Origin: Candidatus Zixiibacteriota bacterium | GTDB taxonomy: Bacteria > Zixibacteria > MSB-5A5 > UBA10806 | NCBI GenBank assembly: GCA_020348065.1 | Contig: CP070742.1 | Span: 2,130,196-2,162,759, forward strand | Reading direction: 5' to 3' | Length of the DNA stretch: 32,564 bases | Shown: positions 1 to 32,564 of the stretch, piece by piece | Position numbering within the stretch: position 1 is the first letter of the stretch | How the letters are laid out: every line of letters begins with the position of its first letter | Translations under genes and position numbers: made by a program | Notes under the pieces: model-generated | Seen by the model: the letters and a program-made list of their open reading frames with translations, nothing else | The model's database searches: none | What the model was told of the DNA's origin: nothing

Positions 1-117
1 AATTTCATGTCGCTCCTGGTAAAAGAGGGTAAACTGCAGCTCGATTCCGATGATGAGATAATACAGGCCACCATGATTGCCCATGAAGGAAGAATAATAA
101 CCCGTGAAAATAAATAG
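1..117 (+). CDS. pntA: NAD(P) transhydrogenase subunit alpha part 1, 3' end (partial)
   Basis: The first 38 codons of the window form an open frame ending in TAG at 115-117. The peptide starts NFMSLLVKEGKL and ends IIAHEGRIITREN-like, which matches the conserved C-terminus of the soluble NAD(H)-binding (domain I) subunit of proton-translocating transhydrogenase. The rest of the gene lies left of the window. It is followed after 30 bp by the membrane part (pntA2) and then pntB, the three-gene arrangement known from Rhodospirillum and many other bacteria. The complex couples proton movement to hydride transfer between NADH and NADP+. The identification is helped strongly by the two downstream genes. 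Confidence 0.85.
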   Translation, partial: NFMSLLVKEGKLQLDSDDEIIQATMIAHEGRIITRENK

Positions 118-147
118 TATGAGATAGATCCTGAGGAGAATGATTTT

Positions 148-429
148 ATGGAAATATTTGTTACGGCATTAACCATATTCGTCCTGGCGATTTTTGTCGG
201 GTTCGAGGTAATAACCAAGGTGCCGCCTACCCTGCACACGCCTTTGATGTCCGGCTCCAACGCCATATCCGGAATCACCATAATAGGCGCCCTGGTGCTG
301 GCGGGGCAGCTGGAAAGCCCCCAGCTTTCGAAGATCCTGGGGCTGGGGGCGGTGATATTCGCCGCCATCAACGTTGTCGGCGGTTTCCTGGTTACCGACC
401 GCATGCTCAAGATGTTTAAAAAGAAGTAG
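148..429 (+). CDS. pntA2: NAD(P) transhydrogenase subunit alpha part 2 (membrane)
   Basis: 93 residues, the usual size for the separate membrane part of the alpha subunit. It has an N-terminal hydrophobic helix (about residues 4-22), the family signature KVPPTLHTPLMSGSNAISGI at about 24-43, and two further hydrophobic helices that end in a Lys-rich tail. With PntB it forms the proton channel (domain II) of the inner-membrane complex that makes NADPH at the expense of the proton gradient. The start at 148 has a TGAGGAG ribosome site at 130-136. It sits between pntA1 and pntB with gaps of 30 and 9 bp, so the three genes should be one operon. Confidence 0.93.
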   Translation: MEIFVTALTIFVLAIFVGFEVITKVPPTLHTPLMSGSNAISGITIIGALVLAGQLESPQLSKILGLGAVIFAAINVVGGFLVTDRMLKMFKKK

Positions 430-438
430 GACCCGATC

Positions 439-1992
<1,554 letters not shown>

Positions 1993-2001
1993 GTCGTAAT
2001 T

Positions 2002-2036
2002 GTAGGTCGGGTTCCGAGCGGAGTGAGAAACCCGAC
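2002..2036 (+). repeat. REP family A, copy 1
   Basis: 35-bp imperfect palindrome beginning GTAGGTCGGGTTCCG and ending GAAACCCGAC, ten bp after pntB. It differs from the copy at 28329-28363 at only two positions. Confidence 0.85.
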
Positions 2037-2098
2037 AATTAGAAGTAAAACACCAGGCGTCGGCTCACCCGCCCCGGCGCTTGGTGTTATGATAGACT

Positions 2099-2155
2099 GT
2101 AGGTCGGTAGCTTGTCTACCGACACAGGTTGCGGGGAGACAAGCTCCCCGCCTAC
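2099..2155. repeat. Compound hairpin repeat, family A variant
   Basis: Begins GTAGGTCGG and ends CCTAC like family A but carries two inner hairpins: GTCGGTAG / CTACCGAC and GCGGGGAG / CTCCCCGC. Confidence 0.65.
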
Positions 2156-2415
2156 AGATTCCCGCAGCTTTTTGTCCCTTAGCTGGCAGACGAGGACGTC
2201 CGCCAGCCACAAGTGAATTGGCGAGGATAATACCGGCTTTATTGAATCTTTAATTCTTTAACCGGTAACGGGCGGATATTTCGGAACATGAAAATGAAAT
2301 TCATTGTTATTATCTATAAAATGAGATAGATTCAGGTGAAGGTAATTATATAATCAATGCCTTCCCTCGAGGCCAACGATGACAGATCTTTTAAACCATA
2401 TTTAAGGAGCTTGAA

Positions 2416-3045
2416 ATGAACAGAACGGTAAAGCTTGCACTTATCGCCATGGCGGTAACGGGAATCATTTTCTCGATTTCGCAGCCGGCCCGGGCGATTC
2501 TCTACGAAGTGGAGATCGAGGATTTCAGCTTCGTCCCGGGTAGACTGATTATCAACGTGGGCGACATGATAGAATGGAGAAACCGGGATAACGTGGCGCA
2601 TTCGGCCACCAGCGATGACGGCATCTGGGATTCCGGCCTGCTCTCCAGAGACGAGACATTCACTTACACTTTCACCCTGGAAGGAGTCTACCCCTACCAT
2701 TGCACCCCGCATCCCTTCATGGTTGACACAATCGTGGTGGGAACCCCGACCGGAATAGACGATCAGCCCTCGTCGATTCCCGATCAGTTTGAACTATCGC
2801 AGAATTACCCCAACCCCTTCAACGCCCGGACCGCCATAGAATACTCCCTGCCGCAGGATTCCCATGTAAGAATAGTCATTTATAATCTCCTCGGTCAGAA
2901 TATCAAAACCCTGGTTGATCAGAGTAAGCCTGCTGGAGGCCATCTGGCGTTGTGGGACGCCTCCAATGTCCCCACGGGAGTATACTTCTATAGAATTGAA
3001 GCCGGAGAGTTCACGCAGACCCGGAAGATGCTTCTGGCCAAATAA
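2416..3045 (+). CDS. Secreted cupredoxin with C-terminal type IX sorting domain
   Basis: 209 residues. A signal peptide (1-27, ending PARA) is followed by a plastocyanin-like domain (about 28-108). Type 1 copper ligands are visible as His62, Cys96, His99 and Met102; the C-x2-H-x2-M spacing is that of amicyanin/pseudoazurin. A short linker leads to an 80-residue Por/type IX sorting domain starting SQNYPNPFN (128-136) and ending GVYFYRIEAG...TRKMLLAK. The protein is probably a periplasmic or surface-anchored electron carrier or copper protein; its partners are unknown. AAGGAG at 2405-2410 supports the ATG at 2416. It is a single gene, closed by the hairpin at 3078-3097 and convergent with the next gene. 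Confidence 0.88.
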   Translation: MNRTVKLALIAMAVTGIIFSISQPARAILYEVEIEDFSFVPGRLIINVGDMIEWRNRDNVAHSATSDDGIWDSGLLSRDETFTYTFTLEGVYPYHCTPHPFMVDTIVVGTPTGIDDQPSSIPDQFELSQNYPNPFNARTAIEYSLPQDSHVRIVIYNLLGQNIKTLVDQSKPAGGHLALWDASNVPTGVYFYRIEAGEFTQTRKMLLAK

Positions 3046-3077
3046 AAATTCCGCGGATTAATAAAAGATTCTTTTGA

Positions 3078-3105
3078 GCCGGGTCGTCCGACCCGGCAGT
3101 TTTTA
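3078..3105 (+). terminator. Hairpin with T-run after the cupredoxin gene
   Basis: Arms GCCGGGTCG / CGACCCGGC (3078-3097) are followed by AGTTTTTA. This may work as an intrinsic terminator for the cupredoxin gene. The stem sequence is also related to the family B palindromes, so it may be a repeat copy used as a terminator. Confidence 0.55.
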
Positions 3106-3117
3106 TTCAAGTATGGT

Positions 3118-3179
3118 GTGGCATGCTTTCCCGAAGGGTAAGCATGCTTATTCCCGCTTCGCGGAAAAAAGCATGCCAC
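3118..3179. repeat. REP family C, copy 1 (GTGGCATGC...GCATGCCAC)
   Basis: 62-bp inverted repeat with outer arms GTGGCATGC / GCATGCCAC. It encloses a second palindrome (GCATGCTTTCCC / GGGTAAGCATGC) and a TTCCCGC/GCGGAA hairpin. It sits between two convergent genes. Confidence 0.75.
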
Positions 3180-3194
3180 CCAACCGTCAAGCCG

Positions 3195-4085
3195 CTATCT
3201 CAGGCTCTTATACACCAGTCCCACGAAATCGTCGCCGCCGATGAAGCCGCTAAATTTCTCGTCGAACTCCGCTGTCGGTTTTACCGCCACTATTTCATCG
3301 AGCGTTTTACCCTCGCTCATCATCGCCTTCACACGGCTGGTGATAGTCGAAAGCATATAGTGATAATCTTTCAGGTATTGTTTCCCGCAAAGCTCGCCGT
3401 GACCGGGGATGACCTCGGTGCTGTCGTCAATAGTCTCAAGCAAACGTCCCACGACGCGAATCAATCCCTCGGCGGAACCGTCGCGTTCATGATCGATGAA
3501 CGGATACATCCCGGAGAAAACGATATCTCCGGCGTGAACGACGTTGGCGTTTTTAAAATATACTATAACGTCGCCGTCTGTATGCGCTGGCTCCGTATGT
3601 AATACATATATCTCATCGCCGTTAAAATGAAACGTTACCGCGTCGGTGAACGTTATCGCCGGGAGGCCCGCTTCGGGGAGCGGCTCCACCGGCCTGTCGA
3701 AGAATTCGATAAACTGTTTTTCCGAAAGCGTCTTTCTCACGTTGTCGTGGGCTATAATGATCGAGCCCGCCTTGCCCATGAGCTCGTTGCCGTCGGTATG
3801 GTCCGCGTGCCAGTGGGTATTGATTAGGAATTTCACCGGCTTATCGGTAATTGTTGCGACGGACGCCAGGATGGCGGAGTTTGCCGCCGCGTGCTGATCG
3901 TCGATCATGATAACGCCGTCCTCACCGACGCTCACTCCGATATTGCCGCCCGCGCCCACGAGCATGTAGATATTGTCGGTCAGCTTGACGGTTTCGATTT
4001 GGACGTCAGGTTGCTGCGCGGTGGATGGATCGATGAACGTAATACAAGCCAGCGCGGCAATCATGGATAAAACCTGTTTTTGCAC
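3195..4085 (-). CDS. Secreted metallo-beta-lactamase-fold hydrolase
   Basis: 296 residues. Signal peptide about 1-24 (ending STAQQ). The zinc motif is THWHADHTDGN, with His91, His93, Asp95 and His96; further ligands are likely in EPAHTDGD, HAGDIVFSG and VIPGHGELC. The layout is that of the subclass B3/SoxH/cyclase-like MBL-fold proteins rather than a proven beta-lactamase, so the substrate is unknown. The start is GTG at 4083-4085, preceded by AAAGGAGA seven bp away. It is a single gene, convergent with the cupredoxin gene. Confidence 0.9.
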   Translation of the reverse strand: MQKQVLSMIAALACITFIDPSTAQQPDVQIETVKLTDNIYMLVGAGGNIGVSVGEDGVIMIDDQHAAANSAILASVATITDKPVKFLINTHWHADHTDGNELMGKAGSIIIAHDNVRKTLSEKQFIEFFDRPVEPLPEAGLPAITFTDAVTFHFNGDEIYVLHTEPAHTDGDVIVYFKNANVVHAGDIVFSGMYPFIDHERDGSAEGLIRVVGRLLETIDDSTEVIPGHGELCGKQYLKDYHYMLSTITSRVKAMMSEGKTLDEIVAVKPTAEFDEKFSGFIGGDDFVGLVYKSLR

Positions 4086-4209
4086 GATTTCTCCTTTCGT
4101 TAATTATATCCGTAATTCATCATGGAATTATTCTGCGATGTGCCGGGAATTTCAAGCGTTTTCTCTTTGGCATTGACCTTGAAATAGTAAACTCATATCT
4201 TTCGTTCCG

Positions 4210-4953
4210 ATGGATATCGTATATTCGGATAAATTTATCGAAGCGCTTAAAGCTGCTAAATCTGTGGTGGTATCCACCGGCGCAGGGGTATCGGCGGAAT
4301 CGGGCGTGCCGACCTTCCGCGGCGAGGAGGGTCTCTGGAAGAAGTTCCGGGCCGAGGAGCTGGCGACATTCGAGGCTTTCAACGCCAATCCCGAGCTGGT
4401 CTGGGAGTGGTACCAGTTCCGGCGGGATATTATCGGCAAGATCAAGCCCAACCCCGGGCATTACGCCATCGCCGAGATGCCCGGGCTCTTCGATGAATTC
4501 CATCTCATCACCCAGAATATCGACAACCTGCATAGAATAGCGGGCTTGGAGGATTTCGTGGAACTGCACGGCAATATCAACCGCAACAAATGTGTCGACT
4601 GCGGAGAAATGAACTACGAAAAGGAGTTCGCCGATTTCCCGCCCAAGTGCAAATGCGGCGGCCGGCTCCGTCCGGACGTGGTCTGGTTCGGGGAGATGCT
4701 CCCGCCCGGCGCAATTGAAAAAGCGTTTACCGTATCGCGCGCCTGCGACCTGCTTTTCACCGTGGGAACTTCAGGTATAGTCCAGCCGGCGGCCTCGCTG
4801 CCGCCCGCCGCGAAACAACACGGCGCTTTCGTGGTGGAGGTCAACATCGAAGCTACCGAGTTGACATTCATTTGCGACGAGCATATCCGGGCCAAATCGG
4901 GGGAGGCGTTTCCGGTAATCGTGAAGAAGATAAAAGAGTTGAAAGGAATATAA
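4210..4953 (+). CDS. cobB: NAD-dependent protein deacylase, class III sirtuin
   Basis: 247 residues, typical for a bacterial Sir2. The NAD-binding motif GAGVSAESGVPTFRG spans residues 24-38; TQNIDNLH is at 101-108. The catalytic His120 sits in ELHGN, and four zinc cysteines are at 128, 131, 147 and 149. The Tyr68-x-x-Arg71 pair (EWYQFRR) marks class III sirtuins, which in characterised members remove succinyl or malonyl groups from lysine better than acetyl. GTSGIVQPAASLP and a VNIE segment complete the Rossmann fold. The start has only a weak ribosome site. The next gene begins 2 bp after the stop, so the two are probably co-expressed. Confidence 0.93.
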   Translation: MDIVYSDKFIEALKAAKSVVVSTGAGVSAESGVPTFRGEEGLWKKFRAEELATFEAFNANPELVWEWYQFRRDIIGKIKPNPGHYAIAEMPGLFDEFHLITQNIDNLHRIAGLEDFVELHGNINRNKCVDCGEMNYEKEFADFPPKCKCGGRLRPDVVWFGEMLPPGAIEKAFTVSRACDLLFTVGTSGIVQPAASLPPAAKQHGAFVVEVNIEATELTFICDEHIRAKSGEAFPVIVKKIKELKGI

Positions 4954-4955
4954 GA

Positions 4956-5708
4956 GTGAATAAAGAGCTTGAAGAAAAATTATCGCGACTGCCGGATAAA
5001 AGCAGGAATATGATCATCGATTTTACCGAGGACCTGGTAAAAGCCTTCGAGGGTAGATTGTATTCGTTCATCCTGTTCGGTTCGGCCGCCGGAAAAAACT
5101 TCATCGCGGGGAAATCCGATATCAACACCATGATAATACTCGATGATGTGACCATGACCGATCTCGAGGTAATAATGGAGATCGGGCAGAGATACGCCAA
5201 AAAGGGGCTGGCGGTGCCGCTCATATTCGAAAAGGGGCACGTGGTATCGTCGCTGGATACGTTCCCCATAGAGTTTTCCGACATGAAACAGAGGCATATC
5301 CTGCTTTTTGGCGCCGATCCGCTGGAGAACGCCGTGATCGAGCAAAAGAACCTGCGCTACCAGTGCGAACGGGAGTTCAAGTCCATGGTCGTCAATTTAA
5401 GGCGCGGGTTTCTACGCACCGAGGGTAAGCGGGAGAAGATCGAGGCTTTGCTGGACGAGTCGCTGGCGTCGGTGCTGGCCGCCTGCCGGGGGATGATCTG
5501 GATGGCGGACAAGACCCCGCCCGACGATATCTCCGACCTGTTGCGAATGATAATAGAGATCTACAAAACCGACACCTCCGCCATCGACCGGGTCTGGCGC
5601 CTGCACCAGGGCCAGTCCGGCGCCACCGCGCTTCTGGAGGCCTTATTCGAGGATTACAAGAACAACCTCACCGACCTGGCCGCCGTAGCGGATGGGCTGG
5701 AGGGGTAG
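4956..5708 (+). CDS. Nucleotidyltransferase-like domain protein
   Basis: 250 residues from a GTG start at 4956, chosen because AAAGGA lies 10 bp upstream and the sirtuin gene ends at 4953; a longer frame from 4872 would overlap the sirtuin. Residues about 35-65 resemble the polymerase-beta nucleotidyltransferase core: FGSAAGKNFIAGKSDIN. The usual D-x-D/E metal pair appears as Asp55-Ile-Asn57, so the second acid is missing, although Asp63-Asp64 follow. The C-terminal half is helical with no recognised domain. It may be a nucleic-acid or protein nucleotidyltransferase or an inactive relative. The close spacing behind the sirtuin suggests a shared transcript; a functional link is unproven. Confidence 0.72.
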   Translation: MNKELEEKLSRLPDKSRNMIIDFTEDLVKAFEGRLYSFILFGSAAGKNFIAGKSDINTMIILDDVTMTDLEVIMEIGQRYAKKGLAVPLIFEKGHVVSSLDTFPIEFSDMKQRHILLFGADPLENAVIEQKNLRYQCEREFKSMVVNLRRGFLRTEGKREKIEALLDESLASVLAACRGMIWMADKTPPDDISDLLRMIIEIYKTDTSAIDRVWRLHQGQSGATALLEALFEDYKNNLTDLAAVADGLEG

Positions 5709-5715
5709 AACATAT

Positions 5716-5744
5716 TTGTATGTCTTATGCTATTAGCATATTAT
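5716..5744 (+). promoter_or_regulatory. Possible promoter of the DUF3800 gene
   Basis: TTGTAT (5716-5721), 17-bp spacer, TATTAT (5739-5744). A small palindrome, ATGCTATTAGCAT, overlaps the -10 region (5727-5739) and could be an operator. Prediction from consensus only. Confidence 0.35.
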
Positions 5745-5798
5745 AGTGGAAACATAATATTTACATTCTATTGATTTGGTATTTTCGGAGGAGGGTAT

Positions 5799-6608
5799 TT
5801 GAAGAAGCCGGAAGAAAGTACAATATATTACTTCGTGGATGAATCCGGCGATCCATTTTTTTATAATCGCAAAGGGGAGTTTATTGTCGGCAAAGGTGGT
5901 TGTTCTCCCGTTCTTATAATGGGATTTATAGAAACATTAAACCCCACAATTATAAGGAAAGAACTTGTTGGCCTACGGAAAGAAATAGCAGACGATCCTT
6001 ATCTTTCGGGAATTCCCTCTATGGATAAGACCAAAATAGCTTTTCACGCAAAAGATGATTGTCCCGAAGTGAGACTTGCAGTTTTCAGGAAACTGCGACA
6101 ACTTGAATTCAAAGCCCAGTTCATAGTTGCGAGAAAAAATGAAGATATATTTCGGAATAAATTCAATTGTGAGGATAATCAATTTTATGATCACTTAATT
6201 ACCACGTTATTCCAAAACGTACTACATCGATATAAAATTAGTAAAATTTACTTTTCAAAAAGGGGGTCTAGAGATCGTCAAAAACCTCTGCTTAACGCAA
6301 TAAATGGTGCGATCTTGCGATTTGAAAAAAAATGGAAAACCTCGATTGCAAAAGATATTAAATTTTCTGTAAATGCTCAAATTCCTTCGGATGAGACCTG
6401 TTTACAGGTGATTGATTATATGAATTGGGCAGTTTACAGGGCTTTCGTAAACAAAGAAATGCGTTTTTATAGGACTGTAGAAGATAAAGTAAGCCTTTTG
6501 GCAGATATATATGACGAAGCCAATTATGCAAATAGTAAAAACTGGTATACGCGGAAAAATCCCTTTGATTGTGAAAAAATAAGCCCTGTTCTGGCTAGAC
6601 CCGGTTAA
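5799..6608 (+). CDS. DUF3800 domain protein
   Basis: 269 residues. The N-terminus carries YYFVDESGDPFF (Asp14, Glu15, Asp18), the hallmark of DUF3800, a family with a predicted RNase H-like fold, often found near mobile or defence genes. The family's second conserved stretch appears near the end as LQVIDYMNWAVYRAF. Asp and Glu in these motifs are the likely metal ligands. The start is TTG at 5799, supported by GGAGGAGGG at 5787-5795. By eye the gene is clearly more A+T-rich than the genes before and after, which suggests acquisition by transfer. It stands alone between the sirtuin pair and a repeat-filled gap. No biochemical role is known. Confidence 0.85.
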   Translation: MKKPEESTIYYFVDESGDPFFYNRKGEFIVGKGGCSPVLIMGFIETLNPTIIRKELVGLRKEIADDPYLSGIPSMDKTKIAFHAKDDCPEVRLAVFRKLRQLEFKAQFIVARKNEDIFRNKFNCEDNQFYDHLITTLFQNVLHRYKISKIYFSKRGSRDRQKPLLNAINGAILRFEKKWKTSIAKDIKFSVNAQIPSDETCLQVIDYMNWAVYRAFVNKEMRFYRTVEDKVSLLADIYDEANYANSKNWYTRKNPFDCEKISPVLARPG

Positions 6609-6733
6609 GGGCGCACGGCATGAAGCCGACTTTCACCAGAATAGGACTCAGTAATATATACGGCAGTTTCGCCGCAAAGATCAAGAAAAAAATTAAAATA
6701 TTTCCATTTTTTGAATTTCGCAGAATTGGGCAG

Positions 6734-6756
6734 GTCGGGAGCCTCGCGCTCCCGAC
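6734..6756. repeat. Palindrome GTCGGGAGC/GCTCCCGAC
   Basis: Perfect inverted repeat with arms GTCGGGAGC and GCTCCCGAC. It lies just after an AT-rich segment downstream of the DUF3800 gene. Confidence 0.7.
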
Positions 6757-6765
6757 AAATTCTGG

Positions 6766-6786
6766 ATGCCGGATCAAGTCCGGCAT
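6766..6786. repeat. Palindrome ATGCCGGA/TCCGGCAT
   Basis: Arms ATGCCGGA and TCCGGCAT. The same arms occur inside both copies of the 263-bp direct repeat (near 26994 and 28866), so this is a dispersed module. Confidence 0.7.
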
Positions 6787-6799
6787 GACGATAAACTGT

Positions 6800-6866
6800 G
6801 CAGTCGGGTCGCCTGACCCGACTGCGTTAGTTTTACATGAAAGCGTCAGGTGAGGCCACCTGACGC
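6800..6866. repeat. Double-hairpin repeat, copy 1
   Basis: Hairpin 1 (6800-6825) has arms GCAGTCGGGTC / GACCCGACTGC. After a 17-bp AT-rich spacer comes hairpin 2 (6843-6866) with arms GCGTCAGGTG / CACCTGACGC. The same two-module order and near-identical sequence recur at 9965-10032. Confidence 0.8.
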
Positions 6867-6946
6867 CACGGGTAGCTTGACGCCTTAAAGCCGTTAGATA
6901 CGGAGATCTGACGGCACGCGTAATCCTACGATAAGAAACCCCGGTA

Positions 6947-7008
6947 GGACAGGCATTCCTGCCTGTCCGTTATTGGGATCTCCGAAGGCCAGACAAGAAT
7001 GTCTGGCC
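6947..7008. repeat. Tandem hairpins GGACAGGCA/TGCCTGTCC and GGCCAGACA/TGTCTGGCC
   Basis: Two palindromes of equal length (6947-6968 and 6987-7008) with the same architecture, separated by 18 bp. Confidence 0.7.
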
Positions 7009-7089
7009 TACCAACTAATGCGGTGTAATCACCAATGGGTTATGCCCTACGGTCTTTACTACGCTCGAAATCCCCCTTATATTCCCCGC

Positions 7090-8004
7090 ATGCAACGCTT
7101 CTCTCCCGAATCCAAGATCGCGCTGCTGGAAGAGCGGGTACCGGCGGCGCTGGAGCTTCTCAAGGACTGCGCCGTTTGCCCCCGGGAGTGCCGTATCGAC
7201 CGGACGGCGGGGAAGACCAGCCACTGCGGGGTGGACGCCCGGCTCAAGGTGTCGTCGGCCAACCTGCATCACGGCGAGGAGCCGCCCATCTCCGGGCCGC
7301 GGGGATCGGGCACTATCTTCCTCTCCGGCTGCAACTTAAAATGCGTCTACTGCCAGAACTACCCTATAAGCCAGCTCAAGCACGGCGAATATATGACCGC
7401 CGAGGAGGTCGCGAAGCGGATGATCCTCCTGCAGGAACGAGAGGCGCACAATATCAATTTCGTCACCCCCACCCATTACGTGCCGCAGCTTATGGAGGCG
7501 ATGTTTATCGCCTACAGGCAGGGACTGAAACTGCCCATCGTTTATAATTCATCGGGATACGACAAGGTGGAGACACTTAAAATGCTGGACGGCATAGTGG
7601 AGATCTACATGCCCGACATGCGCTACGCCAGCGCGGAAAACTCCAAATGCTATTCCGACGCCGACAACTACCCCGAAATCAACAGGCTGGCCATAAAGGA
7701 GATGTTCCGGCAGGTGGGAGATCTCATGCTGAACGGCATGGGGGTGGCAACGCAGGGGCTTTTGATACGTCACCTGGTGTTGCCCAACGGGATATCGGGT
7801 TCGAAAGAGATATTCGAGTTTCTGGCCAACGAGGTTTCTACAGGCACCTATATTTCGTTGATGAGCCAGTATTTCCCGGCCTATGACGCCTATTCCATCG
7901 AGAGCCTTAAAAGACGCCTTAAAAGAGGCGAATATAAAGAGGCCCTGGATGCCTTCGAGGAATCCGGGCTAAGTAACGGTTATATTCAGCCCTACTGGGG
8001 GTGA
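7090..8004 (+). CDS. Radical SAM protein, COG1313 (PflX-like)
   Basis: 304 residues from the ATG at 7090, chosen because the upstream extension runs through palindromic repeats. No clear ribosome site is visible. An N-terminal Cys motif, CAVCPRECRIDR...HCG, precedes the radical SAM cluster motif CNLKCVYCQNYP (CxxxCxxC). Downstream segments NFVTPTHYVPQLMEA, YNSSGYDKVETL and DGIVEIYMPDMRY are typical of COG1313, a family related to pyruvate formate-lyase activating enzymes whose substrate is generally unknown. The protein should bind one [4Fe-4S] cluster and S-adenosylmethionine. It is isolated, flanked by repeats on both sides, and no glycyl radical enzyme lies nearby. Confidence 0.9.
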   Translation: MQRFSPESKIALLEERVPAALELLKDCAVCPRECRIDRTAGKTSHCGVDARLKVSSANLHHGEEPPISGPRGSGTIFLSGCNLKCVYCQNYPISQLKHGEYMTAEEVAKRMILLQEREAHNINFVTPTHYVPQLMEAMFIAYRQGLKLPIVYNSSGYDKVETLKMLDGIVEIYMPDMRYASAENSKCYSDADNYPEINRLAIKEMFRQVGDLMLNGMGVATQGLLIRHLVLPNGISGSKEIFEFLANEVSTGTYISLMSQYFPAYDAYSIESLKRRLKRGEYKEALDAFEESGLSNGYIQPYWG

Positions 8005-8013
8005 GGCTCGGAT

Positions 8014-8060
8014 GTCGGGTTTCTCGTCCCGCCAAAGGCGGGATTCGAAACCCGACCTAC
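8014..8060 (-). repeat. REP family A, copy 2 (reverse)
   Basis: Reads GTCGGGTTTCTCG...GAAACCCGACCTAC, so the GTAGG end is on the minus strand. It includes an inner CCCGCCAAAGGCGGG hairpin and lies 10 bp after the radical SAM stop. Confidence 0.8.
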
Positions 8061-8067
8061 GGCTATT

Positions 8068-8113
8068 CCGTCATCGCGAGGAGGCGAATGCAGTGAGCCG
8101 ACGAAGCGATCTC
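8068..8113. repeat. CGTCATCGCGAGGAGGCGAA-type dispersed repeat
   Basis: The segment running from CGTCATCGCGAGGAGG to CGACGAAGCGATCTC resembles an interspersed sequence I recognise from many bacterial genomes. Only one copy is present here, so the call depends on outside knowledge. Confidence 0.45.
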
Positions 8114-8154
8114 ATAAGTTTTACAAACAATAATCCCTGACGAATTACGGAACG

Positions 8155-8529
8155 TCACACTGTCATTAGGAATATAGTGACAATCAGCTGGGCAACTGAT
8201 ACCAGTAGAGTCGATATAAGAATCATTTTAGAGATCGGTTTGTTAAACTCCTCCCGTCCCTTTTTCAAGAAGTAGGTATGAATTGCAAAGGCGAAAATTC
8301 CTCCAAGGCATAAGAATATCGAGAAAATATAGCCAAGAAAAGATTGCCGTATTATAAGAACCAACCCGTAAAAGACAATAAAGAGCAGAGGAAAATGTAT
8401 CAATAGAAAACCGCTGATCTCCCCGGGCAGCCGGAAGAGCTCCCATTCTTTCCAGTATGCCGAATCGATTTCATGGTTGACCAGCAAAACGGCGTTCATC
8501 AGATACAACCATAAAAGCAGATCAGACAT
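8155..8529 (-). CDS. Small membrane protein, DUF6713-like
   Basis: 124 residues from ATG 8529, preceded by GGAGG; a longer in-frame start at 8553 lacks such a site. Four hydrophobic helices are visible. The N-terminal stretch LYLMNAVLLVNHEIDSAYWK with EWELFRLPG following is strongly conserved in a family I believe is DUF6713, of unknown function. Its start overlaps the stop of the upstream NAD(P)-binding protein by 8 bp, so the two are translationally coupled and may act together, for example in a membrane-associated redox or lipid step. That role is a guess. Confidence 0.75.
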   Translation of the reverse strand: MSDLLLWLYLMNAVLLVNHEIDSAYWKEWELFRLPGEISGFLLIHFPLLFIVFYGLVLIIRQSFLGYIFSIFLCLGGIFAFAIHTYFLKKGREEFNKPISKMILISTLLVSVAQLIVTIFLMTV

Positions 8530-9391
8530 TGTTTGCCTCCTTAATTTTCCCAAAATATTCTTTTAACGTGTGTTTTCCATAAGTCGGAGCAACCATATCC
8601 ATGGCCAGAACGGTCATGAAAAACTCGACAGGGCCATATATTTTAACGGAGGTAAAAATTCTTGCGACCTTGATAATCAGATTTCCGATCCAGAGCGGAA
8701 TTTTAGTGATTTTTGGATTTTTCTTCAACGCCTCGAAGGCCAGCGTGGCTATCTCATTCTGCGTGAGAATCTCGGGACCGCCGATATCAAACTCGCCGCT
8801 GTTCGTTTCCACACGATTGATACATGCCTCGGCAAGATCCGCCCCATGAATGGGGTTGGCGCGAAATTCACCCTTTCCGAATAAATATACTTTGCCTTTT
8901 ACGGCCATTTTGAAGAACTCGGCCATATCGGAAAAAAAGCCGTTAGGTCGAACGATAATATGCTCGATATCAGCCTCTTTCAGTTCTTGAGCAAATTTTT
9001 CCTTGGCTTTGATAATTTCGAGATGCCGCAATTTTTCCGAGTTAAACACTGAAACATATAAGAACTTCGAAACATTTTCCGAGAGCGCCTGGTTAAGGAT
9101 ATTTCTATTCCCCTGATAATCAACGTCCATGTAAGTAAAACCGTCTTTCTGCTTTGTAATTCCGAGCGATGATATAACGATATCGATATTTTTACACAGA
9201 CCATTTATTGTTTCCGGCTTTGTTGCCTCGCCAAGAAATACTTCGTCAATATGCTGTTTTACCGGTTCGATTTTCTGGCTGCTTCTGCTGAGCGCCCTGA
9301 CCCAATATCTCCGTCTTTTTAATTCTTTTACAAGGAATTTGCCCAGATATCCCGTTGCTCCCACAACCAGCGCTCTTTTGTTTGTTGCCAA
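8522..9391 (-). CDS. NAD(P)H-binding atypical SDR / NmrA-like protein
   Basis: 289 residues. The Rossmann motif is at the N-terminus (GATGYLG, residues 11-17), followed by ALSRS for cofactor phosphate recognition. KFLYVSVF and HIIVRPNGFFSDM occupy the positions used by atypical short-chain dehydrogenases, with no obvious YxxxK catalytic pair. The C-terminal part (ILTQNEIATLAFEAL) resembles NAD(P)-binding epimerase-like proteins of the DoxX/NmrA neighbourhood type. The start is TTG 9391 with GGAAGGA nearby. Substrate unknown. It overlaps the following DUF6713-like gene. Confidence 0.87.
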   Translation of the reverse strand: MATNKRALVVGATGYLGKFLVKELKRRRYWVRALSRSSQKIEPVKQHIDEVFLGEATKPETINGLCKNIDIVISSLGITKQKDGFTYMDVDYQGNRNILNQALSENVSKFLYVSVFNSEKLRHLEIIKAKEKFAQELKEADIEHIIVRPNGFFSDMAEFFKMAVKGKVYLFGKGEFRANPIHGADLAEACINRVETNSGEFDIGGPEILTQNEIATLAFEALKKNPKITKIPLWIGNLIIKVARIFTSVKIYGPVEFFMTVLAMDMVAPTYGKHTLKEYFGKIKEANNV

Positions 9392-9437
9392 ATTTTTCCT
9401 TCCGCTTTATATTTATTTGCGACCTCAAGATCGGATA

Positions 9438-9932
9438 TTATATCTCTATCTTCAGAAACTCCGGCGGCTGTTTTTCGATGAAATATTGTCGTATATGCCT
9501 GAAAGCTGCCTTCTGCTCGTAAAATATGACTTTCTCGATAGCCTCATCTACCGTCACCCAGCGGTACTCCCGATGTTCGTGAGAAAGCTTTATATCAGGA
9601 TCGCCATCCACAAATCCTACGAAGGCGGGGGAAAGGGCGATGACCTCGGTATTGAGCTCGTAAAACTTTTCGATAAACTCGGCGGAGTAGAATCTGTCGG
9701 GAGTAAGCCCGGTCTCTTCCCTTAATTCCCGAATCGCTGCCTGCCAAGCCTTTTCCCTTTCTCTTATTTTGCCGGTTATCGGCTGCCAGATATTTTTATA
9801 TGGTTCGCGATCGCGCTTTATGATCAGAAACCTGGCCTCCGCCTCGATATAACTGATTAAATAAGCCGATATAAACGGCGCGAAAATTGGTACGCCAGGC
9901 GGGAGGTTTTTCGGGAAGTTCTTTTCTTTCAT
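9438..9932 (-). CDS. Nudix hydrolase
   Basis: 164 residues. The Nudix box GX5EX7REUXEEXGU is complete at about 54-76: Gly54, Glu60, Arg68-Glu69, Glu72-Glu73, Gly75. It binds the divalent metal needed to cleave a nucleoside diphosphate linked to another group. The context IWQPITGKI and EHREYRWVTVDEAIE resembles dihydroneopterin triphosphate or dinucleoside polyphosphate hydrolases, but the substrate cannot be fixed from sequence. No strong ribosome site precedes the ATG at 9932. It is followed on the same strand by the SDR gene after 46 bp. Confidence 0.9.
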   Translation of the reverse strand: MKEKNFPKNLPPGVPIFAPFISAYLISYIEAEARFLIIKRDREPYKNIWQPITGKIREREKAWQAAIRELREETGLTPDRFYSAEFIEKFYELNTEVIALSPAFVGFVDGDPDIKLSHEHREYRWVTVDEAIEKVIFYEQKAAFRHIRQYFIEKQPPEFLKIEI

Positions 9933-9964
9933 TATATCGGACTAACCATAATGCTGGTTAATGT

Positions 9965-10032
9965 GCGGTCGGGTCGCCTGACCCGACCGCTTTAATTTTA
10001 ACACAGAGGCGTCAGGTGAGGCCACCTGCCGC
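9965..10032. repeat. Double-hairpin repeat, copy 2
   Basis: Hairpin 1 (9965-9990) has arms GCGGTCGGGTC / GACCCGACCGC. After an 18-bp spacer comes hairpin 2 (10009-10032) with arms GCGTCAGGTG / CACCTGCCGC (one mismatch). It matches 6800-6866 including part of the AT-rich spacer. Confidence 0.8.
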
Positions 10033-10046
10033 CACCTATTGTGCTC

Positions 10047-11279
10047 CTACGCATCCATGAAGATGTGCGCGTATATCTTGGCATCGCCGATGATATTCGA
10101 TATATCGGTATACTCGTTGGGCTGGTGGGCGGATTCATGGATCTTGCTCCAGACCGCCGCTGGATACCCCTTGCGACGAATCAAGGCCGCCACGGTGCCG
10201 CCTCCGATACCGCAGACCCTGGGATTGATATTGTAAACTTTTTTGATCGCCTTAGAAAGAGCTTTGACCACGGGCGCGTCCTTGGAGGTCGACGGAGCCG
10301 CCTGAGCTCTCTGACCGCGACTTATTTTTATTTTGACGCCTTCGCTTCTTTCAATCTTATCGGCCCAATCCCTGATCTGCGCCTCGACCTGAACGAGATT
10401 GTATTCGGGAAGCACCCTGGAGTCGATCCAGAATACGTCATCGCCGGGAATGGTATTGACATTGGGGACGTTGGCCTCCTTCTTGGTCGGCTCGAATGTC
10501 GATGTCGCGGGATGGAAAAGTTTATCCTTCTTATTGAAGATCTTGTAAAGATCGTGAACCTTCGCTGCCAGTTTCGACGCCGCAAAGAACGCGTTGGTTC
10601 CCTGGTCCGGCCGGGCCGCGTGGCATTGCCGCCCGGTGGTCTCTACTTTCAGCCAGCAGATCGATTTTTCGGCAACCTCGATGGTTTTGCCCTGGACGTC
10701 CCCAGAATCGGGGACGATAATAAGATCGTTCTTTTTGAAGATTTTATGATTTTTCAATATATAATCGATACCGTATTTCGACCCCACCTCCTCGTCAGCG
10801 ACGAAAAGAAGACCTATGTTATATTTCGGCGTAAGTCCCAGATCGACCAAAGCCCTGGCGGCCAGTATGGAGGCTGTCATGCCGTGCTGGTTATCCTCCA
10901 CACCGCGACCGTAGATCCTGTCTCCCATAACTTTAAGTTCAAACGGATCGCTTTTCCATTTTGCGCGTTCCCCTTCAGGCACGACGTCAAGATGGGACAT
11001 AACAAAAACTGTTCTGTTACTATCCTCGCCGTCAAATTTATACAGGAAGTTGGGCCTGTGGCCGGCCGATACTCGCGTATCCGGGGCGCTGTAATCATTC
11101 GGTTTGGGAAATCGGTTTTTTATGAGATACTTCCGCAATGCCTGGGCTTTTTTCTCCTCCCCGTCGCCGCCGTTTTCCGGGGCCAGCGCCGGGATGGCGG
11201 TTAACATCTTCTGTATCTCGATAACGTCGTCTCGATATCTGTCTATTTTCTCGAAAAGTTTTCCCATATCGAATTTCAT
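10047..11279 (-). CDS. M20 family metallopeptidase
   Basis: 410 residues from ATG 11279, chosen because GGAGGACTG sits just upstream and the preceding gene's stop is 1 bp away (TGAaATG); a longer frame from 11333 would overlap that gene. Zinc-ligand motifs of the M20/ArgE/DapE group are present: SHLDVVPEG (His96, Asp98), GRGVEDNQHG (Asp129) and FVADEEVGS (catalytic Glu163, ligand Glu164). HAARPDQGTNA marks the dimerisation domain. The substrate may be a dipeptide or an acylated amino acid. It is the last gene of a three-gene operon with a DinB protein and a methyltransferase. Confidence 0.9.
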   Translation of the reverse strand: MKFDMGKLFEKIDRYRDDVIEIQKMLTAIPALAPENGGDGEEKKAQALRKYLIKNRFPKPNDYSAPDTRVSAGHRPNFLYKFDGEDSNRTVFVMSHLDVVPEGERAKWKSDPFELKVMGDRIYGRGVEDNQHGMTASILAARALVDLGLTPKYNIGLLFVADEEVGSKYGIDYILKNHKIFKKNDLIIVPDSGDVQGKTIEVAEKSICWLKVETTGRQCHAARPDQGTNAFFAASKLAAKVHDLYKIFNKKDKLFHPATSTFEPTKKEANVPNVNTIPGDDVFWIDSRVLPEYNLVQVEAQIRDWADKIERSEGVKIKISRGQRAQAAPSTSKDAPVVKALSKAIKKVYNINPRVCGIGGGTVAALIRRKGYPAAVWSKIHESAHQPNEYTDISNIIGDAKIYAHIFMDA

Positions 11280-11280
11280 T

Positions 11281-11769
11281 TCAGTCCTCCATGAAAAGTT
11301 CACCGTAGTTTTGAACCATTTGCGGAGGGGCAATTTCCAACAGCCTCAAATACGTGTAAAGGTTACCCCTGTGATGTATTTCCTCGTCAATTGTCTCATA
11401 TATAATAGCCTCTCCGGAAATAAAGCCAAACGGCGTGTTATATACTTTGATAAACTGACCTTCCGGAAGCATCCGCAAAAGCCCCAACGTTTTTTTGTTT
11501 TCTTTATAGAGTTTCTCCCGGAGGGTTGCTCTGCTCAGATCCCTCTCCCCGGAAAACGGCGCAATATCCCAGATACCGGTAAGCATTCCGATCCGGGCGT
11601 AAAGCTCACATATCAGTATATGGTCGAACTGCTCGGCGACACTGCGGACATCGTCAACAGGTCTGTAATCGAATCTATCTGGGGGGAAAAGATCAAAGAC
11701 TCTCAACGTAAGTTTCCTGACGTTCTCCCAGTATTTCAAGACCGCTTTTTTGGTCATGGTTTTTTGCAT
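11281..11769 (-). CDS. DinB family protein
   Basis: 162 residues from ATG 11769. An ATG at 11757 is equally possible because it overlaps the upstream stop as ATGA. Four-helix DinB/YfiT-type protein with His50 in AEQFDHILICEL and His132-His133 in the ETIDEEIHHRGNLYTYLRLL segment, the usual metal-site positions. Members use thiols such as bacillithiol or mycothiol, or are of unknown function. It lies between a methyltransferase and an M20 peptidase with overlapping or 1-bp junctions, so the three are surely co-translated. Confidence 0.87.
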   Translation of the reverse strand: MQKTMTKKAVLKYWENVRKLTLRVFDLFPPDRFDYRPVDDVRSVAEQFDHILICELYARIGMLTGIWDIAPFSGERDLSRATLREKLYKENKKTLGLLRMLPEGQFIKVYNTPFGFISGEAIIYETIDEEIHHRGNLYTYLRLLEIAPPQMVQNYGELFMED

Positions 11770-12521
11770 AAAATTACAAACGTAATGGGTATATGTTTCG
11801 CTATGTAAGGGTATTCCTTCATGATCTCCTCGGAAAATCCCTTATGAGGCGTATTCAGCGTCGATTCCGGCTCCAGGATTTTTTGCACCATGAAACCGGT
11901 ATCGATCAGCGAATTAACATAATCGGATATCATCCTGACATAATGCCGGAAACGCGGGGCTCTGTTCAGTTCATCGAACTCCCAGGTCCAGTTGATGGGA
12001 AGCGATTTCTGGTGATAGGGATTGTTGAATACAACTCCGCTCTCAGTTTCATCGAGAAGGTACTGAAGCGGATTCATGTCCGATAATATAAACCTGCCTT
12101 TTGGTTTTAGTATTCTGTATGCTTCCCGGAAAGCGGGATCGATTCTCTCCAGAAAAGATATTGAGCAAGCGGAGAGAGCGATATCAAAGCTCTGACTCTC
12201 AACAAACGATAAAGATGAGATATCCGCCTGCTTGAGACAGATCGATACCCTGTGATCGGAAGCCAGTCCCTCAGCCTGAATTATCTGTTCTGTCGATAAA
12301 TCCACGGCTGTAACGTCGGCGCCAAGTTTCGCCAGCGCCACGGCGTTCTGGCCTCCGCCGCACCCCAGATCTATTGCTTTTTTACCTTTTATATCTCCCA
12401 ACAGCCGCAGCCTGTCTTCGCCGGGACAGAGGGGGCCGTAATGAACAACGTCACAGGAGATTTCGTAACGCTTATTATAATGTTCCGCTATTTTATCCCA
12501 TGACTTTTTTATATCGACCAT
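11754..12521 (-). CDS. Class I SAM-dependent methyltransferase
   Basis: 255 residues. Motif I AIDLGCGGGQNAV is at about 49-61, with motif II VTAVDLSTEQI following. Later segments FDIALSACSISFLERID and AYRILKPKGRFILSDM are typical of methyltransferase type 11/25 proteins that modify small molecules. It is the first gene of the operon with the DinB protein and the M20 peptidase. The target is not predictable. The start at ATG 12521 has no strong ribosome site. The 270 bp upstream hold no convincing gene. Confidence 0.88.
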   Translation of the reverse strand: MVDIKKSWDKIAEHYNKRYEISCDVVHYGPLCPGEDRLRLLGDIKGKKAIDLGCGGGQNAVALAKLGADVTAVDLSTEQIIQAEGLASDHRVSICLKQADISSLSFVESQSFDIALSACSISFLERIDPAFREAYRILKPKGRFILSDMNPLQYLLDETESGVVFNNPYHQKSLPINWTWEFDELNRAPRFRHYVRMISDYVNSLIDTGFMVQKILEPESTLNTPHKGFSEEIMKEYPYIAKHIPITFVILCKKP

Positions 12522-12740
12522 ACGACGATTATAAGTAATTCATGCTCCAAAATCAATAAATGATGCTACAGAGTAATGGCCGATTATCCATATGCTTTTT
12601 TCACGACCGCGAAATTTATTATAATGGGGCTCAAAAGCGTCAGCTTTATATCCGGAGTGAGTCCAAAAAGACAGGTGGGCGATATTTGCCGGTGTCAGCG
12701 CAGGTATTTTCGCCGGCGGAACCATGAAAACAGATTATTA

Positions 12741-12769
12741 TTGACAACATTTATAATATTTATTATTTT
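12741..12769 (+). promoter_or_regulatory. Likely sigma-70 promoter
   Basis: TTGACA (12741-12746), 17-bp spacer, TATTTT (12764-12769), 22 bp before the start of the next gene. Consensus match only. Confidence 0.4.
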
Positions 12770-12791
12770 GCTCCAAGGTAGGTAGGTGATA

Positions 12792-13595
12792 ATGCGGCAA
12801 ATAATGATATTGATCGCGATTTTGTTGATCTGCTTCGAGGCAACGGCCAGTAACAGCTATATCGGGTATTCCGGGGCGCCCGGCTCACGCGGAACCTGCG
12901 CGGTTTCCTGTCATTACAGTCAAAATTTCGATCCCGGCATTATAATAAGCGGTTTCCCTGAATTCTATGAGCCGGAACATATGTATGTAATAACTGTTAG
13001 CCATGACGGGTATTATTCTATAAGTCAATTTAATGCCTCGATAAGGATTGGTTCGGGATCTTCAAATGCTGGACTTATTCTTTCCGGAGAGAATACCATG
13101 ACATACTCACATGCGCAGGAAACCAACGGTGTGAAATGGTCGTCAAATTATACCGATTCGGGGACCTTTAGGTGGTTTGCGCCCGAACCGGGCACCGGCG
13201 AGGTTAATCTATATTGGGCAGGATTGCAGGGATCTCTCGAATACGGTGCGAGCTACCGTACCGCACTTTCAAGTAACGAAGCCACCACCGATGTAAAAAA
13301 TACACATACCCTACCATCCGGCTTTTCTTTGAGCCAAAACTATCCAAACCCCTTCAATAATGAGACAATTATTCAGGTTTGTGTTCCGAATTCGGGGAAG
13401 ATCAAGCTGGAAATCGCGAATCTGCTTGGCCAAAGGGTTTTCGAGTATAATAGGGTGGCTACAGGCCCGGAAGTTGTGGATATTGTATGGGATGGTAGAG
13501 ACTCGAACGGTAAAGACCTGCCTTCGGGGATATATTTCTACAGATTGAGCACTGTGAGCGGCACGCTCACCCGCAAAATGCTCTTATTGCGATAA
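12792..13595 (+). CDS. Secreted protein with CXXXCH motif and type IX sorting domain
   Basis: 267 residues from ATG 12792; a GTG two codons upstream is possible. After the signal peptide (about 1-20) comes NSYIGYSGAPGSRGTCAVSCHY, shown here as GYSGAPGSRG then CAVSCH: Cys36, Cys40, His41. The GAPG...C..CH opening and the following beta-rich 120 residues resemble Reeler/choice-of-anchor V proteins of Bacteroidota, which usually have CXXCH. The sorting domain starts SQNYPNPFN and ends GIYFYRLSTVSG...KMLLLR. It is probably exported by type IX secretion and anchored at the surface. Whether the Cys-His motif carries heme is open. Its end overlaps the convergent lipoprotein gene by 12 bp. Confidence 0.85.
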   Translation: MRQIMILIAILLICFEATASNSYIGYSGAPGSRGTCAVSCHYSQNFDPGIIISGFPEFYEPEHMYVITVSHDGYYSISQFNASIRIGSGSSNAGLILSGENTMTYSHAQETNGVKWSSNYTDSGTFRWFAPEPGTGEVNLYWAGLQGSLEYGASYRTALSSNEATTDVKNTHTLPSGFSLSQNYPNPFNNETIIQVCVPNSGKIKLEIANLLGQRVFEYNRVATGPEVVDIVWDGRDSNGKDLPSGIYFYRLSTVSGTLTRKMLLLR

Positions 13596-14060
13596 GTTTT
13601 CTATATTTCGCGAGACTATCAGGGTGATATTATAATCGGACAGTTTTAGTTCGACATCTTTTATTCTGGGAGGTTCTACCTTTAAAAGCCTGATGAAATG
13701 ATCATTAACCTGCGTTATGGCGAGCTCATCCCGGCCGGCGAGGCTGGTCAGGGTTATGTTTTCAGGTTCTTTATCTTTCCGCTTTATCTCCAGTTCGATT
13801 TTGGCCTGGCCCTGCCAGATACATTCCACACCCACCGGGCAGCGGGAATCCTCGGCTACGTTTGTGAACTTGACGGAAAGATCTTCCGTTTCTACAACCG
13901 CAGTCTGGCTGTGCATAAGCTGAAAGCTGCTGTCGAGTGATGCCGTAATAGTGTCTTTTTGCATGTCGATTTCTTTCGGCCGTTTTTTACAAGCGTATCC
14001 GCACGAAATAATAAAACAGGCCGATATTATAATAGCCGTTATTTTTGATATTCCCCTCAT
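13584..14060 (-). CDS. Lipoprotein of unknown function
   Basis: 158 residues from ATG 14060; the longer frame to 14156 runs through a family C repeat. The hydrophobic N-terminus ends in IISC, a plausible lipobox. A conserved stretch, DSRCPVGVECIWQGQAKIEL, recurs in many uncharacterised lipoproteins of the FCB group. The rest is beta-rich. The role is unknown; it is probably attached to the outer or inner membrane facing the periplasm. Confidence 0.78.
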   Translation of the reverse strand: MRGISKITAIIISACFIISCGYACKKRPKEIDMQKDTITASLDSSFQLMHSQTAVVETEDLSVKFTNVAEDSRCPVGVECIWQGQAKIELEIKRKDKEPENITLTSLAGRDELAITQVNDHFIRLLKVEPPRIKDVELKLSDYNITLIVSRNIENLSQ

Positions 14061-14385
14061 AGTAGTTCTTAATAAACTGACGAAATTTGGCTTGTCAAGG
14101 TAAACCCCAAAGGAGGTGGCATGCCCCGCCAAAGGCGGGGCCGAAGGCATAAGCATGCAGGGGCCGCAACAACATGTTTATCCATCTTCGATGGAAAAGC
14201 ATGCCACACGACGTAGTGATTATGAATTCCGCTTAATCTCATAACATAGGCTGTGGATTGTATCAGGATATTAATTACATGTTGTTAGCTTCGAATATAT
14301 TCCTGCCTTTTCCCGTTGACAAACCTCCCCCAAATAACAGATCTTAGGGGCCGAACAAATACGAACCTCTTTCAAGGAGCGCGAT
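14061..14385. other. Intergenic stretch with a family C repeat
   Basis: 325 bp between divergent genes. The left half holds the family C repeat. The right half is unique AT-rich DNA with a TTGACA at 14316-14321 but no convincing -10 box, ending in AAGGAG before the DinB gene. Confidence 0.6.
14116..14207. repeat. REP family C, copy 2
   Basis: 92-bp element with outer arms GTGGCATGC / GCATGCCAC. Inner hairpins are CCCCGCCAAAGGCGGGG and CCATCTTCGATGG. Confidence 0.75.
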
Positions 14386-14868
14386 ATGACTGTAAGGGAG
14401 CAGCTTCAATATATGGTAAACGTCAATAAGACCGTGGCGGGACGACTGCTGGATGATTTGACCGACGAGGAATCGGTGGTCATGTTTGAAAAATTATCCA
14501 ACCATATCCGCTGGCTGACCGGGCATGCGGTTTACTCCAACGGTTTCGCCCTCACCCTGCTGGGCAGCAAGGATATGGAGTGGCAGAAGTACGGTAAACT
14601 TTTCAGCGGAGGCACCGAGATCGCCGGGGATCCTTCGACATACCCCTCCATCGCCGAACTCCGGGAGATTTTGAACAGTTTTTATGATCGCGAGCTGGAG
14701 CTTCTGGAGACGATCTCCGACGAGGATCTGGAAAGAGACGTCGGCGAGGAGGGCAAACCGATGCCGGCCTGGAAACGTTTCTGCTTCATGTGCATGCACG
14801 ATTTCTACCACGCCGGCCAGATGGTGCAGATAAGACGGGCGCTGGGGCGGGAAAGGCCCTTCGATTGA
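14386..14868 (+). CDS. DinB family protein
   Basis: 160 residues. The DinB metal triad can be placed at His47 (IRWLTGHAVY), His138 and His142 (CMHDFYHAGQMVQIRRAL). The end, GRERPF, is typical of the DUF664/DinB_2 branch. The start has a good AAGGAG site at 14374-14379. It is unrelated in close sequence to the DinB gene at 11281-11769, so these are two separate members. Function is unknown; stress thiol transfer is the usual suggestion for the fold. Confidence 0.87.
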   Translation: MTVREQLQYMVNVNKTVAGRLLDDLTDEESVVMFEKLSNHIRWLTGHAVYSNGFALTLLGSKDMEWQKYGKLFSGGTEIAGDPSTYPSIAELREILNSFYDRELELLETISDEDLERDVGEEGKPMPAWKRFCFMCMHDFYHAGQMVQIRRALGRERPFD

Positions 14869-14987
14869 TAAAGGCTGTCTAAGGTATTATGTGCCGTCAG
14901 GTCTCCGCGCCCGACGATGAGGGCGGTCAAGTACGGAGACTTGACCGCACAGGACGTTATTTATTCATATTCATAGGGAGACCGATC

Positions 14988-15791
14988 ATGAAGATTTACG
15001 TGGTATGTGATGTTGAGGGTGTGGCGGGCGTGATCTGTCATCGTCAGCAATGTCAATGGGATACGTCGAAAGATTGGTACGCCGGGTATCTGGATCAGGC
15101 GCGGCGCTTTACGACGCTGGAGCTCAATGCCGCGGTGGAGGGCGCTCTTGAAGGAGGGGCGACCGAGATAATCGCCTGGGACGGTCACGGGCCTTTCCCG
15201 GGGTGTATCGATATCGAATTGTTACATCATGAATGTAAGCTGGTCATGGGGGCCGGTGACGGCGGCCCGGTCGGCCTCGACGGCTCTTTCGACGCCTTGT
15301 TCCAGGTCGGACTGCACGCCATGGCCGAGACGGCAGGCGGAGTGTTATGCCATGGCCGCTGGACCCTGAACGGAACCGCCATCGGGGAGATCGGGATGAA
15401 CGGCTTCATCGCGGCGCATTATGACGTTCCCTGCATATTCGTAAGCGGAGACCGGGCGGCGGCCGAGGAAGCCCGGGCATTGATTCCCGGTATCGAAACA
15501 GCGGTGGTCAAAGAAAGCCTTGTCCCCACAGTATCGGGATTGTCTCAAACCCCGACCGTTTCTCTCAGCCTTAGAAAAGCGCGGGAGATTATAAAAGCCT
15601 CGGCCAGGGCCGCCATGTTGAAGATCGGCAGCATCAAGCCCTGCCGTTTCGAGCCGCCCTATATCCTGCAATGGCCCTTTTCCAACTCCAAGCAAGCCGA
15701 CGATATGAATAAACAATTCCCCAAGGCCATCAGGATCGATCCCGTTACCCTGGAATTCCGAACCGATAGATTCGAGGATCTCCCGATATGA
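14988..15791 (+). CDS. M55 family D-aminopeptidase (DppA-like)
   Basis: 267 residues from ATG 14988 with AGGGAG upstream. Zinc ligands known from Bacillus DppA line up well: Asp8 and Glu10 (CDVEGVAGV), His67 in WDGHGPF, His110 in GLHAMAET, Glu134 in GEIGMN. The family forms a decameric cytoplasmic enzyme that releases D-amino acids from peptides, and in Bacillus it serves peptide recycling. No dipeptide transporter lies nearby, so recycling of cell-wall peptides is only a suggestion. Confidence 0.92.
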   Translation: MKIYVVCDVEGVAGVICHRQQCQWDTSKDWYAGYLDQARRFTTLELNAAVEGALEGGATEIIAWDGHGPFPGCIDIELLHHECKLVMGAGDGGPVGLDGSFDALFQVGLHAMAETAGGVLCHGRWTLNGTAIGEIGMNGFIAAHYDVPCIFVSGDRAAAEEARALIPGIETAVVKESLVPTVSGLSQTPTVSLSLRKAREIIKASARAAMLKIGSIKPCRFEPPYILQWPFSNSKQADDMNKQFPKAIRIDPVTLEFRTDRFEDLPI

Positions 15792-15815
15792 GAAGACCTT
15801 TTTCAATTGCGAGAA

Positions 15816-15852
15816 AACATGCTCATTCGACTCCGTCGAAAGAGCATGCCAC
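15816..15852. repeat. REP family C, copy 3 (short)
   Basis: Ends AGAGCATGCCAC as in the other two copies, but the left side reads ACATGCTC rather than GTGGCATGC. An ATTCGACTCCGTCGAA hairpin lies in the middle. Confidence 0.6.
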
Positions 15853-15877
15853 CCGATAAAAAACCGATAAGGCAAAT

Positions 15878-16300
15878 CTACTCGCAGAAAATTCGCACTG
15901 ATTCGACACCGCTGTCAACGTCGATGCTCATCTCTCGCAGAGCGTCAAGTAGACCGTCGACATTTCCACGATTTATCTCCGACAGGCCGAAATTGAATCC
16001 TTTATCCTTCAACGATCCGTCGATTTTGGCCCTGGCCTCCCCGGGCAAAAACGACGCTATCTTAGCGCCAGCCCGGATAAGCTGAAGCGGAACCCTTATA
16101 TCGACCCGCTCGCCTTTGCCTTTTTCCTTGGGCTCGACCTGTACCCGCAGATATTTCAGCGTTGTTTTCTCACCCGTCGTTTCCGCCAGTTCGGTTTTCT
16201 CCCGTGTTTCATTAATAGCGTCCAGAAGCCTCTCAGCCTCGGAAACGTCGATTTTTCCTTCCGACAACATTTTTAATATCTGCTTACGTTCTTCACTCAT
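15878..16300 (-). CDS. SHOCT-like domain protein
   Basis: 140 residues. The N-terminal helix pair MSEERKQILKMLSEGKIDVS followed by EAERLLDAI is the SHOCT-like/YvlB N-terminal motif, found in regulators and envelope-stress proteins. The remainder is a small basic middle part (KEKGKGERVDIRVPLQLI) and a helical end. It lies 13 bp after a DUF2089 gene with its own AGGAGG site at the start. The pair DUF2089 plus SHOCT/YvlB-like is common in Gram-positive and FCB genomes, suggesting a regulator and its effector. Confidence 0.85.
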   Translation of the reverse strand: MSEERKQILKMLSEGKIDVSEAERLLDAINETREKTELAETTGEKTTLKYLRVQVEPKEKGKGERVDIRVPLQLIRAGAKIASFLPGEARAKIDGSLKDKGFNFGLSEINRGNVDGLLDALREMSIDVDSGVESVRIFCE

Positions 16301-16313
16301 GATATCCTCCTTT

Positions 16314-16676
16314 TTATCCGTTCAATTTTCTAAGAGCCTCATCTACCGTTATCTCCCCCCGTTCCAGTTGTTCGAGCACCTCATTTTTCGGCTGCACCGT
16401 GTCGATCCTGGCCACCTCCAACTGGTCGGCTATGCGGTTGAGCCGGTTTTTTATGGTGGGGTAGCTCACGCCGAATATCTGCTCCATCTCTTTAATCGAT
16501 CCATGACAACGCACAAACATTGCGATGAACACCTGGTCCTCCATGGTCAACCGTGCCAGGGGAGGCAATTCGAAATTCCCTTCTACAGAAATATCCTTGC
16601 CGGTCAGTTTTACCCTTTCTATGATAATCGGGTCTCCCCCCGTGAGTCCGGTTAATTCCCTCCATTCTGTTGCCAT
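16314..16676 (-). CDS. DUF2089 family DNA-binding protein
   Basis: 120 residues. The C-terminal part contains PLARLTMEDQVFIAMFVRCH and GSIKEMEQIFGVSYPTIKNR, the conserved DUF2089 helix-turn-helix. The final 20 residues (LERGEITVDEALRKLNG) form a SHOCT-like short helix pair. The usual N-terminal zinc ribbon of longer DUF2089 proteins is absent. AGGAGG precedes ATG 16676. It is probably the transcriptional regulator of the two-gene operon, possibly autoregulated from the AT-rich promoter region upstream. Confidence 0.88.
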   Translation of the reverse strand: MATEWRELTGLTGGDPIIIERVKLTGKDISVEGNFELPPLARLTMEDQVFIAMFVRCHGSIKEMEQIFGVSYPTIKNRLNRIADQLEVARIDTVQPKNEVLEQLERGEITVDEALRKLNG

Positions 16677-16718
16677 CAGACCTCCTATTCTTAACTATTT
16701 TAATTTGTATACGCAATA

Positions 16719-16746
16719 ATATTAATAAAGTTAATATAAAAGTCAA
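16719..16746 (-). promoter_or_regulatory. Likely sigma-70 promoter for the DUF2089-SHOCT operon
   Basis: On the minus strand TTGACT (16746-16741), 16-bp spacer, TAATAT (16724-16719). It lies within a very A+T-rich 210-bp divergent region shared with the methyltransferase gene at 16887. Prediction from consensus. Confidence 0.45.
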
Positions 16747-16886
16747 GATATTTTATTATTTTTCTATAATTTTTTAATAATATTCTTTCAAATTTTATTT
16801 GGGCTTCAACTTATTATTATTCAATAGAATACGCGGTTTTACCGGTATTGAGGACCGAAATTCTCCTTTCTTATATATAGTAATAA

Positions 16887-17603
16887 ATGACATATCAGTC
16901 GATATCCCATATAATCCACCAGAAGGAGAAATCTATCGGATACTACAAAGACAAGCTATCGTCCGTAAAGCTCAAGCTGGTCTATGAAATCGCGCCGCCT
17001 CGAGTGCGCCAATACCTGCGGGCTGAAATAGAGCACGTTTGCGGTAAAATCAATCAGGGTGATCTTATCCTGGATCTTGGCTGCGGTTACGGTAGGGTTC
17101 TTCCCGCTTTCGCGTCTAGAGCGGGTATGGTGGTAGGGATTGACTCCTCTATTTCAAGCCTGGTTTCGGCGGTGGATACGGTGAGAAACTTACGGGCCTG
17201 CTATGTTGTCTGTATGGACGCTGTAAATCTTGCCATACCCGATAAGACCTTCGATAAAGTAATATGTATACAGAATGGCATTTCCGCGTTTAATATTGAT
17301 CAAAGGGATTTGATTCGCGAAAGCATCAGGGTAACCAGACCGGGAGGCATTGCCCTTTTTTCCTCCTATTCCGATAAATTCTGGGGTCAACGTTTGGAAT
17401 GGTTCCGGCTGCAAGCCGCCGCCGGGCTTCTGGGGGAAATCGATATGTCAAGAACCGGTGACGGCGTAATAATCTGTAAAGATGGCTTCAAGGCGACCAC
17501 CGTCAGCCCGAAGCATTTTGAAGAGTTGACAGCGGAATTCAATGTAAGCTCGAAAATCTTCGAAGTCGACGAATCAAGCGTCTTTTGCGAGATCAATGTT
17601 TGA
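16887..17603 (+). CDS. Class I SAM-dependent methyltransferase
   Basis: 238 residues. Motif I LILDLGCGYGRVLPAF is at about 60-75, with VVGIDSS for ribose binding and KVICIQNGISAF at motif IV. IRVTRPGGIALFSSYSDKFW is the typical post-motif strand. The N-terminus (IHQKEKSIGYYKDKLSSVKL) is specific to the protein. It is a small-molecule type methyltransferase of unknown target. The ATG at 16887 lacks a clear ribosome site; the start is moderately certain. It stands alone, transcribed away from the DUF2089 operon. Confidence 0.85.
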   Translation: MTYQSISHIIHQKEKSIGYYKDKLSSVKLKLVYEIAPPRVRQYLRAEIEHVCGKINQGDLILDLGCGYGRVLPAFASRAGMVVGIDSSISSLVSAVDTVRNLRACYVVCMDAVNLAIPDKTFDKVICIQNGISAFNIDQRDLIRESIRVTRPGGIALFSSYSDKFWGQRLEWFRLQAAAGLLGEIDMSRTGDGVIICKDGFKATTVSPKHFEELTAEFNVSSKIFEVDESSVFCEINV

Positions 17604-17688
17604 AAAAAAAATAAATCCCTATATCATCATAAAATCCTACCGATACATAAATAGATATAGGTAATTATAAAATTATGGAGGTATTAAG

Positions 17689-18333
17689 ATGCGCAAATTT
17701 TTAATTTCTTTATTGTTGCCGATTCTGTTTGCCGGCTTTACAGCCTTTGACTCTCGGGCCGATGTCAACGTCGGCATTGCCGCCGACAAGGACGGTATCA
17801 GGGAATTCCACCTTTCCATCGGAACCCATTACGGCGTAAAAGAAAGGGAGATCGAGAAGGTCAGGGCGCGGTCGTTGCCGGATGACGAAATGGCGGTGGT
17901 ATTTTTCCTCTCCAGCAGAACCGGGATTTCTCCTGTTGTGCTGGTCGACCTGCGATTGGGCGGCATATCCTGGATGGATATAACCTTCAGGTACGGACTG
18001 ACGGCGGAGTTATATTATGTGAGGTTCGCCTCCGATCCCGGCCCGCCCTACGGCAACGCCTGGGGTCATTACAAGAAAATCCCCAGGAAAAAATGGGGCA
18101 AAATCCAGCTGGCCGACGACGATATTATAAACCTGGTAAACCTCAAGTTCCTGGCCGAGAAACACCAGTGCTCCCCGGAGAAGATAGTCCGTATGAAAAA
18201 GCAGGGCAAGAGCTTTGCCAATATGCATACGGAGTTCAAGAAAGCCAAGGCCGAGAAGGAGCAGAAGAAGGCCATCGCCAAAAAATCGTCAGATGGCAAA
18301 GCAAAAGGGAAAAAGGGCAAGGGCAAGAAGTAG
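17689..18333 (+). CDS. Secreted protein of unknown function with Lys-rich tail
   Basis: 214 residues. A signal peptide (about 1-24, ending DSRA) is followed by DVNVGIAADKDGIREFHLSI and a mixed alpha/beta region to about residue 180. The last 35 residues are almost only Lys, Ala, Gly and Glu (KKAKAEKEQKK... GKKGKGKK), probably flexible and positively charged. I recognise no named domain. The middle QCSPEKIVRMKKQGKSFANM looks like a short helical repeat. GGAGG precedes the ATG, and an intrinsic terminator follows. It may bind nucleic acid or acidic envelope polymers; this is a guess from charge. Confidence 0.8.
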   Translation: MRKFLISLLLPILFAGFTAFDSRADVNVGIAADKDGIREFHLSIGTHYGVKEREIEKVRARSLPDDEMAVVFFLSSRTGISPVVLVDLRLGGISWMDITFRYGLTAELYYVRFASDPGPPYGNAWGHYKKIPRKKWGKIQLADDDIINLVNLKFLAEKHQCSPEKIVRMKKQGKSFANMHTEFKKAKAEKEQKKAIAKKSSDGKAKGKKGKGKK

Positions 18334-18365
18334 CATTCGCCCTTGTTCCGGTATGTCCTTTAATA

Positions 18366-18405
18366 TTGCCGGCGCTCAATCCATTATAAGCGCCGGTAAT
18401 TTTAT
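18366..18405 (+). terminator. Intrinsic terminator
   Basis: Stem GCCGGCGCT / AGCGCCGG with a 12-nt loop, followed by TAATTTTATT. It lies 33 bp after the secreted protein gene and before menG. Confidence 0.7.
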
Positions 18406-18456
18406 TCCAAAACTGTTTGCCTCCGCATAACTCCGTATTTATATTCCGCGCCGATT

Positions 18457-19209
18457 ATGGCGAAGATAAGGGATAGTAAAACAATCGTTGATGGGGGCGA
18501 TTTCAACAACCGTCCCCTTTTCCGCATGTTCTCCAGCGTACCCCACAGGTATGATATATTAAACCGCCTGCTTACCTTCGGTTTGGATCAACGCTGGCGG
18601 CAAAAGGCGGCCGCTGTTTGCCTGGAATCGAATCCCAGGCGTGTTTTGGATCTCTGTTCTGGAACCGGCGACCTGGCAACTGAACTGACCAAAAAAACGA
18701 ATTCCAAAACCGAGATAATCGCCGCCGATTTCTGCGAGCCGATGCTGGAAGTGGCAAAACGCAAAGCCAAAAGAATCGGGCTGGAAGATAAAATAACATT
18801 TCAAGTTGCCGACGCCGCCTCGCTGCCGTTCGACGACGGCTATTTTGATGTCGTCGGCATAGCCTTCGGTTTCCGCAACCTTACTTTCAGGAATCCCAAA
18901 AGCGAAAAATATCTAAAAGAGATTCACCGGGTGATCGCTCCCGGCGGAAAGCTGGTAATCGTGGAAACCAGTCAGCCGGAGTCGATTGCGTTAAAAAAGC
19001 TGTCCAGTTTATATTATTCATCGGTGGTAAAACCTGTAGGAAATGTTATATCCGGCCAGCCCGGTGCCTATAGCTACCTGGCCTATTCGGCGAGGAATTA
19101 TTGCAAGCCTCCAGATATTGAAAACATGCTGAAGTATGTCGGTTTTGTGTCGGTCAAGTACCGTCCTCTCGGGCGCGGCATCGCGGGGATACATGTAGCG
19201 CGGAAATAA
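18457..19209 (+). CDS. menG: Demethylmenaquinone methyltransferase
   Basis: 250 residues, the full length of UbiE/MenG. The family signature FSSVPHRYDILNRLLTFGLD with QRWR following is at about 25-48. Motif I RVLDLCSGTGDLA is at 62-74. GIAFGFRNL and RVIAPGGKLVIVETSQP complete the pattern. It methylates demethylmenaquinone as the last step in menaquinone formation at the membrane, so the organism probably respires with menaquinone. No other men genes are near. The ATG at 18457 has a weak ribosome site. Confidence 0.94.
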   Translation: MAKIRDSKTIVDGGDFNNRPLFRMFSSVPHRYDILNRLLTFGLDQRWRQKAAAVCLESNPRRVLDLCSGTGDLATELTKKTNSKTEIIAADFCEPMLEVAKRKAKRIGLEDKITFQVADAASLPFDDGYFDVVGIAFGFRNLTFRNPKSEKYLKEIHRVIAPGGKLVIVETSQPESIALKKLSSLYYSSVVKPVGNVISGQPGAYSYLAYSARNYCKPPDIENMLKYVGFVSVKYRPLGRGIAGIHVARK

Positions 19210-19241
19210 AGCGGTAGATCGGAAGCCCTGTGATCCCGACA

Positions 19242-19694
19242 TTAATTGTCCTGCTTTGTTTGATTCTTCCTTTCCCTGTATTCTTTGATTCTCAATATCG
19301 CAAACCCGAAAATTCCTGTCAGGAACCCGACCGGACAGACCATTAATGCCATAAAAAACGAAAATACGCCTATTCCTGCGAAAATATAGTACAGGAAAAC
19401 TATATCCATGAAATTTTTCGCCAATCCCTCAAAAACATTATGCAGGATTCCGAATAAAAAGATCCCTACAAATGAGCCTATTGCAAGAATCCCGTATTTC
19501 TTTGATTTCCGCCAGCCGTGCACAATAGCGAGCGCCAGGGAAAAAGCCCCCAGAACCAATATTATGAATCCGGGAATATTATCGTCAATCCCGATTACCA
19601 ATGCCAGAACCGTAAAAATCGCGCAAAGCGCCAAAAAGATGAGAGATACTCTTAAACTTCTCTTTTCCCCGAATACCGTTGCGGCAATTCCCAT
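19242..19694 (-). CDS. Four-helix membrane protein of unknown function
   Basis: 150 residues with four or five hydrophobic segments (about 17-37, 41-60, 70-90, 97-117, 118-136) and a charged C-terminal tail (KEYRERKNQTKQDN). No domain is recognised. GGGAGGTTGCA precedes the ATG at 19694. It is convergent with menG (32-bp gap) and divergent from nothing obvious; the 99 bp upstream hold no gene. Confidence 0.75.
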   Translation of the reverse strand: MGIAATVFGEKRSLRVSLIFLALCAIFTVLALVIGIDDNIPGFIILVLGAFSLALAIVHGWRKSKKYGILAIGSFVGIFLFGILHNVFEGLAKNFMDIVFLYYIFAGIGVFSFFMALMVCPVGFLTGIFGFAILRIKEYRERKNQTKQDN

Positions 19695-19793
19695 TGCAAC
19701 CTCCCGTTGTCAAACGCCCGAATTAAAAGATATCCTTTGATTGTAATCTTACAGGCCGAGAATGCTGCGCTCCCGACTGTGCTCGGAAAAATT

Positions 19794-20312
19794 CTACTTA
19801 TCCGCTTCCGCCGACGGCGGTGGAAAATGACCCAGCTCGGTCAGCGCCGCGAGGTTGTCCCAGGTTACCCAGGTCTCGACAATCTTTCCATTTTCCAATC
19901 GATTGAATCCGGCGCATTCGAGAGACATTTTCTTTCCCGTCGGGGGAAAAGGCCCCATCTGACCCTCCTGGGTGCCGGAATATGTCATATAAAACGCGAC
20001 CAGATCCCCCTCAGCCGCTATCAGGTGGAGTTCATACACTGCATCTGGAAATTGCTGATCCCACTCGCTTAAAAGGGCTTTGAAATCATTGAGGCTCTCG
20101 ACTTTGGCCTCCGGCGTGGCCTGGCAATACCTCTTGAAATCCTGCGCATAAAATTGATCCAGCTTTTCGTACTCACGGGTGTTCAAGACGTCGATCGTCT
20201 GCACCACGACCGCCTTGTTTTTCGCGGCTTGATCATCTACTGCCGGAGCGCAATTCAGCGATGCCGTAATAAACAGCAGGACGATTGCAGAAATCACTTT
20301 TCTCTTTTTCAT
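19794..20312 (-). CDS. SnoaL-like (ester cyclase) lipoprotein
   Basis: 172 residues from ATG 20312, supported by GGAGGAGA; a longer start at 20339 would swallow that site. The N-terminus is a hydrophobic export signal with Cys near residue 21 (TASLNC), so it may be a lipoprotein. The remainder is an NTF2/SnoaL fold: VVVQTIDVLNTREYEKLDQF, MTYSGTQEGQMGPFPPTGKK, ENGKIVETWVTWDN. SnoaL-like exported proteins have been linked to polyketide cyclase-like or unknown binding roles. The enzyme activity is uncertain. Confidence 0.85.
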   Translation of the reverse strand: MKKRKVISAIVLLFITASLNCAPAVDDQAAKNKAVVVQTIDVLNTREYEKLDQFYAQDFKRYCQATPEAKVESLNDFKALLSEWDQQFPDAVYELHLIAAEGDLVAFYMTYSGTQEGQMGPFPPTGKKMSLECAGFNRLENGKIVETWVTWDNLAALTELGHFPPPSAEADK

Positions 20313-20345
20313 TCTCTCCTCCTTATAACTATATTTCAAAACACA

Positions 20346-20490
20346 GATTATGAGATCACGTATGCTATGTCAATCCTTCTATTATGCGAATCAAGGCTCG
20401 CCGTAACCGCGGTCATAGTAAACTATGACACGCGGTTTAAAAATATAGATTATGAGACAGCCATTGCCGTGTCAGTCTTTCCTCATGGCC
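20346..20490. repeat. Imperfect direct repeat (AGATTATGAGA...)
   Basis: AGATTATGAGA followed by a similar GTCAATC/GTCAGTC segment about 30 bp later occurs twice, near 20346 and 20447, in the gap between the SnoaL and AlkD genes. A weak but visible duplication of about 45 bp. Confidence 0.4.
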
Positions 20491-21179
20491 TCTTTGCGCT
20501 TGGCGGCGGGATATTTTTCTATAGCATAACGTAGCGCAGTACGGGGCATTTCGCGTTTGTTTTTCATGACGTACTTGAATACCTCGTCAGGAAAGCGGTC
20601 TCCGGCCTCCTTGAGCATCCAGCCGTACCCCTTCTGCACCATGTCGTCATCGTCGGTAAGTAACAGATCGGCCGTCTTGAATACCTCCTTGAGCAAAAGG
20701 CCGTTTCTAACGGGCACTACAAGGCTCACCGCGGCCGCTCGACGAAACCAGCGGTTTTTGGATTTGGTCCATTTTTTGACCTTCGTAACCAGGTCGGGAT
20801 ACTGAACCAGAAGCTGCCCGGTTATGCCGCAGAAACTGTCGCACGATCCCCAGTGGTTTACGTAATCGTCTAGCCAGCGTTCGAACCGCGCGAAATCGGC
20901 TTTGCGGTACTGCCCTTTCAGCTTCCTGGCCCATTCGAAGGCGAAAAATCGCATGTAACGTTCCCCCGACTCCAGAAGCTCGTCGCAGATATCGAGTATC
21001 TCCATAGCCGGTTTACCCTTGACCTCCTTGAAGCAGTTGTTGGAGATCTTTCTGAGTATGGCGGTCTTGATCGATACCGGGTGTTCCAGCTTCTCCTTGA
21101 AGAACTTCTGGTAATTGAGCCGGTTTTCCGGTTTATCGTGTCTGGCGATCTCGCGGTTAAGTTTTTCAAGTAACTTCAT
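20472..21179 (-). CDS. alkD: DNA alkylation repeat protein (AlkD-like)
   Basis: 235 residues from ATG 21179, with GAGG 8 bp upstream; starts at 21185 or 21188 are less well placed. HEAT-like repeats cover the whole protein. Trp110 and Asp114 in VNHWGSCDSFCG line up with Trp109 and Asp113 of Bacillus AlkD, which flips and excises bulky N3- and N7-alkyl purines without a base-specific pocket. MVQKGYGWMLKEAG carries the other conserved Trp region. It is probably a base-excision glycosylase for alkylated DNA. The gene's 5' side shares a 25-bp segment with the isochorismatase gene on the far side of the RAYT unit. Confidence 0.88.
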   Translation of the reverse strand: MKLLEKLNREIARHDKPENRLNYQKFFKEKLEHPVSIKTAILRKISNNCFKEVKGKPAMEILDICDELLESGERYMRFFAFEWARKLKGQYRKADFARFERWLDDYVNHWGSCDSFCGITGQLLVQYPDLVTKVKKWTKSKNRWFRRAAAVSLVVPVRNGLLLKEVFKTADLLLTDDDDMVQKGYGWMLKEAGDRFPDEVFKYVMKNKREMPRTALRYAIEKYPAAKRKEAMRKD

Positions 21180-21186
21180 CGTCATC

Positions 21187-21211
21187 ACCTCGCTGCAATT
21201 TCGCTTCGCTC
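21187..21211 (+). repeat. 25-bp direct repeat flanking the RAYT unit, left copy
   Basis: ACCTCGCTGCAATTTCGCTT followed by CGCTC. It matches 21842-21866 with one mismatch and the same orientation. It lies just upstream of alkD on the other strand. Confidence 0.7.
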
Positions 21212-21230
21212 CTTCTCCAAAATCACTGTG

Positions 21231-21254
21231 CTGCCGGGTGACCCCACCCGGCAG
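21231..21254. repeat. REP family B, 3' boundary of RAYT unit 1
   Basis: Palindrome with arms CTGCCGGGTG / CACCCGGCAG, three bp after the transposase stop codon. The same element sits at the same place in unit 2 (31710-31733). Confidence 0.85.
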
Positions 21255-21257
21255 CTG

Positions 21258-21800
21258 TTAATAAAATTTATCAAAATCAAATAATATCCCTTTCGTGTCA
21301 TCTTGATTCTTCCAGTCTAAAAAACTAGAATATGGCCAATCGTCCGGATTTTCAACCAAATTATCTTTTACAGGATTATAATGTATATAATCTAATTTAA
21401 TCCTGAATTGCTTCTCGGATTTGATGACCAGATCGTCAAAACGTTCTTCCCAAAGGGGGCCTTTATGATTCAGATTAATCCTTACTCTGCCCTTGAGAGA
21501 ATGGATAAATCTCGACATGCCCGGCCCTCCATCCTTACAGCCAGCCAGAAGGTGAATATGGGATGGCATAATAACATAACCGAAAAGAGAAACACTTTTA
21601 TCTTGTACAGTATCGAATAATGTCCTTTCTATGATCCTTAAACATTCTGGATAATGCGGAAAATTTCTTCTATTGCTGGTGGTGGTAGTCAGGAAGAATA
21701 TGGTGGGATCTTTTATTAAATTTCTTTTTCTTAAAGGTAGTGTACATCTACCTTTCGGGTTAATGTTATTGCTGTCGGGTCGGGTGACCCGACAGCACAT
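21258..21800 (-). CDS. REP-associated tyrosine transposase (RAYT), copy 1
   Basis: 180 codons in the open frame; residues 22-180 align with the RAYT at 31695-32219 at about 75% identity. IS200/IS605-type Y1 fold: HIH pair His81/His83 in MPSHIHLLAG, catalytic Tyr138 in LDYIHYNPVK, a signature of the RAYT group. Such enzymes cut REP palindromes in single-stranded form and are usually single-copy domesticated relatives of transposases. The N-terminal 20 residues are read from the family B palindrome. The copy 2 start codon (TTG) corresponds here to CTA (21738-21740), so the true start is unclear and the copy may be weakly expressed or decaying. Confidence 0.88.
   Translation of the reverse strand: MCCRVTRPDSNNINPKGRCTLPLRKRNLIKDPTIFFLTTTTSNRRNFPHYPECLRIIERTLFDTVQDKSVSLFGYVIMPSHIHLLAGCKDGGPGMSRFIHSLKGRVRINLNHKGPLWEERFDDLVIKSEKQFRIKLDYIHYNPVKDNLVENPDDWPYSSFLDWKNQDDTKGILFDFDKFY
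21771..21796. repeat. REP family B, 5' boundary of RAYT unit 1
   Basis: Arms GCTGTCGGGTC / GACCCGACAGC with a short loop, 31 bp before the homologous start position of RAYT 1. Identical core at 32249-32274. Confidence 0.85.
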
Positions 21801-21839
21801 AAATCTCGCGTTTTAGTTTTTGGAGAGGTGTCATAGTTT

Positions 21840-22520
21840 TTACCTCACTGCAATTTCGCTTCGCTCTTTTCTCAGACTCCGTTCTATCTCCTCGCATTCG
21901 GTAACATAGGCGAACCCGAAGGCCAGATTGAGAAGGCTGGCGAGATGCATCTCCTCGTTGATGCTGCCGGTGCCGTCGGCAGGGAAAAATACCCGGTAGT
22001 CGCGGAAATAGGCATCCCGGGCGGTGGACTCGCAGCAGAGGTTGGTCATGATACCGCAAATCACCAGGTCCTCGATTTTCAAACAGCGCAGAACCGTCTC
22101 CAGATCTGTGTTGTAGAACGCCGAGTAACGATGCTTTAAGATCTGCTTTTCCCCGGGCAGCGGAGCGATGCTTTTATGCACCTCGCTTTCGGGGCTCCCC
22201 TCCAGGCAGATCCCCTCCCACCACCATTCCATGATGCCGATGTCATTGAGTTGTGGATTATGCACATGGCGCGTGTATATAACCGGCCGGCCGCCATCCC
22301 GGAACGCCGAAATCAGTTCTTTCAGCTTTGGGATTATCGCTAATCCGCCGCAGGTGAAGGTGGGAGATGATTCATCCAGGAAGAATTCCTGCATATCGAT
22401 AACCATTAGCGCGGACTTTTCCGCGTTCAGCTCCATCTTGTGCTGGTTGAACGTCTCGATCTTCTTCAGCCATTCTCTCGATTTGCTTTCTAACGTCTCA
22501 GGTGTTACATACGATTGCAT
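21840..22520 (-). CDS. Isochorismatase-family cysteine hydrolase
   Basis: 226 residues. Catalytic triad of the family: Asp42 in MVIDMQEFF, Lys129 in ILKHRYSAF, Cys162 in GIMTNLCCESTARDA. The cis-peptide region and the AADGTGSINEE-like segment are also present. Members include nicotinamidases, isochorismatases and ureidoacrylate hydrolases; HNPQ/WWWEG in the substrate lid does not point clearly to one. AAGGAG precedes ATG 22520. The last codons (RSEIAVR) lie in the 25-bp segment that is repeated upstream of alkD. Confidence 0.9.
   Translation of the reverse strand: MQSYVTPETLESKSREWLKKIETFNQHKMELNAEKSALMVIDMQEFFLDESSPTFTCGGLAIIPKLKELISAFRDGGRPVIYTRHVHNPQLNDIGIMEWWWEGICLEGSPESEVHKSIAPLPGEKQILKHRYSAFYNTDLETVLRCLKIEDLVICGIMTNLCCESTARDAYFRDYRVFFPADGTGSINEEMHLASLLNLAFGFAYVTECEEIERSLRKERSEIAVR
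21842..21866 (+). repeat. 25-bp direct repeat flanking the RAYT unit, right copy
   Basis: ACCTCACTGCAATTTCGCTT followed by CGCTC. It overlaps the last codons of the isochorismatase-family gene. Confidence 0.7.
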
Positions 22521-22579
22521 TCATGGTCTCCTTTTGTGGTGCGTGTTAGGCGAAGCGACATATTTTAATTCGGTCTTTC

Positions 22580-22626
22580 GTAGGTCGGGTTCCGATCCCG
22601 ACTTTTGGTCGGGAGAGAAACCCGAC
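22580..22626 (+). repeat. REP family A, copy 3 (RAYT 3, 3' side)
   Basis: Starts GTAGGTCGGGTTCCG and ends GAAACCCGAC, with an inner TCCCGACTTTTGGTCGGGA hairpin. It lies 5 bp beyond the stop of the divergent RAYT. Confidence 0.85.
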
Positions 22627-22631
22627 ATCAA

Positions 22632-23111
22632 TCACTCTCCATAATCCCCATCGAATTCGAGTATGTTCTTAATACCCCAATCCCTATTATAGTAACCCTC
22701 TTTATAATAGTCTGTCAATGATGAATGATTATATTCGAAAGGATCCTGCACAATTCCATGTTTTACCGGATTATAATGAATATAATCCAGATGCCGGTTT
22801 AAATCATCCTGATTTCTAATGATATGATCCCAATACCTGTTTTGCCATACTCGGCCTTTTCGATATTTATCACGACAATGCCGAGAATAGGTTATTTTGA
22901 ATTTATGCATTATCTCCGATATAGATATTTTGTCTATTTTTATAATAGAGTGAAAATGATCTGCCAGAATAACCCATGCTTTGGGTAACGGACCGAACCA
23001 AGAATTCCAAAACAATTTCAAATCGTTCAATAAAATATTTTCTCTTTTGTATGTTACAACGGTAATGAAATAATATCTATTGCGTAAATCGAAGCGTCTA
23101 AATGTTTTCAT
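22632..23111 (-). CDS. REP-associated tyrosine transposase (RAYT), divergent type
   Basis: 159 residues. His52-Phe-His54 in ILADHFHSIIK is the HUH-like metal pair. Tyr110 in LDYIHYNPVKHGIV is the expected catalytic tyrosine. CRDKYRKGRVWQNRYWDHII is also typical of RAYTs. It shares only these motifs with the other two copies, so it belongs to another group. It is bounded by inverted family A palindromes at 22580-22626 and 23152-23206, whose GTAGG ends face outward. The frame is intact. It is probably a domesticated single-strand transposase acting on family A repeats. Confidence 0.9.
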   Translation of the reverse strand: MKTFRRFDLRNRYYFITVVTYKRENILLNDLKLFWNSWFGPLPKAWVILADHFHSIIKIDKISISEIMHKFKITYSRHCRDKYRKGRVWQNRYWDHIIRNQDDLNRHLDYIHYNPVKHGIVQDPFEYNHSSLTDYYKEGYYNRDWGIKNILEFDGDYGE

Positions 23112-23151
23112 CTTCTGTTCTTGGGAATTGTCTTCCTGCTTTGGCTTAGGC

Positions 23152-23206
23152 GTCGGGTTTCTCGCTCATCCCGCTTTCAGCGGGAATCGCTCGGAACCCG
23201 ACCTAC
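23152..23206 (-). repeat. REP family A, copy 4 (RAYT 3, 5' side)
   Basis: Reads GTCGGGTTTCTCGC...GGAACCCGACCTAC with an inner TCCCGCTTTCAGCGGGA hairpin. Inverted with respect to copy 3; 40 bp upstream of the RAYT start. Confidence 0.85.
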
Positions 23207-23224
23207 TTCTTGTAATTTTCAAAA

Positions 23225-24115
23225 CTAATTTGATTGTAGTTTTTCATCTGCAAGATGTGCTTCAGTACATTCGGAATTTAATATCCGATCTTCGTTTTTT
23301 AAAAACCTCTTTATAATTAATTCTTGCTGAGCATTGGTTAACTTTTCTTGAGATTCATTGACTTTAAGAGCTCTGTCAATCCAAAAATGTAAAATGGATA
23401 CAGGTAACGTTATATCACAACGTGAAGGATTAAGGGTTCCGGCTCCATAGATTCTTGTTCCTTCATAATCTCTTGGCTTTCTTGGCGTGATAAAGGTTAG
23501 AATCATTATCTTACATAATTTGTTATAAATAAATAACTTATTTTTTTCGCTATATACTATAGCCGTATCAACTGACCTGGTGAGGTACATATTAATATTC
23601 GGAGGTAATTGAGGCATATTTGACCCAACGTTATCTATTAAGTTAGCAAATATAATGTGGTTGCTGTATTCATTCTGTGTTTTACCACCAACCATCAAAA
23701 ATTCCCTAAAAAAATCGCGAGCCTTAATAAGCCTTTTCCTTATAGTAGGTTTATATATACTTAATTTATTTGTTATTACTTCATTGTAGACAATTTTTCT
23801 AAATGCCTGAAGTATACAAAATCTACCCAATCTATAATCATATTTTATTGGACCCAATATTCTTTTATGATAGGGGAAAAATACTTCCTTGGCAAAATAG
23901 TTTTCGTCTGAAGAAAATTTGTTTTCACAATTTCTGCAAAAAAGTGGGTGTTTCTCTCCGTCTTGAAAAGTAATATTTGGCTCGTCCGATCTTCTCATAT
24001 AGCCCGTTATTGACGTGTTTTTTAGATATTTTATCACAAATGATGGTGCTATATGACCCAATTCTAATTTGGATGGTTCACCACACAACCGACATTTTTC
24101 CCGGTATATTTTCAT
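23225..24115 (-). CDS. Zinc-binding CxxC/His protein, possibly HNH-like
   Basis: 296 residues. Cys8-x-x-Cys11, His21 (LELGHIAPSF), Cys60-x-x-Cys63 (LFCRNCENKF), followed by SSDENYFAKEVFFP. This pattern recurs in uncharacterised proteins and resembles a treble-clef/HNH zinc site at the N-terminus, but no clear nuclease Asn-His end is seen. The remaining 200 residues have no recognised domain. The gene is A+T-rich by eye compared with neighbours and sits beside RAYT 3 with a family A repeat between, suggesting an acquired region. No ribosome site is visible at ATG 24115. Function is unknown; nuclease or defence is a guess. Confidence 0.7.
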   Translation of the reverse strand: MKIYREKCRLCGEPSKLELGHIAPSFVIKYLKNTSITGYMRRSDEPNITFQDGEKHPLFCRNCENKFSSDENYFAKEVFFPYHKRILGPIKYDYRLGRFCILQAFRKIVYNEVITNKLSIYKPTIRKRLIKARDFFREFLMVGGKTQNEYSNHIIFANLIDNVGSNMPQLPPNINMYLTRSVDTAIVYSEKNKLFIYNKLCKIMILTFITPRKPRDYEGTRIYGAGTLNPSRCDITLPVSILHFWIDRALKVNESQEKLTNAQQELIIKRFLKNEDRILNSECTEAHLADEKLQSN

Positions 24116-24292
24116 ATGACAAAAATCTTTATCCTGACCGTAACGGCCTAAGTTACCCTAAATTAACACATTAATGTCGTGATAAACCTTCTACAATAAT
24201 ACAAACTATATCTTAAAGGCCTGTGACACAAGTAAAAAATCACCAACTATTAAGAGTAGATATATCTACCAGATTTATTCCCAGTTCCCCCT

Positions 24293-26734
24293 TTACTCCC
24301 CCGCTCCGGGCCGCATATACCTGCTGTAGGCCTCGGCGTAGGAATCGAGTTTTTCCTCCACCAGGTGGAAAATCGTCCCCTCCGGATAGCTGCCGTCCTT
24401 TTTCTGTTTTCCCGCCGGCATCCCGGTCAGGATTTCAATCCCCTGCTCGATGGAATCGACCGAGTATATATGAAACTTGCCGTTCTTCACCGCCTCCACT
24501 ACTTCCGTCTGGAGCATCAGGTCCTGCACGTTGGCTTTCGGTATCATGACCCCCTGTTTGCCGGTAAGCCCCTTGATCTTGCAGATCTGGAAAAATCCCT
24601 CTATTTTCTGGTTGACTCCGCCGATGGCCTGGATGGTGCCGTTCTGGTTCACGCTTCCGGTTACCGCGATATCCTGCCGGATCGGCACCTCTCCCAGCGA
24701 CGACAGTATGGCGTAGATCTCCGTGGACGAGGCGCTGTCGCCGTCAACACCGCCGTAGGACTGCTCGAAACAGAGATTGGCGTTCATGGAGAGCGGCCGT
24801 TTCTGCGCAAACTTGCCCTGCAGGTAGCCGTTGATTATCAGTACCCCCTTGCTATGAGTAGCGCCCGAAAGCTGAGCTTCCTTTTCGACGTTTATGATAC
24901 CTTTCATTCCCACCGATGTGCGCGCTGTGATACGGGTCGGCTTGCCGAAAGCGTATTCCCCCATCATGTAGACTGAGAGCCCGTTTATCTGGCCGGTCAC
25001 TGCGCCGTCAGTATCTATGAGAATGGCGCCTTCCTCGATCAACTCGTTTATCTTATCCTCGGGCATAGAGACCCGGCGAATCCATTCATCGATAGCCTTT
25101 TGAACATGCTCCCTAGTCACCTTTTTGTTTTTGGCCTGCTGCGCCCAGAAACTCGATTCGCACATGACGTCGGTTAAGGCGTTGAACCTGGTGGAGAGTT
25201 TTTTCTGATTTCCCGCCAGGCGCACACCGTACTCGATCACCGCCGACATGCCGTCCTGGTCGAACGGAAGCAGTTCGAAATCATCCACTATCTTGCGGGC
25301 AAAGGAGCCGTATTTCTTCAGATTGGAATCGTTGAGTTCCATTTCCGTGTCGAATTCGGCCTTGATCTTGAATATCTTGGGAAAGTCCGGATCCATGCTG
25401 TAAAGAAGGTAATAGAGTTGCGGCATTCCGATCATTATCACCTGGGTTTTCAATTCGATCGGCTCCGGTTTCAGCGCGCTGTGGCTGGCTTTGAAAAACG
25501 GGTCGTAAGCCTGAATTTCCAGTTTGCCGGAATTAAGCGCCCTTTTCAATCCCTGCCATACCCCCGGCTCCGACAATAACTCCATGGCGTCTACAATAAG
25601 ATAACCGCCGTTGGCGTGATGCAACGCCCCGGCTTTGATAAGTGAAAAGTCGGTTCTCCAGAAACCGCGCTGATCGACCACCCGTTCAATCGATCCGAAT
25701 AGATTCCTGTAGTTGGGGTTGATCTCCGTAATAATCGGTTTCCCTTTTACATTGCTGTTATCGACCAGGACATTAATCCCGTATTCCAGGAACCGATCGC
25801 TGGTCGCCGGACCGAAACCGGGCATCGGCGGGGGCTGTTCGCCTCCCCTCTGATCAAACTTATCGAGATTATTGACGATATCGTTCTCCACCTCTTTCAG
25901 GTACTCCTCAACTCCAATGGCTTCATACGCTTCTTTGATCGCTAAAAGCGCCTCGGATACCAACGGTTCGACGGCGCTCTTGAGTAACCTGTCCAGCGCT
26001 TCTTTCAGTTCTTTATTATGCTCGCGGGTCTGTTTGAAGATTTTCACAATCTTATCGCTCAGTTCGTCGTAGATCTTTTTTAACTCCTCGAATCTTTCTT
26101 TCGGGAATTCGCCCGCCTCCGTTCTGGCTTCCAACTCCGCCAGCGACACCGGCTGACCCCCGATAACCGGGGCGACATCCGGCCGCACATTTTGCCCGAT
26201 CTGGACCTGGGTCATGGCGAACTGCTTTTCATTGACCTCCGCTTCGAAGGCCCGAAGCATCTCTTTCTGCTTCTCCTCGAATTTTTCGATAATCCCCTTA
26301 TGCCTGGCCCGCAAATCGTCAGATTCCTTCACCTGCGATATCAATTCCTGAAGTGAATCAATGGCCTTTTTCATCTCGTCCCGGAACTTTATGCCGTTTC
26401 CGGCCGGGAAAAACAGAACCCGCGGGCAATCGGTATCCTTGAAGTTGTTGACATAGCAGATATCCTCCGGCGTCTCCCCTTTTTCCAACCCCAGTTCCTC
26501 GAGCATCTTCTGTATGGCGGTGGACCGGCCGGTGCCGGCATAACCGACCACGAACACGTTATATCCCGGCTGCTGGACATTCAATCCCAGCTTGATGGCG
26601 TCGATGGCCCGGTCCTGCCCGATTATCTCCCCGGTCGCTTTGCTGTCGTCGGTACCGCAAACCCCTCCGGCGCCTTTCTTACAGCTCCAGCGAAGCTGCT
26701 TGACCGGTACCTTGTATTTCGATAAATTATTCAT
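24293..26734 (-). CDS. LonB-like ATP-dependent protease
   Basis: 813 residues from ATG 26734, supported by AAAGGA 9 bp upstream; a GTG at 26740 is too close. AAA module: Walker A GYAGTGRS (64-71, Arg where Lys is usual), Walker B LIVDAMEL. A long helical insert (about residues 100-300) is typical of COG1067. The C-terminal S16 protease domain has Ser667 in GDSASS and Lys710 in NQKIEG, 43 residues apart as in E. coli Lon Ser679/Lys722. There is no N-terminal LON substrate domain. It is a soluble or peripheral ATP-dependent protease for damaged proteins. It stands alone between repeat-rich gaps. Confidence 0.93.
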   Translation of the reverse strand: MNNLSKYKVPVKQLRWSCKKGAGGVCGTDDSKATGEIIGQDRAIDAIKLGLNVQQPGYNVFVVGYAGTGRSTAIQKMLEELGLEKGETPEDICYVNNFKDTDCPRVLFFPAGNGIKFRDEMKKAIDSLQELISQVKESDDLRARHKGIIEKFEEKQKEMLRAFEAEVNEKQFAMTQVQIGQNVRPDVAPVIGGQPVSLAELEARTEAGEFPKERFEELKKIYDELSDKIVKIFKQTREHNKELKEALDRLLKSAVEPLVSEALLAIKEAYEAIGVEEYLKEVENDIVNNLDKFDQRGGEQPPPMPGFGPATSDRFLEYGINVLVDNSNVKGKPIITEINPNYRNLFGSIERVVDQRGFWRTDFSLIKAGALHHANGGYLIVDAMELLSEPGVWQGLKRALNSGKLEIQAYDPFFKASHSALKPEPIELKTQVIMIGMPQLYYLLYSMDPDFPKIFKIKAEFDTEMELNDSNLKKYGSFARKIVDDFELLPFDQDGMSAVIEYGVRLAGNQKKLSTRFNALTDVMCESSFWAQQAKNKKVTREHVQKAIDEWIRRVSMPEDKINELIEEGAILIDTDGAVTGQINGLSVYMMGEYAFGKPTRITARTSVGMKGIINVEKEAQLSGATHSKGVLIINGYLQGKFAQKRPLSMNANLCFEQSYGGVDGDSASSTEIYAILSSLGEVPIRQDIAVTGSVNQNGTIQAIGGVNQKIEGFFQICKIKGLTGKQGVMIPKANVQDLMLQTEVVEAVKNGKFHIYSVDSIEQGIEILTGMPAGKQKKDGSYPEGTIFHLVEEKLDSYAEAYSRYMRPGAGE

Positions 26735-26859
26735 CTTCACACGTCCTTTATTGATAATATCTTAACTCCTCGCCCAATAACCCAAAGAGCATTATGCGTT
26801 AAGACAAGATATGAAATGGTGCCAGCAGATCAAGCGGAAAGTGAAGGGGGGGAGGTAGG

Positions 26860-27122
26860 CAGTAGGTCGGGTTTGACCCCGCTTTAGCGGGGCCCAAACC
26901 CGACGCAAATAATGTCGTAGGGATACACCCATGTGTGTATCCCTTTTTCGCCCACGGTGGCCACATGATTCCGCCGCTACGACCGTATTTGTATGCCGGA
27001 CTCGATCCGGCATCTATAATGGCCCGCCTCTATAGATTCCTGCTTTCGCAGGAATTACATTGAAAATTTGGTTTTGCAGTCATAGCAAGTTTCCGGATCC
27101 CGCGTAGCGGGGCTATGACTCG
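26860..27122 (+). repeat. 263-bp direct repeat, copy 1
   Basis: Starts with a family A-type palindrome (26862-26904), then CGCAAATAATGTCGTAGGGA, a GGATACACCCATGTGTGTATCC hairpin (written here as GATACACC / TGTGTATC), the ATGCCGGA/TCCGGCAT module and a CCCGCGTAGCGGGG end. It matches 28733-28995 with about four differences by eye. Confidence 0.9.
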
Positions 27123-27319
27123 CGGGATAAAATCGTTCCTTCAGATCGTAGCCCTGCCAGTGGCGGGGCGTGATCTGACGGTAATAGAGCTAAGCGGCAG
27201 GTCACGTCCCGATTGAAAAGCCGGGACTACGACCCGCCGCAATAATAAAATTATAAGACAAATAATAATCTGACCTTTATATAAAATCATATTTTTTCTT
27301 GTATAACCAAATCATATTT

Positions 27320-27346
27320 CGTAATATTGAACGAATCGATATTACG
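27320..27346 (+). promoter_or_regulatory. Inverted repeat abutting the ribosome site of the LVIVD gene
   Basis: Arms CGTAATAT / ATATTACG with an 11-bp loop; the right arm touches GGGAGG, the ribosome site 8 bp before ATG 27359. It could be an operator or an RNA hairpin that limits translation. Confidence 0.45.
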
Positions 27347-27358
27347 GGAGGATAGAAA

Positions 27359-28321
27359 ATGAAAACAGAATATTTTCGGCCGTTATGTTATCCAGCAGTA
27401 TTTTTGTTAAGCGCTATATTATTGAACTGCGACAAAGATAAATCCATTGATCCGAACCTTCCCTCGGGTGTTCACTTAATGGCATCCCTCAATATTCAAT
27501 ACACAAATTCAGTTTCTGTGTACGGCGACTACGCATATGTAGTGGGAGAGCCCGGGTTGCTCGTGATCGATATCTCCGATCCCAGCAATCCCGACATCGT
27601 GGGGAGTTGTGATACGGTGGGAACGGATGGGACTATTTTCGTGGATGGCAGCTATGCGTACATGAGTGCCGGCGCTATTGTCAATATCGAAAACCCGGCC
27701 GAACCATTTTTGATCGGGAGATTCCCCGACCTTTTGGTCCCGACCGGCCTCTTTATCGACGGCGATTACGCCTATTTTTCGTCAAGTACCATGGCCTTAA
27801 CGATATTTGATATAGCCGATCGGGCCGATCCTGTTTTAGTCAAAGAGTATAACCCCACCGGAAGCACCTCCGGAATCTGGATAGAAGGTAACTACGCCTT
27901 CCTGGCGTACGGGGATCATATTCGAATCATCGGCATAATAGATGTGCTCCGCCCGGTTCATATTAAAAGCGCCTTTGTGCCCGGCCCGGCGGTCGAAGTG
28001 TGCGTACGTAATGATATCGCCTATGTCACGGGTGATACTTCCGGGCTGTTTTTGATCGATATCGATCCCTTAAATAACGCCACTTGGGTCGGAACTTACG
28101 ATACGCCCGGAGCAGCCTTCTGGGTCTGCTCGGACGGGAATTACGCCTATGTTGCCGACAGGGAGTCGGGGCTACAGATAATCGACTGCCACGATCCCGC
28201 CAACCCTGTTTTCGCGGCAAGTTATGAAACCTCGGGGCCGGCGAATTGCGTTTTTGTCTACAGAGGGTATATCTATCTGACTGACATGGAAAAACTCTAT
28301 ATTCTGAAGTTCGTGCCGTGA
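27359..28321 (+). CDS. LVIVD-repeat beta-propeller lipoprotein
   Basis: 320 residues. Signal peptide with lipobox LLNC (Cys about 24). At least six repeats of about 42 residues follow, with the pattern V-x-G-D/N-Y-A-Y-V...G-L-x-I-I/V-D-I-S-D-P-x-x-P: YGDYAYVVGEPGLLVIDISD, DGNYAYVADRESGLQIIDCH and others. This LVIVD fold is a beta-propeller found at the surface of many FCB bacteria. The role is binding or scaffolding, not a known enzyme. GGGAGG precedes the start. The gene lies exactly between the two 263-bp direct repeats. Confidence 0.9.
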   Translation: MKTEYFRPLCYPAVFLLSAILLNCDKDKSIDPNLPSGVHLMASLNIQYTNSVSVYGDYAYVVGEPGLLVIDISDPSNPDIVGSCDTVGTDGTIFVDGSYAYMSAGAIVNIENPAEPFLIGRFPDLLVPTGLFIDGDYAYFSSSTMALTIFDIADRADPVLVKEYNPTGSTSGIWIEGNYAFLAYGDHIRIIGIIDVLRPVHIKSAFVPGPAVEVCVRNDIAYVTGDTSGLFLIDIDPLNNATWVGTYDTPGAAFWVCSDGNYAYVADRESGLQIIDCHDPANPVFAASYETSGPANCVFVYRGYIYLTDMEKLYILKFVP

Positions 28322-28328
28322 TTCAGCT

Positions 28329-28363
28329 GTAGGTCGGGTTCCGAACGAAGTGAGAAACCCGAC
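28329..28363 (+). repeat. REP family A, copy 5
   Basis: 35 bp, starting 8 bp after the LVIVD stop. Same inner sequence as the copy at 2002-2036 apart from two substitutions. Confidence 0.85.
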
Positions 28364-28377
28364 GACTATTCTATAAT

Positions 28378-28686
28378 CTATTCCTCAAATTCGCTTGGGA
28401 TCCAATGATCATCGGGATATGGTAATCTCCCATTTATATCCCGTAGGAATTCAAGGTATTTTCTAAGACTCGTATAAAATTCTTCGAATGATCCGATTTC
28501 TCTATGTTTAAATGCGTGTATAGCATTTCTTCTTTGCTGAATATGGAAAATCCATTCATCCCAATCCCAAAATTCATCCCAAATTCTATTCTTAAAAAAT
28601 TGCCGGAGTAATTCTAAGCATAAGCTACCCGGTTCAACGACCTTTTCTTTCCGCTTAATCGCTTCGATATCTTCGGCATTGCTGTT
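28378..28686 (-). pseudogene. C-terminal remnant of an unknown protein
   Basis: An uninterrupted 103-codon frame ends with TAG at 28380-28378 and is bounded upstream by an in-frame TAG at 28689-28687. It contains no ATG, GTG or TTG codon, so no start can be given. The peptide is clearly protein-like: LCLELLRQFFKNRIWDEFWD, WDEWIFHIQQRRNAIHAFKH, FYTSLRKYLEFLRDINGRLP, ending PYPDDHWIPSEFEE. It is rich in Trp and aromatic residues, like a helical domain of unknown family. The 5' part appears lost at or near the 263-bp repeat, which starts 47 bp upstream. Confidence 0.7.
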
Positions 28687-28732
28687 CTAGCGGGTAAAGC
28701 GTGTCGTCACGTCAACCCGACCTGACGACCAA

Positions 28733-28995
28733 CAGTAGGTCGGGTTTGACCCCGCTTTAGCGGGGCCCAAACCCGACGCAAATAATGTCGTAGGAATACA
28801 CCCATGTGTGTATCCCTTTTTCGCCCACGGTGGCCACATGGTTCCGCCGCTACGACCGTATTTGTATGCCGGACTCGATCCGGCATCTATAATGGCCCGC
28901 CTCTATAGATTCCTGCTTTCGCAGGAATGACATTGAAAATTTGGTTTTGCAGTCATAGCAAATTTCCGGATCCCGCGTAGCGGGGCTATGACTCG
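28733..28995 (+). repeat. 263-bp direct repeat, copy 2
   Basis: Same order and length as 26860-27122. Visible differences are single-base: GGAATAC for GGGATAC, GGTTCC for GATTCC, AATGACATT for AATTACATT and CAAATTT for CAAGTTT. The family A core is at 28735-28777. Confidence 0.9.
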
Positions 28996-29043
28996 TAGAA
29001 TAAAGATCGGGGTTAGATAGAATCGAGAAACCTGACGCTCATC

Positions 29044-30132
29044 TTAAAATCCCTCCGGCACCAGGCCCAAATTATTTATACTTGCATTTACAAATTCCAG
29101 GCTCTCGTGAATTCTCGAAACTTCCTCGTAATCCCAGTATTTTAACTTGTCCCTTAATTCTCTGACATCTGCGGCATGCTTTTTTATTCTTTCAAGTTGA
29201 TTGTTATCTGAAACGGCCACAATACCCTGCACCGCGGGATTATTCAAGGATTTCAATAAATTTAAAATAAGACTATCTATGCTTCCTTTGGTTTGAACCT
29301 CGAATACGTAGATTACTCTTCCCATGTTTCCTATTGTAGATTCCCATATGGTATCAACCTTAGAGCCTTCAGACACTTTTCTTTCTATTGAAGCCGTAAA
29401 ACCTAACCACTGGCCTATGTCCCTCAATTTATCTCGAATATCATCGTGAACAAATTCGGCCGCTTCTGTAATTTCTGTTTCTACTACCTTGGTCGTTTTT
29501 GTTTCTTTAACAAAAATCTTGCTTAAATTATCCTCAACCTGTAGTTCCTCCCATATAAAATAATCTACAGCCAATAAATTGTTATCTTCGAAGCCAGAAT
29601 TCTTTAATTCGGTTGAAATCTCCTTACAAACATTACATAGATTTTCGTAGACTTTTCCTGTCAATTGGTAATCATATCTTGGCAGATTTTTGACATTCAA
29701 ATAATTTAAACCGACATAAGCCCGCCTATTCCAGAGCATGAAATCGTCGGGATGCGTTTTGCAGAGGATTTCGCTGATCATAGCAGGCCCCATTCCTTTA
29801 ATGTTGCCTCTGAAATTATCCCACCTGACACTGATATTTTCATCGCCCCAGATTAACCGGGCCAGCCGCTTTTTAAAATTTTCCAATCCGTTTTCTTCTA
29901 TGATCTTATCTACAACGTAATGTTTATTTCCCCATATCAGCATGGCCCAGAGTTTCGATATATATTCGTAAATATCTTCTTCATCCATTTTAAGTATTTT
30001 GTCGTGAGTAAAACTTTGATAATAAGCTATTAATTCCCCCCGTTCTTTCATATCTTCTCTAAATTTTTCCGGTTCTTTTTTTGAATAAGATAGATAGCTT
30101 TTGACGTGCTTTTTTAATAATTCGGTGTTCAT
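29044..30132 (-). CDS. Protein with helix-hairpin-helix-like and restriction-nuclease-like regions
   Basis: 362 residues from ATG 30132, with AAAGGA 9 bp upstream. Residues about 105-135 (GNIKGMGPAMISEILCKTHP) look like a helix-hairpin-helix/HhH-GPD-type DNA-binding segment. Residues about 255-290 contain KVDTIWES...RVIYVFEVQTKGSID, with an acidic residue, then E-x-Q on a strand, as in PD-(D/E)XK-like folds. LLKSLNNPAVQGIVAVSDN follows as the next strand/helix. I recognise no named family; the nuclease reading is inference. The gene is A+T-rich by eye and lies between repeats. Confidence 0.7.
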   Translation of the reverse strand: MNTELLKKHVKSYLSYSKKEPEKFREDMKERGELIAYYQSFTHDKILKMDEEDIYEYISKLWAMLIWGNKHYVVDKIIEENGLENFKKRLARLIWGDENISVRWDNFRGNIKGMGPAMISEILCKTHPDDFMLWNRRAYVGLNYLNVKNLPRYDYQLTGKVYENLCNVCKEISTELKNSGFEDNNLLAVDYFIWEELQVEDNLSKIFVKETKTTKVVETEITEAAEFVHDDIRDKLRDIGQWLGFTASIERKVSEGSKVDTIWESTIGNMGRVIYVFEVQTKGSIDSLILNLLKSLNNPAVQGIVAVSDNNQLERIKKHAADVRELRDKLKYWDYEEVSRIHESLEFVNASINNLGLVPEGF

Positions 30133-30155
30133 GATTGACATCCTTTTCGGTTTTT

Positions 30156-30197
30156 GTCGGGTTTCTCGATCCTTCGGATCTTCGGAACCCGACCTAC
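30156..30197 (-). repeat. REP family A, copy 6 (reverse)
   Basis: Reads GTCGGGTTTCTCGATCC...GGAACCCGACCTAC with an inner GATCCTTCGGATC hairpin. It lies 24 bp upstream of the nuclease-like gene. Confidence 0.85.
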
Positions 30198-30385
30198 TTT
30201 AAACACACCCGGCAGCACAATGATGAAATTAAAGCAATTTATTTAGTTATATTATTATAGATCCTAGCGCAAGCCCAAAAATCTCGTGCCCCACTAAAAC
30301 CCCTTATCACTGCGCTACTTTGCCCGTCAGTATTCCGGGCAGGTCGGGCGACTTGAACCGGGGCAACGAAAATATAAATATCAGA

Positions 30386-30790
30386 TCATTTATTTCCCTG
30401 AGTAGCGACAAGGATCGTTACTATAATAGCCGTACCGATCACACCGCCGATCAGCGATTTTTGCAGCCGGGTGCTCTTTATTTTTTTGGAATAACCTTTA
30501 TAGAATCCGAGCCTGTAATCAGGCTGCCCGGAAAGGAAGCCTGACTCATAACCGATCGGCTCTGTCGATCCTACCTGGCTTAATCCTACAACAACGCCGG
30601 TACCGATAAGGCCCAATAATAATCCTCCTGCCAGACCGGCTCCAAACCAACCGTCACCTTTATATTCCTCACCGGCCGCAACCTTACCATCGAGATAGCC
30701 GTTATCATACTCCGGGCTTTTCACCTTGTCCCCGGCGAACAGATTGGAGCTAAACGCCAGAATCGTGAGCATACAGATAATTTTTTTCAA
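30386..30790 (-). CDS. Small exported membrane protein with GYxxG motifs
   Basis: 134 residues from TTG 30790, supported by GGGAGG. A signal peptide (1-20, ending LFAG) is followed by YDNGYLDGKVAA, a glycine-rich hydrophobic helix (AGLAGGLLLGLIGTGVVVGL), a second GYESGFLSGQ...YRLGFYKGYSKK segment and a C-terminal helix (LIGGVIGTAIIVTILVA). GYxxG plus glycine-zipper helices recur in small uncharacterised envelope proteins of the FCB group. The function is unknown. It is a single gene, with 221 bp of plain sequence upstream in which I see nothing. Confidence 0.75.
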   Translation of the reverse strand: MKKIICMLTILAFSSNLFAGDKVKSPEYDNGYLDGKVAAGEEYKGDGWFGAGLAGGLLLGLIGTGVVVGLSQVGSTEPIGYESGFLSGQPDYRLGFYKGYSKKIKSTRLQKSLIGGVIGTAIIVTILVATQGNK

Positions 30791-31011
30791 TATAACCTCC
30801 CGCTAAAACCGATTAAACGAGCTCATAACGTCTCTCTATTCCCAAAAGAAAATCCGCACATTTAAACGTAAGAAATTTAATCCATTTTACCAAGCAGGGC
30901 AAGGCCTATTTGGATCATTTTTATAGAAACTGCAATCAGGTAATTAACCCCATCGGGCCTCTACTCTAAGACGTCAGGAGTTTCCACAACCCCGATATAT
31001 CAGACAATACC

Positions 31012-31650
31012 CTACAGCCCCAGTTCCTCGCCGACGATTATCACGGTTATGACCGGCCGGTATTTGTCGTTGTCGTATTGCCTTTCAATTATAACGGTCT
31101 TATTGCAGATTCGCCAGGGCGACGTGCAGTCGTCGCATACGCCGGTTTCGCCGCATTGCGGCGCGGGATCGAATTCCGGATGGCGTTTCACATTGAGCGG
31201 GGCCGCCGTCTCCCTGATCCTGTCCAGCGCCTCCTCGACATTCTTTACAATCTTGTTTATTCCCACCACGATGATAACCTTTTTGGGGCCGAAGAGCATG
31301 GCCGCCACCCGGTTGCCGAGCGCGTCAACGTTTACGATTTTGCCATCCATCGTTATGGCGTTTGTGCCGGTCACGAATACGTCGGAGGTCAGAGCCTTCC
31401 TCTTGAGTTCGATGTTCTTTTCGAAACTGATCCCGGGTTTCCAGGGATTCAGGAATGTGTAGTTGCCGGTTTCCAGCGCGTCGATCACGCCTATTTGTCT
31501 TAACGTAAGCGAGTCGCCAAACCCCACCACTCTGCCCTCGGGTATCATAGACATAACCTTCGCCAGGGCCTGCTTCCCGTTATCAACATAAAAGGCCGGG
31601 ATGTTATTTCCGGCCAGCCTCTCAATTAAGGTCTTGATATTATGTTTCAT
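31012..31650 (-). CDS. LUD domain protein (lactate utilisation, LutC-like)
   Basis: 212 residues. GFGDSLTLRQIG (43-54) is the LUD/DUF162 phosphate-binding-like loop. TGTNAITMDGKIVNVDALGN and GPKKVIIVVGINKIV are conserved in this family. Cys166, 172, 175 and 182 near the end (QCGETGVCDDC...ICN) could hold an iron-sulphur or zinc site. Characterised relatives (LutB/LutC) act in lactate oxidation, but no lutA or lutB is adjacent, so the role here is open. The start at ATG 31650 has no strong ribosome site. Confidence 0.88.
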   Translation of the reverse strand: MKHNIKTLIERLAGNNIPAFYVDNGKQALAKVMSMIPEGRVVGFGDSLTLRQIGVIDALETGNYTFLNPWKPGISFEKNIELKRKALTSDVFVTGTNAITMDGKIVNVDALGNRVAAMLFGPKKVIIVVGINKIVKNVEEALDRIRETAAPLNVKRHPEFDPAPQCGETGVCDDCTSPWRICNKTVIIERQYDNDKYRPVITVIIVGEELGL

Positions 31651-31664
31651 TGCTTATGATTTTT

Positions 31665-31690
31665 GCTGTCGGGTCGGGTGACCGGACAAC
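31665..31690. repeat. REP family B, extra copy beyond unit 2
   Basis: GCTGTCGGGTCGGGTGACC then GGACAAC: the left arm as in the 5' boundary element, right arm damaged. It lies 5 bp before the RAYT 2 stop codon. Confidence 0.75.
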
Positions 31691-31694
31691 AAGG

Positions 31695-32219
31695 TTACAA
31701 TTCACTGTGCTGCCGGGTGACCTCACCCGGCAGCTCTCCGAAAAAACCGTCAATTTCAAACAAAATCCCCTTTCCCCTTGCATGATTTTGCCAATCAGAG
31801 AAGCTGGAATATGACCAATCAGCCGCATTTTCAACCAAACCATCCTTTACAGGATTATTATGAATATAATCTAATTTAATTCTGAATTGCTTTTCGGATT
31901 TTATGACCAGATCGTCAAAGCGCTCCTGCCAGAGACTGCCTTTATGTTTCAAATTAATCCTTACCCTGCCTTTAAAAGAGTGCATAAATCTTGAGATACC
32001 AGGGCCCCCATCTCCAGAACCGGCCCGTAGATGAATATGAGACGGCATTATGACGTATCCGAAAATTGAAATGCCCTTATCCCGGGTAGTATCAAACATA
32101 GTTTTTTCGATTATTCTTAAGCTTTCAGGAAAATTCGGGAATTGCCCTCTATTGCCGGTGGTGGTGGTCAGGAAGAAAATGGAAGGATCGTTAATTAAAT
32201 TTCTTTTTCTTAAAGGCAA
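31695..32219 (-). CDS. REP-associated tyrosine transposase (RAYT), copy 2
   Basis: 174 residues from TTG 32219. His61/His63 in MPSHIHLRAG, catalytic Tyr118 in LDYIHNNPVK. About 75% identical to RAYT 1 over residues 2-160. The last 14 residues (GELPGEVTRQHSEL) have no counterpart in RAYT 1: the RAYT 1 stop TAA aligns with GGA here, and translation runs on through the family B palindrome at 31710-31733. The frame is otherwise intact. Unit length from palindrome to palindrome is 565 bp, against 566 bp for copy 1. Confidence 0.9.
   Translation of the reverse strand: MPLRKRNLINDPSIFFLTTTTGNRGQFPNFPESLRIIEKTMFDTTRDKGISIFGYVIMPSHIHLRAGSGDGGPGISRFMHSFKGRVRINLKHKGSLWQERFDDLVIKSEKQFRIKLDYIHNNPVKDGLVENAADWSYSSFSDWQNHARGKGILFEIDGFFGELPGEVTRQHSEL
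31710..31733. repeat. REP family B, 3' boundary of RAYT unit 2
   Basis: Arms CTGCCGGGTGA / TCACCCGGCAG. It lies inside the extended reading frame of RAYT 2. Confidence 0.85.
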
Positions 32220-32248
32220 AGCAAGACTGCCTTTCGTTTTATATTATT

Positions 32249-32274
32249 GCTGTCGGGTCGGGTGACCCGACAGC
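32249..32274. repeat. REP family B, 5' boundary of RAYT unit 2
   Basis: Same 26-bp palindrome as at 21771-21796, 30 bp before the start of RAYT 2. The flanking CACAT is shared as well. Confidence 0.85.
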
Positions 32275-32307
32275 ACATCTTGATCCGTTTATTGCAGCCT
32301 GAATCTC

Positions 32308-32564
32308 CTACTCCGGCACATCCCCCACCAGCCTGTCCACCACATCCAGCGTGCCCACACCGTCGGCCTCCGCTGAGAAGGAGGTCACGATGCGGTGGCG
32401 CATCACCGGACGGGCCACCAGGCGGATATCGTCGGTGGACGGTGTCGGCCTGCCGTGCAGGATAGCGCGGGTCTTGGCCCCCAGCACCATGTACTGCGAC
32501 GCCCTCGGCCCGGCGCCCCAGCTTACCCAGTTCTTGATATAATCGGGCGAGCCCTCCACCGGAC
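32308..32564 (-). CDS. MoxR-family AAA ATPase, C-terminal part (partial)
   Basis: The frame enters from the right edge and stops at 32308. The peptide includes SWGAGPRASQYMVLGAKTRA, GRPTPSTDDIRLVARPVMRH and RIVTSFSAEADGV, the conserved sensor 2/lid region of MoxR ATPases (usually R-A-S-x-x-L...A-x-L-x-G-R...V-x-P-x-D-V...L-R-H-R). The nucleotide-binding part is outside the window. MoxR proteins act as chaperones for metal or cofactor insertion, often beside DUF58 and von Willebrand A genes. The final 10 residues (DRLVGDVPE) are normal for the family. Confidence 0.9.
   Translation of the reverse strand, partial: PVEGSPDYIKNWVSWGAGPRASQYMVLGAKTRAILHGRPTPSTDDIRLVARPVMRHRIVTSFSAEADGVGTLDVVDRLVGDVPE

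Follow-up and report, generated by a model that had tools for sequence, protein, structure and literature searches.

Among described systems, a close counterpart of the locus examined here is the REPtron of Escherichia coli (group 2/subclass 2.2). Its TnpA-REP is an HuH/Tyr RAYT with DHxH, W-Q and Y---NP motifs; imperfect palindromes that are tagged with GTAG and interrupted by an internal loop flank it in inverted orientation, and its repeats are dispersed and extragenic (4er8; PMC6006769, PMC8266576). The GTAG is contacted in the E. coli protein by Q95, D/E100, H101, R104 and the C-terminal G160-E161 (PMC8266576, PMC6006769), and the bulged palindrome layout has been assigned to subclass 2.2 (PMC6006769). 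In SELEX, the upper half of this E. coli repeat proved to be non-specific, with a structural role only. Several RAYT/REP pairs in one genome are also a published phenomenon: Pseudomonas fluorescens SBW25 and Stenotrophomonas carry several RAYTs, each with its own palindrome class, repeat abundance tracks the cognate RAYT, and orphan repeats remain after RAYT loss (PMC2817692, PMC3116915, PMC3686654). The transposases of IS200/IS605 elements (IS608 and ISDra2; subclass 1.1) share the HuH/single-Tyr fold and a hairpin substrate; their signature is Y---Q, TnpB is often their partner, and they occur as multiple copies that are nearly identical.

Here we describe a locus in Candidatus Zixiibacteriota, within a 32,564-nt stretch (positions 2130196–2162759) of a 3.74-Mb single-contig genome; we refer to this stretch as the window. 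The segment 22580–23206 is very probably a REPtron, in which a single-copy RAYT lies between two inverted cognate REPs that it would mobilise in trans (Table 1). In style it belongs to group 2, and a dispersed REP family is its cognate, so that it represents a known kind of system; because multiple RAYT/REP pairs per genome have already been published, their coexistence here is not new. Our literature search for a published RAYT/REP study in Zixibacteria returned only unrelated matches.

Table 1 Positions of the two REPtrons and of the family A repeats in the window
Feature	Position	Strand	Basis or context
RAYT / TnpA-REP gene	22632..23111	(-)	159 aa ORF
Family A REP, 3' side of RAYT gene, GTAGGTCGGGTTCCGATCCCGACTTTTGGTCGGGAGAGAAACCCGAC	22580..22626	(+)	Sequence and fold
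Family A REP, 5' side of RAYT gene, inverted	23152..23206	(-)	55 nt, longer inner hairpin
Dispersed family A REP, 35-nt type	2002..2036	(+)	10 bp past ORF end (1992)
Dispersed family A REP, 47-nt bulged type	8014..8060	(-)	10 bp past ORF end (8004)
Family A head and arms, different interior	26862..26904	(+)	Inside 272-bp repeat copy 1
Dispersed family A REP, 35-nt type	28329..28363	(+)	8 bp past ORF end (28321)
Family A head and arms	28735..28777	(+)	Inside 272-bp repeat copy 2
Dispersed family A REP, 42-nt type	30156..30197	(-)	15 bp from ORF end (30141)
Family-B REPtron with its bracketing direct repeats	21148-21869		RAYT 21258-21800

By its profile matches and predicted fold, the product of ORF 22632–23111 is a RAYT/TnpA-REP in the style of group 2/subclass 2.2. 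It scored 108.5 bits against NF047646 (NCBIfam REP_Tyr_transpos; cut-off 80) and 28.5 bits against PF01797 (Pfam; cut-off 23); because PF01797 alone misses one RAYT of the window, NF047646 was used in its place. Its sole PDB relative by sequence was 4er8 (E = 3.9e-13), the structure of E. coli TnpA-REP in complex with a REP hairpin. The same entry was the best fold match (TM 0.79) of an AlphaFold2 model (pLDDT 87.4, pTM 0.82, with a low-confidence C-terminal tail), followed by the IS608 and ISDra2 transposases. The HuH motif is D51-H52-F-H54 (DHFH at 51–54) and the catalytic tyrosine is Y110, in YIHYNP, which satisfies the class 2 signature Y---NP; the HuH histidine and the tyrosine are invariant in the alignment columns of relatives. 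In the guide region, W89-Q90....D95-H96..R99 aligns with WQ....EH..R of 4er8, and the protein ends in G158-E159, a tail that matches that of E. coli by position and motif, beyond the end of the phmmer alignment. The GTAG-contacting residues of the E. coli protein are therefore conserved (Q90, D95, H96, R99 and G158-E159), including the C-terminal Gly-Glu, which is the exact C-terminus here and lies at 160–161 of 165 residues in E. coli. The two proteins are about 26% identical in a structural alignment and their hosts belong to different phyla, that of RAYT 22632–23111 being Zixibacteria. In the nearest named relative of the genome, the Candidatus Zixiibacteriota MAG CP070813, this RAYT is 87% identical. 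An IS200/IS605 insertion sequence of subclass 1.1 was considered and rejected: YIHYNP lacks Y---Q, and the gene is single copy, with the next best in the same genome 47% identical.

The sequence-only reading of this DNA had placed the RAYT between inverted family A repeats with their GTAGG ends outward, and we found them exactly there, with GTAG pointing outward. Both flanking palindromes are of the type GTAGGTCGGGTT...AACCCGAC. Folded as single-stranded DNA, the copy at 22580–22626 has a GTAG foot, an 8-bp outer stem, a 4/4 internal loop and a 7-bp inner hairpin (-15.8 kcal/mol, z -5.2); the copy at 23152–23206 folds with z -4.5, and the GTAG is unpaired in both. This bulged fold agrees with the subclass 2.2 layout (PMC6006769). 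From the E. coli biochemistry (PMC8266576), we infer single-strand binding, cleavage and mobilisation by RAYT 22632–23111 as follows. The protein would most likely bind the REP as a folded single strand of DNA. Residues Q90-D95-H96-R99, together with the C-terminal Gly-Glu, would read the unpaired GTAG foot, and the DNA-binding helix would read the outer stem and internal loop. Cleavage and rejoining of the strand by the HuH/Tyr110 centre, beside the hairpin, would follow and would spread REPs in trans, along with REPINs, that is, outward pairs of REPs.

The six further copies listed in that reading are all present. Four of them sit 8–15 bp from an ORF end; the other two, which the reading had set apart, lie within 272-bp repeats. 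These repeats (26860–27131 and 28733–29004; 97% identical) stand on either side of the gene at 27359–28321, and each opens with a family A head and contains further palindromes, as a mosaic or BIME-like unit. With chance expectation calculated for the 12-base head from base composition and the reversed pattern as control, the head GTAGGTCGGGTT occurred 68 times in the 3.74-Mb genome versus 0.4 expected (reversed pattern, 0) and 8 times in the window versus 0.0035 expected. Both arms were present at 47 of the 68 heads, and 24 of 30 sampled copies fell outside ORFs of at least 120 aa. Within 25 kb of the RAYT we counted 6 copies versus 0.88 expected, in a region that was chosen for its repeats; this local clustering, in which two copies share one duplicated segment, is at most suggestive. 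Four outward pairs at no more than 150 bp, and no inward pairs, were found among the 68 heads.

The interiors of the 47 two-arm copies fall into several types (27, 33, 35 and 42–55 nt) and pair more than shuffled interiors do, and many short dispersed copies consist of the outer stem and loop only. Relatives show a fixed family A shell with widely different inner hairpins. In a departure from the E. coli REP, family A copies have inner hairpins of differing sequence and length. The combination of a hypervariable inner hairpin with a fixed foot and outer stem, whose constancy in our counts was imposed by the search pattern itself, fits the SELEX result for E. coli.

The sequence-only reading had proposed two parallel enzyme/repeat pairs. 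The protein comparison on which it drew holds, because RAYT 22632–23111 and the family-B RAYT share only 32% identity over 93 aa, but the number does not: the genome has ten intact, diverged RAYTs above the NCBIfam cut-off (loci L017–L029), most with their own palindrome type, as well as a split RAYT at 2861587–2861978 and a fragment at 1763587. Other genomes of the phylum have up to 12. The palindromes beside these RAYTs include GTAGCCGGGGTC, GGTGCCCCACC, GTTGGCAGAC, TGGTTACCAAGC, TGTGCTGYCGGGT and GTGTCAGGATG, and 3 of the 10 RAYTs have a GTAG foot by eye. In carrying ten intact RAYTs, and GTAG and non-GTAG types together, this genome differs from SBW25 and Stenotrophomonas.

Of the two families, only A forms a dispersed REP population. 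An excess outside the window, which the reading expected of its repeats, was found for family A, with its 68 heads genome-wide, and failed for family B, which has 9 strict copies in the genome, 6 of them in the window and 4 flanking its two RAYTs (75% identical to each other). Family B is thus low-copy here, rather than present in hundreds as in SBW25 and Stenotrophomonas. Heads of other palindrome families, counted in a 400-kb sample, were too few for the families to be ranked. The family-B REPtron is absent from the syntenic site in the same-genus genome G001 and is bracketed by 67-bp direct repeats (21148–21214 and 21803–21869; 78% alike). These may represent a target duplication, or they may have belonged to the incoming piece. 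Such target duplications are not expected from IS200-like elements. Elsewhere in the window, a double palindrome occurs twice (6797–6869 and 9962–10035), with a family-B-like hairpin preceding GCGTCAGGTGAGGCCACCTGACGCC or a variant close to it.

We compared the occurrence of family A and of its RAYT across 97 related genomes. Because the raw 12-base head overcounts, marking a different palindrome (GTAGGTCGGGTTGCGAAAGCTACCCGAC) in some genomes, we used the strict, two-arm pattern. A close RAYT relative was defined by at least 175 bits against RAYT 22632–23111, a line chosen after the scores were known. The sequence-only reading asked whether presence of the repeat follows the RAYT, and it does: the full repeat was found in 19 of 19 genomes with a close RAYT and in 28 of 78 without (p = 5e-5, permutation within host families). 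The converse expectation, that the repeat should not be abundant where this RAYT group is missing, was borne out only in part, because eight genomes without a close RAYT have at least 9 strict copies (G028, 85; G053, 44; G084, 20; G005, 16; G037, 14; G083, 11; G015, 9; G077, 9). No close RAYT relative was detected in these eight, even at loose thresholds; G015 is rated 100% complete in 40 contigs, and several of them carry RAYTs of a neighbouring clade with simpler GTAG palindromes. Orphan repeats in pseudomonads and stenotrophomonads have been attributed to RAYT loss or to mutated RAYT-flanking REPs (PMC3686654). RAYT loss can likewise explain orphan family A copies, to which incomplete assemblies may add. 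Among the 48 family A heads of G053 we counted 13 outward pairs at distances of up to 150 bp, and inward pairs were absent; this arrangement is REPIN-like.

Persistence of the repeats without the RAYT in those eight genomes would also be expected if the pair were real but now inactive, with the repeats as relics of past mobility and the RAYT kept for some host role in processing single-stranded DNA. Consistent with this idea, TnpA-REP has been described as a domesticated transposase (PMC8266576), and RAYT 22632–23111 is single copy and syntenic between two species: in G001, the REPtron with both REPs is found at the corresponding position, over about 630 bp and with 85% identity. Dispersed copies, by contrast, differ at syntenic sites of these two same-genus genomes. 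In G001, the family A copy at 8014 and the family A head of 26862 are missing from the syntenic sites, and at the site of 28329 a different GTAG palindrome stands in place of the family A copy. Some dispersed copies have therefore changed while the REPtron stayed unmoved, with gain and loss indistinguishable from two genomes. Given this turnover and the outward REPIN-like pairs, we regard inactivity as a serious contender, if an unlikely one, and favour a REPtron whose RAYT mobilises its cognate repeats.

Tracking across genomes might arise in another way, if repeat and RAYT were co-distributed solely through shared inheritance within host lineages, without enzyme/repeat specificity. Related rows are indeed non-independent, and a paired test of guide residues against feet (below) had too few independent pairs; on the other hand, the association survives permutation within host families, and the RAYT tree separates palindrome type from host. 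The RAYTs for that tree came, together with their flanks, from this genome and its relatives: 149 distinct ones were gathered, 146 had usable flanks and 139 were placed on the tree. In 111 of the 146, an inverted flank repeat pair exceeded the 95th percentile of mismatched flanks. Paired GTAG feet beside RAYTs pointed outward in 40 cases and inward in 5, and the inverted, GTAG-outward layout recurs in relatives at 48–87% protein identity to RAYT 22632–23111. Palindrome type changed 13 times on the tree, compared with at least 54 times when shuffled (500 shuffles). All 19 RAYTs flanked by family A fell into one clade of 23, and no flank pair was found for the remaining four. Within this clade, host family changed 13 times against a shuffled mean of 15.4, that is, host families are mixed, so lineage alone is insufficient to explain the pairing and we consider descent by itself a very unlikely account. 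A 'Calditrichaeota' relative (L092) was examined as a cross-phylum transfer and set aside: its flanking repeats are the same as those of the Zixibacteria genome G096, and the two probably represent a single organism that goes by different names.

Cognate pairing of RAYT and palindrome is therefore well supported. The co-evolved specificity that the sequence-only reading had drawn from its two families is upheld to this extent, by the genome-wide excess, the tracking by RAYT clade and the RAYT tree, and falls short for family B, which has not expanded outside the window. That family A copies simply serve as intrinsic terminators or as hairpins that stabilise mRNA, and flank the RAYT by coincidence, is extremely improbable: their hairpins fold stably and most copies are intergenic and near gene ends (four of six in the window within 15 bp; the sampled copies mostly outside ORFs), but the unpaired GTAG head is kept in 68 copies, inverted outward flanks stand beside RAYTs in many genomes, repeat presence tracks the RAYT, and the close pairs in G053 are outward only.

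The same set of RAYTs links the foot tetranucleotide to the residues that would read it. A strict outward GTAG pair stood beside 40 RAYTs among the 87 that have Q-[DE]-H-R, and beside none of the 48 whose residues differ from it; a looser GTAG count gave 42 of 72 versus 3 of 31 (p = 3e-6). Among RAYTs with detectable flank pairs, GTAG was present in at least one flanking copy for all 49 that end in Gly-Glu and for 25 of 58 tail-less ones. Feet of GTGC, GTAC or GTCG belong to a tail-less clade in which Q-D-H-R is mostly kept: L018, L173, L186–L188, L191, L193, L206, L208 and L223, nearly all in one clade, have Q-D-H-R (one has L-D-H-R) and no Gly-Glu tail, and their repeats start with GTGC, GTAC or GTCG followed by a CCCAC stem. 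GTAG is also found beside other tail-less RAYTs, such as the GTAGGGTGGGC group; the Gly-Glu tail thus accompanies GTAG and is not required for it. The tail changed 5 times on the RAYT tree, and phylogenetically independent pairs of guide residues and feet numbered 3–5 supported pairs, too few for power, so the guide residue/foot link holds at the level of clades. Because independent changes are few and the links were found by looking, we treat them as hypotheses. They are compatible with a split foot code in Zixibacteria, in which Q-[DE]-H-R would fix GT and the C-terminal Gly-Glu would fix AG, a scheme that we offer tentatively, as possible and somewhat short of probable.

These data extend the RAYT/REP partnership to the phylum Zixibacteria, for which we found no earlier description. 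Ten diverged RAYTs with several palindrome types in one genome form a natural panel for studying how HuH transposases choose their hairpins. If the split code is true, the repeat foot would be predictable from the RAYT sequence, and a tail swap would alter the foot that is accepted. The covariation of guide residues, tail and foot yields specific predictions that could be put cheaply to in vitro cleavage assays such as those already used for E. coli.

What the first reader, a model, noticed from the sequence alone, without database searches (positions are those of the whole stretch)
26860..28995. Near-identical 263-bp composite repeats frame the LVIVD lipoprotein gene
26860-27122 and 28733-28995 are in direct orientation and differ at about four positions. 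Each is built from several palindromic modules seen singly elsewhere (family A at the start, ATGCCGGA/TCCGGCAT as at 6766). They bracket 1.6 kb with one intact gene and one remnant. This could be a composite mobile cassette, or a duplication that allows loss of the gene by recombination.
Basis: partly seen in the sequence, partly recalled or inferred. Interest (0 to 1): 0.58.

Follow-up and report, generated by a model that had tools for sequence, protein, structure and literature searches.

The report
Duplicated cluster of ordinary REP repeats
Two nearly identical blocks of common bacterial hairpin repeats sit on either side of a resident gene; a sister species has the same gene in the same place, so the gene is not a mobile cargo and the find is largely ordinary.

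Summary
26860-27122 and 28733-28995 are direct repeats with 4 differences in 263 bp. The whole block occurs only twice in the 3.74-Mb genome, and at full length in none of the other genomes of a 146-genome search. It is a mosaic of hairpin modules. Module A is a GTAG-headed REP with 61 copies in the genome and none for the reversed pattern. A REP-associated tyrosine transposase (RAYT) gene in the window, 22632-23111, is flanked by inverted A copies.

The cassette reading fails. The congener G001 (apparently CP070813.1, Candidatus Zixiibacteriota) has the LVIVD gene at the same place beside LonB, with one E module 3' of it where copy 2 lies. Copy 1 fills the LonB-LVIVD interval, where G001 has a cytochrome gene that G000 lacks. 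So a REP cluster was copied about 1.9 kb from the 3' to the 5' side of a resident gene. Short-range copying of REPs recurs in this genome: 4 identical same-orientation pairs within 5 kb against 0.16 expected. Loss of LVIVD by recombination between the copies is possible but unobserved.

The parts
26860..27131 (+). Composite REP cluster, copy 1 (high-identity core 26860-27122); in the divergent LonB/LVIVD intergenic region; the derived copy
   Evidence: in G001 the interval holds a cytochrome gene instead
28733..29004 (+). Composite REP cluster, copy 2 (core 28733-28995); 3' of LVIVD, at the site where the congener also has a REP cluster
   Evidence: L055 13229-13288 matches window 28945-29004 at 90%, colinear with LVIVD
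26862..26904 (+). Module A (copy 1): GTAG-headed REP hairpin; copy 2 at 28735-28777
   Evidence: 61 copies of the stem pattern in G000, 27 in G001, 0 for the reversed pattern
26906..26991 (+). Module B (copy 1): hairpin nested in outer arms GTCGTAG/CTACGAC; copy 2 at 28779-28864; no match elsewhere in the genome
26990..27062 (+). Modules C and D (copy 1): doublet of hairpins ATGCCGGACTCGATCCGGCAT and ATTCCTGCTTTCGCAGGAAT; copy 2 at 28863-28935
   Evidence: 11 further C or C-D matches in G000
27073..27131 (+). Module E (copy 1): bulged hairpin GTCATAGC...GGATCCCGCGTAGCGGGGCTATGAC; copy 2 at 28946-29004
   Evidence: 6 further E matches in G000; rare exact variant shared with the G001 locus
27359..28321 (+). 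LVIVD-repeat protein gene, probable lipoprotein, resident (not cargo)
   Evidence: colinear orthologue in G001, 86% aa, 88% nt identity
28378..28686 (-). 102-residue open frame, possible gene remnant, unique to this genome among the two congeners
28329..28363 (+). Single family-A REP just after the LVIVD stop codon
24293..26740 (-). LonB-like protease gene, left anchor of the synteny
22632..23111 (-). RAYT (TnpA-REP) gene carrying HFH and tyrosine motifs; candidate mobiliser of family A
   Evidence: (NF047646, 108.5 bits, cut-off 80)
22580..22626 (+). Family-A REP on one side of this RAYT gene (GTAG head outward)
23152..23206 (-). Family-A REP on the other side of this RAYT gene, inverted (GTAG head outward)

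Best explanation
The two 263-bp blocks are copies of a BIME-like cluster of REP hairpins in a Zixiibacteriota genome that has several RAYT genes. The cluster formed 3' of the resident LVIVD gene: an A-like plus E pair is already there in the congener, and B, C and D are seen there only in this lineage. One copy was then placed about 1.9 kb upstream, in the LonB-LVIVD interval where the congener has a cytochrome gene. The copying was recent relative to the species split. The route, RAYT-assisted single-strand copying or template switching between hairpins, is inferred. LVIVD and the small open frame are bystanders. Homologous recombination between the copies could in principle delete them; that too is inferred.
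For: Full block found only twice, modules dispersed. Copies differ at 4 of 263 positions, while the two congeners differ by 15-17% in neighbouring aligned DNA such as 22577-23206 and LonB. LVIVD is colinear with LonB in G001. Of two exact E matches in G001, one is 3' of LVIVD at copy 2's place, with an A-like foot 72 bp before the E match. The G001 cytochrome protein has no match in G000. RAYT genes: 8 Y1_Tnp matches in G000, 7 over the cut-off; 5 of 5 proteins tested pass NCBIfam's RAYT cut-off. Inverted A REPs flank the RAYT at 22632-23111. Direct short-range duplication of REP units recurs: L080 1861-1961 and 3185-3285 at 98%, window 6797-6869 and 9962-10035 at 86%, and 4 identical pairs within 5 kb against 0.16 expected.
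Against: Only one congener is available, so the cytochrome gene could be a gain in G001 rather than a loss in G000. Module B occurs only in these two blocks, so 'several common modules' holds for A, C-D and E but not B. Each copy carries apparently derived changes, so substitutions do not say which copy is older. No evidence ties RAYT activity to this particular event. The right edge of the block is diffuse: three substitutions in four bases, then ATAAA shared.
Confidence: 0.85

Rival explanations
1. Composite mobile cassette: the two blocks act together as ends and carry LVIVD between genomes or sites.
For: Two near-identical direct repeats around a gene; no full block in the congener. The LVIVD interior has unusually low synonymous divergence between the species (codons 80-240 pS 0.15; LonB windows of the same size 0.309-0.666), which could mean exchange of the gene.
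Against: Gene and neighbourhood are colinear in G001, which has a single A-like/E cluster there. No third full copy. No transposase inside the interval. No target duplication visible in the flanks printed. The low-divergence patch lies within the gene and does not reach the repeats.
Confidence: 0.04
2. Remnant of a larger tandem duplication (LVIVD plus block), most of which was later deleted.
For: Direct orientation and short distance (1.87 kb start to start); tandem duplications are common in bacteria (recalled).
Against: Sequence just outside both ends is unrelated, and the interval upstream of LVIVD bears no second LVIVD or cytochrome fragment in the G001 comparison. It needs at least two precise deletions ending at module edges.
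Confidence: 0.1
3. A functional pair, kept by selection, acting as transcript-end or regulatory hairpins for LonB and LVIVD.
For: Strong folding; REPs are reported as mostly lying 3' of genes and plausibly transcribed (PMC3733652, abstract).
Against: No terminator-like site is predicted in either block, and the sites found in the region do not exceed shuffles. No Rfam match above its gathering score. Copy 1 lies in a divergent promoter region, not at a gene end. Full block not conserved in G001.
Confidence: 0.08
4. Assembly artefact.
For: The genome is a single-contig assembly of unknown provenance here.
Against: The copies differ at 4 to 7 sites and have distinct unique flanks; the LonB-LVIVD-REP order is supported by a separate congener assembly.
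Confidence: 0.02

Closest known systems
REP / BIME (GTAG-class repetitive extragenic palindromes, clustered)
   Same: GTAG head, imperfect palindrome, extragenic in the window, dispersed, arranged in clusters of several hairpins, cognate RAYT gene flanked by inverted copies (PMC2817692 passages; PMC3733652 abstract and one section).
   Different: The cluster mixes hairpins of different families (A, B, C, D, E) rather than alternating units of one REP; copy number (61 for the strict A stem) is lower than the >100 given as usual in the PMC2817692 abstract.
REPIN
   Same: Short non-autonomous hairpin units tied to RAYT genes.
   Different: A REPIN is two inverted REPs of one family (recalled); this block starts with A and ends with E, not an inverted pair.
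Composite transposon / MITE-flanked cassette
   Same: Gene between two direct repeats.
   Different: No transposase in the ends or interval, gene present at the same site in the congener, no target duplication seen.

Membership tests
REP/BIME (GTAG class) | Tetranucleotide GTAG/GTGG head 5' of an imperfect palindrome | tested here: met
   Module A, GTAGGTCGGGTTT...AAACCCGAC. Not shown for modules B-E.
REP/BIME (GTAG class) | Many dispersed extragenic copies | tested here: met
   61 copies of A in G000 and 27 in G001, 0 and 0 for the reversed pattern. Extragenic position looked at only for copies in the window.
REP/BIME (GTAG class) | Cognate RAYT gene flanked by inverted copies | tested here: met
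   Window 22632-23111, NF047646 108.5 bits, A copies at 22580 (+) and 23206 (-) with heads outward.
REP/BIME (GTAG class) | Experimental cleavage or mobilisation of the REP by its RAYT | not testable with these tools
   Needs purified protein and single-stranded DNA.
Composite transposon / mobile cassette | Cargo absent from the orthologous site of relatives | tested here: not met
   LVIVD is present at the same place in the only congener.
Composite transposon / mobile cassette | Transposase or integrase in the ends or the interval | tested here: not met
   Only LVIVD and a 102-residue frame without family lie between.
MITE | Terminal inverted repeats and target-site duplication | tested here: not met
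   Block ends are not inverted copies of each other and the flanks printed share no short duplication (read by eye).
Integron cassette (attC-flanked gene) | attC cores and an integron integrase | not tested
   No integrase search was made; synteny with G001 makes it unlikely.

The most novel reading that the evidence does not exclude
RAYT activity in these bacteria copies REPs mainly over short distances and can take along a whole mixed block that starts at a GTAG foot (the shared left edge is CA followed by GTAG). Resident genes then become bracketed by long direct repeats and so become deletable. The block at 26860 would be a fresh product of such local copying.
Probability: 0.2. Interest if true: 0.42.

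Novelty: new member of a known kind. Interest (0 to 1): 0.2.

Why it matters
It places a REP/RAYT system in Zixiibacteriota, and a congener comparison shows a multi-family REP cluster duplicated beside a resident gene and lying where synteny with the congener ends. It also shows how bracketing repeats can look like a cassette when the gene is resident. If local copying by RAYT were proven, it would help explain how BIMEs grow.

Tried and rejected
Mobile cassette: rejected on synteny with G001. Known structured RNA: one sub-threshold RsmY match, 16.1 bits against a gathering score of 57, E 0.56, taken as chance. Intrinsic terminators in the block: none. Exact-module BLAST in a 400-kb sample gave few hits (0 A, 0 B, 0 C, 0 D, 1 C-D, 2 E), because loops vary; the stem pattern gave the census instead. 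Trinucleotides before the TAGG of A copies, as a trace of a RAYT cleavage site: mixed, with CAG at 2 (the two blocks themselves), CTG at 1, AAG at 3 and others among 15, so no support. Outgroup polarity of the cytochrome gene: a homologue was found in 3 of 58 genomes, none of them G011 or G020, whose LonB is closest after G001, so unresolved. LVIVD relatives in 35 of 58 genomes are mostly larger paralogues and gave no further orthologous locus. The 'remnant' gave only a weak Pfam match (E 0.061, below cut-off). Literature: searches for Zixibacteria with palindromic repeats (3 papers listed, not opened), Zixibacteria with REP-associated tyrosine transposase (0 papers), RAYT with local duplication (4 irrelevant hits), BIME with deletion and recombination (2 papers, not opened).

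Full report
Check of the observation. 26860-27122 and 28733-28995 are in direct orientation and differ at 4 of 263 positions; extended to 272 bp they differ at 7. Identity drops to 20% or less in the first 20 bp beyond both ends. A BLAST of the block against the whole genome (3,744,738 bases, one contig) found two full copies and 17 partial matches, 11 to the C or C-D part and 6 to E (split counted by me from that table). In a 146-genome search, 31 genomes including G000 gave any match, and only G000 gave a full-length one (at most 5 candidates per genome were scored there).

What the block is. It is a row of hairpins. A has a GTAG head and a long stem. B is a hairpin nested in outer arms. C and D form a doublet. 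E is a bulged stem. As single-stranded DNA it folds far better than shuffles (z -7.8, 0 of 200). The stem pattern of A occurs 61 times in G000 and 27 times in the congener G001, with no match to the reversed pattern in either. The window holds three RAYT genes (21258-21800, 22632-23111, 31695-32219). All three, and two others tested from elsewhere in the genome, pass NCBIfam's cut-off for REP-associated tyrosine transposase (5 of 5). Two of the three fall short of Pfam's own Y1_Tnp cut-off. The gene at 22632-23111 is flanked by two A copies in inverted orientation with their GTAG heads outward, which the passages of PMC2817692 I saw describe as the usual arrangement. E-type modules lie near two other RAYT genes: matches at 248500 and 2837750 beside Y1_Tnp matches at 248865 and 2836886. 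B gave no match outside these two blocks.

Comparison with a relative. G001 is the only other genome of the genus in the held set. By coordinates it appears to be CP070813.1, Candidatus Zixiibacteriota bacterium isolate bin119; the lengths given differ by 100 bases. Its locus reads LonB, a cytochrome c'-like gene (285 aa, PF01322), LVIVD, then an A-like foot and an E module. Homology with the window runs through LonB to 26834, breaks, and resumes at 27258 through LVIVD to 28302; the E module of G001 then matches 28945-29004 at 90%. E also matches copy 1 equally well, but its place in G001 is 3' of LVIVD, that of copy 2. Exact E-core matches are rare: 2 in G001 and 2 in G000, or 4 and 7 when up to 3 mismatches are allowed. 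Chance co-location is therefore unlikely. The cytochrome protein has no match in G000. So LVIVD is resident, copy 2 lies at the older site and copy 1 is the newcomer. Whether G000 lost the cytochrome gene or G001 gained it is not settled.

Synteny ends at the cluster. DNA right of it in the window (30380-32564) has in G001 only short matches to repeats and one diverged stretch of about 400 bp at 65% over the RAYT gene. Part of G001's own right flank matches G000 at 1.09 Mb instead. The cluster thus lies where synteny with G001 ends; whether it caused the rearrangement is unknown.

Short-range copying. Among the 61 A copies, 4 pairs within 5 kb are identical and in the same orientation; shuffling sequences among places gives 0.16 on average and never 4 in 5000. 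Eight of the 61 lie in this window against 0.53 expected; random placement gives 8 or more in some 32.5-kb stretch in 1 of 5000 trials. One of the four pairs is the block studied here, so that count is not independent of the finding. Two further direct duplications of two-module REP units were seen, at L080 1861-1961/3185-3285 (98%) and window 6797-6869/9962-10035 (86%). L080 was fetched because of its E matches and the window was given, so these are not a random sample. The 400-kb sample itself gave three short-range duplications; two read like coding sequence by eye and one is inverted, and none was identified as a REP block.

Mechanism. Shown: the duplication, its direction by synteny, and the REP identity of module A. 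Inferred: that a RAYT or replication template switching made the copy, and that recombination between the blocks could remove LVIVD. RAYTs from other bacteria cleave single-stranded REPs at CT or CA next to a GTAG-headed hairpin (PMC8266576, passages seen). The shared left edge of the block is CA followed by GTAG, which fits but is weak evidence, since bases before other A copies vary.

Verdict. An ordinary REP/BIME-type cluster, duplicated once beside a resident gene. The cassette reading is not supported.

Noticed in passing
window 27599-28078 versus L055 12394-12873: The middle of the LVIVD gene (codons 80-240) has synonymous difference 0.15 between the two species, below every LonB window of equal size (0.309-0.666). 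This hints at exchange between lineages or strong codon constraint.
   Followed up: partly
window 21222-21802: A RAYT gene with its hairpins is absent from the same place in G001, where a single 74-bp stretch matches both sides of it; the two flanks in the window are 74% alike. Either an insertion with a long flank duplication, or a loss in G001.
   Followed up: partly
window 2001-30199: Eight family-A REPs lie in this window against 0.53 expected, around their RAYT gene at 22632-23111.
   Followed up: partly
L055 11111-11968: Cytochrome c'-like gene between LonB and LVIVD in G001, absent from G000.
   Followed up: partly
window 6797-6869 and 9962-10035: Another direct pair of two-hairpin units, 86% identical, about 3.1 kb apart.
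   Followed up: no
L080 1861-1961 and 3185-3285: A two-module REP unit duplicated in direct orientation, 98% identical, 1.2 kb apart.
   Followed up: partly
window 32118-32564: The end of the window has a 91% identical copy at G000:C1:1493883-1494328 on the other strand.
   Followed up: no
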